NCBI RefSeq assembly: GCF_001548675.1 | Contig: NZ_CP010834.1 | Coordinates: forward strand, 562,001 to 626,000 | Length of the DNA stretch: 64,000 nucleotides | Source: Methanobrevibacter sp. YE315 | Lineage (GTDB): Archaea; Methanobacteriota; Methanobacteria; Methanobacteriales; Methanobacteriaceae | Direction of reading: 5' to 3' | In this document: piece after piece, positions 1 to 64,000 of the stretch | How the letters are laid out: every line of letters begins with the position of its first letter | Position numbering within the stretch: position 1 is the stretch's first letter | Notes under the pieces: generated by a model | Told to the model about the DNA's origin: nothing | What the model saw: only the letters and a program-made list of their open reading frames with translations | The model's database searches: none | Position numbers and translations under genes: made by a program

Positions 1-695
1 GTATTAATAATTTCCCACCATTGGATGTTGCTTTTACTGAAAACGACTTGTTCATTGGTCAGGGAATTGATAATCAGTATATTAGCAGCAAATTCCTGGC
101 CGAAAGGGCAGTGCTTGAAGCTGCTGTAGAAGACGATTTGGATGTTAAAATAATGAGAGTAGGTAATTTGATGGCCAGAAGCTCTGATAGTGAATTCCAA
201 ATCAATTTCGAATCTAATGGATTTATCAATCGTTTAAAAGCATTCATTACTATGGGCAAAATGCCATATGAAATGCTTTCAAATAATGTGGAATTCAGTC
301 AGATCGACAGGACTGCAAAATCAATTATTGCATTGGCTAAAACACCGAAAGATTGTGTTGTTTTCCATCCGTACAATTCCCACAATATTACTTTTGCAGA
401 TATAATTGAGATAATAAGGCCTTTAGGTTTAATAATCGACCCTTGTGAAGATGAAGAATATGAAAATGCTTTAAAAGAGGCATTGGCAGATAAATCCAAA
501 CAGGATGGTGTTTCAGGTTTAATAACTTCAGTCGGATCAGGTAAAGTTAAAAAACAATGGTTGGCTGTTGACAATAATTATACAACACAGGTATTATATC
601 GTTTAGGAATTAATTGGCCTTTAATTTCTGAAAAATATATTTATACCTTTGTCAAATACTTGGATGATTTAGACTTCTTTAATGTGGGCGATTAA
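1..695 (+). CDS. Thioester reductase (NAD-binding) domain, C-terminal end of a truncated NRPS-like or long-chain enzyme
   Basis: The reading frame is already open at the window edge (codons from base 3), so this is the 3' end of a larger gene. An extended-SDR active-site pattern is visible (YISSK, Tyr-x3-Lys), followed by a segment like KIMRVGNLMAR and a C-terminal end of the form LGINWPLISEKYI...YLDDLDFF. That ending is typical of the reductive-release domains that close nonribosomal peptide synthetases and related AMP-binding enzymes. Such domains release a carrier-bound acyl or peptide chain as an aldehyde or alcohol using NAD(P)H. The next gene, a MATE exporter, starts 14 bases before this stop codon, which suggests co-expression of product formation and export. 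A free-standing epimerase/reductase is the alternative. Upstream sequence would settle the full domain order. Confidence 0.75.
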   Translation, partial: INNFPPLDVAFTENDLFIGQGIDNQYISSKFLAERAVLEAAVEDDLDVKIMRVGNLMARSSDSEFQINFESNGFINRLKAFITMGKMPYEMLSNNVEFSQIDRTAKSIIALAKTPKDCVVFHPYNSHNITFADIIEIIRPLGLIIDPCEDEEYENALKEALADKSKQDGVSGLITSVGSGKVKKQWLAVDNNYTTQVLYRLGINWPLISEKYIYTFVKYLDDLDFFNVGD

Positions 696-2424
696 ATTGT
701 ATGTCCGTAATTATAAATTATTAAGTGGTAAATTTAGGGAATTTTTCTTCCCTACACTTCTCACCTCTATGACAGGGAATATATGTATGGTTGTAGACTC
801 CATTATCATCAGTAATCTGATAGGAGCTATGGCATTATCAGCTATTCAACCGGTTATTCCACTAAGTACTTCCGTTAATTTAGTTTATTGGATGATAGGT
901 TTAGGTGGAAGTGTATTATGTTCAATTGCAAAAGCAGAGTTCGATACTGAAAGAAGCAATAGAATATTTTCGGTTTCGATAATAGCCTTACTTGTGTTTG
1001 GAATACTGGTAGCGATTTTAGGCACACTATTTTCAAGTCAGGTTGTACAGGTGCTGTGTTCCTCACCGCAAATTCAACCTTTTGTTTTACAGTATTATAG
1101 TGTTTATGTTTTAGGAATGCCATTTCTATGTTATATTATGAGTTTATCATACTTTATCAGAACCGATGGATTGGTGAATTTGCCGTTTAGGGCATTATTA
1201 TTGTCTAATGTAATCAATATCATATTTGATATTATTTTCATTGGAGTATTTAATTTAGGCATTTCTGGTGCCGCATGGGCGACAATTGTGGGTTATATTT
1301 TTGGTTGCACTTATATGTCCACATATTTCTTCAATTCACAAAGAACATTGGAATTTATTTCTGTTAAAGCAAAAACATTTGTATCTGTTCTTTCAGATAT
1401 TTGCAAGTCCGGATTTTCAGGTGCATCAACACAATTGTACCTGACTATAAAAATCTTTGTAATAAATACTCTAATTACATTATACATAGGACAATCCGGT
1501 TTGGCAGCTTTCAATATATGTTATAATAGTTTATTCATTCTTTACATGTTTTTAATCGGTACAGCACAAACAATGTCCCCTATTGTGTCCGTCTATTACC
1601 AGGAAGAGGATTATCAAAGTGTTGATTATATAAGGAATAAATCTTTAAAGATTGTTTTGACTTCAAGTTTAATATTCTCTTTGCTGCTTATTGTCTATCC
1701 TCAAATTTTATTAGTCTTATTCCATGTTAAAAATCCTGCAGACGTTCCTATTGTATTGAATGCGGTTAGAATATATGCAATTAGTTATGTGGGAATAGCA
1801 ATTACATTCTTATATACTTTTTATGCTCAAGCTATCCAGCAGAATAATCTATCTAATACAATATCCCTACTTGAAGGGGTCGTATTCCCTGTAGCATTCG
1901 CATGCGCATTATCATATTTATTTGGCGCTAATGGAATTTGGATTTCTTTCACAATAGCAGAAATACTTACAATATTGTATATATTTGTTTATTCAAAACA
2001 CATTAATAAAAAGACTGGTGGAGAATTCACTGGTTTCTTTATTAACAAACATAATGATGAATCAAAAGTATTTGCCCATACAATTAACGGTAATATTAAT
2101 GAGGCCGTTGACTTGGCGAGGGATGTCCAAGAGCATCTGTCCGGAAACAAATCTGCGACCTTAGTTGGTTTGGCTATTGAAGAAATGCTTGTCAACATCA
2201 TTAACATTAATGAAAAGGTTGATACTATTGATGTGATTGTTAGAAATAATGAGGATAACATTTTGATTTCGGTAAAAGATACTGGAATTGACTTTAATCC
2301 TGTTATCGAAAATGACGATCTTGAATTTGACAATATCAGCATTTTGAATAAGATTGCCGAAAAGATTGATTATTCAAGGGTATTGGGTTTAAACAGTACT
2401 GTAATCACAATCAAAAACTCATGA
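682..2424 (+). CDS. MATE-family efflux transporter with C-terminal RsbW-like HATPase domain
   Basis: The 580-residue protein has about 12 hydrophobic segments over residues 1-445 in the MATE pattern (for example FPTLLTSMTGNICMVVDSI near the start and repeated P/G-rich helices). MATE proteins export organic cations or natural products using an H+ or Na+ gradient. After the last helix, residues about 466-580 form a soluble domain with an N-box-like stretch (LAIEEMLVNIIN) and a G1-box-like stretch (VKDTGIDFNP). This matches the GHKL ATPase fold of anti-sigma/serine kinases of the RsbW/SpoIIAB type. The ATG at 682 overlaps the upstream reductase gene; an in-frame TTG at 697 is an alternative start. 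A hairpin follows the stop codon. Overlap with the reductase suggests it exports that enzyme's product. The fusion is unusual. Confidence 0.85.
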   Translation: MWAIKLYVRNYKLLSGKFREFFFPTLLTSMTGNICMVVDSIIISNLIGAMALSAIQPVIPLSTSVNLVYWMIGLGGSVLCSIAKAEFDTERSNRIFSVSIIALLVFGILVAILGTLFSSQVVQVLCSSPQIQPFVLQYYSVYVLGMPFLCYIMSLSYFIRTDGLVNLPFRALLLSNVINIIFDIIFIGVFNLGISGAAWATIVGYIFGCTYMSTYFFNSQRTLEFISVKAKTFVSVLSDICKSGFSGASTQLYLTIKIFVINTLITLYIGQSGLAAFNICYNSLFILYMFLIGTAQTMSPIVSVYYQEEDYQSVDYIRNKSLKIVLTSSLIFSLLLIVYPQILLVLFHVKNPADVPIVLNAVRIYAISYVGIAITFLYTFYAQAIQQNNLSNTISLLEGVVFPVAFACALSYLFGANGIWISFTIAEILTILYIFVYSKHINKKTGGEFTGFFINKHNDESKVFAHTINGNINEAVDLARDVQEHLSGNKSATLVGLAIEEMLVNIININEKVDTIDVIVRNNEDNILISVKDTGIDFNPVIENDDLEFDNISILNKIAEKIDYSRVLGLNSTVITIKNS

Positions 2425-2432
2425 ATTTAAAC

Positions 2433-2460
2433 ATGTGTGATGTAAATCATACATTTTTAT
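2433..2460 (+). terminator. Probable terminator after the MATE-HATPase gene
   Basis: A 9-bp stem (ATGTGTGAT at 2433-2441 with ATCATACAT at 2446-2454, one G-T pair) has a GTAA loop and is followed by a short T-rich tail. It lies 9 bases after the stop codon. Confidence 0.5.
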
Positions 2461-2532
2461 GTTATTTTGTCAAAAGTTAAATAATGATGTTGATTAAATA
2501 TTAAATTAATTAGTTGATTGGAGAAATTTAGT

Positions 2533-2748
2533 ATGGCAAACAAATATCTTGCAGCAATTCTATCTTTTATTATTCCTGGATTAGGCCAAGCATATGCGGG
2601 TGATATTAAAAAAGGAATAATGTATTTCGCCATTACATTGATTGTCATCTTAATAGTGGATTTTATATTTGTCGATTGGTATTATTTCATTGTAGACTTT
2701 CTAATTTCAATATATGCGGCTTATGATGCTTATTTAATGGTCGAATAA
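2533..2748 (+). CDS. Small two-helix membrane protein, TM2/DUF5683-like
   Basis: This 71-residue protein starts MANKYLAAILSF and has the signature IPGLGQAYAG followed by KKGI. That pattern marks the first helix-turn of TM2-type small membrane proteins. Two or three hydrophobic segments fill the rest and it ends with an AYDAYLMVE-like tail. The ATG at 2533 is preferred over the upstream TTG because GGAG sits 9 bases ahead of it. The esterase gene begins one base after its stop, so the two are probably co-transcribed. No specific function is known to me. Confidence 0.8.
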   Translation: MANKYLAAILSFIIPGLGQAYAGDIKKGIMYFAITLIVILIVDFIFVDWYYFIVDFLISIYAAYDAYLMVE

Positions 2749-2749
2749 T

Positions 2750-3604
2750 ATGTCAAATAAAAAATCGTTTGTTGCAAAAATCGAAGAAGCTATTTTAAGG
2801 TTTACCAAACCAGATTATATGGATTCAAAGGAAAAGGCAGAGGAATTTTTAAAAAACAAATCTTCTAGCAATCCTCCCAAAAGCATTTTCAAAAGCATTG
2901 ATTGCGATGGAGTGCAGATTTTCACTTTTGGAGATGAAAATGCTAAAAACACCATTCTATATGTGCATGGCGGAGCCTACATTGGTGAAATAAATTACCA
3001 GCATCTCCTATATTGCATTTTGCTGTCACGAAAATTGGATGCTCATGTGCTAGCTCCTGTTTATCCGCTCGCTCCTTTGCATAAAGCGGAGGAAACTTAT
3101 GGAATCATAACTGGATTATACAAAAGGTTAATCCAAAGGAATAATATTATATTGATGGGTGACTCTGCAGGCGGAGGATTCATACACTCTTTTTGCCAAT
3201 ATTTAAAAACAGTAAATCTGCCTCAGCCCGATAAAATAATAACATTTTCGCCATGGGTCGATATTTCAATGAGCAATCCTCCCTATAATAGCAAAGATGA
3301 TCCGATTTTAGGCGAAATCGGACTTAAGGAAATCGGCAAATCATGGGCAGGAGATTTGAACACTCAAGATTATAGGGTAAGCCCGTTATTCGGAGATAAT
3401 ACAAACCTGGCCGATACATTGGTATTTGCCGGAGAAAACGAAATATTTTATAGTGACATTAAAAAATACGTTGAAAATCTTAAAAAAGATGGAGTTAATG
3501 TAAAACTAGTAACCGGTTGTGAATTATTCCATATTTACCCATTGTTCCCTATTCCTGAGGCAAAGGATGCATTCAAAGAAATAAGAAATGAGATAATGGG
3601 ATAG
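2750..3604 (+). CDS. Alpha/beta hydrolase of the hormone-sensitive lipase family (esterase/lipase)
   Basis: The 284-residue protein has the HSL-family oxyanion motif HGGAY (His73-Gly-Gly) and the nucleophile elbow GDSAGGG (Ser139). A later FAGENEIFYSD stretch is placed to supply the catalytic Asp/Glu and ELFHIYP the catalytic His. Family members hydrolyse short- to medium-chain carboxylic esters in the cytoplasm. No signal peptide is visible. It begins one base after the small membrane protein and converges on the acyltransferase gene with a one-base gap. A role in tailoring or degrading acylated products is possible but inferred only from the neighbouring genes. Confidence 0.85.
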   Translation: MSNKKSFVAKIEEAILRFTKPDYMDSKEKAEEFLKNKSSSNPPKSIFKSIDCDGVQIFTFGDENAKNTILYVHGGAYIGEINYQHLLYCILLSRKLDAHVLAPVYPLAPLHKAEETYGIITGLYKRLIQRNNIILMGDSAGGGFIHSFCQYLKTVNLPQPDKIITFSPWVDISMSNPPYNSKDDPILGEIGLKEIGKSWAGDLNTQDYRVSPLFGDNTNLADTLVFAGENEIFYSDIKKYVENLKKDGVNVKLVTGCELFHIYPLFPIPEAKDAFKEIRNEIMG

Positions 3605-3605
3605 A

Positions 3606-4649
3606 TTATCTCATATACAAGATAAATTTTCCAAACCATGGGATTCTATAAATAATTACAGTAGCAAGATAACTGAAGAATATCAATAAAATCCAAAGAA
3701 TTATGGCTTTAGTAGGTTCTGAGAAAGGTAATTGGACAACAACTGGTAGTAACGGCAATCTAAATAGGTTATGCACTAAAAATACTGCAAATGAGTATTT
3801 GGCTAAAAAGCTAACTAATGGGAATGCCCTAATATGTTGTTTTCTGGAACATAGCTCAAATAATGCAAAAGATCCAGTTAAAATGAACGGGAACTCATAC
3901 CATAAGAAAAAGTTATATCCTTTAGTAAATGAATAGTACTGGAATAAAACACATATAACGAATGAAATAATCGCAATCAACGCTAATTTTCCACTATTAT
4001 AATGTTTGAATTGTCCTTTTTTAACCAAGTATCCCAATATTATATAAATTCCATAAACTCCACCACTGAATCCAAGGCAATATTGAATGTTTACACTTGA
4101 AATACCGTGCATATCTAGCACAAGTGTAACAAATGGCAATAGGAATGCTAAAAATGTAAATACGATTGTTGCCTGCCAGATGGTTTGGGTCTGGAATTTT
4201 TCAAGGGCACTTGATACAAAAGGCATTGAAAGATACATTCCAATAATCATTGGCATATACCACATGTGGCTGAAAAACAGGTTTCCAGCTTCTGCAAAGT
4301 TTATCTGACCACTTTTAATAGTAACGAATTGCAGACTAACGGCATATATTATGGCCCAGATTATTGTAACTATAATTAATCCTTTACAGTTTTTTTCCCA
4401 GAACTTACGGACACGCTCGTCATTGTAGGTTCTGTCAAGTAACAGATAACCGGTAATCATTAAAAAGAATGGAACGCCTATACGTCCAATAAATAGTGAT
4501 GCAAAGTTGAATATTCTTGAATATAATGTATAGTTGACTATTGCATCGGATGAGATAATATAAATCCCATCAGTTGCGTGAATATATAAAACGGTTAATA
4601 TTGCAATTGCACGCACTAAATCAATCCATTCTATTCTATTCTGCCCCAT
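3606..4649 (-). CDS. Membrane-bound acyltransferase, acyltransferase-3 (OafA/WecH-like) family
   Basis: The 347-residue protein has about 10 transmembrane helices. It begins with the family hallmark RIEWIDLVRAIAILTVLYIHA (shown here in part: R, then D-x-x-R-A, then the histidine of YIHAT) and contains PFFLMITGYLLLDR. Family members move acetyl or other acyl groups onto surface sugars or lipids at the membrane. The gene ends one base from the convergent esterase stop. In a methanogen the likely acceptor is a surface glycan or lipid, which is an inference. Confidence 0.85.
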   Translation of the reverse strand: MGQNRIEWIDLVRAIAILTVLYIHATDGIYIISSDAIVNYTLYSRIFNFASLFIGRIGVPFFLMITGYLLLDRTYNDERVRKFWEKNCKGLIIVTIIWAIIYAVSLQFVTIKSGQINFAEAGNLFFSHMWYMPMIIGMYLSMPFVSSALEKFQTQTIWQATIVFTFLAFLLPFVTLVLDMHGISSVNIQYCLGFSGGVYGIYIILGYLVKKGQFKHYNSGKLALIAIISFVICVLFQYYSFTKGYNFFLWYEFPFILTGSFALFELCSRKQHIRAFPLVSFLAKYSFAVFLVHNLFRLPLLPVVVQLPFSEPTKAIILWILLIFFSYLATVIIYRIPWFGKFILYMR

Positions 4650-4789
4650 ATATTTTTCCCCATAAATTCTAATATAACTTTGTTTTTGTTAATAATTATA
4701 CTTAACTAATGAATTGGTGCCAAATAATTTTATTTTTTTTTGGATTAGAGGAATATCTTTTTAATACATTAAATTAAAATATTAATGTT

Positions 4790-5731
4790 ATGATAAGGAT
4801 TTTTAAATTCATTGAAAAGTATTTTTTCATGATTGTTTTACTGGCAGTTGTTGTTTCTTTATTTTATCCGGATTCATTTACTTGGGTTTTAAGTGATTAT
4901 AACGGTATAAACATATTGAATCTGCTTTTAAGCATCATTCTTTTTACAATGGGTACAACATTGAAAGCGGAAAACTTCGTCAATGTATTTAGAAATCCAA
5001 AAGAGATTGCTGTTGGAATTTCAGCACAGTATATCATAATGCCCCTCATAGCATTAACTCTTGCAAATATATTTTCGCTAAACACTGCTTTAACGGTTGG
5101 ACTTATTCTGGTCGGTACAGTGCCTGGTGGAACGGCTTCAGATGTTATTACTTTTCTTGCTAAAGGGGATGTGGCATTATCCGTTTCTTTAACTGCAGTA
5201 TCTACAGTAATTTCACCATTATTAACTCCATTAATTACTTTATTATTAATAGGCAATCAGATTCATTTCAATCCAATAGACATGTTTGTTTCCATTATTG
5301 AAATCGTTATTATTCCAATTGTTTTAGGTTTAATCCTAAACTATAAGTTTCCGGATTTCTGTGAGAAATTAAAAGATTATTTGCCTGCAATATCTTCAAT
5401 TGTAATTTGTTTAATTGTTGCCGGAGTGGTAGGTGCTAATAAACAAGCTATTTTAACTTCTTCCCTGGTGATAATGGCTGTTATTATCTTGCAATATTTC
5501 CTTGCAATGGGAATTGGTTTTGGTGTAGGTTATTTGGCGGGAATGAACAAAAAACAGATTATTACAGTAGCTATTGAACTGGCATTCCAAAATTCAGGAT
5601 TGTCAACAGGCCTTGCAAAGACCCATTTTCCAAGCTTGGCTCAAGCAACAGTTCCAGGAGCCCTCTATTCGGTTTGGCAAAATTTTGCAGGATCCATTTT
5701 GGCATATGTATTTAGGAGATATGCCCAATAA
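4790..5731 (+). CDS. Bile acid:sodium symporter (BASS/SBF) family protein
   Basis: The 313-residue protein has nine or ten hydrophobic segments. Family motifs include LFTMGTTL early on, then GTVPGGTASDVITFLAKGD in the first crossover helix and IELAFQNSGLSTGLA in the second. These two regions build the sodium-binding crossover of ASBT/BASS proteins. Members use Na+ to import bile acids, pantoate, pyruvate or other organic anions, and the substrate here cannot be read from sequence. It is transcribed divergently from the acyltransferase; the 140-base gap is AT-rich without a clear TATA box. Confidence 0.88.
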   Translation: MIRIFKFIEKYFFMIVLLAVVVSLFYPDSFTWVLSDYNGINILNLLLSIILFTMGTTLKAENFVNVFRNPKEIAVGISAQYIIMPLIALTLANIFSLNTALTVGLILVGTVPGGTASDVITFLAKGDVALSVSLTAVSTVISPLLTPLITLLLIGNQIHFNPIDMFVSIIEIVIIPIVLGLILNYKFPDFCEKLKDYLPAISSIVICLIVAGVVGANKQAILTSSLVIMAVIILQYFLAMGIGFGVGYLAGMNKKQIITVAIELAFQNSGLSTGLAKTHFPSLAQATVPGALYSVWQNFAGSILAYVFRRYAQ

Positions 5732-5758
5732 TTATATAGGATTTCTGAATAGATATTG

Positions 5759-6580
5759 CTAATCAGAATCATTTTTTTTAATTAAATCTTCTAATTTATC
5801 GAGTTTTTTATCCATTTCTTCAATTTTATCAGTTAACTTTTCATTTTTAATATCAAAATGCCTTTTTAAAATCGCGGCAGTTAAGGTTGCAGTACCTACT
5901 CCAGATAACAGATAACCTCCCCAAACCAAAAATAGGGCATTTATTTTTCCAATAATGGTGGATCCCAAAACTGCATATCCATTACTGGTAAAGGCATTTG
6001 AAACCATGACAAGGGCATTTAATGGATTGGCTTCTTCTGCAAGTTGTGTTATGAAAAAGCTGATGAATATTATTGAAAACAATAGAATTATTGCTATTCC
6101 CAAACCATTTGATTCAGTATATTCCCTGAATTTGTCATAGTATAGTTTTATAAAGTAAATTAATACTGGAATGTGAATGAGATCTAGGATTCCCACGAGG
6201 CTGTCGCCGAATATGATAAAATTCAGAGAACCATATGGGATTAACAATATCAGTAAAATTTTGTTTTTTAAAGAACTTTTATCCAATTTGATTGCAATGC
6301 ATAGGGAAATAAAGATGTCGAATATCACAAAGTAAATCAGGTCGTCTCCAATATAAACCAGTGCATATAATATATCAATGAACAATAATCCCATAATTAT
6401 TAGGTAGAATATTTGTCTTAATGAATGGATTTCCTCTTCAGGAAAATATTCTTTCGGATTAAATATTTTATAAGGTTTATTCCTAATTCTATTAAAAATA
6501 AACTCAGATATGACCATCAGAACTATAAAAACGATTATTTCCAGAATAAATTCTAAAAAATGATTGTATCCCATTTCCAA
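5759..6580 (-). CDS. Membrane protein with channel-like pore segment and C-terminal coiled coil, family not recognised
   Basis: The 273-residue protein has about seven hydrophobic segments. Near residues 190-235 a re-entrant-looking stretch contains TSNGYAVLG followed by a glycine-rich helix (WGGYLLSGVGTATLTAAILK). This resembles the pore loop plus inner helix of cation channels, where a T-x-G-Y-G filter would be expected. The C-terminal 35 residues (KLTDKIEEMDKKLDKLEDL) form a charged coiled coil, as in many tetrameric channels. A function as an ion channel is an inference from these features. It converges on the BASS gene and is divergent from the DUF4013 gene. Confidence 0.6.
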   Translation of the reverse strand: MEMGYNHFLEFILEIIVFIVLMVISEFIFNRIRNKPYKIFNPKEYFPEEEIHSLRQIFYLIIMGLLFIDILYALVYIGDDLIYFVIFDIFISLCIAIKLDKSSLKNKILLILLIPYGSLNFIIFGDSLVGILDLIHIPVLIYFIKLYYDKFREYTESNGLGIAIILLFSIIFISFFITQLAEEANPLNALVMVSNAFTSNGYAVLGSTIIGKINALFLVWGGYLLSGVGTATLTAAILKRHFDIKNEKLTDKIEEMDKKLDKLEDLIKKNDSD

Positions 6581-6750
6581 TTTTTACACCATATATTATT
6601 TTTGAGATTGCATATATTAATAGTTAGTTGAAAGAGACTTTATATTAAAATTTTCATTTTAATTGAACTAGAATAATTTAATGCATTTTCAGTACAATTT
6701 TCAAAAATTTAATTATGTATTAGTTACAAATCAACTAATGGAGTAAAAGA

Positions 6751-7500
6751 ATGCCAAATCAAATACTTAAAGGTTCAGTAAAATATTGTCTTGGAAATAA
6801 ATTATTTTTCATATATGTATTCGTCCAATTTTTATTGTTTGAGTGCATTACAAATAAGGTTGGGGGGCTTTTGAAGACTACCTCGCTGATTGTTTTGTTA
6901 GTGGTGTTGGGGTATGGTTTAAAGGTCACTCAGGATGTAATGAACGGCGGTACAAGTTTACCAAAAATAAAGCTTAATGAATTAATTAATTTTGGGTTAA
7001 AAGGAATTGTCGTATATACTTTTTACTTGACTATTCAAGCATCTATTTTGGGTTTAATATCCATGAAATTAAGTTTTCCCGAATTCGACATTGAAGAGAT
7101 GATTTTAAATCTGCCTGAGACAGTATCCTTGTTCTATGAGCATGATCCGATTAGTTTCATATTGTTTATTGTATTGGGGCTTTTGACTGTTTACGGCACT
7201 ATATTTTTCATGGAAATTGCTTTAGCAAGATTGGCTGATGGCGGAAGACTTAAAGAGGCATTTGATTTTCGCGGTATTAAACGTTCAATTGAAGTAATCG
7301 GTTGGAAAAACTATACTATTGACTATACAAAAATTGTGTTGGCTGTTGTCATTCTTGTATTTCTCAATGGGATATTCAAGGCTTACGGTGACATAAGTAT
7401 TATTGCAGGTGTAATAACTGATATGCTTGCATTTACAGTTGAATATCGTGGAATTGGAAATATTTATAAGGAATATAAAGAATTGGCTGACGAAAAATAA
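6751..7500 (+). CDS. DUF4013 family membrane protein
   Basis: The 249-residue protein has about six hydrophobic segments. The characteristic DUF4013 layout is visible: an N-terminal LKGSVKYCLGNK, a GG-containing loop (NGGTSLPKI) and a final EYRGIGNIYKEYKE-like tail. The family is abundant in Methanobacteriales and its function is unknown. GGAG lies a few bases before the ATG. It shares its family with the gene at 23660-24373. A strong hairpin follows the stop. Confidence 0.75.
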   Translation: MPNQILKGSVKYCLGNKLFFIYVFVQFLLFECITNKVGGLLKTTSLIVLLVVLGYGLKVTQDVMNGGTSLPKIKLNELINFGLKGIVVYTFYLTIQASILGLISMKLSFPEFDIEEMILNLPETVSLFYEHDPISFILFIVLGLLTVYGTIFFMEIALARLADGGRLKEAFDFRGIKRSIEVIGWKNYTIDYTKIVLAVVILVFLNGIFKAYGDISIIAGVITDMLAFTVEYRGIGNIYKEYKELADEK

Positions 7501-7537
7501 ATTATACGTGTGAATCGTTGAAAAAAAAGAAGAATAG

Positions 7538-7563
7538 TTATGAAGAAAATCAATTCTTCATAA
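7538..7563. terminator. Bidirectional hairpin terminator between convergent genes
   Basis: A perfect 10-bp stem (TTATGAAGAA at 7538-7547, TTCTTCATAA at 7554-7563) has a 6-base loop. An A8 run at 7521-7528 gives a T-run for the minus-strand gene. It sits between the stop codons of the DUF4013 and ABC1-kinase genes. Confidence 0.65.
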
Positions 7564-7571
7564 TTCTGGTT

Positions 7572-9167
7572 TTATTTAAGTACAAACTTTTTCATGCCAA
7601 TAATGCTCAAGATTATCGCTATGATATATCCGATTAAAGAAATCACTGGCATGTCAAATACCCTTGGTCCGAATGAAACAACGGAAGAACCGATTATAAG
7701 TGCTGATATTAATGTGATTATTGTAACCTTATCGGTAATGTCGACTTCAAGCCTGAACTGAAACTCTTCGTTTTCAATCTTGTGGATGGCTCTTGTAAGG
7801 AGTCTCGGCAATGATTTAATCATGTGGTCGTACATGATTATGCTGCTTTTTTTGCCTTTCAAATAGTTTCTTGGACTGACTCTCTGTTTGGCAATTTCTG
7901 TAGCGATAGGCTTGATTGATGCGAAAACATCGATTTCAGGATCAAGATTGTTTGCAATTGCTTCAATCATTGACAATCCTCTTGCCATTGTAACGATTTC
8001 ATTTGGAATGATAACTCCGTATTCCTGCATAAGGCTAAGCAGTGCCTCCAATACTCCATCGAAACGATTTAATTGCACACCGAAGTATCTTCCAAACAGA
8101 TCGTTCAAGTCCCTTCTTAATGTTTTTGTATCAATATCATAATCCAGGATGTCCATGTACATTAACTGATTTATCAATCCGTCAACGTCCTGGTCTACGA
8201 ATAACAGCATTAGTTCGGAAAGGTTTCTTTTGAATTCTTCATCAAAGAATCCCATCATACCCAAATCAAGGTAACATAGAACATTGTCTTCCAAAATCAT
8301 TATATTTCCCGGATGCGGGTCTCCGTGGAAGAAACCGTCAATGAAGAGTTGTTGGAGATATGAATCAAGGACATTTTTTGCCAATAGCTTTTTGTCAAAT
8401 TCATCGCCGGTACTTGCATAAACGTCATTTAACTTAGTACCATCAATGAATTCCATTGTCAAGACTTTTGATGAACAGTATTTAGGATATGTTGCCGGAA
8501 TGTGAATGGCAGGATTATCCACGAAATTCATTTCTATGCGTTGCATGTTCATGAATTCGTTGTTGTAATCGATTTCCTTGTGAATGGAACGGTCGAATTC
8601 TTCCATAATTCCAGGCAGGTTTATTTTTCTTAAATCGGAGTTCCATTTGTCGGCACGGTTTGCGATATATTTCATAATCCTCAAATCAAGGTCAATCTTA
8701 TCGGTGATGCCTTCTTTTTGAATTTTAACTGCAACGCGTTCGCCTGTGATTAATTTCGCTTCATGAACCTGGCCGATGGATGCGGTTGCCAAATGTTCAT
8801 GATGGAAATCCTCAAACAATTCATCGATATTGCCGTTGAGTTCCCTTTCAACTATTGCCTTTACCTGTTCGTATGTAATGGCAGGGTTGTCATCCTGCAG
8901 GTTGGCAAGCTCATTTGCAATATCTTCTCCGACAATGTCCGGTCTTGTACTCAATAGCTGACCTAACTTGATGAATGTGGTTCCCAATTCCTGAAGCATC
9001 AGTCTTAATTTTACGGGAATTTCATCGTCCAACAAAAGACTTGATGACTCGTCATCATCGCTTTTGCGTATTTTGCTTTTTGCCGTTTCGCCTAAAATCT
9101 TGTCGAAGCCATATTTTTTTATGGCCGCTCGGATTTCGCCTAAACGTTCCTTTGTCTCCTTATCCAT
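7572..9167 (-). CDS. ABC1/UbiB (AarF)-type atypical kinase
   Basis: The 531-residue protein shows the UbiB-family hallmarks in order: a KxGQ motif (FIKLGQLLSTRPDI), the alanine-rich loop ASIGQVHEA that replaces the glycine-rich loop of normal kinases, the lysine of VAVKIQKEG, the catalytic stretch HGDPHPGNI and the metal-binding LDLGMMG. Two hydrophobic segments at the C-terminus probably anchor it to the membrane. In bacteria and mitochondria such ATPase/kinases support isoprenoid-quinone synthesis. Methanobrevibacter lacks those quinones, so the lipid client here is unknown. It lies just downstream of a DUF308 gene on the same strand. Confidence 0.92.
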   Translation of the reverse strand: MDKETKERLGEIRAAIKKYGFDKILGETAKSKIRKSDDDESSSLLLDDEIPVKLRLMLQELGTTFIKLGQLLSTRPDIVGEDIANELANLQDDNPAITYEQVKAIVERELNGNIDELFEDFHHEHLATASIGQVHEAKLITGERVAVKIQKEGITDKIDLDLRIMKYIANRADKWNSDLRKINLPGIMEEFDRSIHKEIDYNNEFMNMQRIEMNFVDNPAIHIPATYPKYCSSKVLTMEFIDGTKLNDVYASTGDEFDKKLLAKNVLDSYLQQLFIDGFFHGDPHPGNIMILEDNVLCYLDLGMMGFFDEEFKRNLSELMLLFVDQDVDGLINQLMYMDILDYDIDTKTLRRDLNDLFGRYFGVQLNRFDGVLEALLSLMQEYGVIIPNEIVTMARGLSMIEAIANNLDPEIDVFASIKPIATEIAKQRVSPRNYLKGKKSSIIMYDHMIKSLPRLLTRAIHKIENEEFQFRLEVDITDKVTIITLISALIIGSSVVSFGPRVFDMPVISLIGYIIAIILSIIGMKKFVLK

Positions 9168-9182
9168 ATTAATCCCTTATAT

Positions 9183-9683
9183 CTAATTACTATCGGCAAT
9201 GCCTGATGCCAGGAACAGTATTCCCTCCATAATCAGGCATATTCCAACGATGATTGCAACATATAACGGTTGTGCAAGTGAAGCGAAAGCAAGATAAACC
9301 GCCACTATACCTAAGATTAAAATCAGTACTGATGTTAGTCTTGATAGTGTATCCAATGAGAATAAAATGCCAAAAATACCTGCTAATATCAATACAAATG
9401 CAATCAAGTAGAATAGATATGCGGTAATGAAGGACAATGCATCAATTTCATAAATGAACATTATTCCCAATAGTATTGCACAAATTCCGATCAATATGTC
9501 AAGCAGTGAAACATGAGCCATCATGCTCCATATGGAAAATCCGTCAATTATGGAAGCAAATCCAAAGCATATTAAACATATTCCTGCAATCCAAGATACT
9601 GCTGCTGCGCTATAAAATGGGTAAATTACAAAAAGTAAACCCAATATTATAAATATAATTCCTAATATTTTTCTAGAATCCAT
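9183..9683 (-). CDS. DUF308 (HdeD-like) membrane protein
   Basis: The 166-residue protein has six short hydrophobic segments in three repeated helix pairs, as in the HdeD/DUF308 family. It begins MDSRKILGIIFIILG. The ATG at 9683 is chosen because GGTGAT precedes it by four bases; a TTG at 9695 would lie inside that ribosome-binding site. The family is linked to acid stress in enteric bacteria, and its role in archaea is unknown. It stands 15 bases upstream of the ABC1-kinase gene, so the two are probably one operon. Confidence 0.78.
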   Translation of the reverse strand: MDSRKILGIIFIILGLLFVIYPFYSAAAVSWIAGICLICFGFASIIDGFSIWSMMAHVSLLDILIGICAILLGIMFIYEIDALSFITAYLFYLIAFVLILAGIFGILFSLDTLSRLTSVLILILGIVAVYLAFASLAQPLYVAIIVGICLIMEGILFLASGIADSN

Positions 9684-10032
9684 ATATATCACCAATTGTT
9701 TAATATTTTAGAAGAGACATTATTTATATTTTTATTGTATGCAATTAATTTTATAATAAATTCAAATTTCATATTATAATGATATGTAATTGATTTACAG
9801 AAAAATAAAAAATGATTATCATGATGCTTTTATCTGGCAATGAAGTTTAAAGTGAGGCATTCATAAAATCATGAGCCATCTCCATTAGATTCTGCATAGA
9901 AGTATGTCTTAAGAGGGATAAATTCTTTCAATAGAATGTGATATGCAATTGGCCGTTATTTGTGCTTTTAGAAGCTGAATAAAATCATCCTTGGTATTAT
10001 TTTTGCAAATCTAAGAATGTTGGGGTTGAAAG
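9684..10032. other. Intergenic stretch with no supported gene
   Basis: These 349 bases are AT-rich. The first 100 or so probably hold the promoter of the DUF308 operon. The minus strand around 9840-10010 has short protein-like stretches broken by stops and frame changes, which might be gene debris, but I cannot assign it. Confidence 0.4.
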
Positions 10033-10570
10033 TTTAATGTGAACAAATTCAATACTCTTATGCAGTGTCCTACACGTACTGTTCATGTTGGTGATGACGT
10101 TACTATTAATGTTAAGTTAGCTGATGATGCGGCAGGCACTGTGCGGGTTGAAGTTAATGGAACTAACTGCACAGCAGCTGTTGAAAACGGTGTTGCTTCC
10201 ATTGTTGTTTCAGGTTTATTTGAATGAGGTTATGCTTTGGATGTCCAGTACAGCGGTGATGATATGTACAAATCAAGGTCAAGGGTTGCCACATTCAGTC
10301 AAGAAGTATAAAGTTGCTATGAAGGCGACTGCCGCTTCTGTAGGATCTGGTGAGGATGTTGGTGTTAATGTTGTCATGTCCAAAGATGCTACAGGCAATG
10401 TCAGCATCACTGCTGACAGTGGTGTCTTTTCTGCTGAAATCATTGATGGCGTAGCTTCAATCACTGTTCCTGGTTTGGCTGATGGAACATATAGCTATGA
10501 TGTTCAGTATGGTGGGGGCGGCAAGTATAAGAACTGCACTTCGTGCGTCACTTTCACTGTAGGCGATTAA
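10033..10570 (+). pseudogene. Broken adhesin fragment: last two Ig-like domains of a relative of the 13.1-16.5 kb adhesin
   Basis: From TTTAATGTGAACAAA onward this stretch matches bases 15967-16507 of the intact adhesin almost base for base, including VHVGDDVTINVKLADDA and the final TVGD stop. Two lesions break it. An in-frame TGA at 10225-10227 replaces a Gly codon. A 2-base deletion near 10295-10300, where the intact copy reads FNVNKYK, shifts the frame. No start codon, signal peptide or beta-helix portion is present. It is a 5'-truncated duplicate that no longer encodes a working protein, though it could serve as a recombination donor for the intact gene. Confidence 0.9.
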
Positions 10571-10586
10571 ATTAAAACACTATGAA

Positions 10587-10625
10587 TAAGGGAGTTTTAA
10601 AACTCTTTTATTTTTTCTTTTTTTG
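10587..10625 (+). terminator. Hairpin terminator after the adhesin fragment
   Basis: The perfect palindrome GAGTTTTAAAACTC (10592-10605) is followed by long T-runs. An identical arrangement follows the intact adhesin at 16536. Confidence 0.6.
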
Positions 10626-10636
10626 ATAATTCGATT

Positions 10637-10796
10637 CTTTTCATAATATTATTGTTTAACTGTAAATGAGCGCAAAATTGAGAAAAACTGCTCTGGACTT
10701 TTTACAGGCATGCTGCCGATTGAGTTGAACTTCAAAAATGCAATGTGGGACATGTCCCTGTACGGAGAATGACCGTTATGCGATGATGTGTCCTAA
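10637..10796 (+). pseudogene. Decayed tadC-like gene fragment, copy 1
   Basis: Starting at CTTTTCATAA, this stretch aligns with the intact tadC-like gene around 22735-22920 and with the second relic at 16581-16738. The readable part (10710-10796) gives MLPIELNFKNAMWDMSLYGE, then a stop, then PLCDDVS and a stop. The intact gene has the corresponding MLQVGLSFENAMEDMSQYGE followed by GPLYDEM. It is more decayed than the 16 kb relic. It lies just after a broken adhesin, matching the order adhesin then tadC seen at 18-23 kb. Confidence 0.8.
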
Positions 10797-10987
10797 TGGA
10801 GTGTCTACTGTATATTGTGAGATGATATTGGTTTATGTTCATCTCGAAATTAGTAATTTTTTATAAGTGGAGAATATAACTTCGCTCATGATGGAATATA
10901 TTTTTTCACATATAATATTAATGATTGGGATGTTTTATAAAATATTTTGAATATTTTTATATATCATGAACTTTAATATGATATTTA
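10797..10987 (+). other. Tail of duplicated segment and upstream region of the MATE gene
   Basis: Bases to about 10880 still match the sequence after the second tadC relic (shared GTGAGATGATATTGG and similar words). The remainder is AT-rich; ATATTTTTATATATCATG just ahead of the MATE gene could contain its TATA box. Confidence 0.5.
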
Positions 10988-12709
10988 ATGAACGAAAAAA
11001 TTGATTTGGTTTCACTTCCTAAAAAATCGTTTTGGAAATTGAGCGTACCCATCATTGCCTTTTGCATTTTTGATGCACTGTACGGTATTGTCGATATGGT
11101 ATGGATTTCCAAAATAAGTATTGAAGCAACTTTCGCAATCGGCGTTTCAATACCGATTACTTCACTTATCTTTTCATTTGGTGATTCAATCGGTCAGGGA
11201 ACCAATTCAATAATGTCTCGTTTTATAGGATCGGGCGATTATGAAAGCTCATATAATGCGTTAATCCATGGGATGATTTTTGCCAATATAATATGGGTTG
11301 TTGTTTTAGCATGCATGGTCTTTGCTAATGGGATTCTATATTATTGGGACCAGGCGGATTCATATGTTATGGTCTTTGATTATTTGGTTCCGATTGCGGT
11401 ATTTGCATATATATTCATTTTCAATAATCTGTTTTGTGAAACTTTGCAGGCTGAAGGAAATTCACACCTTCCGACCATTCTGATGATTTCAGCAAATATT
11501 TTAAATTTAATACTGGACCCTATCTTTATCTTCAATTTAAATTTGGGAATTAAGGGGGCAGCTTATGCTACGGTTTTATCTGCATTTGTCGTGTTCATTA
11601 TTTTTATATTTTGGTACATTTCTGGAAGAACAAAAATTCCCTTGTCTTTAAAATACTTCAAAATCCGCCGATATATATTTGTTGAAATCTTTAAAGTGGC
11701 CCTTCCTAATTTCTTGGACAACGGGTTATGGTGCTTTTCAGCATCATTCATAAATTCCATTTTATTTATGACAATGGGCGAAATGGGTCCGGTTTTGTAT
11801 GCATTATCAAATAAACTAAAATCCCTATTGATTGCTCCGGTTAGGGGATACGGTAGAGGATTGATGAGCGTTACAGGGCACTTGTTTGGTGCACATGAGT
11901 TCAAGGACTTGGAGTACATGTTCAAATACGTGCTTAAGATATCCTTCATAACTATATTAATTGTAATGATAGTATTCATATTTGTATCCAATTATGTATT
12001 TAGCTTATTTTCCGTCACTGGAATGGAAAATGAGGTGTTCTGGATTGCGATTGGCGGAACAGTCATCATGCTGGCAATTCCATTTTCCATGATTTCTTCA
12101 AAAATGCTTGACGGTTTTGGAAAAAGTATGTACTCCCTGCTGTTTACATGCATTAAGATAATATTTGAATTGATTTTAATATATGCATTGTCCATTTATT
12201 TAAATAACGCTAGCTGCGTTTTAATAGGAATTCTGGTTGCTGAAATTTTAGCGGCAATTGCATATTACCTATTCTTAAGACACCTATTCAAAAACTTCGA
12301 GGATACATATAGCGAGAAATCCACAGTCAAAACTTTCAATGATGAGGAAAATTTAATTGATGCAGAACAAGAAACTAAAGATGACAACCATAAGATTTCA
12401 TCGAAAATTCCATCAATCATTGCATTGATAGCTCTTGAATCGATTGTTTTAGGAATCGCATACATACTTATCAAATATCAATCCCATGAACTTTTGCTAT
12501 CAGGATTAATTGCTTTTGTCATAGGCACAATTTCTTACTATTTAATGGAAAGATTAAACAAGCCGATATTGTCTGTGATTGGTTTTCTCGTGAATGCTGT
12601 CTTGATTTTCTTTTTATTGGGTAATAATGGTTATATGGCTACAATACTTTTAATAATTGTAGGGGCCATATTATTGTACATGAAATTAATATTCAAGAGA
12701 ATTGAATAG
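10988..12709 (+). CDS. MATE-family efflux transporter
   Basis: The 573-residue protein has 12 helices in the MATE arrangement over residues 1-440, beginning PKKSFWKLSVPIIAFCIFDALYG and including SIGQGTNSIMSRFIG. It also has a family-typical PNFLDNGLWCFSASF opening to the second half. Residues about 440-470 form a polar linker, followed by four extra hydrophobic segments to the C-terminus. That extension replaces the ATPase domain of the other MATE protein at 682-2424. It probably exports a cationic or natural-product substrate using an ion gradient; the substrate cannot be predicted. It sits between two adhesin/tadC-relic units, so it may have been caught between duplications. Confidence 0.88.
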   Translation: MNEKIDLVSLPKKSFWKLSVPIIAFCIFDALYGIVDMVWISKISIEATFAIGVSIPITSLIFSFGDSIGQGTNSIMSRFIGSGDYESSYNALIHGMIFANIIWVVVLACMVFANGILYYWDQADSYVMVFDYLVPIAVFAYIFIFNNLFCETLQAEGNSHLPTILMISANILNLILDPIFIFNLNLGIKGAAYATVLSAFVVFIIFIFWYISGRTKIPLSLKYFKIRRYIFVEIFKVALPNFLDNGLWCFSASFINSILFMTMGEMGPVLYALSNKLKSLLIAPVRGYGRGLMSVTGHLFGAHEFKDLEYMFKYVLKISFITILIVMIVFIFVSNYVFSLFSVTGMENEVFWIAIGGTVIMLAIPFSMISSKMLDGFGKSMYSLLFTCIKIIFELILIYALSIYLNNASCVLIGILVAEILAAIAYYLFLRHLFKNFEDTYSEKSTVKTFNDEENLIDAEQETKDDNHKISSKIPSIIALIALESIVLGIAYILIKYQSHELLLSGLIAFVIGTISYYLMERLNKPILSVIGFLVNAVLIFFLLGNNGYMATILLIIVGAILLYMKLIFKRIE

Positions 12710-13117
12710 TTTTTTTTTGACTTTTAGTTAAATCTAATGGCTTTAATAAGTATAATCATGGTGTATTGCCAATCAATGGAATGTTCGGTATCAGTGATGA
12801 TGCATGGATTTTAAATGCAAAAAAAGAGTTCACATATTTTCCCTAATTATTTTAAATATACTATACTTCTATTAAAATTTATATGTTGTGATTACATAAT
12901 GATAATTAATATAGGCTTATAAATTTTGAATCGGTTTATAATCATTGACATTAAGGAAGATTTAGGATCGGCGAGTAATGGAAAAGATTATTATTACTTG
13001 GCTTAAATTTTACTCAATGACTGAATAAGCTGATGGGTCTAGTTTGTATTTTAAAAATGTAAATTTGCTGTCGAACTTAAAATGTACTTTGTTGTTGAAC
13101 TTTAATTTTTAAATGAT
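12710..13117 (+). other. Intergenic region upstream of the large adhesin
   Basis: A T-run directly after the MATE stop may terminate it. No ORF is supported. Near the adhesin start, GTTGTTGAACTTTAATTTTT (13091-13110) resembles GTTGTTGAACTTTTGATT upstream of the second adhesin at 18412, suggesting a shared leader element. Confidence 0.4.
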
Positions 13118-16100
13118 GTGTATAAGATGATTAACAAGAAAAAGCTGTTTATCAGCATTTTAATCGTATTAAGTGTTTTCATCTGTCTGACTTCTGTCGC
13201 AGCTCAGGATACCACAGACGCCAACCTGACACAAGATTTTGCTGATGAGGTTTCACAGGCCGGTGGAGACGATGTGCATATTGAATTGGCAGAAATAGAT
13301 GATGATTCAAAAGCATCGCAAGAGGATAATCAACCAATTGGACAGTCAAACAGCGAAGATATAATAAGCGAACCCGATGATGGAAGTTTCGAGGCATTGG
13401 AAAGCAAGATTGACAATGCCCCCGACAATTCCATAATAAAATTAGAAAATGACTATTTGTACTCAGGGTCAGGGAAAGGTCATGGAATTGAAATTAGAAA
13501 ACCCCTAACAATTGATGGGCAAGGAAAAACAATTGATGCAAATCAGAAAGTAAGAGTTTTTTATATCGTCTCTGAAAATGTAATATTAAAAAATATTATT
13601 TTTATTAATGGTAATTGGGGGAGTACTAATAACGGAGGGGGCGATATATACTCAAGGGGTTATAATACCCTTATTTATAATTGTACTTTTATGAATAATA
13701 AGGCTAGCAATGATGGTGGTGCTGTTTATTTGACTGGTGATAACGGTGTTGTTTCCAATTGTAGTTTTGTGAATAGTACTGCTAGCGAACAGGCTGGTGC
13801 TGTTTATGTGAGTGGTGATAATGGTGTTGTTTCCAATTCTAGTTTTGTGAATAGCAGTGCTAGACATGAGGGTGGTGCTGTTTATTTGAAAGGTGATAAT
13901 GGTGTTGTTTCCAATTGTAGTTTTGTGAATAGTAGTTCTACTAGTTATGAAGGCGGTGCCGTTTATTTGTATAGTCAAAATGGTGTTGTTTCCAATTGTA
14001 GTTTTGTGAATAGTAGTGCTAAAAAGGATGGCGGTGCCGTTTTTTTGAAGGGAAAAAATGCTGCTCTATCTAATTGCAGTTTTGTGAATAGTAGTTCAAC
14101 TAGTCATGAAGGCGGTGCTGTTTTTTGGAGTAGTGCAGATGGTGTTGTTTCCAATTGTAGTTTTGTGAATAGTAGTGCTAAAATGAAAGGTGGTACTGTT
14201 TATTGGGAGGGCACTAAAGGTATTGTTTCCAATTGTAGTTTTGTGAATAGTAGTGCTAGCGATGATGGTGGTACTGTTTATTGGTATGCTTCAGGTGGTA
14301 CTGTTTCTGGTTGTAGTTTTGTGAATAGCACTTCTGCTGATGATCAAGGCGGTGCTATATATTTCAATGGTAATAAGGGTGCTGTTTCTGGTTGTAGTTT
14401 TGTGAATTGTAGTTCTCAAAGTGGCGGTGCTGTTTATTGGAGAGGTGATGATGGCATTGTTTCCGATTGTAGTTTTGTGAATAATAATGCTAGCGATAAT
14501 GGTGGTGCTGTTAATTGCCATGGTCCTGACAGTATTGTTTCCGATTGTAGTTTTGTGAATAACAGTGCTGGCAATGAGGGTGGTGCCGTTTTTTGGTATA
14601 ATACTAGAGGCACTCTTTCTGGCTGTAGTTTTGTGAATAATAATGCTAGCGATGATGGTGGTGCTGTTTATTGGCAGGGCTATAACGGTGCTTTTTCTGG
14701 CTGTAGCTTTATGAATAACAGTGCTGGCAATAATGGTGGTGCTCTTTATTGGGTGCGCAATAACGGTGATCTTTCTGCTTGTAGTTTTGTGAATAGCAGT
14801 GCCGGCAATGATGGTGGCGCTGTTTATTGGTCTGGAAATAATGGTAAAGTTTCCAATTGTAGCTTTATGCATAGTTCCGGAATTTATGGTGGTGCCATAT
14901 ACTTGATTGATACAAATTCATCTGTTTATACTTGCATCTTCGTAAATAATACTGCAGATATAGGCATTATCCATTTTGAAAATGTCAACCAAGAAAACAT
15001 CAGCCACTTTAAAATCAACAACAATATCTTTTTAAACAACGCCGGAGGACGTGAAATCTCATTTAACCAAATCGACAATAATTCCAATGCTGACTATAAC
15101 TGGTTCGGAAATAATGCAACCAATTACGATATGGCGCCGGCAACTAATGACATGGAAATAAGTGCTTGGCTGTTCTTGAATGCTACAGCAAATCCGGACA
15201 TAATCAATATTTCAAACGTATCTGAAGTCGTGTTTAAATTATATGCTTATACTCCTTCAGGTGTATCAGAATATGACAACAGTCTTTTGAAAGCCGTCAA
15301 CTTAACATTGACTCCAACAAAAGGAAGAGTCAATACTACCCGGGTCGGCTTGGAAGAACCTGTTCAGTACACTGCGGAGAGTCGGGGAATAGGCAAAATA
15401 ACCGCAACAATAGAAAATGTTTCCTACACAAGATTAGTTATAGTGCCTAAGAATAACATTACTTCAATTAAAGCCAGTTCTCTTACTACAAGAGTAGGTA
15501 CTAATGCTACTGTAAATGTTGTATTGGCGGAAAAGGATGCTAATGGTACTGTCACTATCACAATAAATGGTGTCAAATACGTCGGTGATGTTAAAAACGG
15601 TCAGGGAACTATTGTTCTTCCGTTGTTGCCTGCAGGTAAAACTAAGCATACTGTTATTTACAGAGGTGATGACAATTATAATAGCAAAACCACTACCGTA
15701 AATGTCAACGTGAATAAATATTATCCGACCATTAAGGCAACCGCTCGTACTGTCCATGTTGGTGATGATGTTGTAATTAATGTTACTAGATTGCCTGAAC
15801 TTGCAACAGGTACTGTTTCAGTCAATATTGGTGGTGCTGTTTATAATGCTACTGTTGAGGACGGTTCCGCAGTCATAGTAGTTCCTGATTTGCCTTTAGG
15901 AAATTATACTTTAGATGTTTCCTACAGTGGCGATGAAATGTATAAGGCATATAATACCACTGTTACATTTAATGTGAACAAACTCATTACCATTATGCAG
16001 TGCCCTACACGTACCGTCCATGTTGGTGATGATGTTACTATTAATGTTAAGTTAGCTGATGATGCGACAGGTACTGTGTGGGTTGAAGTTAATGGAACTA

Positions 16101-16507
16101 ACTTCACAGTAGCTGTTGAAAACGGTGCCGCTTCCATTGTGGTTTCAGGTTTACCGGAAGGTAGTTATGCTTTGGATGTCCACTACAGCGGTGATGAAAA
16201 GTACAAATCAAGATCAAGGGTTGCCACATTCAATGTCAATAAGTATAAAGTTGCGATGAAGGCAACTGCCGGTTCTGTAAGATCTGGTGAGGACGTTGGC
16301 GTTAATGTTGTCATGTCCAGTGATGCTACCGGCAATGTCAGCATTGCGGTGGATAGTGGCGTCTTTTCTGCTGAAGTCATTGATGGTGTAGCTTCAATCA
16401 CTGTTCCTGGTTTGGCCGATGGAACATATACTTATGATGTTCTGTATGGCGGGGACGGCAAGTATAAGAACTGCACTTCGAGTGTCACTTTCAGTGTAGG
16501 CGATTAA
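13118..16507 (+). CDS. Adhesin-like secreted protein: parallel beta-helix repeats plus four Ig-like domains
   Basis: The 1129-residue protein has a signal peptide (KKKLFISILIVLSVFICLTS...VAA), an acidic linker and a beta-helix domain starting near residue 92. Then come about 17 repeats of 24-26 residues (residues about 186-612) of the form NCSFVNSSA-x-GGAVYW-x-G-x-NGVVS. From residue about 777 there are four Ig-like domains of about 85 residues, each with a VGxxVxINV core and a YxGDxxYK end. It ends in VGD without a membrane anchor or sorting signal. This matches the adhesin-like proteins of gut Methanobrevibacter, which are thought to bind partner microbes or host glycans. The start is GTG 13118 or ATG 13127; no strong ribosome site decides. 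Near-identical repeats make size variation likely. Confidence 0.9.
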   Translation: MYKMINKKKLFISILIVLSVFICLTSVAAQDTTDANLTQDFADEVSQAGGDDVHIELAEIDDDSKASQEDNQPIGQSNSEDIISEPDDGSFEALESKIDNAPDNSIIKLENDYLYSGSGKGHGIEIRKPLTIDGQGKTIDANQKVRVFYIVSENVILKNIIFINGNWGSTNNGGGDIYSRGYNTLIYNCTFMNNKASNDGGAVYLTGDNGVVSNCSFVNSTASEQAGAVYVSGDNGVVSNSSFVNSSARHEGGAVYLKGDNGVVSNCSFVNSSSTSYEGGAVYLYSQNGVVSNCSFVNSSAKKDGGAVFLKGKNAALSNCSFVNSSSTSHEGGAVFWSSADGVVSNCSFVNSSAKMKGGTVYWEGTKGIVSNCSFVNSSASDDGGTVYWYASGGTVSGCSFVNSTSADDQGGAIYFNGNKGAVSGCSFVNCSSQSGGAVYWRGDDGIVSDCSFVNNNASDNGGAVNCHGPDSIVSDCSFVNNSAGNEGGAVFWYNTRGTLSGCSFVNNNASDDGGAVYWQGYNGAFSGCSFMNNSAGNNGGALYWVRNNGDLSACSFVNSSAGNDGGAVYWSGNNGKVSNCSFMHSSGIYGGAIYLIDTNSSVYTCIFVNNTADIGIIHFENVNQENISHFKINNNIFLNNAGGREISFNQIDNNSNADYNWFGNNATNYDMAPATNDMEISAWLFLNATANPDIINISNVSEVVFKLYAYTPSGVSEYDNSLLKAVNLTLTPTKGRVNTTRVGLEEPVQYTAESRGIGKITATIENVSYTRLVIVPKNNITSIKASSLTTRVGTNATVNVVLAEKDANGTVTITINGVKYVGDVKNGQGTIVLPLLPAGKTKHTVIYRGDDNYNSKTTTVNVNVNKYYPTIKATARTVHVGDDVVINVTRLPELATGTVSVNIGGAVYNATVEDGSAVIVVPDLPLGNYTLDVSYSGDEMYKAYNTTVTFNVNKLITIMQCPTRTVHVGDDVTINVKLADDATGTVWVEVNGTNFTVAVENGAASIVVSGLPEGSYALDVHYSGDEKYKSRSRVATFNVNKYKVAMKATAGSVRSGEDVGVNVVMSSDATGNVSIAVDSGVFSAEVIDGVASITVPGLADGTYTYDVLYGGDGKYKNCTSSVTFSVGD
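13675..14955 (+). repeat. Tandem coding repeats of the adhesin beta-helix, about 17 units of 72-78 bases
   Basis: The most constant word is TCCAATTGTAGTTTTGTGAA followed by TAGTAGTGCTAG, alternating with GGTGGTGCTGTTTATTGG. Units differ mainly in the two exposed turns. Third-base differences are few between several units, indicating recent copying or gene conversion. Long open frames on the opposite strand in this interval are by-products of the repeat. Confidence 0.9.
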
Positions 16508-16531
16508 ATTTTAAATTTAAGCACTATGAAT

Positions 16532-16568
16532 AAGGGAGTTTTAAAACTCTTTTATTTTTCTTTTTTTG
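16532..16568 (+). terminator. Hairpin terminator after the adhesin
   Basis: The palindrome GAGTTTTAAAACTC at 16536-16549 is followed by T-rich sequence, identical in design to the copy at 10592. Confidence 0.6.
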
Positions 16569-16580
16569 GATAATTGGATT

Positions 16581-16738
16581 CTTTTCATAATATCATTGTT
16601 TAATGGGAAACGAGCACAATTGGGAAAAACTGCTCAGGACTTTTTACATGCATGCTGCAGATTGGGTTGAGCTTTGAAAACACTATGGAAGAAATGTCCC
16701 TGTACGGTGAAGGGCCGCTATATGACGAAATGTCTTAA
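16581..16738 (+). pseudogene. Decayed tadC-like gene fragment, copy 2
   Basis: Bases 16652-16738 read MLQIGLSFENTMEEMSLYGE, then GPLYDEMS and a stop. Over the first 27 residues, 23 are identical to the intact tadC product (MLQVGLSFENAMEDMSQYGE, then GPLYDEM). Upstream, CTTTTCATAA, GGGAAACGAGCACAATTGGG and ACTGCTCAGGAC align to the preceding part of tadC with short deletions. The 5' and 3' portions of the gene are missing. It follows the adhesin terminator directly. Confidence 0.88.
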
Positions 16739-16919
16739 CAGGGTGTCTCCAGTATATGGTGAGATGATATTGGTAGGTTCATCTCAATAGTTTTTTTTGA
16801 GTGGTGGATTATAACATATTATTGATAACAATACGTAACTTAATTTAAAAATAGATAATTATAATTATGCTTTATGATAGAAACATAATTAACTAAATCT
16901 GGAGGAAATAGGTGATGTT

Positions 16920-17396
16920 ATGGATTCTAAGAAATTAATTTTAGTACTTGCATTTGTCTGCTTGGCTATCTTTTTCATAGCTTCAGTTAGTGCAGGGAAC
17001 TTGTTAACTCATGAGACTACCATCGCAGGGCATGATTTTAATATACCTGACGGATATAAGAAAAATGAGTCATTTATATCAGAAAATGAAACTACTAAGT
17101 CAAACGGAGCTATTTTTTATACGACTGCAGAGAGTTATTATAAGGGTGAAGATGATATAATATTTATTCAAGTGTCAGATTACAGCTATCCGGGTTATGA
17201 ACTTAATTTGACTGATGCCAATGTTCAAAAGTCAGGATTGGGGGAAAAAGAATTTATTAATGGTCATGAAGGTTTAATTGCAGAAAAGAAATTCGATGAT
17301 TTAAATGTTCATGCATTTTTTTATGCCGAAGATGGTGATTTGGTATGTGTAATGACTACAGATAATAGTTTATTTGAACAGATAATCCCTAAATAA
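16920..17396 (+). CDS. Small secreted protein, family not recognised
   Basis: The 158-residue protein starts MDSKKLILVLAFVCLAIFFI and continues to ASVSAG, a clear signal peptide with a likely cut after SVSA. The mature part is about 130 residues with no cysteine pattern or catalytic motif that I recognise. It has phrases such as TIAGHDFNIPDGYK and INGHEGLIAEKK. This style recurs in small secreted proteins of Methanobacteriales. GGAGG (16901-16905) and GGTGAT (16912-16917) both lie upstream of the ATG; the latter is closest. It follows the duplicated adhesin/tadC unit and may act at the cell surface, but this is only inferred from secretion. Confidence 0.75.
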   Translation: MDSKKLILVLAFVCLAIFFIASVSAGNLLTHETTIAGHDFNIPDGYKKNESFISENETTKSNGAIFYTTAESYYKGEDDIIFIQVSDYSYPGYELNLTDANVQKSGLGEKEFINGHEGLIAEKKFDDLNVHAFFYAEDGDLVCVMTTDNSLFEQIIPK

Positions 17397-17468
17397 TAAT
17401 CGTTTAGTTAATTAATCTGTATTTTTTTTCTTTTTTTTAATTAAATTTATTCTCTTAGTTTGATTGAA

Positions 17469-17515
17469 TGAAAAATCCAGGAATTCCCGTCCTCTTTTAG
17501 GACGGCGAGGTTCAA
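17469..17515 (+). mobile_element. Solo right-end-like hairpin of an IS200/IS605 (IS1341/TnpB-type) element
   Basis: The sequence reads AAAAATCCAGGAATT, then CCGTCCT-CTTTT-AGGACGG (17487-17505, perfect 7-bp stem), then CGAGGTTCAAT. The layout GGAAT-CCCGTCC-loop-GGACGG-GAGG-TTCAA is the one seen at the right ends of tnpB-carrying elements, where it also forms the 3' part of the guide RNA scaffold. No tnpA or tnpB coding sequence is left beside it, so this is most likely a remnant end. Confidence 0.55.
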
Positions 17516-17730
17516 TATAAATGATAATAAGCGGTATTGTATGTTGTTGTTCGTTAGTACGTTTGTATTGCATATTTTTTTCATGTATTTCTTGAGCTTC
17601 ATCTATATGTGATTTTTATTTAATAATGTATATTATATGGACATGTTAAATAATTGAAGTAATGATTTATTAAATTGATAAAGTTATTAATCAGCTATGG
17701 AATTATGCAAGTATTTTTTCATTTGGTGTG

Positions 17731-17913
17731 GGGGTTGTGATGTTGGAATTTTATTATTTTTTTGGGGTCTTCAATTCTTCCAATAGCTTTATTCATAAAT
17801 TCTTTATTTTTTGGTATAATCTGCCTTTGATATTTTTTTTCATTCTTCTAATTGGCATAACTATTGGCACATATAGTTTGTGCTTTTGTTCCTTGCACTG
17901 ATTCAATGTCAAT
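17731..17913 (-). pseudogene. Possible decayed ORF (transposase-like style, uncertain)
   Basis: Read on the minus strand from 17913, the frame gives IDIESVQGTKAQTICANSYA and N, one stop, then a lysine-rich stretch ending EFMNKAIGRIEDPKKI. Apart from the single TAG it is free of stops for about 60 codons in very AT-rich DNA. The style suggests part of a former transposase, but I cannot name the family. Confidence 0.3.
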
Positions 17914-18365
17914 GTTAATCTATATACATAGTGATTGTGGTAATTATATATCTGGGTTTTTTAAATTATCTGAATAAATAAGTTTTAAGTAACTTATTGT
18001 TATGATATTTGATATTAAAATATTAGAATTTAATATTAACAAGTTTTACAATTAATTTGATTAAATTACGAATAAATATGTCGTTGATGTAGAAAATAGT
18101 GAGGTTCATGGGGATAATTTTGTACTAATTAAAATTGAACATATATTTTAATAATGGGAAATTTAAGTTAAAAAATTGATTGGGATCTAAAACTCGATAA
18201 GTTTTGCCGATAATCGTTTTTATGTAAATTAAAATTTGGCTCTTATTTTTGTTAAATTGCTTTATAATTTATTTATTGGTTGAATTTTTAATTTTTTATC
18301 CGTTAATTACGGAAATATTTGATATAAGGTATTTAAAATGATGAAAGTGAGTGCTTACATTCGGA

Positions 18366-18380
18366 AATGTTTATATAGGG
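18366..18380 (+). promoter_or_regulatory. Archaeal promoter (TATA box) of the second adhesin
   Basis: TTTATATA at 18370-18377 is preceded by purine-rich GGAAATG (BRE position). Transcription would start near 18400, giving a leader of about 45 bases that includes GTTGTTGAACTTTTGATT and the AGGAGG at 18431. Confidence 0.65.
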
Positions 18381-18443
18381 CTTATTCTAATCTATGTAAA
18401 TATTGTAATATGTTGTTGAACTTTTGATTAGGAGGTTATTAAA

Positions 18444-21400
18444 ATGAAAAAAATAATGATGATTTTATGTTTTGTTTTAATTGCTTTGACTAGTATGGTT
18501 AGTGTATGTGCTATTGATGTAGATGATTATAGTATGGATGCTAACAGTACTGAATATGTATTATTGGATGAACCTGTATCTGTGAGTTCAGACAGCGGTC
18601 ATGATGATGCATATTCATCCCAGGATAATGTGATTGAAATTGAAAACAATTTGCCTTTGAATTTAAGTGAGGGCAATAGTGAAAGTAATCTTATAAATGA
18701 TAGTGGAAAATATGATTCCGATAATGGTGAAACAGAATTTCGTATGATTTCACCTATTACCATATTTGATCAACCTTTAAGGACAGCTGATTTAGATGGT
18801 TTACAGAAATTGATTGACGATGTACCTAATGGATCAACATTAGATTTACATGAAAATATGAAAAACAATGGTAAAGAAAATAAAATAGTTACTATTAATA
18901 AAGACATGACAATTGACGGTCATGGTAACACTATTGATTTTGGTGGTCGTAAGAATTGTTATATTGACGTTAGTGCAAAAAATGTTATTTTTAAAAATGT
19001 TAAGTTAATTAATGGTTTTAATGATAAAAGTGACAATGGTGGTGCGTTATATATCCATAAAAATACTGTTGTTACTCTTGTAAATTGTAGCTGTTCTGAT
19101 AATTTTGCAAGAAAATCTGGTGGAGCAGTCTATAGTGACTATACACTCAGGATTTTTAATTGTAGTTTTAATAATAATGTTGCTAAAAAAGAAGATGGTG
19201 GTGCAGTTTATGGTTATAATGTAGATATTTATTCATCTACTTTTGATGGAAATAAGGCTGATGATAATGGTGGGGCAGTTTATGCTAAGAATTTTATTAA
19301 TGTTAATAAAGATCAATATGCAAAACAATCCATTAACTGTTATTTTACAAATAATCGTGCCGGTGATGATGGTGGTGCCTTATACTGTGATGGTGAAGTC
19401 CTTGTGAAAAATACTTTATTATATAACAATTTTGCTGGAAGTAATGATGATGGTGGTGCTATTTGGGCTAAAAATGATATAATTATCATTCATTCATCCT
19501 ACAATAGGAATTTCTGCGGTGCATCTGCATGTGACCAAGTTTACAGTAAAAAAGGAAAAATTCTTTTAGATGAACATTCAGTCAAAAACGCTGGTAGTTA
19601 TGATGATCTGGAAAGTGTAGGTTTGTCTAAAGATGTTGTGAATTTCTATTTGAAAAACAGTGATGATATGGAAAAGCTTTTTAAGTTTATTAATAAATAT
19701 AATCCTTCTTGGAATGTTGTTAATATTACTTTAGCTCCAAACACCGTTTATAAAGTAGATTATAATACTTATAGTACAAAATTCCAAAAATATGCTCTTC
19801 GCTTAACCGGGACTATGGTGATTAATGGTAATCCGGGATCTGTAATAAAAGGTAAAATTAATGATGGGGGCGGAAAAAGGAATAATTTCATGTATCTCAC
19901 TCCAAACAGTAAACTTGCTTTGGAGAATGTATCTGTAGAAGGTTTTAATCAAGTTTTCATGAACATTGGAACAATTTATTGCGTTGATACCGCTTTTGCT
20001 AAAAATAAAGCTTATTTACCTTATGGTGATAAGAATAGTGGTTTTGGATCATTTAAGAAATCTTTACTTTGGTCTGGTGCTGTTGTTCACAATAGTGGTA
20101 ATGTTTATTTCGATAAGTGTACTTTCTGCTCCGATTATGCTGAAGCATTTTATGGTGATGTTTTATATGCTGAAAAGCATGCTTTAACCGTATTTGACAA
20201 CTGTACTTTCAAAGATTGTGATGATACTTTTATATTTGCTAAAGAAGGAAGTGCTACCATCATATATCAGGATCATAATCTTAACAATGATTTAAAGGAT
20301 TGTTATTTTGAACCGGGTGCTTCTTTATCTGTTATTTCAAATGAGGCATATAATGGAACTTATGTTTTTAATTGCAGCAATGTTGATGAACTTCAAAAAG
20401 TATTATACACTATCAATTCATTAACTCCTAATGCTCAAAATATTGTTATTAATTTAACTCCAGGTACTTACAATATTAAATCCGATTGGTTAAGTAAGAA
20501 AAATTATATGAGATCTATGAATTGGAAAGATGAATGTTACAATCCTACATTTGATATTTGGGTGAATGATTTCTATGGACAATACCATCATGCTTTGGAT
20601 GTTGGTTTTATTCCAGTAACTATTAATGGTAATGGTGCAACAATAAAACTTACTGGTGGATCTAAGGATAATCGTGATGATTTTGCTTATATTGGATATG
20701 GTGGTGTTTTAAATGTTGTGAATGTGACATTAGCTAACTTTAATGGTGCTTTTGAAAATTATGGTACATTAAATGCAATTGGTTGTACTTTCACAGATAA
20801 TGTAGACACTTATTATTGGTATCACAAGGGTTCTGCTGTGGCTAAGGGTGGTTCTGTTGTGCATGGTGCTGGATGTTCCAATAATTTTATTAATTGTACT
20901 TTTAATAAGAATACCAATCATAAAAGTCACAGTGATATAATGTATCTTAAAGAGTCTAGCATTATATTTGATGGTTGTGATTTCGATAATTTCTTTAAAG
21001 ATAGGAAAATCATTGGAAAAGTAGAGGATAATTCCGTTGTTGATGCGCCGCTATGTTTAAAGAATCAAATTGATCTTGATAAATCATCCGTATTCCATAA
21101 TAATGATAAGATTGTTTGTAACAACACTACAGTTAATCGTGGAGGTATAGTGTTAGTGCAAGTGAATCATAACTCAAATTTGAATAATGATACTGAACTT
21201 TTCAGTATTTCTGATAAATTGGATCCAGGTAACTTAGTGTTAAACATTAATAAGGATTGTGAAATTGATTTAAGTAAATTAGGGTTCAAAGATAATTTGA
21301 TTATTAACGGTAATGGTCATAATGTTAAATTTAGTCACCAAGAAGTAATAGAGAAATTCCAATCTATTACTTTACTTAACATTACATTTAGCAATTATTC

Positions 21401-22274
21401 CCATACCTTATTCAAAAGTAAAGGGTCCTGTACTTTTATTTTCTGTAATTTTACAGGAAATACTGGAAAATATCTTATGGACATTGATGAAGGAGCATGT
21501 ACTTTTATTAATTGTACTATCACAGGAAATAAAAATAAGAAATTATTCTATATCGATGAAGGATCTTTAACATTTATTAATTGTACAATTAAGGGAAATG
21601 AGGGTAAAATTTATAATGAAAAAGGTACACTTTCATTTTACCATTGTGATATAGACCCTAAAACACTCATTCACAACTATCAAACAGCAAATTGTGAAAT
21701 AATAAGTTGTACTGGTGGGAACAATGTTAAATTTGAAGAAGATGGCGGCTTAGCCCCATGGAAATATGCTCTGATTATAGGTGGGATAAGTATAGCTGTT
21801 GCTGCAGTATCTTTTGGAGTTGGAGTCGGATGTTTATATGCAGGACTTGCATTGGGCAATGCAATATGTGGTATTGTTGCTGCAGGTGTATGCGGAGCGG
21901 CGATTGGTGCTGGTGGTGGATATGTTGCTGATGCCATTATAGCTCATTACACTCACGATCATAGCCTCAGATATATGTTAATCGGAGGTATGGCTACTTT
22001 AGGTATGACTGCAGGAATTATGGGTGCATGCATTGCAAATGGTCATGCAGAACATCAGTGTTTAATGGAGGAATATGATCATGAAACAGTAAACTTTGAA
22101 GGTCTTAAAGATAAATCTTTTAATCAATATACTGGTAAAAATTTAGAGGCTGAATTCTTTATGGATGACCTTTCTGTAAGTTATCTTCCAGAACACATTG
22201 TTAATTCCGATCCAAGTAGATTTGGTTCTTTCAGCTACCCTCAATCACAACAAATAATTTCATTTGAAATTTAG
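18444..22274 (+). CDS. Adhesin-like protein: beta-helix passenger with C-terminal glycine-rich membrane module
   Basis: The 1276-residue protein has a signal peptide (MKKIMMILCFVLIALTSMVS, then VCAID) and an acidic low-complexity region. A polymorphic-outer-membrane-protein-like beta-helix follows, with DGGALYC/GGAVYG and NCSFNNN turns at residues about 190-350. Three longer repeats then each open with a statement of the form LTPGTYNI or LAPNTVYKV and continue MVINGNPGS-like; these are related arms of the same fold. Residues about 1106-1196 are hydrophobic and full of G-x3-G spacing (GVGVGCLYAGLALG, AAGVCGAAIGAGGG, MATLGMTAGIMG), then a polar tail of about 80 residues. An AGGAGG ribosome site precedes the ATG. 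It probably anchors itself in the membrane or inserts into a target membrane. It lacks the Ig-like domains of its neighbour. Confidence 0.85.
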   Translation: MKKIMMILCFVLIALTSMVSVCAIDVDDYSMDANSTEYVLLDEPVSVSSDSGHDDAYSSQDNVIEIENNLPLNLSEGNSESNLINDSGKYDSDNGETEFRMISPITIFDQPLRTADLDGLQKLIDDVPNGSTLDLHENMKNNGKENKIVTINKDMTIDGHGNTIDFGGRKNCYIDVSAKNVIFKNVKLINGFNDKSDNGGALYIHKNTVVTLVNCSCSDNFARKSGGAVYSDYTLRIFNCSFNNNVAKKEDGGAVYGYNVDIYSSTFDGNKADDNGGAVYAKNFINVNKDQYAKQSINCYFTNNRAGDDGGALYCDGEVLVKNTLLYNNFAGSNDDGGAIWAKNDIIIIHSSYNRNFCGASACDQVYSKKGKILLDEHSVKNAGSYDDLESVGLSKDVVNFYLKNSDDMEKLFKFINKYNPSWNVVNITLAPNTVYKVDYNTYSTKFQKYALRLTGTMVINGNPGSVIKGKINDGGGKRNNFMYLTPNSKLALENVSVEGFNQVFMNIGTIYCVDTAFAKNKAYLPYGDKNSGFGSFKKSLLWSGAVVHNSGNVYFDKCTFCSDYAEAFYGDVLYAEKHALTVFDNCTFKDCDDTFIFAKEGSATIIYQDHNLNNDLKDCYFEPGASLSVISNEAYNGTYVFNCSNVDELQKVLYTINSLTPNAQNIVINLTPGTYNIKSDWLSKKNYMRSMNWKDECYNPTFDIWVNDFYGQYHHALDVGFIPVTINGNGATIKLTGGSKDNRDDFAYIGYGGVLNVVNVTLANFNGAFENYGTLNAIGCTFTDNVDTYYWYHKGSAVAKGGSVVHGAGCSNNFINCTFNKNTNHKSHSDIMYLKESSIIFDGCDFDNFFKDRKIIGKVEDNSVVDAPLCLKNQIDLDKSSVFHNNDKIVCNNTTVNRGGIVLVQVNHNSNLNNDTELFSISDKLDPGNLVLNINKDCEIDLSKLGFKDNLIINGNGHNVKFSHQEVIEKFQSITLLNITFSNYSHTLFKSKGSCTFIFCNFTGNTGKYLMDIDEGACTFINCTITGNKNKKLFYIDEGSLTFINCTIKGNEGKIYNEKGTLSFYHCDIDPKTLIHNYQTANCEIISCTGGNNVKFEEDGGLAPWKYALIIGGISIAVAAVSFGVGVGCLYAGLALGNAICGIVAAGVCGAAIGAGGGYVADAIIAHYTHDHSLRYMLIGGMATLGMTAGIMGACIANGHAEHQCLMEEYDHETVNFEGLKDKSFNQYTGKNLEAEFFMDDLSVSYLPEHIVNSDPSRFGSFSYPQSQQIISFEI

Positions 22275-22514
22275 TTGGATTATGAGGATTATTTAGGGAA
22301 TATTTTCCCTTTTTTTCTTTTTTTAATTTTCACTTAAAAAATATTTTAAAGGTGAGCCTTTTTACAAATCAGCTTATTTTCAAAAGTATCCTTCATTAAT
22401 AAATAGATAATTAATGGGGTTATTTTTTTTGATTCAAACTATTTATTTTTGTATTGTAAGATTGATTTGAAATATAACTGGCAGTTTATATGCTTTGAAG
22501 TCCAATGTTATTTT

Positions 22515-23441
22515 ATGAAATTTAGAATAATTGATGATTTAACAGTATTTTTAGACACTATTGTTCCTGAGAAGTATTTGTCTAAATTGCAGGAATTTTT
22601 GCTGAGCGGATCGATTTTTACAGAGGCGAGTAAAGTTTTAGTTATACTTGTAATTTTCATTTTAGCAAGTGAAATTGTTTTGGCATTAATATTGAGAATT
22701 CTAAATTTGCCGGTATCAGTGTTGATTTTCCCGTTTTTCATAATTCCTGGACTTTTTACATATGTTATTGTCCAGCAGGAAAGACGAGCGCAGGAGATTG
22801 AAAAGTCTGCACCTGACTTTTTAAGGCAGCTTTCAAGCATGCTGCAGGTCGGGTTAAGTTTTGAAAACGCAATGGAGGACATGTCGCAGTACGGGGAAGG
22901 TCCTTTATACGACGAGATGAGGAGGACTATAATAGAAATTCGAATGGGTCGCAATTTCGAAGATGCCTGGAGGGCAATGGCCAAACGCTTAAAATCAAAA
23001 GAACTTGAAAGGATATTCGGGATTATCCTTGATGGGAGAAAAAGCGGATCAAGCATTTCGGCAGTATTGTCTGATGTTTCTGATGATTTAAGGGATTTGA
23101 TGGCACTTAAACGCGAGAGGAAATCTACTGTAATGATGCCGATTATGTTTTTGTTAATTTCAGCTGTTATTGCAACGCCTTTTGCAATAGGCATGGTCGG
23201 AGTTTATTCCAGTTTCATGCAAAGTTATGGGATGGCTTCAGAGATTATTCTGGCAGCCCCTATTGCAGGTGAGATTTATTTAATAATTCATTCGGTCTTA
23301 GTTTCTTTTATCATTAGCATCATAATGTATGGGGAATTTAAGAAGGGAATGAAGTTTGCATTGCCTTTGGCAGCATCTTCATTTGGAATTTTCTACGTCA
23401 TCTCTACATTTGGCGGCACATTAATTATTGGGGGATTTTAA
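22515..23441 (+). CDS. Type II/IV secretion system F-domain protein, TadC/FlaJ-like pilus platform
   Basis: The 308-residue protein has hydrophobic segments near residues 40-90 and again at about 205-308. A cytoplasmic T2SSF domain lies between them (SAPDFLRQLSSMLQVGLSFE onward to GRKSGSSISAVLSDVSDDLR). Such integral membrane platforms work with a secretion ATPase to assemble type IV pilus-like fibres. The ATG at 22515 is preferred over an upstream non-ATG start because the extra residues are not typical. The stop overlaps the next start (TAATG), so it is coupled to a pilin gene. No ATPase gene is in the window. Two decayed copies of its middle part lie at 10.6 and 16.6 kb. Confidence 0.88.
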   Translation: MKFRIIDDLTVFLDTIVPEKYLSKLQEFLLSGSIFTEASKVLVILVIFILASEIVLALILRILNLPVSVLIFPFFIIPGLFTYVIVQQERRAQEIEKSAPDFLRQLSSMLQVGLSFENAMEDMSQYGEGPLYDEMRRTIIEIRMGRNFEDAWRAMAKRLKSKELERIFGIILDGRKSGSSISAVLSDVSDDLRDLMALKRERKSTVMMPIMFLLISAVIATPFAIGMVGVYSSFMQSYGMASEIILAAPIAGEIYLIIHSVLVSFIISIIMYGEFKKGMKFALPLAASSFGIFYVISTFGGTLIIGGF

Positions 23442-23623
23442 TGGATAACAGGGCTCAAACTTCAGCGGAATTTATTTTACTTTTTGGAGGGATATTTGTT
23501 GTGGTCTTACTGGTTATTTACATGTATAATGGTTATATAGATGATTTGGGCGGTCAGATACAGTCAAAGGAGGTTAGTGAATTTAATTCTCAATTAAAAA
23601 TTTTAGAAGAGTACTTTAAATAG
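23441..23623 (+). CDS. Archaeal type IV pilin with class III signal peptide (DUF361)
   Basis: The 60-residue protein begins MDNRAQTSAEFILLF. The Q-x-S-x-E-F signature preceded by a short polar leader is that of archaeal class III signal peptides, which EppA-type peptidases cleave before the Gln. A hydrophobic helix of about 20 residues follows, then a short polar tail. It would be the subunit of a thin pilus assembled by the tadC product, to which it is translationally coupled. Confidence 0.88.
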   Translation: MDNRAQTSAEFILLFGGIFVVVLLVIYMYNGYIDDLGGQIQSKEVSEFNSQLKILEEYFK

Positions 23624-23659
23624 TAATATTTTTCATATAAAACCTTCACAATTATTAAC

Positions 23660-24373
23660 ATGATTGGTCAAACAGTAAATTTTTATGATAATGTTAAAGA
23701 CGCTATACATTATGCAATTTCAGATAAAGTGTCTATTGTTGTCATTGGCCTTACTTTAACATTCCTTGCAACAATGGAGAACTATAACCTTTCATATACT
23801 GTATGGGGACTTTTAATTAACATTTCTGTGATTATTTTAGTTTGTTTTGAATCAGGATACTCTTCTAAAATAATTAATGAAACCATTAATGGTTCAGATA
23901 GGCCTCCAATTATTGACAATGTTTTTGAAATTTTAAAGCAGGGTGTTGAAGAGTGTATTACAAGTTTCATATATGCTATTTTATTTTTTGCTGTCGTATC
24001 AGTGCTTTTAATAATTAATGATTTATTCCCTCAATTTTTTGGCATTTCATTAGTTTTAGGCATAATAGTATTTGCAGTGATATTTATTCTTATTCAAGTA
24101 TCCGTAATTTATAAATCATATCATTCAGGTAAGTTTTATAAAGGGTTTGATTTTAAAGGCATGGCACGTCTTTTTAGGAAATTGGGTTTTTGGGGTAGCC
24201 TGTTTTTATGTGCGGTGTCATTGATTTCACAAGCTTTTATTTTTTCTTCATTATTTGAGGTAAGCTTTTTTGAAATTGGAAATATAAATAGTTTTATCTT
24301 AAGATTCTTATTAGCCCCAATATGCCTTATCTTTTCATTAAGATTGGTTGCGCTTCAAGGAAGACTGGATTGA
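23660..24373 (+). CDS. DUF4013 family membrane protein
   Basis: The 237-residue protein has six hydrophobic segments. It shares with the gene at 6751-7500 the N-terminal layout (VKDAIHYAISDK), the loop after the third helix (INGSDRPPII) and a stretch EILKQGVEECITSFIYAILF typical of DUF4013. Function is unknown. It starts 36 bases after the pilin gene and may be co-transcribed with it. Confidence 0.7.
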   Translation: MIGQTVNFYDNVKDAIHYAISDKVSIVVIGLTLTFLATMENYNLSYTVWGLLINISVIILVCFESGYSSKIINETINGSDRPPIIDNVFEILKQGVEECITSFIYAILFFAVVSVLLIINDLFPQFFGISLVLGIIVFAVIFILIQVSVIYKSYHSGKFYKGFDFKGMARLFRKLGFWGSLFLCAVSLISQAFIFSSLFEVSFFEIGNINSFILRFLLAPICLIFSLRLVALQGRLD

Positions 24374-24921
24374 AGGGTTAGTGTGCTTTTTCTTGAATTG
24401 AATTTTTTTCCAATAATCAATTTTTTTCTTTTTGATTTGTCATTTCTCATGAATCATTTCGGTATTTTAACGGATTGTATATTTTTAGGATTTTATTTTA
24501 ATTCTATTCGGTCTTCACAGTTTTTAAGGAAAAATAAAAATTTAATATTTAATACTTTGATTTAATCTTCAAGAATGATTTTTTAAAAATTTCTCTTTTT
24601 TTAAGATAGTGCTTTTTCATATTTAATCTGCTTGTATGATGGTCAGTCAGGTATTTAATTTTAAATTAAACTTCCTAATCTTCTTTATACATGATTTAAA
24701 ATATTTTAACAGATTTATTGGGATTGATTTTTCTTCCAGTAACTTAATATTTTTTCCATTTTCCATTATTGGGAAAACCTGTTTTCTTATTTTAAAAGTT
24801 AAACAATTAAAATTTAAAATATCATTAAATAACCACTATTTTATTAAAAAAAGAGATTGCTTTCTCTCATTTAAAAAAATCAGACATCTCATGCTTTTAC
24901 ACTTGAAATATACCTCTCACC
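24374..24921. other. Gene-poor stretch of 548 bases with repeated motif and ORF trace
   Basis: Plus-strand open frames here have no ribosome site and poor composition. On the minus strand a 62-codon stop-free frame (24650-24835) contains IMENGKNIKLLEEKS, similar to the trace at 62 kb. A 22-base motif at 24897-24918 is also shared with that locus. This may be an unrecognised element relic. Confidence 0.4.
24897..24918 (-). repeat. 22-base motif shared with 62445-62466 (copy 1)
   Basis: On the minus strand the motif is GAGAGGTATATTTCAAGTGT plus AA; the other copy differs at two positions. Both lie just beyond the 3' end of a minus-strand gene. Confidence 0.55.
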
Positions 24922-25500
24922 TTAAGTCAAGTAGCATTGGATTTTAGGTATGCACCATATTCCCAGTATTGATGCTAAACAGCATATCATAATTGCCGGC
25001 GGGAAAATGAAATATCCGATTATCATTCCTATTAAAACTAGGATAATGGTTCCATAGAGTGGATAATGGTTACTTAGTGCAAGTTGCAATGCGATGTTTC
25101 CAGGATCTGCTTCTTTTAAAAATTTGCCGATAATTATTGAAAGGATTGCTGTTATGATAAAACATAATCCGTACATGAACTGAGGGAAGAATGCATAGAA
25201 ATTTTCCCCAACAAATGTTGTAAAGTATGGAAGAAGTGAAAATACAAGTAATGTCGCACCCATTGTCCAAATAACCTTATAATCAATTTTATTCACTATG
25301 CTGAAAATGTTATTGTTATAATTCCAGAAATTGAAACACACAATAAAGCTGACTGCATAAATTATGAATTCGTATCTAAGCTCATAGAGGGAATCCCAAG
25401 TTCCAAGGCTTGCAAGTGGAATCTCCAAGACAATGACTGTAATGATGATTGCCAAAATCGCATCGATTAATGCTTCAAATCTGTCAGTTTCCACCAGCAT
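24922..25500 (-). CDS. TMEM175-like (DUF1211) potassium channel family protein, member 2 of a tandem pair
   Basis: The 192-residue protein has six transmembrane segments. The first helix holds RFEALIDAILAIIITV, matching the TMEM175 hallmark R-x3-F-S-D-x3-A-I except that F-S is replaced by L-I. Prokaryotic TMEM175 proteins form tetrameric K+-permeable channels with a hydrophobic gate from helix 1. Its start overlaps the end of the upstream paralogue by 17 bases, so both are translated together. The changed hallmark may alter gating. Channel activity is inferred from the family. Confidence 0.75.
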   Translation of the reverse strand: MLVETDRFEALIDAILAIIITVIVLEIPLASLGTWDSLYELRYEFIIYAVSFIVCFNFWNYNNNIFSIVNKIDYKVIWTMGATLLVFSLLPYFTTFVGENFYAFFPQFMYGLCFIITAILSIIIGKFLKEADPGNIALQLALSNHYPLYGTIILVLIGMIIGYFIFPPAIMICCLASILGIWCIPKIQCYLT

Positions 25501-26065
25501 GCCTCCTTAATAATCTTCCAAGTAAAATCCATAATACCACTGACAATAAACAACAAATATAGATTCCCGGAACAAAAATCGTATAGGTCAGAATAAAACC
25601 AATGATTAAAACGATTGTCGGCAAATTCATGTAGTAGGAGTTAAAATTTAATTCATGAAGCTGTTTGTTATAAGGATTGCTTCTGTAAATCGCCCTTGTA
25701 GCTAATGTATTTAGTATATGTGTTATTATGAAAATCAATCCAAACATGGTCTCCGGAGGAATGGAATGGACATTGTTTGCAAGCCAAATTGTAAAATACG
25801 GCAAAAGTGAGATTACAAAAGTCATCAATCCATAAATCCAAAGGGCGGTGTTGTCAATCGTATCGACAACCTGGAATAGGTTGTGATTGGCATACCAAAT
25901 ATTGTATAATACTAAAAAACTAATCAAATAGGCAATATAAATTGGATTTAAGTGTAAAAACGCCTCTAGTGTTGGTGATGCCGGTTGGGGGATTTTTAAA
26001 ACTAGAACCGTTATGATGATTGCCAAAATCGCATCGAAAAATGTTTCAAATCTAGTGGTTTCCAT
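25484..26065 (-). CDS. TMEM175-like (DUF1211) potassium channel family protein, member 1 of a tandem pair
   Basis: The 193-residue protein has six transmembrane segments and starts METTRFETFFDAILAIIITV. The hallmark R-x3-F-S-D is present with Phe instead of Ser. Overall layout and several phrases (WIYGLMTFVISLLPYFTIW against WTMGATLLVFSLLPYFTTF in the partner) show the two are paralogues from a tandem duplication. Co-translation suggests they could form a mixed tetramer. Confidence 0.78.
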   Translation of the reverse strand: METTRFETFFDAILAIIITVLVLKIPQPASPTLEAFLHLNPIYIAYLISFLVLYNIWYANHNLFQVVDTIDNTALWIYGLMTFVISLLPYFTIWLANNVHSIPPETMFGLIFIITHILNTLATRAIYRSNPYNKQLHELNFNSYYMNLPTIVLIIGFILTYTIFVPGIYICCLLSVVLWILLGRLLRRHAGGN

Positions 26066-26114
26066 AGATGAATATTTAATATTTCTAATATAAAATATTA
26101 ATCAAGGTGATAAA

Positions 26115-27527
26115 ATGGACATGTTGATTGGTGGAAAACACATCTCAAGCGACGATTTAGAAGACGTGATTAATCCGTATAATGGTGAAGTAATTGATAC
26201 AATTCCAATTGCACACTTGCAAACTGCTAATTTGGCTATTGGTGAAGCAAATAATGCTAAAGAAAGTTTAGTTGAAATGTCTGCTTTTAAAGTTTCTAAT
26301 AAACTCTTTAATGTTGTTGAAAAACTGAAGGATAATCGTGAAGATTTTGCCGAACAATTGACTTTAGAGATTGGAAAACCAATCAACGAATCTTTGGTTG
26401 AAGTTGACAGGTCAATTGAAACACTGAAACTTGCAGCAGAAGAGGCAAAAAGAATTTACGGTGAAAGCGTGCCTTTGGATGCCGGGCTAAATGGGAAAGG
26501 ATTTTTCGCATTTACTCAAAGATTGCCGTTAGGTGTTGTTGCAGCTATCACACCATTTAACTATCCATTGAATTTAACAATACACAAAATAGCTCCTGCA
26601 ATTGCCTGTAAAAATACAGTAATCGTAAAACCTCCGACAGAAGCGCCGTTAACAGTCATGAAATTTTGCGAACTCTTGAACGAAGAATTTCCTGATGGTG
26701 TTGTAAACACAATAACAGGTTATGGTTCTGAGGTTGGGGATTACCTTGTCTGTTCACCTGATATCGATAAGGTCTCATTTACTGGAAGCGTAACAACAGG
26801 ATTGATGATTTCTCAAAAGGCGGGAATGAAAAAAGTCACTTTAGAACTTGGTGGAAATGACCCGATGATTGTCTTAAAAGATGCAGATATTGACAAGGCT
26901 GTAAAAGGAGTCATTAATGGAGCATTCTTAAATGCAGGCCAGGTCTGTATGGGTGTTAAAAGGATAATTGTTGAAGATGAGATTGCCGATGAATTTGCAG
27001 AAAAATTGGTTGGCGAAACTGAAAAGTTGGTCATGGGAAACCCATTGGATGTGAAAACCACTCTGGGAACATTAATATCTGAAAAGGCAGCAATACATGT
27101 TGAGCAAACGGTTAACAATGCAGTTCAAAAAGGTGCTGAAATATTAACGGGCGGCGTTCGTGAAGGCGCATTTTACCAGGCTACTGTAATCGATAATGTA
27201 ACACCTGACATGGATTTGGTTGTAAGGGAAACATTCGGGCCTGTTGCACCGATAATTCGCGTCAATGGTGTTGAAGAAGCTATTGAAATAGCCAATGATA
27301 CTGATTACGGTTTGCAGGCAGGAGTATTTACCAATGACTATTCTCTTGCAATGAAATGTGCTCAGGAAATAGAAGCTGGAACAGTATTTGTTAATAAGCA
27401 ATCAACATTTAGAACTGATAACATGCCATTTGGAGGATTTAAGAATAGTGGTGTGGGAAAGGAAGGAATAAAATACGCTGTCGATGACATGACTAGAATG
27501 AAGTTAATCGGATTGAACTTAAGATAA
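26115..27527 (+). CDS. NAD(P)-dependent aldehyde dehydrogenase, lactaldehyde dehydrogenase-like (CofA type)
   Basis: The 470-residue protein is full length for the family. It shows VINPYNGEVIDTIP near the N-terminus, the Asn motif ITPFNYPLN, FTGSVTTG of the Rossmann fold, the general base Glu244 in LELGGN and the nucleophile Cys278 in NAGQVCMG. The C-terminus reads DNMPFGGFKNSGVGKEGIKYA. From memory it strongly resembles Methanocaldococcus MJ1411, the lactaldehyde dehydrogenase proposed to make lactate for coenzyme F420. A glyceraldehyde-3-phosphate or other aldehyde substrate cannot be excluded. An AGGTGAT ribosome site precedes the ATG. Confidence 0.88.
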   Translation: MDMLIGGKHISSDDLEDVINPYNGEVIDTIPIAHLQTANLAIGEANNAKESLVEMSAFKVSNKLFNVVEKLKDNREDFAEQLTLEIGKPINESLVEVDRSIETLKLAAEEAKRIYGESVPLDAGLNGKGFFAFTQRLPLGVVAAITPFNYPLNLTIHKIAPAIACKNTVIVKPPTEAPLTVMKFCELLNEEFPDGVVNTITGYGSEVGDYLVCSPDIDKVSFTGSVTTGLMISQKAGMKKVTLELGGNDPMIVLKDADIDKAVKGVINGAFLNAGQVCMGVKRIIVEDEIADEFAEKLVGETEKLVMGNPLDVKTTLGTLISEKAAIHVEQTVNNAVQKGAEILTGGVREGAFYQATVIDNVTPDMDLVVRETFGPVAPIIRVNGVEEAIEIANDTDYGLQAGVFTNDYSLAMKCAQEIEAGTVFVNKQSTFRTDNMPFGGFKNSGVGKEGIKYAVDDMTRMKLIGLNLR

Positions 27528-27548
27528 TTTCTATAATAAAAAAAGGAG

Positions 27549-27568
27549 AATAAGTATTTAAACTTATT
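27549..27568. terminator. Hairpin between convergent genes
   Basis: Stem AATAAGT/ACTTATT with a 6-base loop overlaps the stop of the minus-strand gene. An A7 run at 27538-27544 provides the T-run for that strand. Confidence 0.45.
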
Positions 27569-28286
27569 TCAAATAGTTTTCAACAAGGTTGCGTGTTTCA
27601 TTAAGAGATTCCATAGGAATTCCTTTTGGCATTTGGCCAAGTTCCCCATCAACATCCTTGAGGATACTTCCGCCCATTCCAAGAAACATTCCTTCACTTA
27701 CGATGTCGCTGAATGATTGCGGTGGAAGCAAGGATACGCCAACTTTATTGTTGTCTTTAACATTCAAATCATTGGTAACAACTGTAATGGCACGTTTTCC
27801 CAAATTTACATTACAAAGCATCAGATTTTCGTTTTTTGGGTGTTTTGTAACGCTCATTACTTCTCCAACTTTAATGTCAACACCCATAATCGGATCGTTG
27901 ATTGGTCCTAATGCTAATCTGTCTTTCAGGCCAATGATTGTATCCAGGAAGAACCTTACTTTTGCGATATTTTCTTGGGTTTTTTCCCTATCATCTTTTG
28001 GAGCGTTGCTTAGGAATTTTTTATTCCAATCCGGACCGCCCAAATATTCAATAATCTGTTCCGCTTTTTCTTTTAATGCTTGAACATCTGGAGAATTCAC
28101 TAATTCATCTCCTTCTAAATAAGAATAAGTTAATGATTGAAAATCACTGTTCATTTGTTTTCCTAAATCAATTGCTTGCTTTTTATTCCAGCTTCCTCTA
28201 AAAGAAGCTGTTGGAATGAGATTTAGGTAATTTTCTCTTGCTTTGCTTGCTACTAAAATCCTATAGTCTTTTGTTGTATCCCACAT
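27564..28286 (-). CDS. tRNA-binding OB-fold domain protein
   Basis: The 240-residue protein has an N-terminal helical part (MWDTTKDYRILVASKAREN) and a C-terminal OB-fold of the EMAP-II/Arc1p type. Visible are VDIKVGEVMSVTKHPKNENLMLCNV and a later LLPPQSFSDIVSEGMFLGMGG. Such domains bind the elbow or acceptor of tRNA and occur at the ends of MetRS and PheRS or as free proteins. This is a stand-alone version and the aminoacyl-tRNA partner is unknown. GGAGA precedes the ATG. Confidence 0.82.
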   Translation of the reverse strand: MWDTTKDYRILVASKARENYLNLIPTASFRGSWNKKQAIDLGKQMNSDFQSLTYSYLEGDELVNSPDVQALKEKAEQIIEYLGGPDWNKKFLSNAPKDDREKTQENIAKVRFFLDTIIGLKDRLALGPINDPIMGVDIKVGEVMSVTKHPKNENLMLCNVNLGKRAITVVTNDLNVKDNNKVGVSLLPPQSFSDIVSEGMFLGMGGSILKDVDGELGQMPKGIPMESLNETRNLVENYLK

Positions 28287-28390
28287 TTAAAGTCTCCTTT
28301 TAATCTAAATTATATTTTTTAACTTTATAATTTAATAAATTTTTTCTATTTTGTCAAAAAAAGACGATTTTAAACTTTAAAAAACATAAA

Positions 28391-28402
28391 CTATTTATAT
28401 TA
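28391..28402 (+). promoter_or_regulatory. Probable TATA box of the PRC-barrel gene
   Basis: CTATTTATATTA lies about 60 bases before the ATG, preceded by an A-rich BRE-like stretch. Confidence 0.4.
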
Positions 28403-28460
28403 ACAATAAAATAAATTTATACATATTTATTTAATTATTATTTTATATTGTGGTGTAAAA

Positions 28461-28862
28461 ATGGTAGAAGTTTCAAAATTACGCAGTTTAGATATTTATA
28501 CCAACACTGGTCATTATGTTGGTCGTGTAGAAGACGTTATTCTTAACATTAGATTAGGAACTATTTCAAAATTACAAGTAAGAGCTATTGAACAAGAAAG
28601 AAAACCTGCAGGAGTTATTAATTCATTTTTAGGATCTATTCGTGGAGAAGTTCCTGAAGAAAATGATATGAGATCTTTCCAAAGCGATTTATTAACAGTG
28701 GACTTCGATAAAGTTCAAGCTATTGGGGATATCATGTTAATCAATCCTAGGGATATGAAAAAAGTAAGTGCTGAACCACAAATCCCAACTCCAGTAGCTC
28801 AAAAACCTGAAACTCAACCACAAGGCGAAACTCAAGTACAATTTGACGCTGAAAGATTATAA
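28461..28862 (+). CDS. PRC-barrel domain protein
   Basis: The 133-residue protein holds a PRC-barrel (residues about 1-95) beginning VSKLRSLDIYTNTGHYVGRV, with EDVILNIRLGTISKLQV as the next strands. A proline- and glutamine-rich tail follows (TPVAQKPETQPQGETQ). PRC-barrel proteins in archaea include the CdpB cell-division linkers that bind SepF, and others that bind RNA or photosystems. A cell-division role is possible for a euryarchaeon with FtsZ but is not shown by this sequence. It has its own promoter and a T-run after the stop. Confidence 0.8.
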   Translation: MVEVSKLRSLDIYTNTGHYVGRVEDVILNIRLGTISKLQVRAIEQERKPAGVINSFLGSIRGEVPEENDMRSFQSDLLTVDFDKVQAIGDIMLINPRDMKKVSAEPQIPTPVAQKPETQPQGETQVQFDAERL

Positions 28863-28913
28863 TCAATCTTTCATCAATTCTTTTTTTTAAACTTTCTTTT
28901 ATGTGTGATATTT

Positions 28914-29678
28914 ATGAAAGTAGGTATTATAGGCTGTGGAGCCATTGCTAACATCATTACAACAAGCATAGTTCCTGAAGACAACGGTATCGAAATCAAA
29001 TATTTTTTCGATAAGGATATTGAAAGGGCGGAAAATTTAGCAAGTTTGGCCGGTGGTGTAGCAGTACTTGACTTTAATGAGATGTTGGATGATGCGGATT
29101 TGGTATTGGAATGCGCTTCTCCGGATTCAGTTAAAAAATATGCTCCGGTTATCCTGGAAAAAGGCATTGACATGATAATCATGAGTATCGGTGCATTTAT
29201 GGATATTGATTTTTACAATAATGTTTTAAAAATAGCTAAAGTGAATAATGCCAAAATACACTTGCCTTCAGGTGCTGTTGTTGGTTTGGATGGTATTAAG
29301 GCTGTTGCCAAATTCGGTTTAAAGGAAGTAAGTCTTGTTACTCGCAAATCCCCTAAATCCCTTGGAAAGGACATTGATTGTGAGGAAGTCTTGTTTGAAG
29401 GAAAGGCTTCCGATGCCGTTAAGGAATTTCCACTAAACATTAATGTTGCAGCAACAATAAGCATGGCATGCAACAGGGATATTGATGTTAAAATCATCGT
29501 TGATCCTAATGTTGACAGGAATGTTCATGAAATTACTGCAAAAGGTGATTTTGGTGAGTTTAAGACAATAACAATGAACTATCCATGTTCATCTAATCCA
29601 AAAACAAGCATGTTGGCAGCACTTTCCGCTATTAGATTATTGAAAAGTTTTAATGAAACTATCAGTGTGGGAATGTAA
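28914..29678 (+). CDS. nadX: L-aspartate dehydrogenase
   Basis: The 254-residue protein has an N-terminal Rossmann motif (MKVGIIGCGAIAN), a central LPSGAVVGLDGIKA that matches the substrate domain of NadX, and a C-terminal PCSSNPKTSMLAALSAIRLL. NadX oxidises aspartate to iminoaspartate with NAD(P), the first step toward quinolinate and NAD when no FAD-dependent NadB is present. ATG 28914 is chosen over GTG 28905 because GTGAT sits just upstream of it. Its stop overlaps the start of thg1 (TAATG), forming an operon with thg1 and the JAMM gene. Confidence 0.9.
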   Translation: MKVGIIGCGAIANIITTSIVPEDNGIEIKYFFDKDIERAENLASLAGGVAVLDFNEMLDDADLVLECASPDSVKKYAPVILEKGIDMIIMSIGAFMDIDFYNNVLKIAKVNNAKIHLPSGAVVGLDGIKAVAKFGLKEVSLVTRKSPKSLGKDIDCEEVLFEGKASDAVKEFPLNINVAATISMACNRDIDVKIIVDPNVDRNVHEITAKGDFGEFKTITMNYPCSSNPKTSMLAALSAIRLLKSFNETISVGM

Positions 29679-30400
29679 TGAAGGAATATGAAGTTTATTC
29701 ATCTCTAAAAGTTCCTAAAAACTCTAAAATCATCATACGTTTAGATGGAAGAAGTTTTCATCAATTGGCCAGGGATTTGAATTTGGTAAAACCATATGAT
29801 GAAAATTTTTATAATGTAATATCAAAAGTCTGTGAAGATCTGTTTAAAGAGTTTTCACCACTTTTTGTTTATACTTTTTCAGATGAAATAAGCTTGCTTC
29901 TAGATAAAATTCCTTTTGATGGCAGGATTGAAAAAATTAATTCTGTAATTTCCAGTTTCGCTGCAAGTTCCTTTGTCATACATTATAATGCCCAATTTAA
30001 AAAGCCTCCTGCATTCGATTCAAGGATTATTCCTGTTAATGATGAGGATATTCTGAAATATTTTAAATGGAGGCAGGATGAATCATGGAGGAACTGTGTT
30101 AATTCTCATGGTATAGCATACCTAAAATCAACCCATTCAAATAATGAAGCCAACGACATTATAAAAGGCATGAAATTAAATGATATACATGAATTATTGT
30201 TTGCCAATGGGATTAATTTAAACGACATTGAAACCTACAAAAAAAGAGGAATTGCGGTGTATAGGAAAAATAAAAGAGTCATAGGTTTCAATAAAAAAGA
30301 AAATAAGGAACAGGTTTCCTATAGAAGTTATGTTTTCACAGATTGGGAACTTCCGAAATTCAACGAAGAATTCTTCAAGGATATTGATGTGATAAAATGA
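29678..30400 (+). CDS. Thg1-like tRNA(His) 3'-5' nucleotidyltransferase
   Basis: The 240-residue protein has the Thg1 catalytic landmarks IIRLDGRSFHQL (first metal-binding Asp) and VYTFSDEISLLL (Asp-Glu pair), followed by FDSRIIPVND. These enzymes add nucleotides in the 3' to 5' direction: G-1 onto tRNA(His), or repair of truncated tRNA 5' ends in archaeal Thg1-like proteins. It overlaps nadX by one base and the JAMM gene by four, so the three are co-translated. Archaeal members often act in templated repair rather than strict G-1 addition; sequence alone does not decide. Confidence 0.9.
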   Translation: MKEYEVYSSLKVPKNSKIIIRLDGRSFHQLARDLNLVKPYDENFYNVISKVCEDLFKEFSPLFVYTFSDEISLLLDKIPFDGRIEKINSVISSFAASSFVIHYNAQFKKPPAFDSRIIPVNDEDILKYFKWRQDESWRNCVNSHGIAYLKSTHSNNEANDIIKGMKLNDIHELLFANGINLNDIETYKKRGIAVYRKNKRVIGFNKKENKEQVSYRSYVFTDWELPKFNEEFFKDIDVIK

Positions 30401-31068
30401 GTTTCATTTCAAAATTGTTTGGAAATGTTGATGAAGAATTCAATGAGGTAAGGGTTGACAGGGAAGTTCTTGAATCCGTTATCTATTACTCAAAAAAGGC
30501 ATATCCAAATGAATTTTTAGCATTTTTTGATGGTAAAATAAAAGATAAGATCCTTTATATCACCGGTTTGATATTCATGCCAGGTGAAACATGTGAAACA
30601 GGTGCTGTAGTCCACACAGACATGATTCCGATAAATACCAAATACTGGGGTTCAGTCCATTCTCATCCAGGGCCAAGCGCAAGACCCTCCGATGCAGATC
30701 TCAAGACATTTGCAAAAAACGGTTATTTTCACATGATTGTATGTTTGCCTTATTCTTTTGACACTTTCAAGTCTTATAATCGATACGGTCAGCATTTGGA
30801 TTATAAAATCGGCGATTATAGCTATCTAATTGAAAATGATTTCGAGGATTTTTTCGATGAAAGTGATGTTTTAACTGATGATGATGAATTCAAACCGGGA
30901 TTTTTCGATGAAAAGGATGATGAATTTTTCAAAAATCCTGATGAGGAACCAGTAAATCATTATGAGGAATATGAAAAGAGAAATCAGATCAATGTCATTT
31001 CAAATAATCCGACATTGCGAATTGAACTTAACCCTGACGGCAGCATTAAAAAGATTTTTAAGGAATAG
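30397..31068 (+). CDS. JAMM/Mov34-type metalloprotease domain protein
   Basis: The 223-residue protein has a JAB/MPN domain over residues about 20-145. The zinc motif is HSHPGPSARPSDAD, which fits H-x-H-x7-S-x2-D, with an upstream Glu in NEFLAFFDG. Such metalloproteases cleave isopeptide bonds; in archaea they remove ubiquitin-like SAMP tags or cut at sulfur-carrier proteins. The C-terminal 75 residues are very acidic and probably disordered, with a final SIKKIFKE. It is the last gene of the nadX-thg1 operon. A terminator hairpin follows. Confidence 0.85.
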   Translation: MSFISKLFGNVDEEFNEVRVDREVLESVIYYSKKAYPNEFLAFFDGKIKDKILYITGLIFMPGETCETGAVVHTDMIPINTKYWGSVHSHPGPSARPSDADLKTFAKNGYFHMIVCLPYSFDTFKSYNRYGQHLDYKIGDYSYLIENDFEDFFDESDVLTDDDEFKPGFFDEKDDEFFKNPDEEPVNHYEEYEKRNQINVISNNPTLRIELNPDGSIKKIFKE

Positions 31069-31107
31069 TGCTGTTTTTAGTGATGTGGTTTTAAAAATAA
31101 AAAAAAT

Positions 31108-31137
31108 AAAAAACAATTATGGTGAAAATTGTTTTTT
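31108..31137. terminator. Bidirectional terminator between the JAMM gene and serA
   Basis: Stem AAAAAACAATT with AATTGTTTTTT and an 8-base loop sits directly between two convergent stop codons; both flanks carry A/T runs. Confidence 0.6.
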
Positions 31138-31139
31138 AA

Positions 31140-32714
31140 TTATAATTCTAATCCATTAGCTTCATAAACATTATCTAAAGCTTGGATTTCTTTAATTACA
31201 TCTTTTGGAATTTCTTTATCTAAAGTTAGAACCATGATGGCGTTTCCACCTTTTTCATCTCTTCCAACTTGCATAATTCCAATATTTACGTTGTGTTCGC
31301 CTAATTTAGTACCTATTTTTCCAATACTTCCAGGAATATCTTCATATTTTGCAATGAACATATGTCCTTCAGGAATAACGTCAACCCAGTATCCGTTTAC
31401 TTTTAAGATCCTTGGTTCGTGTAATTGGGTTCCTTCAGCTGAGAAAACATCATTTTCACTTTTTGCAATGACATTGATTAAGGATTCGTAGCCTTTAGCA
31501 TTTTTCTTTCTGCCTTCAGTAATGCTGATTCCTCTGTCTTTTGCAACCAATGCTGCATTAACAGCATTTACCGGGGAACTTAAGAACGGATTAACAGCAC
31601 CTTGGATAACAGTTCTTGTTAAGATTTCAAGGTTTTCGATTTCAGCGAGTTCTCCACTGTAAATAATTTCAATTTCTTTAATTTTACCGTTAACTCCTTG
31701 GGAGATGAAACAACCTAATTTTTCACATAGTTCCATGTATGGGGATAACTCTTGGTAGGTATTTCTGTCAATACGTGGCATGTTTAAAACATTTTTAGGA
31801 GTGTTTCCTTTTGCAAGATCAATGATTTCATCAGCCACAATAATAGCAGCATCTCTTTGAGCTTCTTTAGTTGAAGCTGCAATGTGAGGAGTTAATACGA
31901 TATTGTCGAGTTCGAATAATTTTGAATCTTCAGCAGGTGGTTCATCTTCATATACATCTAATGCGGCACCACCAATTTTATTGTTTGCTAAAGCGTCGTA
32001 TAATGCGTCTTCATCAATAACTCCACCACGGGCACAGTTTACAATGAATGCAGAATCTTTCATTAATTCAAATTGCTCGGTGGAAATTGAATGTTTGGTT
32101 TCTGGTGTGAGCGGTACGTGAATTGTGATGAAGTCCGCGTTTTTGAGCACGGTTTCAAGGTCAGTTAAGGCAACGCCCATTTGTTTTGCAACTTCTTCAG
32201 GCAAGTATGGATCGTATGCCATCGCATCCATTCCGAATGCTTTACATCTGTTGACTACTTGAGAACCGATTCTTCCCATTCCGATTACACCAAGGGTTTT
32301 GTTTCTAAGTTCGACACCCATGAATTTTTTCTTTTCCCATTTTCCTTCTTTAACAGATTTGTCTGCAATGGAAATTTTACGGGCCATGCTTAAAATCAAT
32401 CCCATTGTGTGTTCAGCTACGGTAACGGAAGTTGATTCTGGTGAGTTTACAACCATAATACCTTTTTCTGTTGCAGCACCTAAATCGATGTTGTCTACTC
32501 CGACACCTGCTCTTGCGATAATTTGTAAATTGTCTGCTTTTTTAATAACGTCTGCAGTTAACTTTGTTCTACTTCTAACTATAATTCCATTATATTCATG
32601 AATGGTATTTGCTAATTCTTCAGGAGTAATGCTGGTATCGACAACTACTTCAGCTACTTCCTTTAGATTTTCAATACCTTTTTCGTTGATAGCATCAGCA
32701 ATAAGAACTTTCAT
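31140..32714 (-). CDS. serA: D-3-phosphoglycerate dehydrogenase
   Basis: The 524-residue protein is the long form. It has an N-terminal catalytic lobe with [12 protein letters not shown], the NAD-binding [26 protein letters not shown] and the catalytic [10 protein letters not shown] then LTPHIAAST. An intervening ASB domain and a C-terminal ACT domain ([20 protein letters not shown]) follow. It makes 3-phosphohydroxypyruvate, the first step of serine synthesis. The ACT domain probably gives serine feedback control. A GGTGAA site precedes the ATG. Confidence 0.96.
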
Positions 32715-32903
32715 TTTTTCACCATAATTTGTTAATTTTTAGAAAGAATATTTAATAATAAATATTACTTAAACTTATGTTTTTTATAATATTTAAAATT
32801 TAAATCAGAATATTAAATTTTTAGTTATTAGATAACATTAAATATAATTTAATATTATAGATTAATTGTCAAATAATTAATTAAAATTAAGTGAGGTATA
32901 AAA

Positions 32904-33242
32904 ATGGTATCTGTTAACGAATTCGCAATTTCAACTGCAAATGATATTCCGGGTTTTAAAATTGTTGAAACCAAAGGTTTCATATACGGTTTAACTGTTA
33001 GAAGCAGAGGTGCTGGTGGACAAATCGGTGCCGGTATTAAATCTCTTTTTGGTGGAGAAATCACACAATATGTAAAAATGATGGAAGAATCAAGAGAAGA
33101 AGCATTGTACAGAGCAATTCAACATGCAAAAGAATTAGGCGCAAATGGAATTGTAGCTATCAGATTCGACTCAAATGAAATATCTGAAGTAATGCAAGAA
33201 ATCTTAGTTTACGGAACAGCCGTAGTTGTTCAAAAAGAATAG
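32904..33242 (+). CDS. YbjQ/UPF0145 family protein
   Basis: The 112-residue protein matches the YbjQ fold: TANDIPGFKIVETKGFIYGL, a flexible RGAGGQIGAG loop, then REEALYRAIQHAKELGANGIVAIRFD and a final VYGTAVVV strand. The family forms pentamers with a heavy-metal-binding-like fold; its biochemical role is unclear. Its stop lies 8 bases before the next start, so the two genes are likely coupled. Confidence 0.88.
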   Translation: MVSVNEFAISTANDIPGFKIVETKGFIYGLTVRSRGAGGQIGAGIKSLFGGEITQYVKMMEESREEALYRAIQHAKELGANGIVAIRFDSNEISEVMQEILVYGTAVVVQKE

Positions 33243-33249
33243 TGATATA

Positions 33250-34044
33250 ATGTTTCTTGAGGATTTCGAATATAATGGAAAATCAATCCCGCAAAGTATT
33301 TTAGGTTACGGGCCTTTCATGGCGGAACTTTATTTCGGTCATAGATCTAGGATATATCTCGATGATTTATACAGCAATCCTCAAAACATTTCTGAAATTA
33401 TTATAGAATCATATAACCAAGGCGTTAGAGCAATCAATCTGGTCAATGACGACAATCTGATTAAGGCATACGATATTGCGGTTTCTGAAGGTTGCGAGAT
33501 GAAAGTGATTGCAACCATCGGCAAAAGTGATGTTGATTATCTGAATCCTAACTATGAAGTTGCAAAAGAGGCAGACTGGGATGAAGACATTGATCTGTTC
33601 AGTCAATATGACTGTCCTCTAATGCTTGTCGATGAGTTTATAACCGATGCATATGACTGGAGATTGACATCAAAGATTCTTAATAGAATTAATGATGCAG
33701 GGTCTCTTTCAGGCATTGTCACTGCATTTCCATCAAGAACATCAGATTTGCTTCCGGATAATCTGGATATGGACTTGTTTGATTTTTACATGATTCCTTA
33801 TAACAGTCTTTCATACATGATGGATATTAACGCATTCAACGCCTCTCAAAGACAGGAATTCATTGATAAAATAGTCAGTTTAAATAAAAAAATAATAGCT
33901 ACCAGAATCCTGGCGGCAGGTGTTTTAAAACCAAAAGAAGCATTTGCATTTTTTAAAAATGCCGATTTTGTTGATGCAATATGCATGGGCGTGGCCAGCG
34001 TTAATGAAGCCCGCGAAGACTTTTCACTTTTAAAGGAATATTAA
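33250..34044 (+). CDS. Conserved-looking TIM-barrel-style protein, family not recognised
   Basis: The 264-residue protein starts MFLEDFEYNGKSIPQSILGY at ATG 33250, just after an AGTGAT site; an upstream in-frame start inside ybjQ is less likely. Alternating strand/helix phrases (GVRAINLVND, MKVIATIGKSD, PLMLVDEFITD, LSGIVTAFPSRTSD, FDFYMIPYNSLSYM, KKIIATRILAAGVLKP, FVDAICMGVASVNEA) suggest a TIM barrel resembling aldo-keto reductases or aldolases. No AKR catalytic tetrad is obvious. It overlaps the convergent cysteine-rich gene by four bases. Confidence 0.65.
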   Translation: MFLEDFEYNGKSIPQSILGYGPFMAELYFGHRSRIYLDDLYSNPQNISEIIIESYNQGVRAINLVNDDNLIKAYDIAVSEGCEMKVIATIGKSDVDYLNPNYEVAKEADWDEDIDLFSQYDCPLMLVDEFITDAYDWRLTSKILNRINDAGSLSGIVTAFPSRTSDLLPDNLDMDLFDFYMIPYNSLSYMMDINAFNASQRQEFIDKIVSLNKKIIATRILAAGVLKPKEAFAFFKNADFVDAICMGVASVNEAREDFSLLKEY

Positions 34045-34427
34045 AGTTTCACGATTTCATATTCTTCAAAGGGAACATGGCCTTCAGCTTCAAGAGACAG
34101 ATTTAAATCCATTAATCCATTGATTAAATCAGTTATGTTTTTATTTGATGGCTTTTTGCCGGTTATTTGCAAGTATTGTCTTGGTGAAATTTCACATAAT
34201 TCACATTCGAAATTACAGCATCTGTCTTTTTCTTCACAGCCGTATCCTTCCTGAGCCTCGTCAGTTCCGATTACGATATCATCTAAAATTCTTGAAACCC
34301 TTTCATCTGAGGCGAACATAGCAATTTTTTGGGTTTTACCACATATTCCAATAGCTTTTTGTCCTTTGAAGTTACAAACCCATTTAATAGGATAATTTTC
34401 CATACCAGTAATCTGTAAATTTTCCAT
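34041..34427 (-). CDS. Small cysteine-rich protein, family not recognised
   Basis: The 128-residue protein has a central cluster CEEKDRCCNFECELCE, five cysteines within about 15 residues, which could bind a metal or an Fe-S cluster. The N-terminal half (YPIKWVCNFKGQKAIGICGK) is strand-rich. It follows the HTH regulator gene by nine bases on the same strand, so the two probably form an operon. I do not recognise the family; it may be specific to methanogens. Confidence 0.65.
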   Translation of the reverse strand: MENLQITGMENYPIKWVCNFKGQKAIGICGKTQKIAMFASDERVSRILDDIVIGTDEAQEGYGCEEKDRCCNFECELCEISPRQYLQITGKKPSNKNITDLINGLMDLNLSLEAEGHVPFEEYEIVKL

Positions 34428-34436
34428 ATAACCACT

Positions 34437-35369
34437 TTAATTCTCTTTTCTTTCTCTAATCATTTTCAGCAATTCTTTTGAATTTTCAAATTCTTTCAGT
34501 TCCCAGGATTTTATTACGGGGATTGTACCGATTGATTCTTTGATTTTATCGTTGTTAATTATAAAAACAGGCTCGGATGTTGTTACCATTGACAAATCCT
34601 TCAATGGTATTGCCATTCTTTTCAAGGTTTTTTCAGTCCTGTTTTTCTCGACATTGGCCATTAAAGGAGAATCTTTTTCTGAAGTTCTCATTTTGGCAAC
34701 AGCATCGAACGGACTTTTATTTGTAGATAGCACTCCATAACCTAATTTTGACAAGTCGCTAACGTCATCACTGTATTTAATCTCTTCGCTCTTATGTTGT
34801 TTCAACAAATCAATGTCTAATGTGACTTTAGTATTCAGGATTTCTTCTAAAATCATTGCGGTTTCCGTATTGGCACGTACAATTCCGTTTTCATATTTGT
34901 ACATTGTAGCTCGGGATACATGTGCGAGACTTGCCAAATCTTTTAGGGACATTGAATATTCTTCACGGTATTGTTTTATGACATTACCGTCTATTTTAAC
35001 AAAATATCCACCGCGATCTGCTAAAATTTCAGGGGATTCGCCATATACAATCATATTCCTTAAGGTTTCAAAAGTGATTGTTGGAATTTCATACCTCTCG
35101 TATATCACGCCTTCCTCTAAAAGTCCATTCCTTGATTTTTCCCCTATGATGATTGGTGAAGCAAGAAAAATATTGGCTAATTGCTTCATTTCATGAGCAT
35201 TATGCTCATTTATACTATCTATATTCAAAAATGTTTTTAGAAGTAAAATCTGTAGGTCTTTCCTTGCCACTATATCAAATGAGCCCTGATCATAGATATC
35301 AGAGGTCTTAAAACCCTGTGATTTTAATAAGTTTTCAATATTATGTAGCATTTGGCTTCGAGTCAACAT
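34437..35369 (-). CDS. Archaeal HTH-type transcriptional regulator with N-terminal nuclease-like domain
   Basis: The 310-residue protein has an N-terminal domain (residues 1-125) starting MLTRSQMLHNIENLLKSQGF. A cro/C1-type helix-turn-helix follows at about 128-185 (QYREEYSMSLKDLASLAHVS, then RATMYKYENG). The C-terminal domain contains FDAVAKMR and a TTSEPVFIINNDK stretch. This order matches the conserved archaeal putative HTH regulator family known from Methanothermobacter and Methanocaldococcus. Targets are unknown. AGGAG precedes the ATG, and it is divergent from tiaS. Confidence 0.85.
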   Translation of the reverse strand: MLTRSQMLHNIENLLKSQGFKTSDIYDQGSFDIVARKDLQILLLKTFLNIDSINEHNAHEMKQLANIFLASPIIIGEKSRNGLLEEGVIYERYEIPTITFETLRNMIVYGESPEILADRGGYFVKIDGNVIKQYREEYSMSLKDLASLAHVSRATMYKYENGIVRANTETAMILEEILNTKVTLDIDLLKQHKSEEIKYSDDVSDLSKLGYGVLSTNKSPFDAVAKMRTSEKDSPLMANVEKNRTEKTLKRMAIPLKDLSMVTTSEPVFIINNDKIKESIGTIPVIKSWELKEFENSKELLKMIRERKEN

Positions 35370-35430
35370 TTTTTTTACTCCTAATTAAACTATATATTCT
35401 TTTAACTTTAATATATTTTAGTAGGTGATT

Positions 35431-36699
35431 GTGATTAACTGTTTGCATATAGGAATTGACGATACTGACTCTCCAGATGGTATGTGTACAACTTATCTGG
35501 CCAGTCAAATCATTAATAAATTCGAAGATAATGGGATTGAACTTGTTGATTTTCCAAGACTGATAAGGTTAAATCCATTTGCCCGTTTCAAAACACGTGG
35601 AAATGGTGGTGTTAGTCTAAGAATTATCAATGACGATAAGGCGGATTTGGCTAAAAGAATTGTTTTGGATGAAGTTGAAAAGCTATCCATGTTCGATTGC
35701 GAAAATACCAACCCAGGAGTTGTCTTTTATGATGGTGAAATAACCCATGAAATGGAAGATTATGCATTCAGGGCAATTTATGAATTCATCACCATTGATG
35801 AGGCTGAGGAATTCACAAAATCCGTGGGCTGTCAAATCCATAAATTCAAAAAGGGAAGGGGAATTATCGGATCTATTGCAGCAATCAGTCTGCCGTTATC
35901 TGATTACACCTTTGAATTGCTCGCCTATAGAAATTCGGACAATTACGGCACCAAAAGAAAAATCGATTATGAATCCGTTTATAAAATGGATAAACAAACA
36001 TTTCCCGATACTTTTGAAAATATTGATTATTCTGAAGATTACATTGCAATAGAACCTAAAACACCTTGTCCTGTGTTATATGGAATCAGATCCAATACCG
36101 TGGAGGCTTTAAAAGAGGCAATGGAAATTGTTAAAGTTTCAGAACCCATTGTCGATTGGTGCATTTTCAAGACAAACCAGCATACAGACATGCATATTCA
36201 GAAAGCAGAAAATATTTCTTCCATGAAGCAGTTCGGCTGTTACTGTGTAACCGGTGAGGTAAAAAATAAGCCTAAAATCATCGATGGCGGCCACATGTTC
36301 TTTTACATTTTTGATGAATCCGGTGAGATTGAATGCGGGGCGTATGAGCCAACAAAGAATTTCAGAAAAATAGTTTCCCATCTGCGTCCTGGAGATATTG
36401 TAAAAGTTTATGGTGGAATCGGTGAGCAAAACACATTCAATATTGAGAAGTTTCAAGTCATTGAATTAAATGATGTCGAGTATAAAAATCCAATTTGCGA
36501 ATGTGGAAAAAGAATGACTTCCGCCGGCAAGAATAAAGGTTTCAAATGTAAGAAATGCGGAAGGAAAATAGAATCAAATGAAAAAGTTCCTGTCGTAATC
36601 GAGAGAAAATTAGAAAATTTGAAGTTTTATGAAACACCTGTTTCGGCAAGAAGACATTTGTCAAAACCGCTTTGCCGCATGGATTTGGAAAAAATTTGA
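35431..36699 (+). CDS. tiaS: tRNA(Ile2) 2-agmatinylcytidine synthetase
   Basis: The protein of about 422 residues begins with the kinase-like motif LHIGIDDTDSPDGMCTTYLA and continues FKTRGNGGVSLRI, both signatures of TiaS. An OB-fold follows, and a C-terminal zinc ribbon (CECGKRM...CKKCGRKI). TiaS attaches agmatine to C34 of tRNA(Ile) using ATP, so that the CAU anticodon reads AUA. The start is uncertain: GTG 35431 lies only one base after AGGTGAT, TTG 35443 lies 13 bases after it, and GTG 35425 is inside it. The family usually starts near the HIGIDDTDS stretch. Confidence 0.93.
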   Translation: MINCLHIGIDDTDSPDGMCTTYLASQIINKFEDNGIELVDFPRLIRLNPFARFKTRGNGGVSLRIINDDKADLAKRIVLDEVEKLSMFDCENTNPGVVFYDGEITHEMEDYAFRAIYEFITIDEAEEFTKSVGCQIHKFKKGRGIIGSIAAISLPLSDYTFELLAYRNSDNYGTKRKIDYESVYKMDKQTFPDTFENIDYSEDYIAIEPKTPCPVLYGIRSNTVEALKEAMEIVKVSEPIVDWCIFKTNQHTDMHIQKAENISSMKQFGCYCVTGEVKNKPKIIDGGHMFFYIFDESGEIECGAYEPTKNFRKIVSHLRPGDIVKVYGGIGEQNTFNIEKFQVIELNDVEYKNPICECGKRMTSAGKNKGFKCKKCGRKIESNEKVPVVIERKLENLKFYETPVSARRHLSKPLCRMDLEKI

Positions 36700-36914
36700 T
36701 GATGTAGTTAATTCTTTGGGCATATTAATTTAACATTATTTATCATGATTTTGCCATTTTTATTCTCTTTTTGTGAAAATTATTACTTATTTTTATTCTT
36801 ATTTAGTGAATTTTTTAAAATTAAATACTATTAATTTATATAAGAGATTTGAGGAAAATATAAATTGTATTAATTAAATTTAATTATATTTCTAAAATTT
36901 CATAGGAGTTCGTT
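36700..36914 (+). promoter_or_regulatory. Promoter region of the DUF3100/PrpD operon
   Basis: TTTATATAA at 36835-36843 is a good TATA box; transcription would start near 36868. An AGGAG Shine-Dalgarno lies at 36904-36908. No ORF is supported upstream of that. Confidence 0.55.
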
Positions 36915-37802
36915 ATTATTCCAAACAAGGGAAACGATGGCCATGTTGAGCATATTTATAGGGAAAAAACGGATAAACGTATTCTGAAGAAGAATCCCTG
37001 GAGAGATTACAGATTACATGTTACTGTGCTTATTTTGGTTATTATTGCAGAACTTATTGGAACAATTAAGATTCCTATTACTAAAGACGTGGCAATTACA
37101 ATAATGCCATTAATTTATACTATTATTTTGGGTTTGGCATTTTATCTTATAAAGCCTATAAAATGGATTCAAAGAAAACAAGCCCGTATTGCTGAAGGGG
37201 CAATGATGCTTTTCATCGGTGTTCTAATTGCAAAACTGGCTGTTTCTAGCGGACAATCCATTGGATTAATTTTTGATATGGGTCCTGCATTGATTTTACA
37301 GGAAATAGGACACTTGGCAACAATTTTAGTACTCCCGATAGCATTGCTTTTAGGATTTAAAAAGGAATCAATCGGAATGACAAATTCTATTGGTCGTGAA
37401 CCGAATGTTGCTGTTGTCGTTGATAGGTATGGATTCAATTCCCCCGAATCAAGAGGAGTATTCGCTATATTTATTATAGGTACTGTAATTGGTACAATCT
37501 TCATCAGTTTCCTTGTAACATTTTCACTATCATTCCTGCCGTTACATCCTTATGCGTTTGCTATGGCCAGCGGTGTAGGTAGTGCAAGTATGAATGCAGC
37601 GGCTATCGGACCAACTCTTGCGGCATTTCCTGGAATGGAAACTCAAATTGAAGCATTTGCAGGCTTCAGTAATCTGCTTTCCTTCTGTGTTGGAATTTAC
37701 ATTGTGATATTTATTGCCTTACCTTTAACAGAAAAAATATATGATTGGTTAGAACCTAAAATTGGAAGAGATCCCATAACAGCCAAAAAGGAGGATGAAT
37801 AA
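36915..37802 (+). CDS. DUF3100-type membrane protein, probable transporter subunit with non-ATG start
   Basis: The protein of about 295 residues has a cytosolic N-terminus and about eight helices. A central GREPNVAVVVDRYGFNSPES and the glycine-rich MASGVGSASMNAAAIGP give it the look of an organic-acid carrier. The in-frame sequence upstream of GTG 37026 (REKTDKRILKKNPWRDYRL) is clearly coding, but no ATG, GTG or TTG occurs before the stop at 36903. AGGAG at 36904-36908 places initiation at ATT 36915 or ATT 36918. GTG 37026 would remove 37 residues. The stop overlaps the next start by one base. The DUF3100 name is from memory. Confidence 0.72.
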   Translation: MIPNKGNDGHVEHIYREKTDKRILKKNPWRDYRLHVTVLILVIIAELIGTIKIPITKDVAITIMPLIYTIILGLAFYLIKPIKWIQRKQARIAEGAMMLFIGVLIAKLAVSSGQSIGLIFDMGPALILQEIGHLATILVLPIALLLGFKKESIGMTNSIGREPNVAVVVDRYGFNSPESRGVFAIFIIGTVIGTIFISFLVTFSLSFLPLHPYAFAMASGVGSASMNAAAIGPTLAAFPGMETQIEAFAGFSNLLSFCVGIYIVIFIALPLTEKIYDWLEPKIGRDPITAKKEDE

Positions 37803-38293
37803 TGCCTGATTTACTTGAAGGGTCTGAAAATGTTTCTGTTCATGGAATCATGAATTGGATACTCTTATTGATAATCTTTTCAATCATTACCGTCATCGGA
37901 AATTATTTGGGCTATAAGCACCCGATTGCCGATTCTTTAGTTGGAATGGCAATTTTATCCATCATTACTCTTATTGGCGTTTGGCTGGAAAGAGAACTTC
38001 CATTTGATATATCTTCAATTTTATACATAAGTATAATCGGTATTGTATTGGCTTATCCCGGAATGCCTACATCAAAGTTTGTATTGTATTATGTTTCTCA
38101 AATTGAACTCCTGTCTATAGTAACAGTATTCTTGGCATATGTCGGTATCGGTATGGGTAAAAGCTGGGATGAATTTAAGGCTTTAGGTTGGAGAGCTATT
38201 GTTATAACAGTTTTAGTTATTGCTGCAACTTATTACGGAGCAGCTATCGTTGCACATATTGTATTGGTTTTAACAGGTGTTCCTGCAGTTTAA
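37802..38293 (+). CDS. Partner membrane protein of the DUF3100-type protein
   Basis: The 163-residue protein has five hydrophobic segments and is translationally coupled to the preceding gene (TAATG). Phrases such as NYLGYKHPIADSLVGMAILS and YPGMPTSKFVLYYVSQIELL suggest a second half of a two-part carrier. I do not recognise a named family. A joint role in importing an organic acid for the following enzymes is inferred from gene order. Confidence 0.65.
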   Translation: MPDLLEGSENVSVHGIMNWILLLIIFSIITVIGNYLGYKHPIADSLVGMAILSIITLIGVWLERELPFDISSILYISIIGIVLAYPGMPTSKFVLYYVSQIELLSIVTVFLAYVGIGMGKSWDEFKALGWRAIVITVLVIAATYYGAAIVAHIVLVLTGVPAV

Positions 38294-38380
38294 AATTATT
38301 TTCTCACATCATCTAATTGATTTTTTTCATAACTTAATAATTTTAATACTACTTTTCACATATATTATTGTAGGTGTTTT

Positions 38381-39790
38381 ATGTTTTTACGAAATATTTC
38401 CAAATTTATATCAAACTATCGCTATGAACAGGCAACTGTAGAATCTTTAACCACTGTTAAAGCTGCTTTTTTAGACTTTTTTGGAGTAACATATAGAGGA
38501 ATGGATGAAGAGGCACCTAATGTAGCTTTAAATACAGTTGATGAAATATTTTCAGGAAAATTTAATTCAAATCTACAGGCTTCCATCATCGGAAGGAAAA
38601 TGAAAACAGACATGTTAAGCGCCGCATTTATAAATGGGGTTGCAGCCCATGTATTGGAATTGGACGATGGTCATAGGGGCGCACAAATTCATTTAGGCGC
38701 AGTGATATTTCCGACAGCCCTTGCAATCTCAGAGGCTTATGACTTAAGTGGAAAGGAATTCCTTGAAGGTGTTATTGTAGGTTATGAAGTTGGAATTCTT
38801 CTTGGCCAGATAGTAAATCCGGAGCATAGGAATAAAGGGTTCCATACCACAGGAACAATAGGGACTTTCATCGCAGGAGCCGTTGCTTCCAAATTACTGA
38901 AGCTCGATGAAAAGCAAACCTTGAATGCTTTAGGTCTATGTGGCACTCAGGCAGCGGGTCTTTTGGAATCAGACCATAGCGGATCTATGGGCAAAGTTTT
39001 ACATGTTGGAAAGGCAGCATATAATGGAATTTTATCTGCACTATTAGCTAGAAACGGTTTTACTGGAAGCGGAACCATATTTGAAGGTAATGAAGGATTT
39101 TTAAAAGCGATGGTTCTTGAAAATACTGATTATGATATTGAAAATTTCTCATTAGAAAATGTTTTAAAAGACATTGGCAAAGTGAGGGTTCGCGATATTT
39201 ACTTTAAGAAATATCCGTTCTGCAGACACCTTCACTCTTCAATAGATACAGCATTAAAACTTAAAGCAAGCATTGGAGATGAATATGATCATATTCAAAA
39301 TATTGCCGTTAAAACATATTCAGTGGCTGCAGAACACAATAATTTTCACCCTAAAAATATAGAAGAGCTAAAACAAAGCCTGCCTTACGCTGTGGCCATC
39401 TCATTGGTAGTCGGCGAGGTCAGCGTTGATTCTATTAACCAGTTAATCGAGTATGGTCTTCTGGATAACTATTCAAGCGTTGATAAGGTAAACAGCATAA
39501 AGAATCTTGCAAATGGAATGATTATCCTTGCTGATGATAAGTTGAATGAATTGTATCCGGCCAAAAGACCATCAAATGTGGTCATTAAGCTAGATGAGAG
39601 CTTTAGAAATGGAATATTCCAAAATCTCACATTGCTGCCGAAAGGCGATTTTGAAAACCCGTTCGAATTGAGGGAACTAATCGACAAGTTCAAGAATCTC
39701 AATCCGCACTATGATGTGAAAAATCTCACAGTTTTGGATTCTCTTGAAGAGTATTCCATGAAATATGTCGTAAGTAAACTAAACGAGTAG
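38381..39790 (+). CDS. MmgE/PrpD family protein (2-methylcitrate dehydratase / cis-aconitate decarboxylase-like)
   Basis: The 469-residue protein has the PrpD-family layout: an N-terminal helical domain with AAFINGVAAHVLELDDGHRG, then GYEVGILLGQ, then the conserved HTTGTIGTFIAGAVASKLL. ALGLCGTQAAGLLES and KYPFCRHLHSS follow, ending in the small lid domain. Members dehydrate 2-methylcitrate, decarboxylate cis-aconitate or racemise iminodisuccinate, so the reaction here is uncertain. GGTG precedes the ATG. It stands five bases before the U32-like gene and belongs to the cluster with a fumarase-like subunit and a citrate synthase-like protein. Confidence 0.87.
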   Translation: MFLRNISKFISNYRYEQATVESLTTVKAAFLDFFGVTYRGMDEEAPNVALNTVDEIFSGKFNSNLQASIIGRKMKTDMLSAAFINGVAAHVLELDDGHRGAQIHLGAVIFPTALAISEAYDLSGKEFLEGVIVGYEVGILLGQIVNPEHRNKGFHTTGTIGTFIAGAVASKLLKLDEKQTLNALGLCGTQAAGLLESDHSGSMGKVLHVGKAAYNGILSALLARNGFTGSGTIFEGNEGFLKAMVLENTDYDIENFSLENVLKDIGKVRVRDIYFKKYPFCRHLHSSIDTALKLKASIGDEYDHIQNIAVKTYSVAAEHNNFHPKNIEELKQSLPYAVAISLVVGEVSVDSINQLIEYGLLDNYSSVDKVNSIKNLANGMIILADDKLNELYPAKRPSNVVIKLDESFRNGIFQNLTLLPKGDFENPFELRELIDKFKNLNPHYDVKNLTVLDSLEEYSMKYVVSKLNE

Positions 39791-39795
39791 ATACT

Positions 39796-40698
39796 ATGGA
39801 AAATACCAAAAAATTTCTTAAAAAAATCGGGATAAATGAAGTTTCAAAAGATTATGCATCAGCCAAATGTTTCAGTGATGGCGGGCAGTACCGTTTTGAA
39901 GTTCCGGGAATCCAATCCCCAAAAACAATGGAGGCTCTTTTGAACGAATCAGCTAAACAGGATATCTTTATCCATAGGGTTACTCAAACCAAGGGAATAA
40001 TGCTTTTAACCGATGATGAAATCAAAGAAATGGTTGATTTAGCTATTGGATATGGATGTGAATTGTTCTTGGCTATCGGACCTAGAGCGACTTATGACAC
40101 TTCCGCTAGCGTTCAAACTAAAGAAGGGGCTAGAATAGGGTATCGCCTTAGGGGATATGACAATCTGGTTTATGCAATAGAAGATGTGAAAAGAGCCTGC
40201 AGACTCGGAGTTCGTGGAATATTGCTTTATGATGAAGGGCTGCTTTGGGTATTAAATAAGATGAGGTCAGAAGGTGAAATCCCTAAAAACACTCATTTCA
40301 AGTTATCCGCTCATGCAGGCCATTCAAATCCGGCATCTGCAAAACTACTTGAAAGCCAGGGGCTCAATTCATTTAATCCAGTAAGGGATTTGCAGATTCC
40401 AATGATTGCCGCCATAAGGGATGCATGTGACATGTCAATTGATCTGCACACTGAAAACCCAAAGTCCACCGGAGGATTTATCAGACATTACGAAGTTCCT
40501 GAATTTATTAAAGTTGCATCTCCTGTTTATCTGAAGACTGGCGGATCTGTTGCTGCAAATCACAACTGGGATACAACTGAAAAAGAAGCCATTGCCCGTA
40601 TAAAACAGGTTTCATTAGTAAAAAGGGTCATTGATGAATATTGCCCTGATGTAATTGCTTCTCCAAAACAATCTAGTGATTTATCAATTCCAGAGTGA
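39796..40698 (+). CDS. U32-peptidase-like TIM-barrel protein
   Basis: The 300-residue protein resembles the barrel of U32-family proteins (LVYAIEDVKRACRLGVRGIL, then FKLSAHAGHSNPASAKLLESQ, then IPMIAAIRDACDMSIDLHTE). In other systems that barrel is used for hydroxylation or peptide modification rather than proteolysis. The cysteine pattern of tRNA/ubiquinone-modifying U32 enzymes is not obvious. It lies between MmgE/PrpD and the fumarase-like gene with gaps of five and four bases, so it is part of the same operon. It could act as a lyase or isomerase on a carboxylic acid, which is inference. Confidence 0.65.
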   Translation: MENTKKFLKKIGINEVSKDYASAKCFSDGGQYRFEVPGIQSPKTMEALLNESAKQDIFIHRVTQTKGIMLLTDDEIKEMVDLAIGYGCELFLAIGPRATYDTSASVQTKEGARIGYRLRGYDNLVYAIEDVKRACRLGVRGILLYDEGLLWVLNKMRSEGEIPKNTHFKLSAHAGHSNPASAKLLESQGLNSFNPVRDLQIPMIAAIRDACDMSIDLHTENPKSTGGFIRHYEVPEFIKVASPVYLKTGGSVAANHNWDTTEKEAIARIKQVSLVKRVIDEYCPDVIASPKQSSDLSIPE

Positions 40699-40702
40699 TT
40701 TT

Positions 40703-41575
40703 ATGGATATATTAGAGGAAATTTCCAGAACCATTATAAATGCATCCACTTCTCTTTCTCAGGACAAACAAAAAGCATTGAAAAGAGCTATTGAAATTGA
40801 AGATAATGAAAATGCAAAATGGGCTTTAACACAGATTTTCGAAAATTATCAGGTAGCTCAAAACACCAGGTTCCCATTATGCGATGATACTGGAATACCT
40901 CACGTTATTATTGAAATTGGTCAAGACAGAGAAATTTCAGGCCAATTGTTAAATCAGATTCATGAAGGCATCGAATTAGGTTTGAATAACCTTCCTGCAA
41001 GACCCATGGCTGTAAAAGGTGATGAAATTGAAAGGATTGAACAAAGCCAAGGTTTGTATGACAAGCCGGGAATGCTTCACCCCGCATCCATCCTGATTGA
41101 TAATGTCCGCGATGAATCTAGTTATAAAAGGGATATTTCATCCGATACTTTAAACATTCATTTTTTACTTGAAGGGGGAGGCCCTGAAATAAGGGCAAAA
41201 ACCTATAGGGTTTACCACAAAAGGTCTTTTGAAAATGTCATCAATACCGCCTGCGATTGGCTTGAGGAATCTTTAAAGATGTTGGGATGTACTCCTTCAA
41301 TTCCCTCAATCGGCATAGGCAGAACACATTTTGAAGCAACATCCCTTCTTCTAAAGTCAATAGCATATGGAAATTTGGATAATCAGAGTGAGTATGAACG
41401 ATACATTACCGATAGATTAAATCAAAGCGGAATCGGACCACTTGGCCTTGGTGGAAAAACCACAGTTTTAGGGACTTATTTGAACATTGGAAATCAAAGG
41501 GCGAGTGGAGTCAGAATAGTTTCCGTCAGACCATCCTGTTTTGTTGAGCCAAGGGTTGCGACATTAAAATTGTAA
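40703..41575 (+). CDS. Class I fumarate hydratase alpha-subunit-like protein without a beta partner nearby
   Basis: The 290-residue protein has FPLCDDTGIPHV (Cys60), LGCTPSIPSIGIG (Cys196) and VRPSCFVEPR (Cys279). These positions fit the three [4Fe-4S] ligands of class I hydratases such as fumarase, mesaconase and tartrate dehydratase. GLGGKTTVLGTYLN is also typical. Archaeal fumarases normally need a beta subunit that carries other active-site residues; none is encoded here. ATG 40703 follows GTGATTTT. Context with PrpD and a citrate synthase-like enzyme suggests hydration of mesaconate-, aconitate- or methylaconitate-like acids rather than ordinary fumarate. Confidence 0.85.
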   Translation: MDILEEISRTIINASTSLSQDKQKALKRAIEIEDNENAKWALTQIFENYQVAQNTRFPLCDDTGIPHVIIEIGQDREISGQLLNQIHEGIELGLNNLPARPMAVKGDEIERIEQSQGLYDKPGMLHPASILIDNVRDESSYKRDISSDTLNIHFLLEGGGPEIRAKTYRVYHKRSFENVINTACDWLEESLKMLGCTPSIPSIGIGRTHFEATSLLLKSIAYGNLDNQSEYERYITDRLNQSGIGPLGLGGKTTVLGTYLNIGNQRASGVRIVSVRPSCFVEPRVATLKL

Positions 41576-41577
41576 AG

Positions 41578-41587
41578 TTTATATATA
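41578..41587 (+). promoter_or_regulatory. TATA box of the citrate synthase-like gene
   Basis: TTTATATATA starts three bases after the upstream stop codon and about 53 bases before the ATG, giving this gene its own promoter. Confidence 0.55.
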
Positions 41588-41630
41588 ATTTTATATTATT
41601 TTTAATTAATTGAACAAAAAGGTATGAAAA

Positions 41631-42431
41631 ATGCAAGAGAATAATTTTAGAGTTAACCCTCATTCTTTAAGAACAGCCATCACTCGTGTTGAAACGGATA
41701 AGGTTGTAACTAGGGGATATAATCAAAGAGACTTAATTGAAAAAATCAGATACAGTGACATGGTCTTTTTACTTTTAAAGGGAAGATTGCCTTCTATTGA
41801 AGAGGGAAGAATCTTTAATCATGTGCTTGTTTCATTTTGTGACCATGGTGTAACTCCACCTAGTACACAAACAGCGCGTCTTGTTGCATCTTCGGGTTCA
41901 CCGATGAACTCTGCAGTTGCAGGGGCATTATTGTCATTTGGACATAAGCATGCAGGCGCCATTGAAAAAGCAATGGATTTGTATCAATCTAAAATTAGTT
42001 CATTGTACATAACTGAAGATTCGGATATTGATAATAAGCAGATTGCAAGTTTGGCTATTGACATTTATAATGAGTATATCGTGGGCGATAAAAAGATTCC
42101 AGGTTTTGGCCATAGATACCATAATGTTGATCCTCGTGCCGATAAATTAATGGAACTGGCTATTAAAGAAGGGTTTGTCGGCCCACATATTAAACTTGCA
42201 TTGGCTGTTGAGGATTTGGCTTATGAAAAGAAACGGATTAGGCTTAATGTGGATGGTGCAAATGCAGCAATTCTATCAGATTTGGGATTCACTCCAGATT
42301 TGGGATTGGGAGTTTTCATAATCGGAAGAGTTCCGGGTATTATTGCACATATTCATGAAGAAAAAATGGATGAAGAGGAATTCAGAAGATTTTGCGATTT
42401 GGACGATATAATTTATCAAAGTGGTAGATAA
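41631..42431 (+). CDS. Short citrate synthase-family protein (citryl-CoA lyase-like)
   Basis: The 266-residue protein is about 100 residues shorter than normal citrate synthases, the size of stand-alone citryl-CoA lyases. Catalytic regions are retained: GHKHAGAIEKAM (first His), GFGHRYHNVDPRADKL (second His) and NVDGANAAIL (Asp). The N-terminal helical region of full synthases is missing. It could cleave citryl-CoA or condense an acyl-CoA with a 2-oxoacid. It has a TATA box at 41578. The nitroreductase start follows one base after its stop, so those two are an operon. Confidence 0.85.
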   Translation: MQENNFRVNPHSLRTAITRVETDKVVTRGYNQRDLIEKIRYSDMVFLLLKGRLPSIEEGRIFNHVLVSFCDHGVTPPSTQTARLVASSGSPMNSAVAGALLSFGHKHAGAIEKAMDLYQSKISSLYITEDSDIDNKQIASLAIDIYNEYIVGDKKIPGFGHRYHNVDPRADKLMELAIKEGFVGPHIKLALAVEDLAYEKKRIRLNVDGANAAILSDLGFTPDLGLGVFIIGRVPGIIAHIHEEKMDEEEFRRFCDLDDIIYQSGR

Positions 42432-42432
42432 A

Positions 42433-42942
42433 ATGGAATTTATAGATGTGATCAGCGAAAGATACAGTGTAAGAGGATATTTGAATAAGGAAGTGGAGCC
42501 GGAAAAACTTGAATATGTTTTAAAAGCAGCCACATTAGCTCCGACAGGCGTTAATTTCCAGCCGTTTAAGGTTTATGTAATCGACACCAAAAAGCATAAG
42601 GAAGAGCTATCAGAAATTTATGGTGCCAACTGGTTTGTTGAAGCGCCTTACGTATTATGTGTTGTTGCACTAAGGGACAAGGCATGGACAAGACCATGGG
42701 ACGGCAAAAACATTGCAGATATTGATGCGACAATTGTAATGGACCATATTATTTTAGCGGCAACTGATGTTGGTCTTGGAACATGTTACATTGGTGCATT
42801 CAAGAAATATAAGGCTCATAAATTCTTAAACTTGGATGAAAACGAAGAACCAGTTTTATTTACTCCATTAGGTTATGGAAATGCCGAACCTCGTGAAACT
42901 CCAAGAAAAGAATTGGATGAATTTGTTGTATATATGGATTAA
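42433..42942 (+). CDS. Nitroreductase family protein
   Basis: The 169-residue protein starts MEFIDVISERYSVRGYLNKE, the family N-terminus that holds the FMN phosphate (R-x-SVR). It continues LAPTGVNFQPFKVYVID and ends LFTPLGYGNAEP. These FMN enzymes reduce nitro compounds, flavins or quinone-like acceptors with NAD(P)H. It follows the citrate synthase-like gene by one base and precedes a small membrane protein by one base. The physiological substrate is unknown. Confidence 0.88.
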   Translation: MEFIDVISERYSVRGYLNKEVEPEKLEYVLKAATLAPTGVNFQPFKVYVIDTKKHKEELSEIYGANWFVEAPYVLCVVALRDKAWTRPWDGKNIADIDATIVMDHIILAATDVGLGTCYIGAFKKYKAHKFLNLDENEEPVLFTPLGYGNAEPRETPRKELDEFVVYMD

Positions 42943-42943
42943 A

Positions 42944-43282
42944 ATGAAACTTTATTTACTTGAAGCAGATAATTCAAAGGATATGGAAAGGATATCTGAT
43001 GAATTATCTCAAAAAAAATTCAAAATTATGGAAGAGGATGATGCATACATATTAATGAGAAAAAGAAGATATGGAAATCCCGTAATCCATGTCATTAGTT
43101 TAATCATTGCATTGGCTTTTTTCAGCCCGTTCATATTTGTAAATGTGGCTTATTTTACTTATTCATACCTTTGGGCATCTCCTCATGCATTAATCACAAC
43201 AGAAAAGGTTGATGATGAGGGCAATCCTTTGGAATTTAGTGATATTGATGAAGTATTGAACAAGGCATATGCTATTCTATAA
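42944..43282 (+). CDS. Small membrane protein, family not recognised
   Basis: The 112-residue protein starts MKLYLLEADNSKDMERISDE directly after the nitroreductase stop. An N-terminal domain of about 50 residues looks like a ferredoxin-fold or DUF-type sensor. Then one or two transmembrane segments (VISLIIALAFFSPFIFVNVAYF) precede an acidic tail. It overlaps the convergent gene by 11 bases. No function is proposed. Confidence 0.65.
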   Translation: MKLYLLEADNSKDMERISDELSQKKFKIMEEDDAYILMRKRRYGNPVIHVISLIIALAFFSPFIFVNVAYFTYSYLWASPHALITTEKVDDEGNPLEFSDIDEVLNKAYAIL

Positions 43283-43601
43283 TTTCATCTACACTATACT
43301 CTTCTATTTTTCTTATCAATAATGGCCTTTTTGCATTGACATATTCTGATTCTTCACCTATTTTAGCATCAATAAATACTTTATCCACTTCAGGTTCTGT
43401 AAATAATGATAAAATGTCACTAATGAACTCATCATAGTCTTTTTGAATGTTTTCATCGCTAAATCCTAAACGCGGAAGCTCATGTGTCCAAATGTCTTCA
43501 CCTGGTGAGAATTTTTTGTCAACGATTTTGCCATTCTCAATCTCACTATCCAATGTCAGCGAAAAATTTTCATTTAATATTATCCAAACAGCTCTTTCCA
43601 T
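43272..43601 (-). CDS. Small conserved-looking acidic protein, family not recognised
   Basis: The 109-residue protein (MERAVWIILNENFSLTLDSE...) has no membrane segment or known motif. Its overlap with the convergent gene and its protein-like composition support it as a gene, though it has no strong ribosome site. Confidence 0.55.
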   Translation of the reverse strand: MERAVWIILNENFSLTLDSEIENGKIVDKKFSPGEDIWTHELPRLGFSDENIQKDYDEFISDILSLFTEPEVDKVFIDAKIGEESEYVNAKRPLLIRKIEEYSVDEIIE

Positions 43602-43663
43602 ATTAACTGATATGTATGAAATGGTATAAATATTATGAAATCAATATTAAAATTAGTGTTATT

Positions 43664-44014
43664 ATGGCAAATATTAAAATGTTTAAATTATTAGGTGTAG
43701 TGTTGGCTTTAATGTTGATAGTTTGGGGATTAACACCAATATTCAGACATCAGGCTTTAACAAATGATGTCATAGCTACTTCAATTATATTAATTTTAAT
43801 AGGTGTTGCTTATCTGATAATTTTATATAACCCTAGCTGGACCAAGGCAGTTTTCTTTTTTGAAGGTATTGTTATAGCGGTTGCAGGGTATATGTTATTG
43901 GATTTTCCATACAACCTAGAATTCGCAATTGTGGGTCTTATAATCATTGCAATAGCAATTCTTGCTTATTTACAGAAACTGCCACCTAATATATTGAAAT
44001 GGTTTTACAGATAG
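43664..44014 (+). CDS. Four-helix membrane protein, family not recognised
   Basis: The 116-residue protein begins MANIKMFKLLGVVLALMLIV and has four hydrophobic segments in two pairs. ATG 43664 is chosen over upstream non-ATG codons because AGTGTT precedes it. It may be related to DUF-type small membrane proteins but I cannot name one. T-runs follow the stop. Confidence 0.65.
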   Translation: MANIKMFKLLGVVLALMLIVWGLTPIFRHQALTNDVIATSIILILIGVAYLIILYNPSWTKAVFFFEGIVIAVAGYMLLDFPYNLEFAIVGLIIIAIAILAYLQKLPPNILKWFYR

Positions 44015-44125
44015 TCTATTTTTCTTTTATTCTTTTTTTTATTAGTTTTTTCATTCTAAATTTTATCTTTTAAATACATTTTTTTATTTAAATTTAAATT
44101 TCAGCTATTTTTACAATAATAAATA

Positions 44126-44142
44126 GTAAAAGATATATATAT
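44126..44142 (+). promoter_or_regulatory. Promoter of the ATP synthase operon
   Basis: TAAAAGATATATATATT carries a TATA box about 45 bases before the atpH start, with a purine-rich BRE-like stretch ahead. A GGTGAT site precedes atpH. Confidence 0.55.
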
Positions 44143-44178
44143 TGCACAATAAAAATAAATACACCATGGTGATTAATT

Positions 44179-44493
44179 ATGGCAGAGATATCAGACGCAA
44201 TCGCAATGATAAAAAAAGCTGAAGCTGATGCTGAACAACTTATCATTGATTCAGAAGGTCAATCAAAAGATTTGATTGCTGAATCAAGATTAAAAGCCGA
44301 GGAAATTATTTCCGAAGCCAAGATTGCAGCAGAAGAAGAAGCTCAAAAAACTGTTTTTGATGCAGAAGATAAGGCTAAAAAAGAAGCGCAAACCATTGCA
44401 GAAAAGTCTAAAACTGAGGTTCAAACCTTAAAGGACAAAGCTATGGTAAATGTTGATGATGCTGCTTCTATTATTGTCAAAAATATATTGTAG
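44179..44493 (+). CDS. atpH: A-type ATP synthase subunit H (peripheral stalk)
   Basis: The 104-residue protein is almost entirely charged, alanine-rich coiled coil (ISDAIAMIKKAEADAEQLII). With subunit E it forms the peripheral stalk that holds A1 against the rotating Ao. It is the first gene of a nine-gene operon in the order H, I, K, E, C, F, A, B, D. The stop is 11 bases before atpI. Confidence 0.92.
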   Translation: MAEISDAIAMIKKAEADAEQLIIDSEGQSKDLIAESRLKAEEIISEAKIAAEEEAQKTVFDAEDKAKKEAQTIAEKSKTEVQTLKDKAMVNVDDAASIIVKNIL

Positions 44494-44504
44494 TGTGAGT
44501 TTAT

Positions 44505-46505
44505 ATGTTCAAGACAGCTAGAATGCGTAAAATTAGAATTGTTACACTGGAAAAGTATGTAGCTCCTACAGTGGACGCTCTCCACGAATCCGGGCTCATA
44601 CAAGTCAGTGATATTTCTGAAAGCATTCAGCAAGATCCTGAATTAGCGGAATTAGTAACTCCTTCAAAAGCTACTCCTTATACTGGTAAGTTATCTTCAC
44701 TTCTCATGAAAACAAATGGTATATCTGAACTACTAGGAAATTCTTTATCTGAAGGCCATGGGTTAAAAGATACTTTAATGTCTTTTATTAGTCCAGACAT
44801 GCCCGTACAAAAAGAAATTGAGAAAGTAGATACTCCAACATTCATTAAACAAGCTGAAGATACTTTAGCACAAGTTGAAAGTAAAACAAGTGTAATTGAA
44901 GAGAAGTTATCCGCACTCGACACTGAAACAAGTGAACTACAGTCTAATAAAAGTTTGGCTAATCGTTTATCTAATTTTGACATGGATTTAGCTCTTTTAA
45001 AAGATTCAAAGTACACTTCTACTACTGTTGGTAGGATTAACGCTGAATCTGCTTCAGAAATCAAAAATGAATTAAGTAACTTGACTGATGAATTAGAAGT
45101 ATTTACTGTCCCTATGGATGATGATGACGGAGAAATCATTACTGTAGTGACTTTAAAAGAATTTAGTGATGATGTTTATTCAACACTTCGTAAATACGAC
45201 TTTGAGAAAATTGAAGTAGGTGACGTTGAAGGTACTCCTCAACATATTATTTCAAAAGCTGATTCCAGATTATTAACCATTGAATCAGAACGTGACGCTG
45301 TTAAAAAAGATTTAAAAGCTGTGGCTGAACAATGGGACGATGAGATATTGGCTCTCAAAGAACAATTAGAAAATGAAAAAGAAAAGAACGAAATCCTTTC
45401 TTCCTTTGTTCAAACTAATGATGCTTATGTACTTGAAGCATGGGTGCCTGTTAAAGATACCGAAAAAGTTGAGCAAATTGTTGAAAAAAGTTCTGACGGA
45501 CATTGTGCCTTTGAAACAATTGAAGTTGAAGGTACTGATGATGAAAATGTTCCTATTCTACAACAAAATGGATGGTATGCAAAACCTTTCGAATACCTCG
45601 TCGATATGTACGCCCCAGTGCGTTACAATGCGATTGATCCAACTATATTCGTTGCAATCACTTTCCCATTCTTCTTCGGATTCTGTTTAACCGATGCAGT
45701 TTATGGTTTAGTTGTAGCGGCAATTGGTGTAGTATTATTGAAAGGTCTTGGTAAAGTCAAAGAATCCATGCATTCATTTGGTTGGATTTTGATTTGGTCC
45801 GGTCTATGGGCCGTTATACTGGGTCTGATAACCAATGGATTTATTGGGGACTTCCCAGAAAGAATAGCTGGTTTCCGTTTACCAACCGTATTTGCTCCAG
45901 TTGAAGCATTTAAACATCCTGAAACCATTTTGATAATAGCTATTGCTGTTGGTTTAATATATGTAAATATCGGATTTATTTTAGGTGCTATTAACAACTT
46001 AAGATACGGAAGGACTAAAGAAGCTTTAGGATCTCAAATTTGTTGGTTTGTATTTGAAGCAGGATTAGTTTTCCTTGTTTTAGGATTTATGATGCCTGCA
46101 ATCGGCATGATTGGTATGGCATTAGGTGCAGTTTTAATAATTGCGGCTATTGGAATATTAATTTGGGCTAATGGTGCATTTGGATTGATGGATATCTTCG
46201 GATTCTTAGGAGATGTTTTATCCTTTGCTCGTCTTTTAGCATTATGTTTAGCTACAGGCGGTATCGCAATGACCGTAAACATCTTAGCGCAAATGCTTGA
46301 TCAAATGGTTCCATTTGCAGGAATTGTACTTGCAGTTATCGTATTCGTATTTGGTCATATTGCAAACTTCGCTTTCCAAGTATTAGGTGCATTTATTAAC
46401 GCTTTACGTCTTAACTATGTAGAGTTCTTTGCACAATTCTTTGAAGAAGGTAAAGGTAAATTCGATGCTTTCAAAGCAAAAAGAACATTTACAAAAATTA
46501 AATAA
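44505..46505 (+). CDS. atpI: A-type ATP synthase subunit I (a-type, ion half-channel)
   Basis: The 666-residue protein has a long soluble coiled-coil arm (residues 1-370) and a C-terminal membrane domain of eight helices. PFFFGFCLTDAVYGLV, FGFLGDVLSFARLLALCLATG (the essential Arg in SFARL) and LGAFINALRLNYVEFF match the a-subunit ion path. It carries ions past the c-ring. A 69-base gap separates it from atpK. Confidence 0.95.
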   Translation: MFKTARMRKIRIVTLEKYVAPTVDALHESGLIQVSDISESIQQDPELAELVTPSKATPYTGKLSSLLMKTNGISELLGNSLSEGHGLKDTLMSFISPDMPVQKEIEKVDTPTFIKQAEDTLAQVESKTSVIEEKLSALDTETSELQSNKSLANRLSNFDMDLALLKDSKYTSTTVGRINAESASEIKNELSNLTDELEVFTVPMDDDDGEIITVVTLKEFSDDVYSTLRKYDFEKIEVGDVEGTPQHIISKADSRLLTIESERDAVKKDLKAVAEQWDDEILALKEQLENEKEKNEILSSFVQTNDAYVLEAWVPVKDTEKVEQIVEKSSDGHCAFETIEVEGTDDENVPILQQNGWYAKPFEYLVDMYAPVRYNAIDPTIFVAITFPFFFGFCLTDAVYGLVVAAIGVVLLKGLGKVKESMHSFGWILIWSGLWAVILGLITNGFIGDFPERIAGFRLPTVFAPVEAFKHPETILIIAIAVGLIYVNIGFILGAINNLRYGRTKEALGSQICWFVFEAGLVFLVLGFMMPAIGMIGMALGAVLIIAAIGILIWANGAFGLMDIFGFLGDVLSFARLLALCLATGGIAMTVNILAQMLDQMVPFAGIVLAVIVFVFGHIANFAFQVLGAFINALRLNYVEFFAQFFEEGKGKFDAFKAKRTFTKIK

Positions 46506-46574
46506 ATTAAAAATTTTTCATTTATATCTTAAATTAAATTAAAAAAATCAATATTATTTCAAAGGTGATAAAAT

Positions 46575-47060
46575 ATGGCAGAAATTGCTTTAGGTACTGC
46601 TTTAGCAGCTATTGGTGCTGGAGTAGCAATTGGTTTTGCTGGATTAGGTTCCGGTTTAGGGCAAGGTATGGCAGCTGCTGGTTCCGTAGGTGCAGTTGCA
46701 GAAGACAATGACATGTTTGCAAGAGGTATTATTTTCTCTGCATTACCAGAAACTCAGGCTATTTATGGGTTCTTGGTTGCAATCTTATTATTAGTATTCT
46801 CAGGATTATTAGGTGGAGGACAAGGATTACCTACTGAAGCAGGTATTGTAGCTATTGGTGTAGGTGCATCCATTGGTTTCGCTGGTTTAGGTTCCGGTAT
46901 GGGACAAGGTATGGCAGCAGCATCCTCTGTTGGCGCTATTGTAGAAGACAATGATATGTTTGCTCGTGGTATTATTTTCTCTGCATTACCAGAGACACAA
47001 GCTATTTACGGTTTCTTGATTGCTATTTTACTTATGGTATTCGGTGGAATCTTAGGTTAA
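46575..47060 (+). CDS. atpK: A-type ATP synthase proteolipid subunit K, duplicated hairpin
   Basis: The 161-residue protein contains two near-identical hairpins. Each has helix 1 with FAGLGSG-x-GQGMAAA and helix 2 with SALPETQAIYGFL. Both ion-binding Glu residues are kept, so each subunit gives four helices and two ion sites. The Gln in helix 1 and the Glu-Thr in helix 2 fit the sodium-binding pattern; the related enzyme of M. ruminantium has been reported to use Na+. GGTGAT precedes the ATG. Confidence 0.93.
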   Translation: MAEIALGTALAAIGAGVAIGFAGLGSGLGQGMAAAGSVGAVAEDNDMFARGIIFSALPETQAIYGFLVAILLLVFSGLLGGGQGLPTEAGIVAIGVGASIGFAGLGSGMGQGMAAASSVGAIVEDNDMFARGIIFSALPETQAIYGFLIAILLMVFGGILG

Positions 47061-47073
47061 GGAGGCAATTTAT

Positions 47074-47685
47074 ATGAGCTCAGGCACAGATAAAATTGTT
47101 TCAAGCATTATGTCTGAAGCCCAAGGGAAAGCTGATGTAATCATTCAAGATGCTAATGCGGAAATTTCAGCAATTCAAGCAAAAGCTGAAAAAACTGCTG
47201 AAGTAGAAGCTGCAAAAATTAAAGATAACGGTAAAAAACAATCTGAGATGAGATATCAGCAAATTATCTCTGAAGCTAAGATGAATGCTCGTAGAGCAAA
47301 ATTAGACGCTAAAGAAGATGTTATCGAAGCGGCTTTTAGTCAAGCTACTGGTGAGCTAAAACAAAAAGCTGCTGAAGGTAATGAAGATTATAAAGATTCA
47401 TTAAGTAAAATGATTAAAGAAGCTGCTGATGAAATTGGCGGTAATGATTTAATTATTCAATTAAATGAAGCTGACACAAACAAATTGAAAGAAGAAATAT
47501 CTTCAGACAATACTTTTGAATTAGATGGTGTCAAATTCAAATTAGGTGAACCTATCAAGACTATTGGTGGAGCTATCTTAAAAACAAGTAATGGAGATAT
47601 TGAAGTAAATAACACTATTGAAGCAAGATTAGAAAGATATAAAAGTATCTTACGTAGTGAAGTTGCTAACGTTTTATTTAAATAA
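47074..47685 (+). CDS. atpE: A-type ATP synthase subunit E (peripheral stalk)
   Basis: The 203-residue protein has an N-terminal coiled coil (ISAIQAKAEKTAEVEAAKI) and a C-terminal globular domain with GGAILKTSNGDIEVNNTIEA, as in V/A-type E subunits. It pairs with H in the outer stalk and caps the A3B3 head. AGGAGG precedes the ATG. Confidence 0.93.
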   Translation: MSSGTDKIVSSIMSEAQGKADVIIQDANAEISAIQAKAEKTAEVEAAKIKDNGKKQSEMRYQQIISEAKMNARRAKLDAKEDVIEAAFSQATGELKQKAAEGNEDYKDSLSKMIKEAADEIGGNDLIIQLNEADTNKLKEEISSDNTFELDGVKFKLGEPIKTIGGAILKTSNGDIEVNNTIEARLERYKSILRSEVANVLFK

Positions 47686-47701
47686 ATTAGGAGGATAAAT
47701 T

Positions 47702-48856
47702 ATGGCAGATGAAATTGCTACATTAATAAGTTCTGTTGGACTTACACAAGACACTTTCCTGGTATTTTGTGTTATCGCATTACTTATTGTTGGTGCAGTA
47801 GTTGTAATCATTACATCTAGACCAATTTTGGACATTTATCCTTATCTTAACCCAAGTGCAAGAGTAAGAGCTAGAAAAGGAAGATTATTTGATGAAAAAC
47901 AAATTTCTGAAATTGTTGAAACAAACAACGTTGAAGAAGTCGAAAACTATCTCAAAGGTATTCCTGAGTATGCGGATGTTTTAGATGAATATCCACTTGA
48001 TAAAGCATTAGATGTTGAACGTGCTAATACTTACAACTTTGTTGCAAGATTAGCTCCTAAAGATATCAAAGATCCTTTTGTTGTAATGTCTAAAAAGGCT
48101 GATATTGATAATATCAAAAGTCTTTTAACCGCAAAAGAAGTAGGTCTTTCCGCTGAAGAAACCAAAGAATTATTAATTCCTTCCGGATCTTTATACAGCG
48201 AGTTAGAATCTTTAGCCGATGCTGAAAATGTAACTGATATTGTCACAAGTTTGGATGGCACTGAATATGCACAAGCTTTAGAAGATGCTCTTCCACAATA
48301 TGAAGATACTAATATGGTTCTTCCATTAGAATCTGCTTTAGATAAATATTATTTAGGCAAATTATTACGTTCTACTGATGTTCCATCTGATGAAAATAAA
48401 CAAATTTTATATTCCTATGTTGGAACTCAAGTTGATGTTGCTAATCTTAAACTAATTATAAGGGCTAAAGAAGATGGCCTTGATTATGATGCAATCTCTC
48501 CTTATATATTAGAAGAAGGATACCAATTACGTGAATGGAAACTTAAAGATTTAATGGAATCTCCTGATGTTACAAACGTAATATCCGGATTAGAAGGAAC
48601 AAAATACTCTGATGCATTGACTGATGTGATGCCTGTTTACAATGAAACCGGTTCAGTTGCAGTATTCGAAAAAGCATTAGATGTTTATGCTTCCGATTAT
48701 TCAAAATCTTTAGCATCTAAAAAACCATTAGGTATTGGTCCAATTATTGGTTATTTAAGTCAAAAAGAAAACGAAATTAAAAATTTGAAAATTATTGCAA
48801 GAGCAAAAAGAGAAGCAGACTTCCCTAATTCTAAAATCATGGAGATGTTAATATGA
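47702..48856 (+). CDS. atpC: A-type ATP synthase subunit C (central stalk socket)
   Basis: The 384-residue protein is mainly helical, with the C/d-subunit phrases YLNPSARVRARKGRL, NTYNFVARLAPKDIK and ENEIKNLKIIARAKREA. The N-terminus carries a hydrophobic segment (FLVFCVIALLIVGAVVVII), which is unusual for C subunits but seen in some methanogens. It connects the c-ring to the D/F shaft. Its stop overlaps atpF by four bases. Confidence 0.92.
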   Translation: MADEIATLISSVGLTQDTFLVFCVIALLIVGAVVVIITSRPILDIYPYLNPSARVRARKGRLFDEKQISEIVETNNVEEVENYLKGIPEYADVLDEYPLDKALDVERANTYNFVARLAPKDIKDPFVVMSKKADIDNIKSLLTAKEVGLSAEETKELLIPSGSLYSELESLADAENVTDIVTSLDGTEYAQALEDALPQYEDTNMVLPLESALDKYYLGKLLRSTDVPSDENKQILYSYVGTQVDVANLKLIIRAKEDGLDYDAISPYILEEGYQLREWKLKDLMESPDVTNVISGLEGTKYSDALTDVMPVYNETGSVAVFEKALDVYASDYSKSLASKKPLGIGPIIGYLSQKENEIKNLKIIARAKREADFPNSKIMEMLI

Positions 48857-49170
48857 GTTCAGTAGCAATTATTGGTGATATTGACACTGTTTCAGGATTT
48901 AGACTTGGTGGTGTCAAAAAAGCAGAAGTAGTCAATACTTCTGAAGAAGCTATTGCAGCTTTTGATAAATTTTTCGAAGACGAAATTTCAATTATTATCA
49001 TTACTCAGTTAATGGCAAACGAAATAAGAGAACATATTAATAGGAAAATTGGTTCTGATGTATTACCAATGATAATTGAAATACCTGATAAAGATGGGTC
49101 CTCAGGAGGATCATCTGATCAAATAAATGACCTTATTAAAAGAGTTATCGGGGTAGAGATGGTTAAATGA
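48853..49170 (+). CDS. atpF: A-type ATP synthase subunit F (central stalk)
   Basis: The 105-residue protein has the F-subunit Rossmann-like fold: [19 protein letters not shown], then [16 protein letters not shown], then [12 protein letters not shown]. It sits on the rotating shaft with subunit D. It overlaps both neighbours by four bases. Confidence 0.93.
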
Positions 49171-50909
49171 TTATTGAAGGAAATATTATTAAGATTGCTG
49201 GGCCTGTTATTGTCGCAGATGGTATGAAAGGGGCTCAGATGCTTGAGATGGTTAGGGTAGGTGACGAAAAGCTTATCGGGGAAATCATTGAGCTTGAAGG
49301 TGACACCGCAACTATCCAAGTATATGAAGAAACAGCCGGTATCCAACCGGGTGAAGTAGTTGAATGTACTGGTGGAGCATTGTCTGTAGAACTTGGTCCT
49401 GGAATTATGAGTTCTATTTACGATGGTATTCAAAGACCTTTAAGAATCATCAGAGAAGTATCTGGTGATTTCATTGCAAGGGGTATTGATGTAGATTCCA
49501 TTAACAAAGAGAAAAAATGGGCTTTCAAACCTGTAGCAAAAGTTGGAGATGTTTTACAAGCTGGAGACGTACTTGGTGAAGTACAAGAAACCTCCGCAGT
49601 ATTGCACAAAATCATGGTTCCTCCAACCGTTGAAGGTGAAGTAACCGAAATCGCAGCTGAAGGCGAATACACTGTATTAGATGACATCGCTGAAGTCGGC
49701 GGTGAAAAAATACAAATGCTCCAAAAATGGCCTGTAAAAAGAAGCCGTCCTTATGTAAGAAAATTAGACCCTGATGTTCCTTTAGTAACTGGTCAAAGAG
49801 CACAAGACACTTTCTTCTCTGTAGCTAAAGGTGGGGCAGCAGCTATTCCTGGACCATTCGGATCAGGTAAAACTGTTACACAACAACAATTAGCTAAATG
49901 GGCAGATGCAGACATTGTTGTATATATTGGATGTGGTGAACGTGGTAACGAAATGACTGACGTACTTACCGAATTCCCATTCCTTGACGACCCTAAAACT
50001 GGAAACCCATTGATGGACAGAACTGTTCTTATTGCAAACACTTCTAACATGCCGGTAGCAGCTCGTGAAGCATGTGTATATACTGGTATGACAATTGCTG
50101 AATACTACCGTGACCAAGGTTATGATGTAGCGCTTATGGCTGACTCAACTTCAAGATGGGCAGAAGCTATGAGGGAGATTTCAGGAAGATTAGAAGAAAT
50201 GCCTGGGGAAGAAGGTTACCCTGCATACTTAGCATCCAGATTAGCTCAATTCTACGAAAGAGCTGGAAGAGTAGAAACTATCGGTACAGAATCAAAAGTA
50301 GCATCCATTTCTGTAGTAGGTGCAGTATCCCCTCCTGGTGGGGACTTATCCGAACCTGTTACACAAAACACATTACGTATCTGTAAAGTGTTCTGGGCGT
50401 TAGATGCATCTCTTGCGGATAAACGTCACTTCCCTTCAATCGACTGGTTGCAAAGTTATTCATTGTATATCGACAGTATTGAAGGATGGTATTCTGAAAA
50501 TGTAGCTGCAGACTGGAGAGCAACTCGTGACGAAGCTATGAGCTTATTGCAAAAAGAATCCGAGTTACAAGAAATTGTACAGTTAGTTGGTCCTGATGCA
50601 TTACCTGAAACTGACCAAGCTACTTTAGAAACTACCCGTATGTTAAGAGAAGATTTCTTACAACAAAACGCATTTGATGATGTAGATACATACTGTGCAC
50701 CTGATAAACAGTACAAAATGTTAAAAACCATTTTATTATTCTACAAAGAATCTCTTGCAGCTGTTAACAGAGGAGCACCAATTGCAAATATTGTAGCTTT
50801 ACCTGTTAAAGAAGAAATCGGTAAAATGAAATACATACACCAAGATGAATTTGATGAAAAAATTGCTGAAATTCAATCCGCAATTACTAAACAATGCAGT
50901 GAGGCTTAA
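49167..50909 (+). CDS. atpA: A-type ATP synthase catalytic subunit A
   Basis: The 580-residue protein has the Walker A sequence [18 protein letters not shown], the non-homologous insertion before it ([18 protein letters not shown]), GERGNEM and [20 protein letters not shown]. It catalyses ATP synthesis or hydrolysis at the A/B interfaces in alternation with subunit B. Confidence 0.97.
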
Positions 50910-50911
50910 AA

Positions 50912-52303
50912 ATGAATACAAATATTAAAACTAGAGAATATACTACTGTATCTGAAGTCTCAGGTCCTTTAATGGTTGTTGAAGGAGTAGAAGGCGTTGG
51001 TTACAATGAAATTGTAGATATTGAAACACCTACTGGTGAAAAAAGAAGTGGACAAGTTCTTGAAGTAACTAAAGATGTTGCTGTTATCCAAGTATTCGAA
51101 GGAACTAATGACTTAAACACAAAAGATACTAAAACAAGATTCACTGGTCAAACAGCTAAAATTGGTGTATCCAGAGACATGATGGGACGTATCTTTAACG
51201 GTATTGGTAAACCTATTGACGGTGGACCAGAAATTATTCCAGACGAAGAATTGGATATTAACGGGGCTCCTATGAACCCTGCTTCTCGTGAATTCCCTGA
51301 AGAATTTATTCAAACTGGTATCTCTACCATTGACGGAATGAACACATTAGTAAGAGGACAAAAACTTCCTATCTTTTCAGGATCTGGTTTACCTCACAAC
51401 GATTTAGCTGTACAGATTGCAAGACAAGCTAAAGTATTAGGTGCTGACGACGAATTTGCAGTAATTTTCGCAGCAATGGGTATTACAAACGAAGAAGCAA
51501 ACTTCTTTATGAGAGACTTCGAACGTACTGGAGCTTTAGAAAAATTAACAGTATTCATGAACTTAGCAGACGACCCTGCTATTGAAAGGATCTTAACTCC
51601 AAAAATGGCTTTAACTACTGCTGAATATTATGCATTTACCTTAGGTATGCAAGTATTGGTTATCTTAACAGATATGACCAACTACTGCGAAGCTTTAAGG
51701 GAAATTTCCGCAGCAAGGGAAGAAGTACCTGGAAGAAGAGGTTATCCTGGTTACATGTATACTGACCTTGCAGGTATCTATGAAAGAGCAGGACGTATTG
51801 ATGGAAAAGAAGGTTCTATTACTCAAATGCCTATCTTAGTTATGCCTCAAGACGATATTACTCACCCAATTCCTGACTTAACCGGTTATATTACCGAAGG
51901 ACAAATCGTATTAAGTAGGGAAATCTCAAGGAAAGGTATTTACCCTCCTGTAGACGTACTTCCTTCACTTTCTCGTTTGATGAGTGGTGGTATTGGTGGA
52001 GACAAAACTAGGGATGACCACAGTGGTGTATCTGACCAACTCTATTCTGCATATGCAGAAGGTCGTGAGTTAAGAGACTTAGTTGCGGTTGTAGGGGAAG
52101 AAGCACTTACTGAAAGGGATCAAAAATTCTTAGAATTTGCACAAGCATTTGAAGACCAATTCATTACCCAAAGTAAAGATGAAGACAGAACCATCTTTGA
52201 AACTTTAGACCTTGGTTGGAGTTTACTCAAAATCTTACCTAAAACAGAACTCAAAAGGGTTAAAGAAGAATTTATTGAACAATACCTTCCAAAAGATGAC
52301 TAA
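50912..52303 (+). CDS. atpB: A-type ATP synthase regulatory subunit B
   Basis: The 463-residue protein is the non-catalytic nucleotide subunit: [18 protein letters not shown] replaces a Walker A loop. [20 protein letters not shown] and [20 protein letters not shown] are family landmarks. It alternates with A in the head. Two bases separate it from atpA. Confidence 0.97.
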
Positions 52304-52330
52304 TCTCATTACAGTAATGTAGGTGATTAA

Positions 52331-53017
52331 ATGGCACAAGATATTATAGATGGAATTAATCCAACTCGTATGGAGTTATTATCTCTTAAAAACAGAACTA
52401 AACTTGCTGTTAAAGGGCATGGTTTACTCAAAGAGAAAAGGGATGCTTTAATTAAAGAGTTTTTTGATATCTTGGATCGTGTCAAAGGTATTCGTGAAAA
52501 TGCAGAATTAAGTCTACAGGAAGCTAATGATGCTTTACTTGAAGCTCAAATTGCAATGGGTGATTTGGCTGTTAAGAAAGCAGCATTATCTGTTAAAGAA
52601 TCCATTGATGTAGAAATTACATCAAGAAGTGTAATGGGTGTTGCAGTACCTGTAACCAATGTTAAAATGGAAGAAAGATCTCTTATTGACAGGGGTTACG
52701 GTTTTTCAGACACCACAATACAATTAGACGAAGCTGCAAAGAAATTCGAGGAATCTCTTAAGTATTTAATTGAACTTGGTGAAGTAGAAAAAACTATTTT
52801 CTTACTCGCTGAAGAAATTGAAGCTACAAAACGTAGAGTAAATGCTTTAGAACACATTATGATTCCAAGATTCCAAAATACTGAAAAGTATATTGATATG
52901 AGACTCCAAGAAATGGAAAGAGAAAACTTCGTAAGATTGAAAATGATTAGATCAACAATGGAGAAAAATGAAAAAGCAGCTGCTGCAGCTGAAGCAGCTC
53001 AAAATGCAGAAGCTTAA
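52331..53017 (+). CDS. atpD: A-type ATP synthase subunit D (central shaft)
   Basis: The 228-residue protein is helical with the D/gamma-like start [20 protein letters not shown] and the C-terminal [22 protein letters not shown]. It ends in an alanine-rich tail. It forms the rotating shaft and closes the operon. AGGTGAT precedes the ATG; T-rich sequence follows. Confidence 0.95.
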
Positions 53018-53164
53018 ATTTTTCTCTTTTACTTCTCATTTTCTTTTATTTTTATTTATTTTATTATTTAAAGCTCAAATTTTAATTAGTTTTTAAAAAT
53101 AGTTATTTTAATTTAGTTACTGTAAAAATTTTTCTTACTGGAAATTCCAGAAAACGGTGTAAAA

Positions 53165-53314
53165 ATGAAAAGAAATCCAATTGACCAATTTATGAAAGAC
53201 CCTGATAATAAAGCGAAGTTATTTATCTGGATGACTCGTGCAATGATTATTACCACTTTTATGATAACTCTTGGTGTAATATTATTCATTTGCCATCTAG
53301 TTGGGCTTTTTTAG
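53165..53314 (+). CDS. 49-residue single-helix membrane protein
   Basis: The ORF starts MKRNPIDQFMKDPDNKAKLF and continues with one hydrophobic helix (MTRAMIITTFMITLGVILFI). The ATG follows GGTGT by four bases. It overlaps the 3' end of the convergent ATP-grasp gene by 29 bases. It looks like the small membrane proteins that follow ATP synthase operons in Methanobacteriales, but I cannot name the family. Confidence 0.65.
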   Translation: MKRNPIDQFMKDPDNKAKLFIWMTRAMIITTFMITLGVILFICHLVGLF

Positions 53315-54470
53315 CAACTTCATTTACTTTTTTGCTTGCTGATTCTACTTTTTCAAATAATTCTTTAAAATCTTCATCAGTATCAATTATTGTTAGCAAC
53401 GGCTGTGATTTTTCAGTTATTGATCCGATGTGGGGAAGGTCATAGATGTTGTCCAAATCTATTTTTTCGTATTTCATCCTTGTTGGAGAATAGATAATTT
53501 TTTTGTAGGAGTAACATTTCGGTTTTGGAATATTTACTATTTCACCTTGGCATGCCTTGATGTGGGCATCTAGCATGTTTATGCCTAATGACTTTTCAAC
53601 ACATTCGAATGTCCCCTGAAGTCGAGGATTGATTTCGATAACATATAATCCATTTTCATTAAGAACATAGTCAACGCCATTTGAACCCAGCAACTTAAAT
53701 TCCTTAGCTAGTTTTTCGGATGTTGTTTTCATTTGGTGAACTATCCCATCGATGTCATTCACTTTCGCCATTATTGACTCGTCTGTCAGAGGCAAAATAT
53801 TTCCAACATATATGAAGCTGTTATTTTTTTCAAAGTCATTCTCGGTAAGCAGTCTTGAATTGATTATTGTTTTTGAATCATTCTGGCTGGCCAATAATGA
53901 TGAACTTAGGTTGATGCCCTCCACATATTCCTGCAAAATGAATTCATTGTCACTAAATTGCAACTCTTCCACATTATCTAAAAGAGTTATGTCATACCCT
54001 CCACTTCCTTTAACGGGTTTTAAAATAAATTGAATGTCATTGTAATTTTCACTTATTTCAAATGCTTCACCTATATCACTTAACCTAAAAGTCATAGGTG
54101 TTAAAAATTTATTTTCAATTCTTTTAAAGAATTTGAATTTATCCTCAATGTTTCCAACATCAGAGGTTCCCAAAATTTTCTTTCGATCTTTTTTTGAAAA
54201 GTCGCTTGGCGAAACACCTGAGATTGGAATTATATGGTCAACCTCATCAATGTAATCTCTTGAGATATCCAAAAGGTTTTGAGGATTGAACTCATTTTCA
54301 AAAACACCGCAACTTTCATCCACACTTTCATTTAGAATAATTTTCTGATTTTTGATGGTTGGAGTATCTGATGTGGAAAAGTAACTAGTGGAGTATATTT
54401 CATAGTCTAGCTGCAATGCACTGTTAAGCATACTTCTTGTATCAATTCCAATAAGTAATAGCTTTTTCAT
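53286..54470 (-). CDS. ATP-grasp domain ligase
   Basis: The 394-residue protein has an ATP-grasp core: FILKPVKGSGGYDITLL (nucleotide-binding loop), NEFILQEYVEGINLS (hinge) and YVIEINPRLQGTFECVEKS (metal-binding Glu and Asn). Members join a carboxylate to an amine or thiol through an acyl-phosphate. The N-terminal preATP-grasp part has LLIGIDTRSMLNSALQLDY. Substrate and pathway are unknown. It is downstream of tRNA-Gln on the same strand. Confidence 0.82.
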   Translation of the reverse strand: MKKLLLIGIDTRSMLNSALQLDYEIYSTSYFSTSDTPTIKNQKIILNESVDESCGVFENEFNPQNLLDISRDYIDEVDHIIPISGVSPSDFSKKDRKKILGTSDVGNIEDKFKFFKRIENKFLTPMTFRLSDIGEAFEISENYNDIQFILKPVKGSGGYDITLLDNVEELQFSDNEFILQEYVEGINLSSSLLASQNDSKTIINSRLLTENDFEKNNSFIYVGNILPLTDESIMAKVNDIDGIVHQMKTTSEKLAKEFKLLGSNGVDYVLNENGLYVIEINPRLQGTFECVEKSLGINMLDAHIKACQGEIVNIPKPKCYSYKKIIYSPTRMKYEKIDLDNIYDLPHIGSITEKSQPLLTIIDTDEDFKELFEKVESASKKVNEVAKKAQLDGK

Positions 54471-54499
54471 AAAATATCAATAAAAATAGTTTTTAGAAA

Positions 54500-54571
54500 T
54501 AGTCCCGAGCGGAGTCGAACCGCCGTCTCCGGGTCCAAAGCCTAGAAGGATTACCACTACCCTACGGGACT
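54500..54571 (-). tRNA. tRNA-Gln (anticodon UUG)
   Basis: On the minus strand the gene has acceptor stem AGTCCCG/CGGGACT, a D-arm GGGTAGTGGTAATCC, anticodon loop CTTTGGA (UUG) and a T-arm GGCGGTTCGACTCCGCT, with discriminator A at 54500. CCA is not encoded. The anticodon stem CTAGG/CCCGG has one A-C mismatch at its third pair. Confidence 0.9.
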
Positions 54572-54595
54572 ATAATGTGCTGTATTATTACAACA

Positions 54596-54610
54596 TTTAA
54601 TATATATTTA
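54596..54610 (-). promoter_or_regulatory. Promoter of tRNA-Gln
   Basis: TAAATATATATTAAA on the minus strand is a TATA-like box 25-39 bases ahead of the tRNA. Confidence 0.5.
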
Positions 54611-54627
54611 TCATGTAGTATTTATAT

Positions 54628-55026
54628 CTATCGGTTATTTGATAATTTTTGGTAAAATAAGCATTTATCATGCCACATACATTCAAAACAAATTTTAGAA
54701 ACGCTTTCTTTTGTATTAAAAATATTATCAATTTTTTCAAATAAATCAACAGAATTATGCTCTTTTGAAATATCTAATTTATTTAACACTTCATTGTCCA
54801 TATTTATGATTCTTTCATTTTGCAATTCATCGCCGCAAATATTATTTTTCAGATTGGGGCATGCTTTGCAAATGTCGTCAGGGGCGTTTGTCAGATAAAC
54901 ATTTGTCTGAGGTAATTTTCTTTTTTCATTGACCTCAATCATGTTTTCAGTAAAGTTTTCATCGTATCCGTAGCCCTGAAAACCCTTAAGGCATAATAAG
55001 TGATGTCCTCTTAAGAATAGTTTCAT
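54628..55026 (-). CDS. DUF1284 family cysteine-rich protein
   Basis: The 132-residue protein starts MKLFLRGHHLLCLKGFQGYG, the DUF1284 hallmark, and has CKACPNLKNNIC and CFECMWHDKC. Together with an N-terminal Cys these could bind an Fe-S cluster. ATG 55026 is chosen because the family begins there. Function is unknown. It follows bioY, with a terminator hairpin between. Confidence 0.8.
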   Translation of the reverse strand: MKLFLRGHHLLCLKGFQGYGYDENFTENMIEVNEKRKLPQTNVYLTNAPDDICKACPNLKNNICGDELQNERIINMDNEVLNKLDISKEHNSVDLFEKIDNIFNTKESVSKICFECMWHDKCLFYQKLSNNR

Positions 55027-55033
55027 ATTAATC

Positions 55034-55070
55034 AAAAAAATAATAAAAAAAGAAAGGTTAAAAAACCTTT
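55034..55070 (-). terminator. Terminator after bioY
   Basis: Stem AAAGGTT/AACCTTT (55053-55070) with a 4-base loop is followed, on the minus strand, by T-runs to about 55034. It begins directly after the bioY stop. Confidence 0.65.
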
Positions 55071-55682
55071 TTAGTCTTTTGGTAAGAATACTTTAGAAAC
55101 AGATGCTGCACCTAAAATCTTTACAATATCTCCTACAATGAATGGTACAAGACCCATCATTAAAAGATCAACAACGCCAATGGTTGCGCCTTGAGTTAAG
55201 CTATACCATAATGCAAGACCTGCAAGACCTGGAATGTAAATCAAAGCGAAATTTGCAATTCCAATCACGATTGCCATTCTTGTAAAGTTACGTGCTTTTG
55301 CATATTTTTCAGTTATTGCCCCAATAAAGTATGATGCAATGACAAATCCAATGAAGAATCCGAGAGTTGAACCTAAGAATATGTCAAGCCCGCCGGTCAT
55401 TCCTCCAAACCAAGGGATGAATGCAACACCTAAAACAATATATAGAATTTGGCTTAGGCATCCGTATTTTTTACCTAAGAATAAACCAGAACATAATACT
55501 GCAAAAGTCTGTGCAGTTATAGGAACTGGAGTCCATGGGAGCGGGATAATGATTTGTGCCATTATACCAGTAAAACATGCCATCATTAAGGACATGAGTA
55601 ACTTGGTTGCAGTACTGGCATCTTGAATTCTTTCAAAAACATTTTTTCTGGTACTATAATAATTATCCAAATTGATATTCAT
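55071..55682 (-). CDS. bioY: Biotin transporter substrate-binding component BioY
   Basis: The 203-residue protein has six helices. It matches BioY with ITAQTFAVLCSGLFLGKKYG, the loop PWFGGMTGGLDIFLGSTLGF, FIGFVIASYFIGAITEKY and a final PFIVGDIVKILGAA. BioY imports biotin, alone or with an ECF energising module; no such module genes are adjacent. GGAGG precedes the ATG. It lies downstream of dnaG but beyond a terminator. Confidence 0.93.
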   Translation of the reverse strand: MNINLDNYYSTRKNVFERIQDASTATKLLMSLMMACFTGIMAQIIIPLPWTPVPITAQTFAVLCSGLFLGKKYGCLSQILYIVLGVAFIPWFGGMTGGLDIFLGSTLGFFIGFVIASYFIGAITEKYAKARNFTRMAIVIGIANFALIYIPGLAGLALWYSLTQGATIGVVDLLMMGLVPFIVGDIVKILGAASVSKVFLPKD

Positions 55683-55760
55683 TTTTTACCTCCAATTTCC
55701 GAATACTATTTAGTTTTTGTTCTTTATATTATATTATTATTTCGAATCTTAAGGGATTTA

Positions 55761-55796
55761 ATAAAAAAAATAAGATGAGAATTAGGTTATTCTCAT
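55761..55796 (-). terminator. Terminator after dnaG
   Basis: Perfect 8-bp stem ATGAGAAT (55775-55782) with ATTCTCAT (55789-55796) and a 6-base loop; on the minus strand a T8 run follows at about 55770-55763. Confidence 0.7.
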
Positions 55797-55798
55797 AT

Positions 55799-57043
55799 TT
55801 AATCTATAGTTATGATTTTCACATCTTGCGGTTTTTTAACTATATTTACGGTTTTGAAAGCAACTAACTTGTTGATTCCTTTTTGTGATGCCACATCAAC
55901 AAGTCTTTGGGAGATTACTCCATCAAATATTACAGTATCAGCAGTTCCATCAATGTTTTTAATCTCTTCATAGATGTTTTCCACTTCAACTTCTTTGGTC
56001 ATATTCAATGCTTCATCCAAAATGGCTCCGCTTCCTGTGCCTTCGAATTCTTTTAGCATGTCTTTCATTAAGCTGACTTCATCGTCTTCGATAATTTCAG
56101 GTTCAGGAGCAGCTTCTTCACGGCGGTTATTATTGTATCTTTGTTTTTTATTGTTGTTTCTGCCGTTGTGTCTGTTGTTTTCTTTTTTACCGTTATTGTC
56201 ATTCAAGATGTTTGAGGTAGCTAAGAACTGTGCAGTTGGGACTTTATCTCTTAAAGCGACTAACACTTCATCTTTTTCCAAGTCTTCAACTTCTTTTCCT
56301 TTTGGAGCACGGGTAATGTAGTCAACGTCTCCAATTTGAAGGAGTTCTTTTAAGATAAGTTCTCCGCCTCTGTCACCATCAACAAATGCGGTTGTTGTTC
56401 TTTTTTTACTGAGTTCGCCGATTGAACGTGGTACGCTGACACCTTCAACAGCTACGGTGTTTTTAATACCATATTTGAGTAAGTTTAAAACGTCACTACG
56501 TCCTTCCACTACAATGATTGCATCGGATGTGTGGATGCTAGGACCAGCAGGCAAACGATCTTCACCATATTCAGAGATTTCATGAACTCTCATGGCTTCC
56601 CTTACTTCTTCAATCATTCTCATACTGGTTGGACCAACGCTTTCAACCATGTTTTTATAGATTTCTTTTGCACGGTTGACAACTTGCTCCCTTTTGACAG
56701 CCCTTACATCTTCAACTTTTGTAGTTTGAATTTCAGCTTCACAAGGACCTACACGGTTAATAGTTTCAAGAGATGCCGCAAGGATGGCGGTTTCGACTCT
56801 ATCAAGACTGGAAGGAATTACTATTTCACCTTTTGCCCTTCCACTGTTGGAGTGGATGTTAACTTGGATCCTTCCGATTCTTCCAGTTCTTTGGAGTTCT
56901 CTTAAATCTAAATCATTACTAAGTAAACCTTCAGTTTGCCCAAATACAGCACCAACAACATCTGGTTTTTCTACAATACCGTTAGCGTTAATTTGAGCAT
57001 GTATTAAGTATTTTGTTGTAGTTAATTCTTCACCTTTTCCCAT
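55799..57043 (-). CDS. dnaG: Archaeal DnaG-type primase
   Basis: The 414-residue protein has an N-terminal archaeal DnaG domain (TKYLIHAQINANGIVEKPDV) and a TOPRIM domain (IIVVEGRSDVLNLLKYGI with the catalytic Glu, then AFVDGDRGGE with the D-x-D). A poorly ordered Asn/Arg-rich linker (NDNNGKKENNRHNGRNNNKK) and a C-terminal helical domain follow. Archaeal DnaG can prime DNA but also associates with the exosome in RNA decay. A GGAGG site precedes the ATG. A long double hairpin lies 29-89 bases upstream. Confidence 0.95.
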   Translation of the reverse strand: MGKGEELTTTKYLIHAQINANGIVEKPDVVGAVFGQTEGLLSNDLDLRELQRTGRIGRIQVNIHSNSGRAKGEIVIPSSLDRVETAILAASLETINRVGPCEAEIQTTKVEDVRAVKREQVVNRAKEIYKNMVESVGPTSMRMIEEVREAMRVHEISEYGEDRLPAGPSIHTSDAIIVVEGRSDVLNLLKYGIKNTVAVEGVSVPRSIGELSKKRTTTAFVDGDRGGELILKELLQIGDVDYITRAPKGKEVEDLEKDEVLVALRDKVPTAQFLATSNILNDNNGKKENNRHNGRNNNKKQRYNNNRREEAAPEPEIIEDDEVSLMKDMLKEFEGTGSGAILDEALNMTKEVEVENIYEEIKNIDGTADTVIFDGVISQRLVDVASQKGINKLVAFKTVNIVKKPQDVKIITID

Positions 57044-57505
57044 TTTTAAGCCTCCGAGCTTATTAATCGGGATAATTTATGTAAATCTAAAAATTGTAAA
57101 TGATTTTTAGAAGGTAAACTTGCATAAATTATACGATAAACATGTTTAATTTTTGTCTTTTTGAGACCTATTATACACTAAAAAAAGAGTTAATACATTC
57201 AGGAAGTCTTACTATTAAGGGGTTGCTATTTTCTCATATCTCTAATCGTGATTTGAAACTTATAAATTTTTTAACTTTTATTTTCCTTAATAATGTTTTC
57301 TCCTGTCTTTGAATTAATTAATAATAATTATAAGAATGATTAAATGTAAATAAACTCTAATTGAGTATATAATAATTAAGTATTTTTTCTAAATACTATG
57401 TTTAATATTTTTGGTTAAACTAATATATAAAGTGTGTTATAGGAGTGAAATATATTTTAAGTTTATCGGATAATATATTATACAAGGAGAAAATTTGGTG
57501 AGTTC
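57044..57505. other. Divergent regulatory region between dnaG and the RraA-like gene
   Basis: No ORF is supported. It holds the dnaG leader hairpin at 57072-57132 and AT-rich promoter-like words (AACTAATATATAAAG near 57418) for the RraA-like gene. Confidence 0.5.
57072..57132 (-). promoter_or_regulatory. Nested hairpin in the dnaG leader
   Basis: The outer stem is ATAATTTATG (57072-57081) with CATAAATTAT (57123-57132), perfect over 10 bp. The inner stem is TCTAAAAAT (57086-57094) with ATTTTTAGA (57103-57111), perfect over 9 bp. No T-run follows, so it is not a simple terminator. Confidence 0.5.
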
Positions 57506-58243
57506 ATGTCAATCAGTCCAAAAGATGTATTAAACAAAAATAAAAATCTAAACAAACGTGTTGATATTGAAAAAATTAATCTTAAAAATGTCACTATTGA
57601 CGATTTGAAATTCAATGGAAAAAACTATGATGCTTACATTCATTTACAATCTTTATTAGACAATGTTTCAGCCTGTCAGGTTTCAGATGCATACAACTCA
57701 ATTTCAAAAAGGTCAGGCACAATCCAATCTATTAAGCCAATCAACAACCAAAAGGTTTGGGGATCCATTTTCACAGTCGAAACAGACAGCGATGATTGGG
57801 GAACCTCTGCAATAGCTATTGATGAGGCCAATCCAGGAGATATTTTATTTTTTAAGGTAAATGGTGATGATAAGGCAATATGGGGCGAACTGGCTTCCAC
57901 TTGTGCACGCGACAATGGAATCAAGGCAACCGTAATTTACGGTTCAGCACGTGATTTGGATGCTCTTTTATACATGGACTATCCGGTTTTTGCAAGTAAT
58001 TTCTGTCCAAATGCAGGTTTGCCTTTAGGCCTGGGCAGTTTAAATGAGCCTATTGAAGTCGAGGATGTCAAGATCAATCCTGGTGATTTTTTCATAGCTG
58101 ATGAGAGTGGTATTGTTGTTATTCCGAAGGAGTTATTTGCCAAAACAATGATTGCCACATTAGGCGTCAAATTGAAAGAGTCAAAAATCATTAATGATAT
58201 TGCCGATGGCATAACCTTAGCTGAGATAGTTGGGCTCAGATAA
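57506..58243 (+). CDS. RraA-like family protein
   Basis: The 245-residue protein has VSACQVSDAYNSISKRSG near the N-terminus and the family core WGELASTCARDNGIKATVIY, then GSARDLDALLYMDYPVFA. The R-D pair of this core is shared with RraA and with 4-hydroxy-4-methyl-2-oxoglutarate aldolases. The C-terminus has DFFIADESGIVVIPKELF. Bacterial RraA binds RNase E, while aldolase members need Mg2+ and cleave tricarboxylic acids; archaeal members are mostly untested. A TGGTGA site precedes the ATG. Confidence 0.85.
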   Translation: MSISPKDVLNKNKNLNKRVDIEKINLKNVTIDDLKFNGKNYDAYIHLQSLLDNVSACQVSDAYNSISKRSGTIQSIKPINNQKVWGSIFTVETDSDDWGTSAIAIDEANPGDILFFKVNGDDKAIWGELASTCARDNGIKATVIYGSARDLDALLYMDYPVFASNFCPNAGLPLGLGSLNEPIEVEDVKINPGDFFIADESGIVVIPKELFAKTMIATLGVKLKESKIINDIADGITLAEIVGLR

Positions 58244-58298
58244 AAATAGAAAAGCTTTTAAATATAAAATAATATTTATATATAAATATATCGATAAG

Positions 58299-58306
58299 TT
58301 TATATA
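58299..58306 (+). promoter_or_regulatory. TATA box of the gar1-tfb operon
   Basis: TTTATATA lies about 55 bases before the gar1 ATG, preceded by GATAAG at the BRE position. Confidence 0.6.
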
Positions 58307-58359
58307 CTAGTTCCATTTAATTATATAAATGATACAGATTTGATTTTAAGTTTGATTTT

Positions 58360-58647
58360 ATGAAATTTTTAGGTAATAGTTTGCATATTGCAAACTCTGG
58401 AAAATTAATAGCTAGATCTACCAAAACACCTTCACCAGGTGCAATTGTTTTCGATAGTCGTAAAAATAAAATTGGTAAGGTCGGTTATGTATTTGGGCCA
58501 ACTAAGCAGCCCTATATCTCAATTAGATTGTTTAAATCAGCTAATAGAGATGAAATTGCGAAAAACTGTGGTGAAAAACTATTTGTATCAAAACAAAAAT
58601 CCAAAAAGTCTAGAAAAGGGAGGATGAGACCACGACACAAAAAGTAG
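58360..58647 (+). CDS. gar1: H/ACA ribonucleoprotein component Gar1
   Basis: The 95-residue protein starts [20 protein letters not shown] and has the six-strand Gar1 core ([20 protein letters not shown], then QPYISIRLF) and a basic tail. Gar1 is part of the H/ACA complex that makes pseudouridine in rRNA with Cbf5, Nop10 and L7Ae. Its 3' end overlaps the start of tfb, a pairing common in Methanobacteriales. Confidence 0.92.
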
Positions 58648-59624
58648 AAGAAATTCCAAAGAGAGGACGCAAAACTGCAGAAAAATCTGGCACTCAAGAT
58701 GATGTTTACAACCAAGACAAACAAACCGTATGTCCAGAATGTGGTTCTACTGAATTAATTGGTGACTATGAAAGAGCAGAAGTAGTATGTGCTCGTTGTG
58801 GATTAGTCATTGATGAAAATCTTGTTGATATGGGTCCTGAATGGAGAGCTTTCGACCACGAACAAAGAGATAAGCGTACAAGAGTAGGTGCTCCAATCAC
58901 ATACACTATTCACGATAAAGGTTTAAGTACCATGATCGATTGGAGAAACAAGGATATTTACGGTCGTGATATTCCTGCAAGAAACAGAGCTCAATGGTAC
59001 AGATTAAGAAAATGGCAAAGAAAAATCAGAATTTCCGGTGCAACCGAAAGAAACTTGGCGTTTGCATTAAGTGAACTTGACCGTGACTCCTCAAGGTTAG
59101 GTCTTCCAAGAAGCGTAAGGGAAGCTGCATCCGTAGTGTATAGAAGTGCAGTAGATAACAAATTGATTAGAGGAAGAAGTATTGAAGGAGTAGTTGCAGC
59201 ATCATTATACGCTGCATGCAGACGTTGTAATGTACCACGTACTTTAGACGAAATTGCGGAAGTATCAAGAGTTACTAAAAAAGAAGTGGGCCGTACATAC
59301 AGATTCCTGACCCGTGAGTTAAACATTAAATTGCCACCAACTTCTCCGGTGGACTATGTTCCTAGATTTGCTTCAGAACTGGGATTATCCGGTGAAGCAC
59401 AATCCAAAGCTATTGAAATCATTGAAAAGGCAATGGAAAAAGGATTAACCTCTGGAAGAGGACCTACTGGTGTAGCAGCGGCTGCATTGTACATCGCATC
59501 AGTTTTACTCGGTGAGAGAAAAACACAAAGGGATGTAGCAGATATTGCTGGCGTTACTGAAGTAACCATAAGAAACAGATACAAAGAATTAACTGAACAA
59601 TTAGAAATGGGTGTAACTTTATAG
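58632..59624 (+). CDS. tfb: Transcription initiation factor B (TFIIB homologue), apparent ACG start
   Basis: The 330-residue protein has the N-terminal zinc ribbon (CPECGSTEL...CARCGLVID), the B-finger region [17 protein letters not shown] and two cyclin-like repeats ([20 protein letters not shown] onward; [18 protein letters not shown] onward). It recruits RNA polymerase to TBP-bound promoters. The frame is open from 58614 but contains no ATG, GTG or TTG before Met at 58830, which lies after the zinc ribbon. GGGAGG at 58618-58623 makes ACG 58632 the best-spaced start (product would begin [14 protein letters not shown]); ATT 58653 is an alternative. Confidence 0.93.
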
Positions 59625-59699
59625 ACACTCTTTTTTTATTTCTTTTTTTTAATATTAAACCATTTTTTATTTCATTGATTATTCTAGGAGTATTTTTCC

Positions 59700-60038
59700 A
59701 TGACCGATTATTGTTTATTCACCATTACCCATCCTGAAGCTAAAAGGATTTATATTCGAGGGATTGCAGATATAACTGTGCCCATTGACGAATATGACAA
59801 GATTATTGAATTTTATGAGGGTAATCAATTGAAAAAATCTCTTCCTTCAAATCCCTATAATGAGGGAAGTAAAGATTATAAACTATTTGAAGAGTTATTG
59901 TCTGCCATAAAGTCTAATTTTGAAGATATTGGTGATGATTTGGTTTTTGCAACCCAGTGGGATTCAAAATTCCATGAATGGAGCAATCATTCGGCTACTG
60001 AGGAATATATTATCGATATGGAAAAAGTAACTGTTTAG
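59700..60038 (+). CDS. Small soluble protein, family not recognised
   Basis: The 112-residue protein (MTDYCLFTITHPEAKRIYIR...) has AGGAG upstream of the ATG and no membrane segments or motif that I recognise. It is a single gene following tfb, converging on the glycosyltransferase gene. Confidence 0.6.
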   Translation: MTDYCLFTITHPEAKRIYIRGIADITVPIDEYDKIIEFYEGNQLKKSLPSNPYNEGSKDYKLFEELLSAIKSNFEDIGDDLVFATQWDSKFHEWSNHSATEEYIIDMEKVTV

Positions 60039-60119
60039 AACAGGATGTTAAATTTTGGAAACGTGATTAAAACAATAAAGCACTCTAGAAATACATGCAA
60101 TAGTTAAAACTCTATTTTT

Positions 60120-62015
60120 TTATCTGGAGTATTTTTCGATTCTGTAAATTAGTTCCTGGACAATTCCTTCATTATTTGTCTTTTTAACTCTGGATAGCTT
60201 TTCCTTATATGTTGGAAGTCTGTTTAAGAAAGCCTTAACTTTTTGAGGGCTCATTACTTCATGGTATTCCCCGTATCCTAGCTTTCGCACGTAGAATCCG
60301 TTTAGAGTTTGCTCGAAGTTTCCGATTGCAGGAACAGAATAAATTGGTTTTTTAAGGCATATTGCTTCTGAAATGAATGTAAATCCTCCATTGCAGATTA
60401 CTGCCTTTGATGAAGCCAAATCATCATAAAATACATCTTCGTTAAATTCCTTATAGGTTAAATTTTCATCCACTTCGTTTTTGTTGAAACCATAAACGAT
60501 GAACTTTTCGTTTTTAAGAGATTTTAACTTATTTACAAGCTTCACACTTTCCTTACTGGTTTGATAAACGATAATGTGGTCGTCTTCACTAGGTTCGAGT
60601 TTTAGGATATCTTCACGTATAATAGGTGGGTATATTACCGCATTTTTTCTTGGTCTGACTTTCGGATAAAAGAAACTGGTTAAAATATGCACTTTTGGCT
60701 TGACGACATATGTTTTGATTACACCTTTTGCCTTTATCATTTCGGCATAATGTTTTTTGGGATAATCGATTTTTGTCTGTGTTATCATATGGATATTGTC
60801 TAGGCTTATTAATGGAATGCTGAGCAATTTTGAAACCATTGTGGCATATATCTCAAAGTCGGTCACTATAACATCAGGCTTTAATTCCCTTGCTTTTTTA
60901 TATAGTTTTTCATATCCTACCTTCATGTTGGTTGGATTTCTTTTTATTGCATTTGAAAGTGTCCTTAAGTTGTTTACCTTATTGTTGATGTATACGGTGT
61001 TAAATCCGCCAATTTCATAAACATTATCGAATTTAGAATTCAGGTATTCGTATGCCCTGTCGCTTGAGAATATGTAAACGTCATATTTTTCTTTAATTTT
61101 GTCAACGATTACTCCGGTTCTTATTGCATGACCCATTCCTTCTCCGCATGCGCAATAGAATACCACTTTCTTGTCTCTTTTTTTCTTGTTAGTGTTTATT
61201 CTTTGCCGGGTTCTGTTAATCTTTTGAAGGGATTCATCGTAAGTTCCTTTAAGTTCGTTTATTCTTTCAGTGCCCCTTTCCAGCCTACTCAATTTTGATT
61301 TTGAAAGAGTTTCTGTGCTGTGGCCGAAGTTATAGTTCAGTTCACTGGCATCGGTTCTTTTTCCTAAAAAGTCATTTACTGTACTTTTACCGTATTGCTG
61401 GATTAAGGTAACAATGCCCTCTTCTTCAAGCCTTCTTGTTGAAACACCAATCTTAGCATTTCTTAATACTTTAAAGCGTTCTATTTTTGCCAATCGTTCA
61501 ATGTAATCTGTATCTTCACCAAAGGTAAGTGATTCATCGAATCCATTGCATTTTTCATGCAATGATCTTTTTGCGATGATTCCATAGCATCCCGCACCGT
61601 GAGGTTTGATGTTTTCAACGCTTATCATGAAATAATTTGCAAATTCATGGAACAGCTTGTCCTCTACCTTATTTGACAATGGTTTCATTTGAGTAATGGC
61701 TATTCCAAGTCTTTCCATTTGAAATTCGTATAGGACATCTCTTAAATAATCTTCTGTAAGCTTTAAATCAGAATCCAGGAATATTAAAATATCTCCTTTA
61801 GCCGCTTTTGCACCATTGTTCCTACCTACTGCCGGCATGCCTCCCTCTACGACTATGCAACCGTAGCTTTCCGCAATTTCTTTTGTTTTATCGGTTGAGT
61901 TCGCATCAGCTACAATGACTTCATAATCATCAAAATCTTGCTCTTTGATACTGTCTAGGAGAATTGGGAGGTATTCTTCTTCATTATAAGTAGGTATAAC
62001 AATGCTGAAAATCAT
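60120..62015 (-). CDS. Two-domain glycosyltransferase: GT2 domain fused to a GT-B (MJ1255/GT28-like) domain
   Basis: Residues 1-230 form a family 2 glycosyltransferase with IVIPTYNEEEYLPILLDSIK, the D-x-D motif in ILIFLDSDLKL and a later GFDESLTFGEDTDYIERL. After a charged linker, residues about 280-631 form a GT-B fold (VVFYCACGEGMGHAIRTGV; DVIVTDFEIYATMVSKLL; AVICNGGFTFISEAICLKKP with a nucleotide-sugar site typical of GT28). The pairing suggests two successive sugar transfers in glycolipid or cell-wall polymer synthesis. No membrane segment is visible, so it likely acts at the inner membrane face. Confidence 0.88.
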   Translation of the reverse strand: MIFSIVIPTYNEEEYLPILLDSIKEQDFDDYEVIVADANSTDKTKEIAESYGCIVVEGGMPAVGRNNGAKAAKGDILIFLDSDLKLTEDYLRDVLYEFQMERLGIAITQMKPLSNKVEDKLFHEFANYFMISVENIKPHGAGCYGIIAKRSLHEKCNGFDESLTFGEDTDYIERLAKIERFKVLRNAKIGVSTRRLEEEGIVTLIQQYGKSTVNDFLGKRTDASELNYNFGHSTETLSKSKLSRLERGTERINELKGTYDESLQKINRTRQRINTNKKKRDKKVVFYCACGEGMGHAIRTGVIVDKIKEKYDVYIFSSDRAYEYLNSKFDNVYEIGGFNTVYINNKVNNLRTLSNAIKRNPTNMKVGYEKLYKKARELKPDVIVTDFEIYATMVSKLLSIPLISLDNIHMITQTKIDYPKKHYAEMIKAKGVIKTYVVKPKVHILTSFFYPKVRPRKNAVIYPPIIREDILKLEPSEDDHIIVYQTSKESVKLVNKLKSLKNEKFIVYGFNKNEVDENLTYKEFNEDVFYDDLASSKAVICNGGFTFISEAICLKKPIYSVPAIGNFEQTLNGFYVRKLGYGEYHEVMSPQKVKAFLNRLPTYKEKLSRVKKTNNEGIVQELIYRIEKYSR

Positions 62016-62181
62016 ATGTTAAGATTTATTTTTTAAATTAATAAATATTTGTAAAAAAGGCCTTTTTGTGTGATTTGACTTTGTTTTTTGGATTGTCTGG
62101 AATGAATTTTTTTTCTAGAATTGGGATATTTTTGCATGAAATCGGGTTTTTTATGATTTTTTTGTTTTAGCTATTTGAGAT

Positions 62182-62421
62182 TTAATTCAACTTCGTTTCA
62201 TTCAGATATTGCTGATAATTTTTGATTTTAATAATTACTGTTAAATATTTCTTATTTTTGAATTTTAAACGTTTATTATAATTTACTGTATGGGATTTCT
62301 TTCCGAGTAAGTCAAAATTTTTGCCATGTTTCCAATTTATCATGATTTGTATATTCGTTTTTTCAATTCGGTCAATATCAGTGTTAAAAACCTTAAAATA
62401 TGTTTGTTTCTTCTTTATTTT
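62182..62421 (-). pseudogene. Stop-free basic ORF trace without a usable start
   Basis: Read on the minus strand from 62421 the frame gives KIKKKQTYFKVFNTDIDRIE and later MINWKHGKNFDLLGKKSHTV, ending ETKLN and a stop: 79 codons without a stop in AT-rich DNA. The first ATG (62343) would give only 53 residues and has no ribosome site. The segment MINWKHGKNFDLLGKKS resembles IMENGKNIKLLEEKS at 24.7 kb, which is likewise preceded by the 22-base motif. Confidence 0.4.
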
Positions 62422-62444
62422 CTAAATGTTAAATTTTAAAGAAA

Positions 62445-62466
62445 TTACACTTGAAATGCACCTCTC
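62445..62466 (-). repeat. 22-base motif shared with 24897-24918 (copy 2)
   Basis: Minus-strand GAGAGGTGCATTTCAAGTGT plus AA; 20 of 22 bases match the copy at 24.9 kb. It lies 16 bases after the EamA stop. Confidence 0.55.
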
Positions 62467-62482
62467 TCTGCAATAACAAAAA

Positions 62483-63373
62483 TTAATTTTCAGTACTTTC
62501 ATTTTTACCTAAAAGCATCATGGCCACTATAGTTAATATGAATCCGGTAAACATCAGAATTGTTGGAATCTCTCTATAAAATATCAATCCGAAAATCAAT
62601 GCCGCAAAAGGTTCGGCACCTGACAGCAGTATGGATGAAACGCCGGAGTCAATATAATTCAGGCTCAATGTTGACAGGATATACGGCAAGGCAAATGAAA
62701 AAGTAGAGTGTAGAATTAGAAATATTATGGTCAAAACAGGATTGATTGAAATGAAACTTGATATCTGATTGAAATTGGAAAACGGTATTAATCCTATTGA
62801 AATAAGGATAATTGAATAGAAAAGGATTGTAAAGGTATGTTTTCCATCTTCAATTGATTTTTTGGAAGCCATAAGATATATCGCCCAAAATATTGCAGCG
62901 CCAAAACCCAATAATATTCCAAATGGAGGAATGTTTAAAATATTGCTTTCAAAGACCCCTGTCATTAGCACACATCCTGCAATAGCCATCATCATGCAAA
63001 TCACTTTTCTAGATGTAATCTTTTCTTTAAACAGCACATATGCAAATATCAATACAAAAATCGGTGCAGTGGACAATAAAACTGCAGCCAAAGACAATGG
63101 CACAGTATTCATTGATTCATTATAGCACAGATTAAGCCCTACAATGCAGATTGCGCAAACTAAAAATAAGGGAATATCCTTCAAATCTATCTTAAACAGA
63201 CTTTTATCAGTTGCCAGAATGGCAATCAATATGGGAATGATGGCTATTGAAAACCTTAAAAATAGGAGGGTGGTAGAATCGATTCCGTTTTGAGTCAATG
63301 TTCGAACAAAAACGCCGCTTGATCCAAACATTATTCCTGCAAGAATGGGCAAAATTAAATAGATTTTTCTCAT
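62483..63373 (-). CDS. EamA-family (DMT) exporter
   Basis: The 296-residue protein has ten helices in two five-helix EamA repeats (IMFGSSGVFVRTLTQNGIDS... in the first; GFGAAIFWAIYLMASKKSIE... in the second). Such proteins export amino acids or other metabolites; the substrate is unknown. It starts four bases after the upstream gene stop and is probably in one operon with it. Confidence 0.88.
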   Translation of the reverse strand: MRKIYLILPILAGIMFGSSGVFVRTLTQNGIDSTTLLFLRFSIAIIPILIAILATDKSLFKIDLKDIPLFLVCAICIVGLNLCYNESMNTVPLSLAAVLLSTAPIFVLIFAYVLFKEKITSRKVICMMMAIAGCVLMTGVFESNILNIPPFGILLGFGAAIFWAIYLMASKKSIEDGKHTFTILFYSIILISIGLIPFSNFNQISSFISINPVLTIIFLILHSTFSFALPYILSTLSLNYIDSGVSSILLSGAEPFAALIFGLIFYREIPTILMFTGFILTIVAMMLLGKNESTEN

Positions 63374-63377
63374 AAAA

Positions 63378-64000
63378 TCACTCTAAATAAGAATAGGCAT
63401 TCCATGAAACCGTGTAGTATTCGCATTTATCTTTTAGAGGAATCTTCAAATCGTTGATTAATTCCATCTCATTGTATGATGAATCTACATGATATCTTTC
63501 ATTGCTTATCTTTTCAATCGGAATGGCTCCAAAATCAACGTTGTCTGAGATATTTGCAATTTCTACAGTATAGTAGTCAGGTTCCGCTCCGGCCAAAGCA
63601 ATTGTGAACCTCAAAGCTATGATGAAAATGACTATGATGTAAGGAAGGAAGCGGTTAAATAAGTATCTGGTTTTACTTAAACCGATATTTCTGTATGTCG
63701 GCTGTATTGATTCGTTTTCCCTGAGTAATTCCTCATCGTTAAGTATGCTGCCTACAATGTAATTCAAGTAATATCCGTTTCTGTAGACTAGATATAATCC
63801 TAAAATCCCTACAAGTGCGGGTGTTCCCCACATTCCACCATCGATTGCTCCAATGATTAGGCAACTTGAAAAGAAAGCTATTAGGGATGTTGTAAACCAT
63901 GGGCGTTTTTGGCATGCTAAAACGAGTGTTGCAAATAGTATAGGTATTAACAAAATCACTAAAAAACCGGCACTTGGAACATATGAATATAGGCCGACGC
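63378..64000 (-). CDS. Membrane protein, 5' end beyond the window; family not recognised
   Basis: The reading frame stays open through the window edge (VGLYSYVPSAGFLVILLIPI upstream of the first GTG), so the N-terminus is missing. Four or five hydrophobic segments are followed by a soluble C-terminal tail (PDYYTVEIANISDNVDFGAI; KDKCEYYTVSWNAYSYLE) that may lie outside the cell. No family is recognised. Confidence 0.6.
   Translation of the reverse strand, partial: VGLYSYVPSAGFLVILLIPILFATLVLACQKRPWFTTSLIAFFSSCLIIGAIDGGMWGTPALVGILGLYLVYRNGYYLNYIVGSILNDEELLRENESIQPTYRNIGLSKTRYLFNRFLPYIIVIFIIALRFTIALAGAEPDYYTVEIANISDNVDFGAIPIEKISNERYHVDSSYNEMELINDLKIPLKDKCEYYTVSWNAYSYLE

Follow-up and report, generated by a model that had tools for sequence, protein, structure and literature searches.

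Which acid does a cluster of seven genes in Methanobrevibacter sp. YE315 handle, and is that acid made or broken down? The genes lie on the forward strand of the window, by which we mean the whole stretch of 64,000 nucleotides that was analysed. They encode two membrane proteins, an MmgE/PrpD-family protein, a U32-like barrel protein (U32L), one subunit of a divergent fumarase (alpha2), a short citrate synthase (CS') and a nitroreductase. The cluster is best explained as the linked part of a biosynthetic module of five components, in which PrpD, U32L, alpha2 and CS' act together with beta2, a divergent fumarase beta subunit whose gene is not linked to the others. It is probable that this module is conserved, anabolic and based on methylcitrate-like chemistry.

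Genes and enzymes of the cluster

The first two genes encode the halves of a LysO-like transporter. The DUF3100 membrane protein (36915..37802, + strand; PF11299, E 6.9e-85) has an N-terminus whose conservation extends 5' beyond the GTG codon at 37026, as far as about 36915, and no ATG, GTG or TTG is present between about 36915 and this GTG, so that its exact start is uncertain. The other half is a LysO-like membrane protein (37802..38293, + strand) that matches PF03956 with an E-value of 1.9e-4 and 21.5 bits, slightly below the cut-off of 23.8. Four core enzymes follow on the same strand. These are an MmgE/PrpD-family dehydratase (38381..39790) with both its N and C domains (PF03972, 2e-68, and PF19305, 4e-24); U32L, a predicted TIM-barrel enzyme of 300 aa (39796..40698); alpha2, the alpha subunit of a divergent class I fumarase-type [4Fe-4S] hydratase (40703..41575, starting at ATG 40703; PF05681, 4e-52, 177.6 bits); and CS', a short, citryl-CoA-lyase-type citrate synthase (41631..42431). 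A nitroreductase-family flavoprotein (42433..42942, + strand, starting at ATG 42433; PF00881, 1.8e-28) ends the set and, like the membrane pair, is accessory.

The two membrane protein genes overlap by 1 base and the following gaps are 87, 5, 4 and 55 bases, as an earlier note on this DNA had listed them, while CS' and the nitroreductase are 1 base apart. ORF, Pfam and NCBIfam checks also bore out the seven genes, their order, strand and families as given there. The same note had described two TATA boxes bracketing the set. The TTTATATA octamers do exist at 36835 and 41578, but the whole window contains 13 of them against 12.1 expected by chance, which makes them uninformative by themselves, and the promoter reading was dropped.

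The likeness to the 2-methylcitrate cycle (PrpC, PrpD, aconitase/AcnD and PrpB) lies in the order of reactions, which would be those of a synthase, a PrpD dehydratase, an Fe-S hydratase and a TIM-barrel lyase. This likeness, with unusual families in the hydratase and lyase positions, had been pointed out before and is consistent with all our results. The individual enzymes differ, however. The synthase of the module is short and of the citryl-CoA-lyase type, a class I fumarase-type heterodimer takes the place of the aconitase as hydratase, and U32L that of PrpB as lyase. Furthermore, the PrpD of the module scores only 31–41 bits on the PrpD equivalog models (30.6 bits against a cut-off of 458 for TIGR02330; 40.8 against 950 for NF042438), and its closest solved relatives are IDS epimerase and cis-aconitate decarboxylases.

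CS' belongs to the citrate synthase family (PF00285, 4e-43), but to the citryl-CoA-lyase subtype. It scores 419 bits on NF004866 (PRK06224 subfamily; E 6e-126), above the cut-off of 245, and its best PDB relative is the citryl-CoA lyase 6hxp. It resembles citryl-CoA lyase (Ccl) and the C-terminal module of ATP-citrate lyase in its size, its fold family and its catalytic His/His/Asp motifs, which are retained (FGHKHAG, GFGHRY and NVDGA). In contrast to citryl-CoA lyase, no gene for a citryl-CoA synthetase was recognised among the loci read.

No significant match to U32L was found in Pfam, NCBIfam or PDB, the latter searched by single sequence and by profile, and none to the PrpB family by Pfam, NCBIfam or PDB sequence. 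Against Peptidase_U32 (PF01136) it reached 18.8 bits, below the cut-off of 22.4. An AF2 model gave a TIM barrel with a pLDDT of 86.6–88.1, for which the best Foldseek matches were class II aldolases, the U32 protein Mk0906 and PrpB (E 1e-7 to 1e-6). U32L shares with these barrels the predicted fold and conserved His, Asp, Glu and Lys positions, but differs from them in sequence, and the TM-score is only about 0.5. The structure comparison supports a TIM barrel and is not decisive on the family. On the basis of the model, a role as a metal-dependent aldolase/lyase is proposed.

Two-part class I fumarases require both an alpha and a beta subunit. The partner of alpha2 is the divergent beta2, encoded away from the cluster (G000:C1:1901402-1901890 in the genome of the window); a partner beta subunit had not been mentioned in the earlier note. 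Among 13 genomes tested, all nine that bear the module have two fumarase alphas, a canonical one with 327–353 bits and the cluster copy with 151–195 bits. Likewise, a second, divergent beta2 was present in all six module-bearing genomes of the eight tested for beta subunits. It scores 78–89 bits on TIGR00723, for which the cut-off is 145. A match to a beta2 profile below 1e-60 was found in 119 of 129 U32L-positive genomes, the exceptions being mostly draft assemblies. The alpha2 proteins are 28% identical to canonical alphas and 47% identical to the alphas of a clostridial version of the module.

Together, alpha2 and beta2 have the folds of class I fumarase and L-tartrate dehydratase and the three Cys ligands of the Fe-S cluster, and beta2 retains the PT(T/S)S loop and the GKG lysine. 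However, the substrate-pocket motifs of fumarase (CQDTG, TRxN, RDxAH and TTSxRM) are replaced in all aligned archaeal and clostridial members of the module. CQDTG has become CDDTG, TRxN is lost, GFGSENN has become GGGPEIRAKTYRV, RDxAH has become GRDAxLP and PTTSxRM has become PT(T/S)SNK. The two genes also lie apart in archaea, unlike those of class I fumarase. Jointly, the pocket changes in both subunits add Arg and Lys, which would fit a larger and more acidic substrate. No paper on fumarase pocket residues was found among those searched.

Linkage and distribution of the module

As it has no significant sequence match in Pfam, NCBIfam or PDB, U32L was chosen as the tracer gene for genome searches. 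It is present in 129 of the 152 genomes of the phylum; the negative genomes are all 20 of the Methanosphaera type and three incomplete assemblies (≤72% completeness). Beyond the phylum, a 396-genome archaeal sample contained U32L in one genome, as a distant relative. In 67 of 74 archaeal loci picked out with U32L alone, alpha2 adjoins it. Two of the other seven stop at a contig edge and five belong to M. filiformis and Methanovirga-type genomes. The linkage of the cluster is far beyond chance, and the earlier view that these genes form a genuine linked set holds well outside the strain in which it was put forward: the gene-neighbourhood check traced the linkage across Methanobacteria and into Clostridia.

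The order HTH/TiaS-PrpD-U32L-alpha2-CS' is kept in M. thermautotrophicus dH and further Methanothermobacter-type genomes, in one Methanothermus-type genome, and in M. ruminantium-like and Methanobacterium-like genomes. The position of PrpD is the same in Methanothermobacter-type, Methanothermus-type and Methanobacterium-like loci (L039–L046 and L246–L248). The enzyme core of PrpD, U32L, alpha2 and CS' is old and near-universal in Methanobacteria.

In the Methanosphaera-type genomes U32L, beta2, alpha2 and CS' were lost together. Neither U32L nor beta2 is present in any of the 20 genomes, and those tested encode no member of the citrate synthase family and a single fumarase alpha (n=4), as well as a single beta (n=2). 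Both mfnA and mfnB are retained in these genomes despite the loss of the module, and the idea that methanofuran had been lost along with it was dropped.

The gene mfnA encodes a tyrosine decarboxylase and is the first gene of the biosynthesis of methanofuran, the first C1 carrier in methane formation. With the window's genus excluded, beta2 adjoins mfnA (assigned by TIGR03812, 552–572 bits) in 12 of 17 genera tested, among them the Methanothermobacter, Methanothermus and Methanobacterium types and several that are Methanobrevibacter-like. In all linked genera but one, beta2 is located downstream of mfnA on the same strand, and in two deep lineages (L070 and L072) the two genes overlap by 4 bases. 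In the window's own genus they are separated. The wider block rpl16-ppsA-mfnA-beta2 is likewise conserved, and the adjacency of beta2 and mfnA may be inherited synteny. The known enzymes MfnA to MfnF yield only the core of methanofuran and the first glutamate.

A genome scan gave 466 relatives of U32L. Outside Methanobacteria they occur in Clostridia, at 60–66% identity, which argues for the same reaction in both groups. Their occurrence is sporadic in the family of Acetatifactor muris (12 of 397 genomes). All 17 clostridial loci read encode U32L, a CitE-like C-C bond lyase (PF15617) and adjacent beta and alpha subunits, and 14 encode PrpD, the rest being two cut contigs and L191. The alphas and betas were found without being part of the search query; they are 47% identical to archaeal alpha2/beta2, and 26 and 33% identical to the canonical subunits. 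The CitE-like lyase probably replaces CS' in these loci. In 12 of the 17, a phosphonopyruvate-decarboxylase-like TPP enzyme is encoded, usually adjoining U32L, with an aldo-keto reductase, and three further loci have an Ldh2-type dehydrogenase. Enzymes of these three kinds have 2-oxo acids, or products of 2-oxo acids, as their substrates. Several clostridial loci also contain sugar-nucleotide, aminotransferase, ATP-grasp ligase and glycosyltransferase genes.

The product of the module

In structure, HTCA (1,3,4,6-hexanetetracarboxylate) corresponds to two glutarates linked through their alpha carbons. As 1,3,4,6-tetracarboxyhexane it has been described as a component of methanofuran and a major solute in M. 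thermautotrophicus Marburg (PMC1224877). This was the sole statement on HTCA found in the papers searched; none of them names hexanetetracarboxylate with methanofuran or describes the combined gene set. The enzymes that add the terminal moieties of methanofuran had not been identified as of 2021 (PMC8141765). We tentatively suggest HTCA as the product of the module in Methanobacteria. The conserved gene order, the linkage of beta2 to mfnA, the joint loss in Methanosphaera-type genomes, the occurrence of HTCA in Methanothermobacter and the recruitment of the set by clostridial loci, several of which encode ATP-grasp ligases, point in this direction. The module is present in M. thermautotrophicus dH and in all Methanothermobacter-type genomes, and the report of HTCA comes from the Marburg strain (PMC1224877).

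In the proposed mechanism, CS' would condense a CoA thioester with a 2-oxo acid, most likely 2-oxoglutarate, and PrpD would dehydrate the adduct. The Fe-S hydratase alpha2/beta2 would then rehydrate or isomerise the dehydrated adduct, and U32L, as a metal-dependent aldolase, would form or break a second C-C bond, the part played by PrpB in the methylcitrate cycle. A route to HTCA would consist of an aldol reaction between 2-oxoglutarate and a glutaryl unit, followed by dehydration and then reduction. The most likely end use of HTCA in Methanobacteria would be as the tip of methanofuran and as a free solute. Since mfnA and mfnB are kept in Methanosphaera, methanofuran is presumably made there without the module, and a differing tip is predicted for that genus.

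Some observations speak against HTCA: Methanosphaera-type genomes retain mfnA and mfnB, the mfnA-beta2 pair sits inside the ppsA/rpl16 block and is lost in the window's genus, and no conserved reductase of the module was found.

To our knowledge, Clostridia make no methanofuran. With the module present in them, and the same reaction argued for, the product common to both groups may be a smaller acid than HTCA. It is conceivable, if somewhat doubtful, that the five proteins make HTCA as the terminal acid of methanofuran and that the version with the CitE-like lyase supplies clostridial surface glycans with this acid or a related one. Another serious possibility is that a methylcitrate-type module makes a different 2-oxo or hydroxy acid, converting an acyl-CoA to a 2-oxo acid of equal length, with no tie to methanofuran. 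Clostridia might then hand this acid to the decarboxylase and reductase, or to the dehydrogenase, and attach it to glycans, and Methanobacteria might use it otherwise. The 2-oxo-acid enzymes of the clostridial loci and the close identity of U32L between the archaeal and clostridial groups favour such an acid, but it leaves unexplained both the beta2-mfnA linkage and the retention of the module by every genus of Methanobacteria other than Methanosphaera.

The earlier note had the DUF3100/LysO pair import a di- or tricarboxylate that the enzymes break down. The pair is indeed located directly upstream of the module in the window and in most of the window's genus, with only the 87-base gap between it and PrpD here. 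However, it is absent from Methanothermobacter, Methanothermus-type and Methanobacterium-like loci and from L034 and L037, in all of which the enzymes remain. Furthermore, relatives of LysO are exporters, as the family name of PF03956 indicates. The absence of the transporter from deep lineages and the near-universal core suggest biosynthesis and not an optional catabolism, and we consider the import reading improbable. The two halves are fused into single ORFs of 421 and 451 aa in L245 and L249, and L029 and L035 have two copies of the pair. The nitroreductase, possibly a C=C reductase, is located near the module in Methanobrevibacter-type lineages (L244, L245, L249 and L250). The Methanobacterium-like loci L246–L248 have none next to the module, and no nitroreductase ORF was recognised at this position in the loci of Methanothermobacter and the Methanothermus type; the nitroreductase was rejected as the conserved core reductase for this reason. 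The transporter and the nitroreductase are lineage-specific add-ons.

Despite the family names, and the NCBIfam label of CS' as citryl-CoA lyase, it is very unlikely that a fumarase and a citrate synthase with ordinary housekeeping roles have come to lie together here by chance, given that a canonical alpha occurs in every tested cluster-bearing genome and a canonical beta where tested, that the altered pocket motifs of alpha2/beta2 are common to the clostridial module, and that U32L and beta2 are gained and lost together. A phosphonate-type pathway, with U32L acting on phosphonopyruvate-like acids, has the clostridial decarboxylase in its favour (TIGR03297, 424 bits, above the cut-off of 312.5), but is equally far-fetched: no PEP mutase was recognised in the loci read, the decarboxylase is missing from five clostridial loci and from the archaeal cluster, and the substrates of the PrpD, fumarase and CS/CitE families are carboxylates.

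The anabolic module, with HTCA as its tentative product, would provide a short list of genes for the acid at the tip of methanofuran, with M. smithii, M. ruminantium and Methanothermobacter among the organisms that carry them. It would also account for the presence of a second, divergent pair of alpha and beta subunits, which annotation would label as fumarase, and would tie a step in the synthesis of a methanogen cofactor to loci of gut bacteria that are accessory and for the most part concerned with glycans. Should the assignment to HTCA fail, the genes would still represent a widely conserved polycarboxylate pathway.

Occurrence of U32L apart from the core cluster

The predicted TIM-barrel protein U32L (300 aa in the window) sits apart from the cluster PrpD-U32L-alpha2-CS' in Candidatus Methanovirga-type loci (L149:971–1792, L154 and L251), where the gene upstream of it resembles nadC by eye and, in L149, ends about 20 bases away. 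A distant U32L (42%) is encoded at L243:8840–9787, in an archaeon from outside the phylum of Methanobacteria. It is adjoined by two ORFs which by eye resemble DapA-type aldolases, and an ORF similarly judged to be like 4-hydroxybutyryl-CoA dehydratase lies nearby.

Variation around alpha2, CS' and beta2

ORFs of 418 and 455 aa separate the gene of the divergent fumarase alpha subunit, alpha2, from that of the short citrate synthase, CS', at L029:9331 and L033:4861; neither has relatives among the other loci. Two Methanothermobacter-type genomes carry a second CS'-like gene (G073:C1:1480232–1480930 and G078:C1:259655–260335), with a canonical fumarase alpha gene some 6–7 kb from it in both. The reading frames of beta2, the partner of alpha2, and of ppsA appear disrupted in the record of L256, from an M. 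thermautotrophicus dH-type genome, and are whole in the relatives that were read. The genome is an old one, and mistakes made in sequencing it may account for the breaks.

The nitroreductase neighbour and the membrane pair

Directly after the nitroreductase gene (window 42433–42942) lies g8 (window 42947–43282), a small conserved ORF without an assigned family, which accompanies the nitroreductase across Methanobrevibacter-type genomes. Upstream of PrpD, the DUF3100 and LysO-like proteins are encoded by two genes (window 36915–38293). Single ORFs at L245:2315 and L249:14051 fuse a DUF3100 half to a LysO-like half, and this fusion suggests that the two-gene pair would likewise form one transporter.
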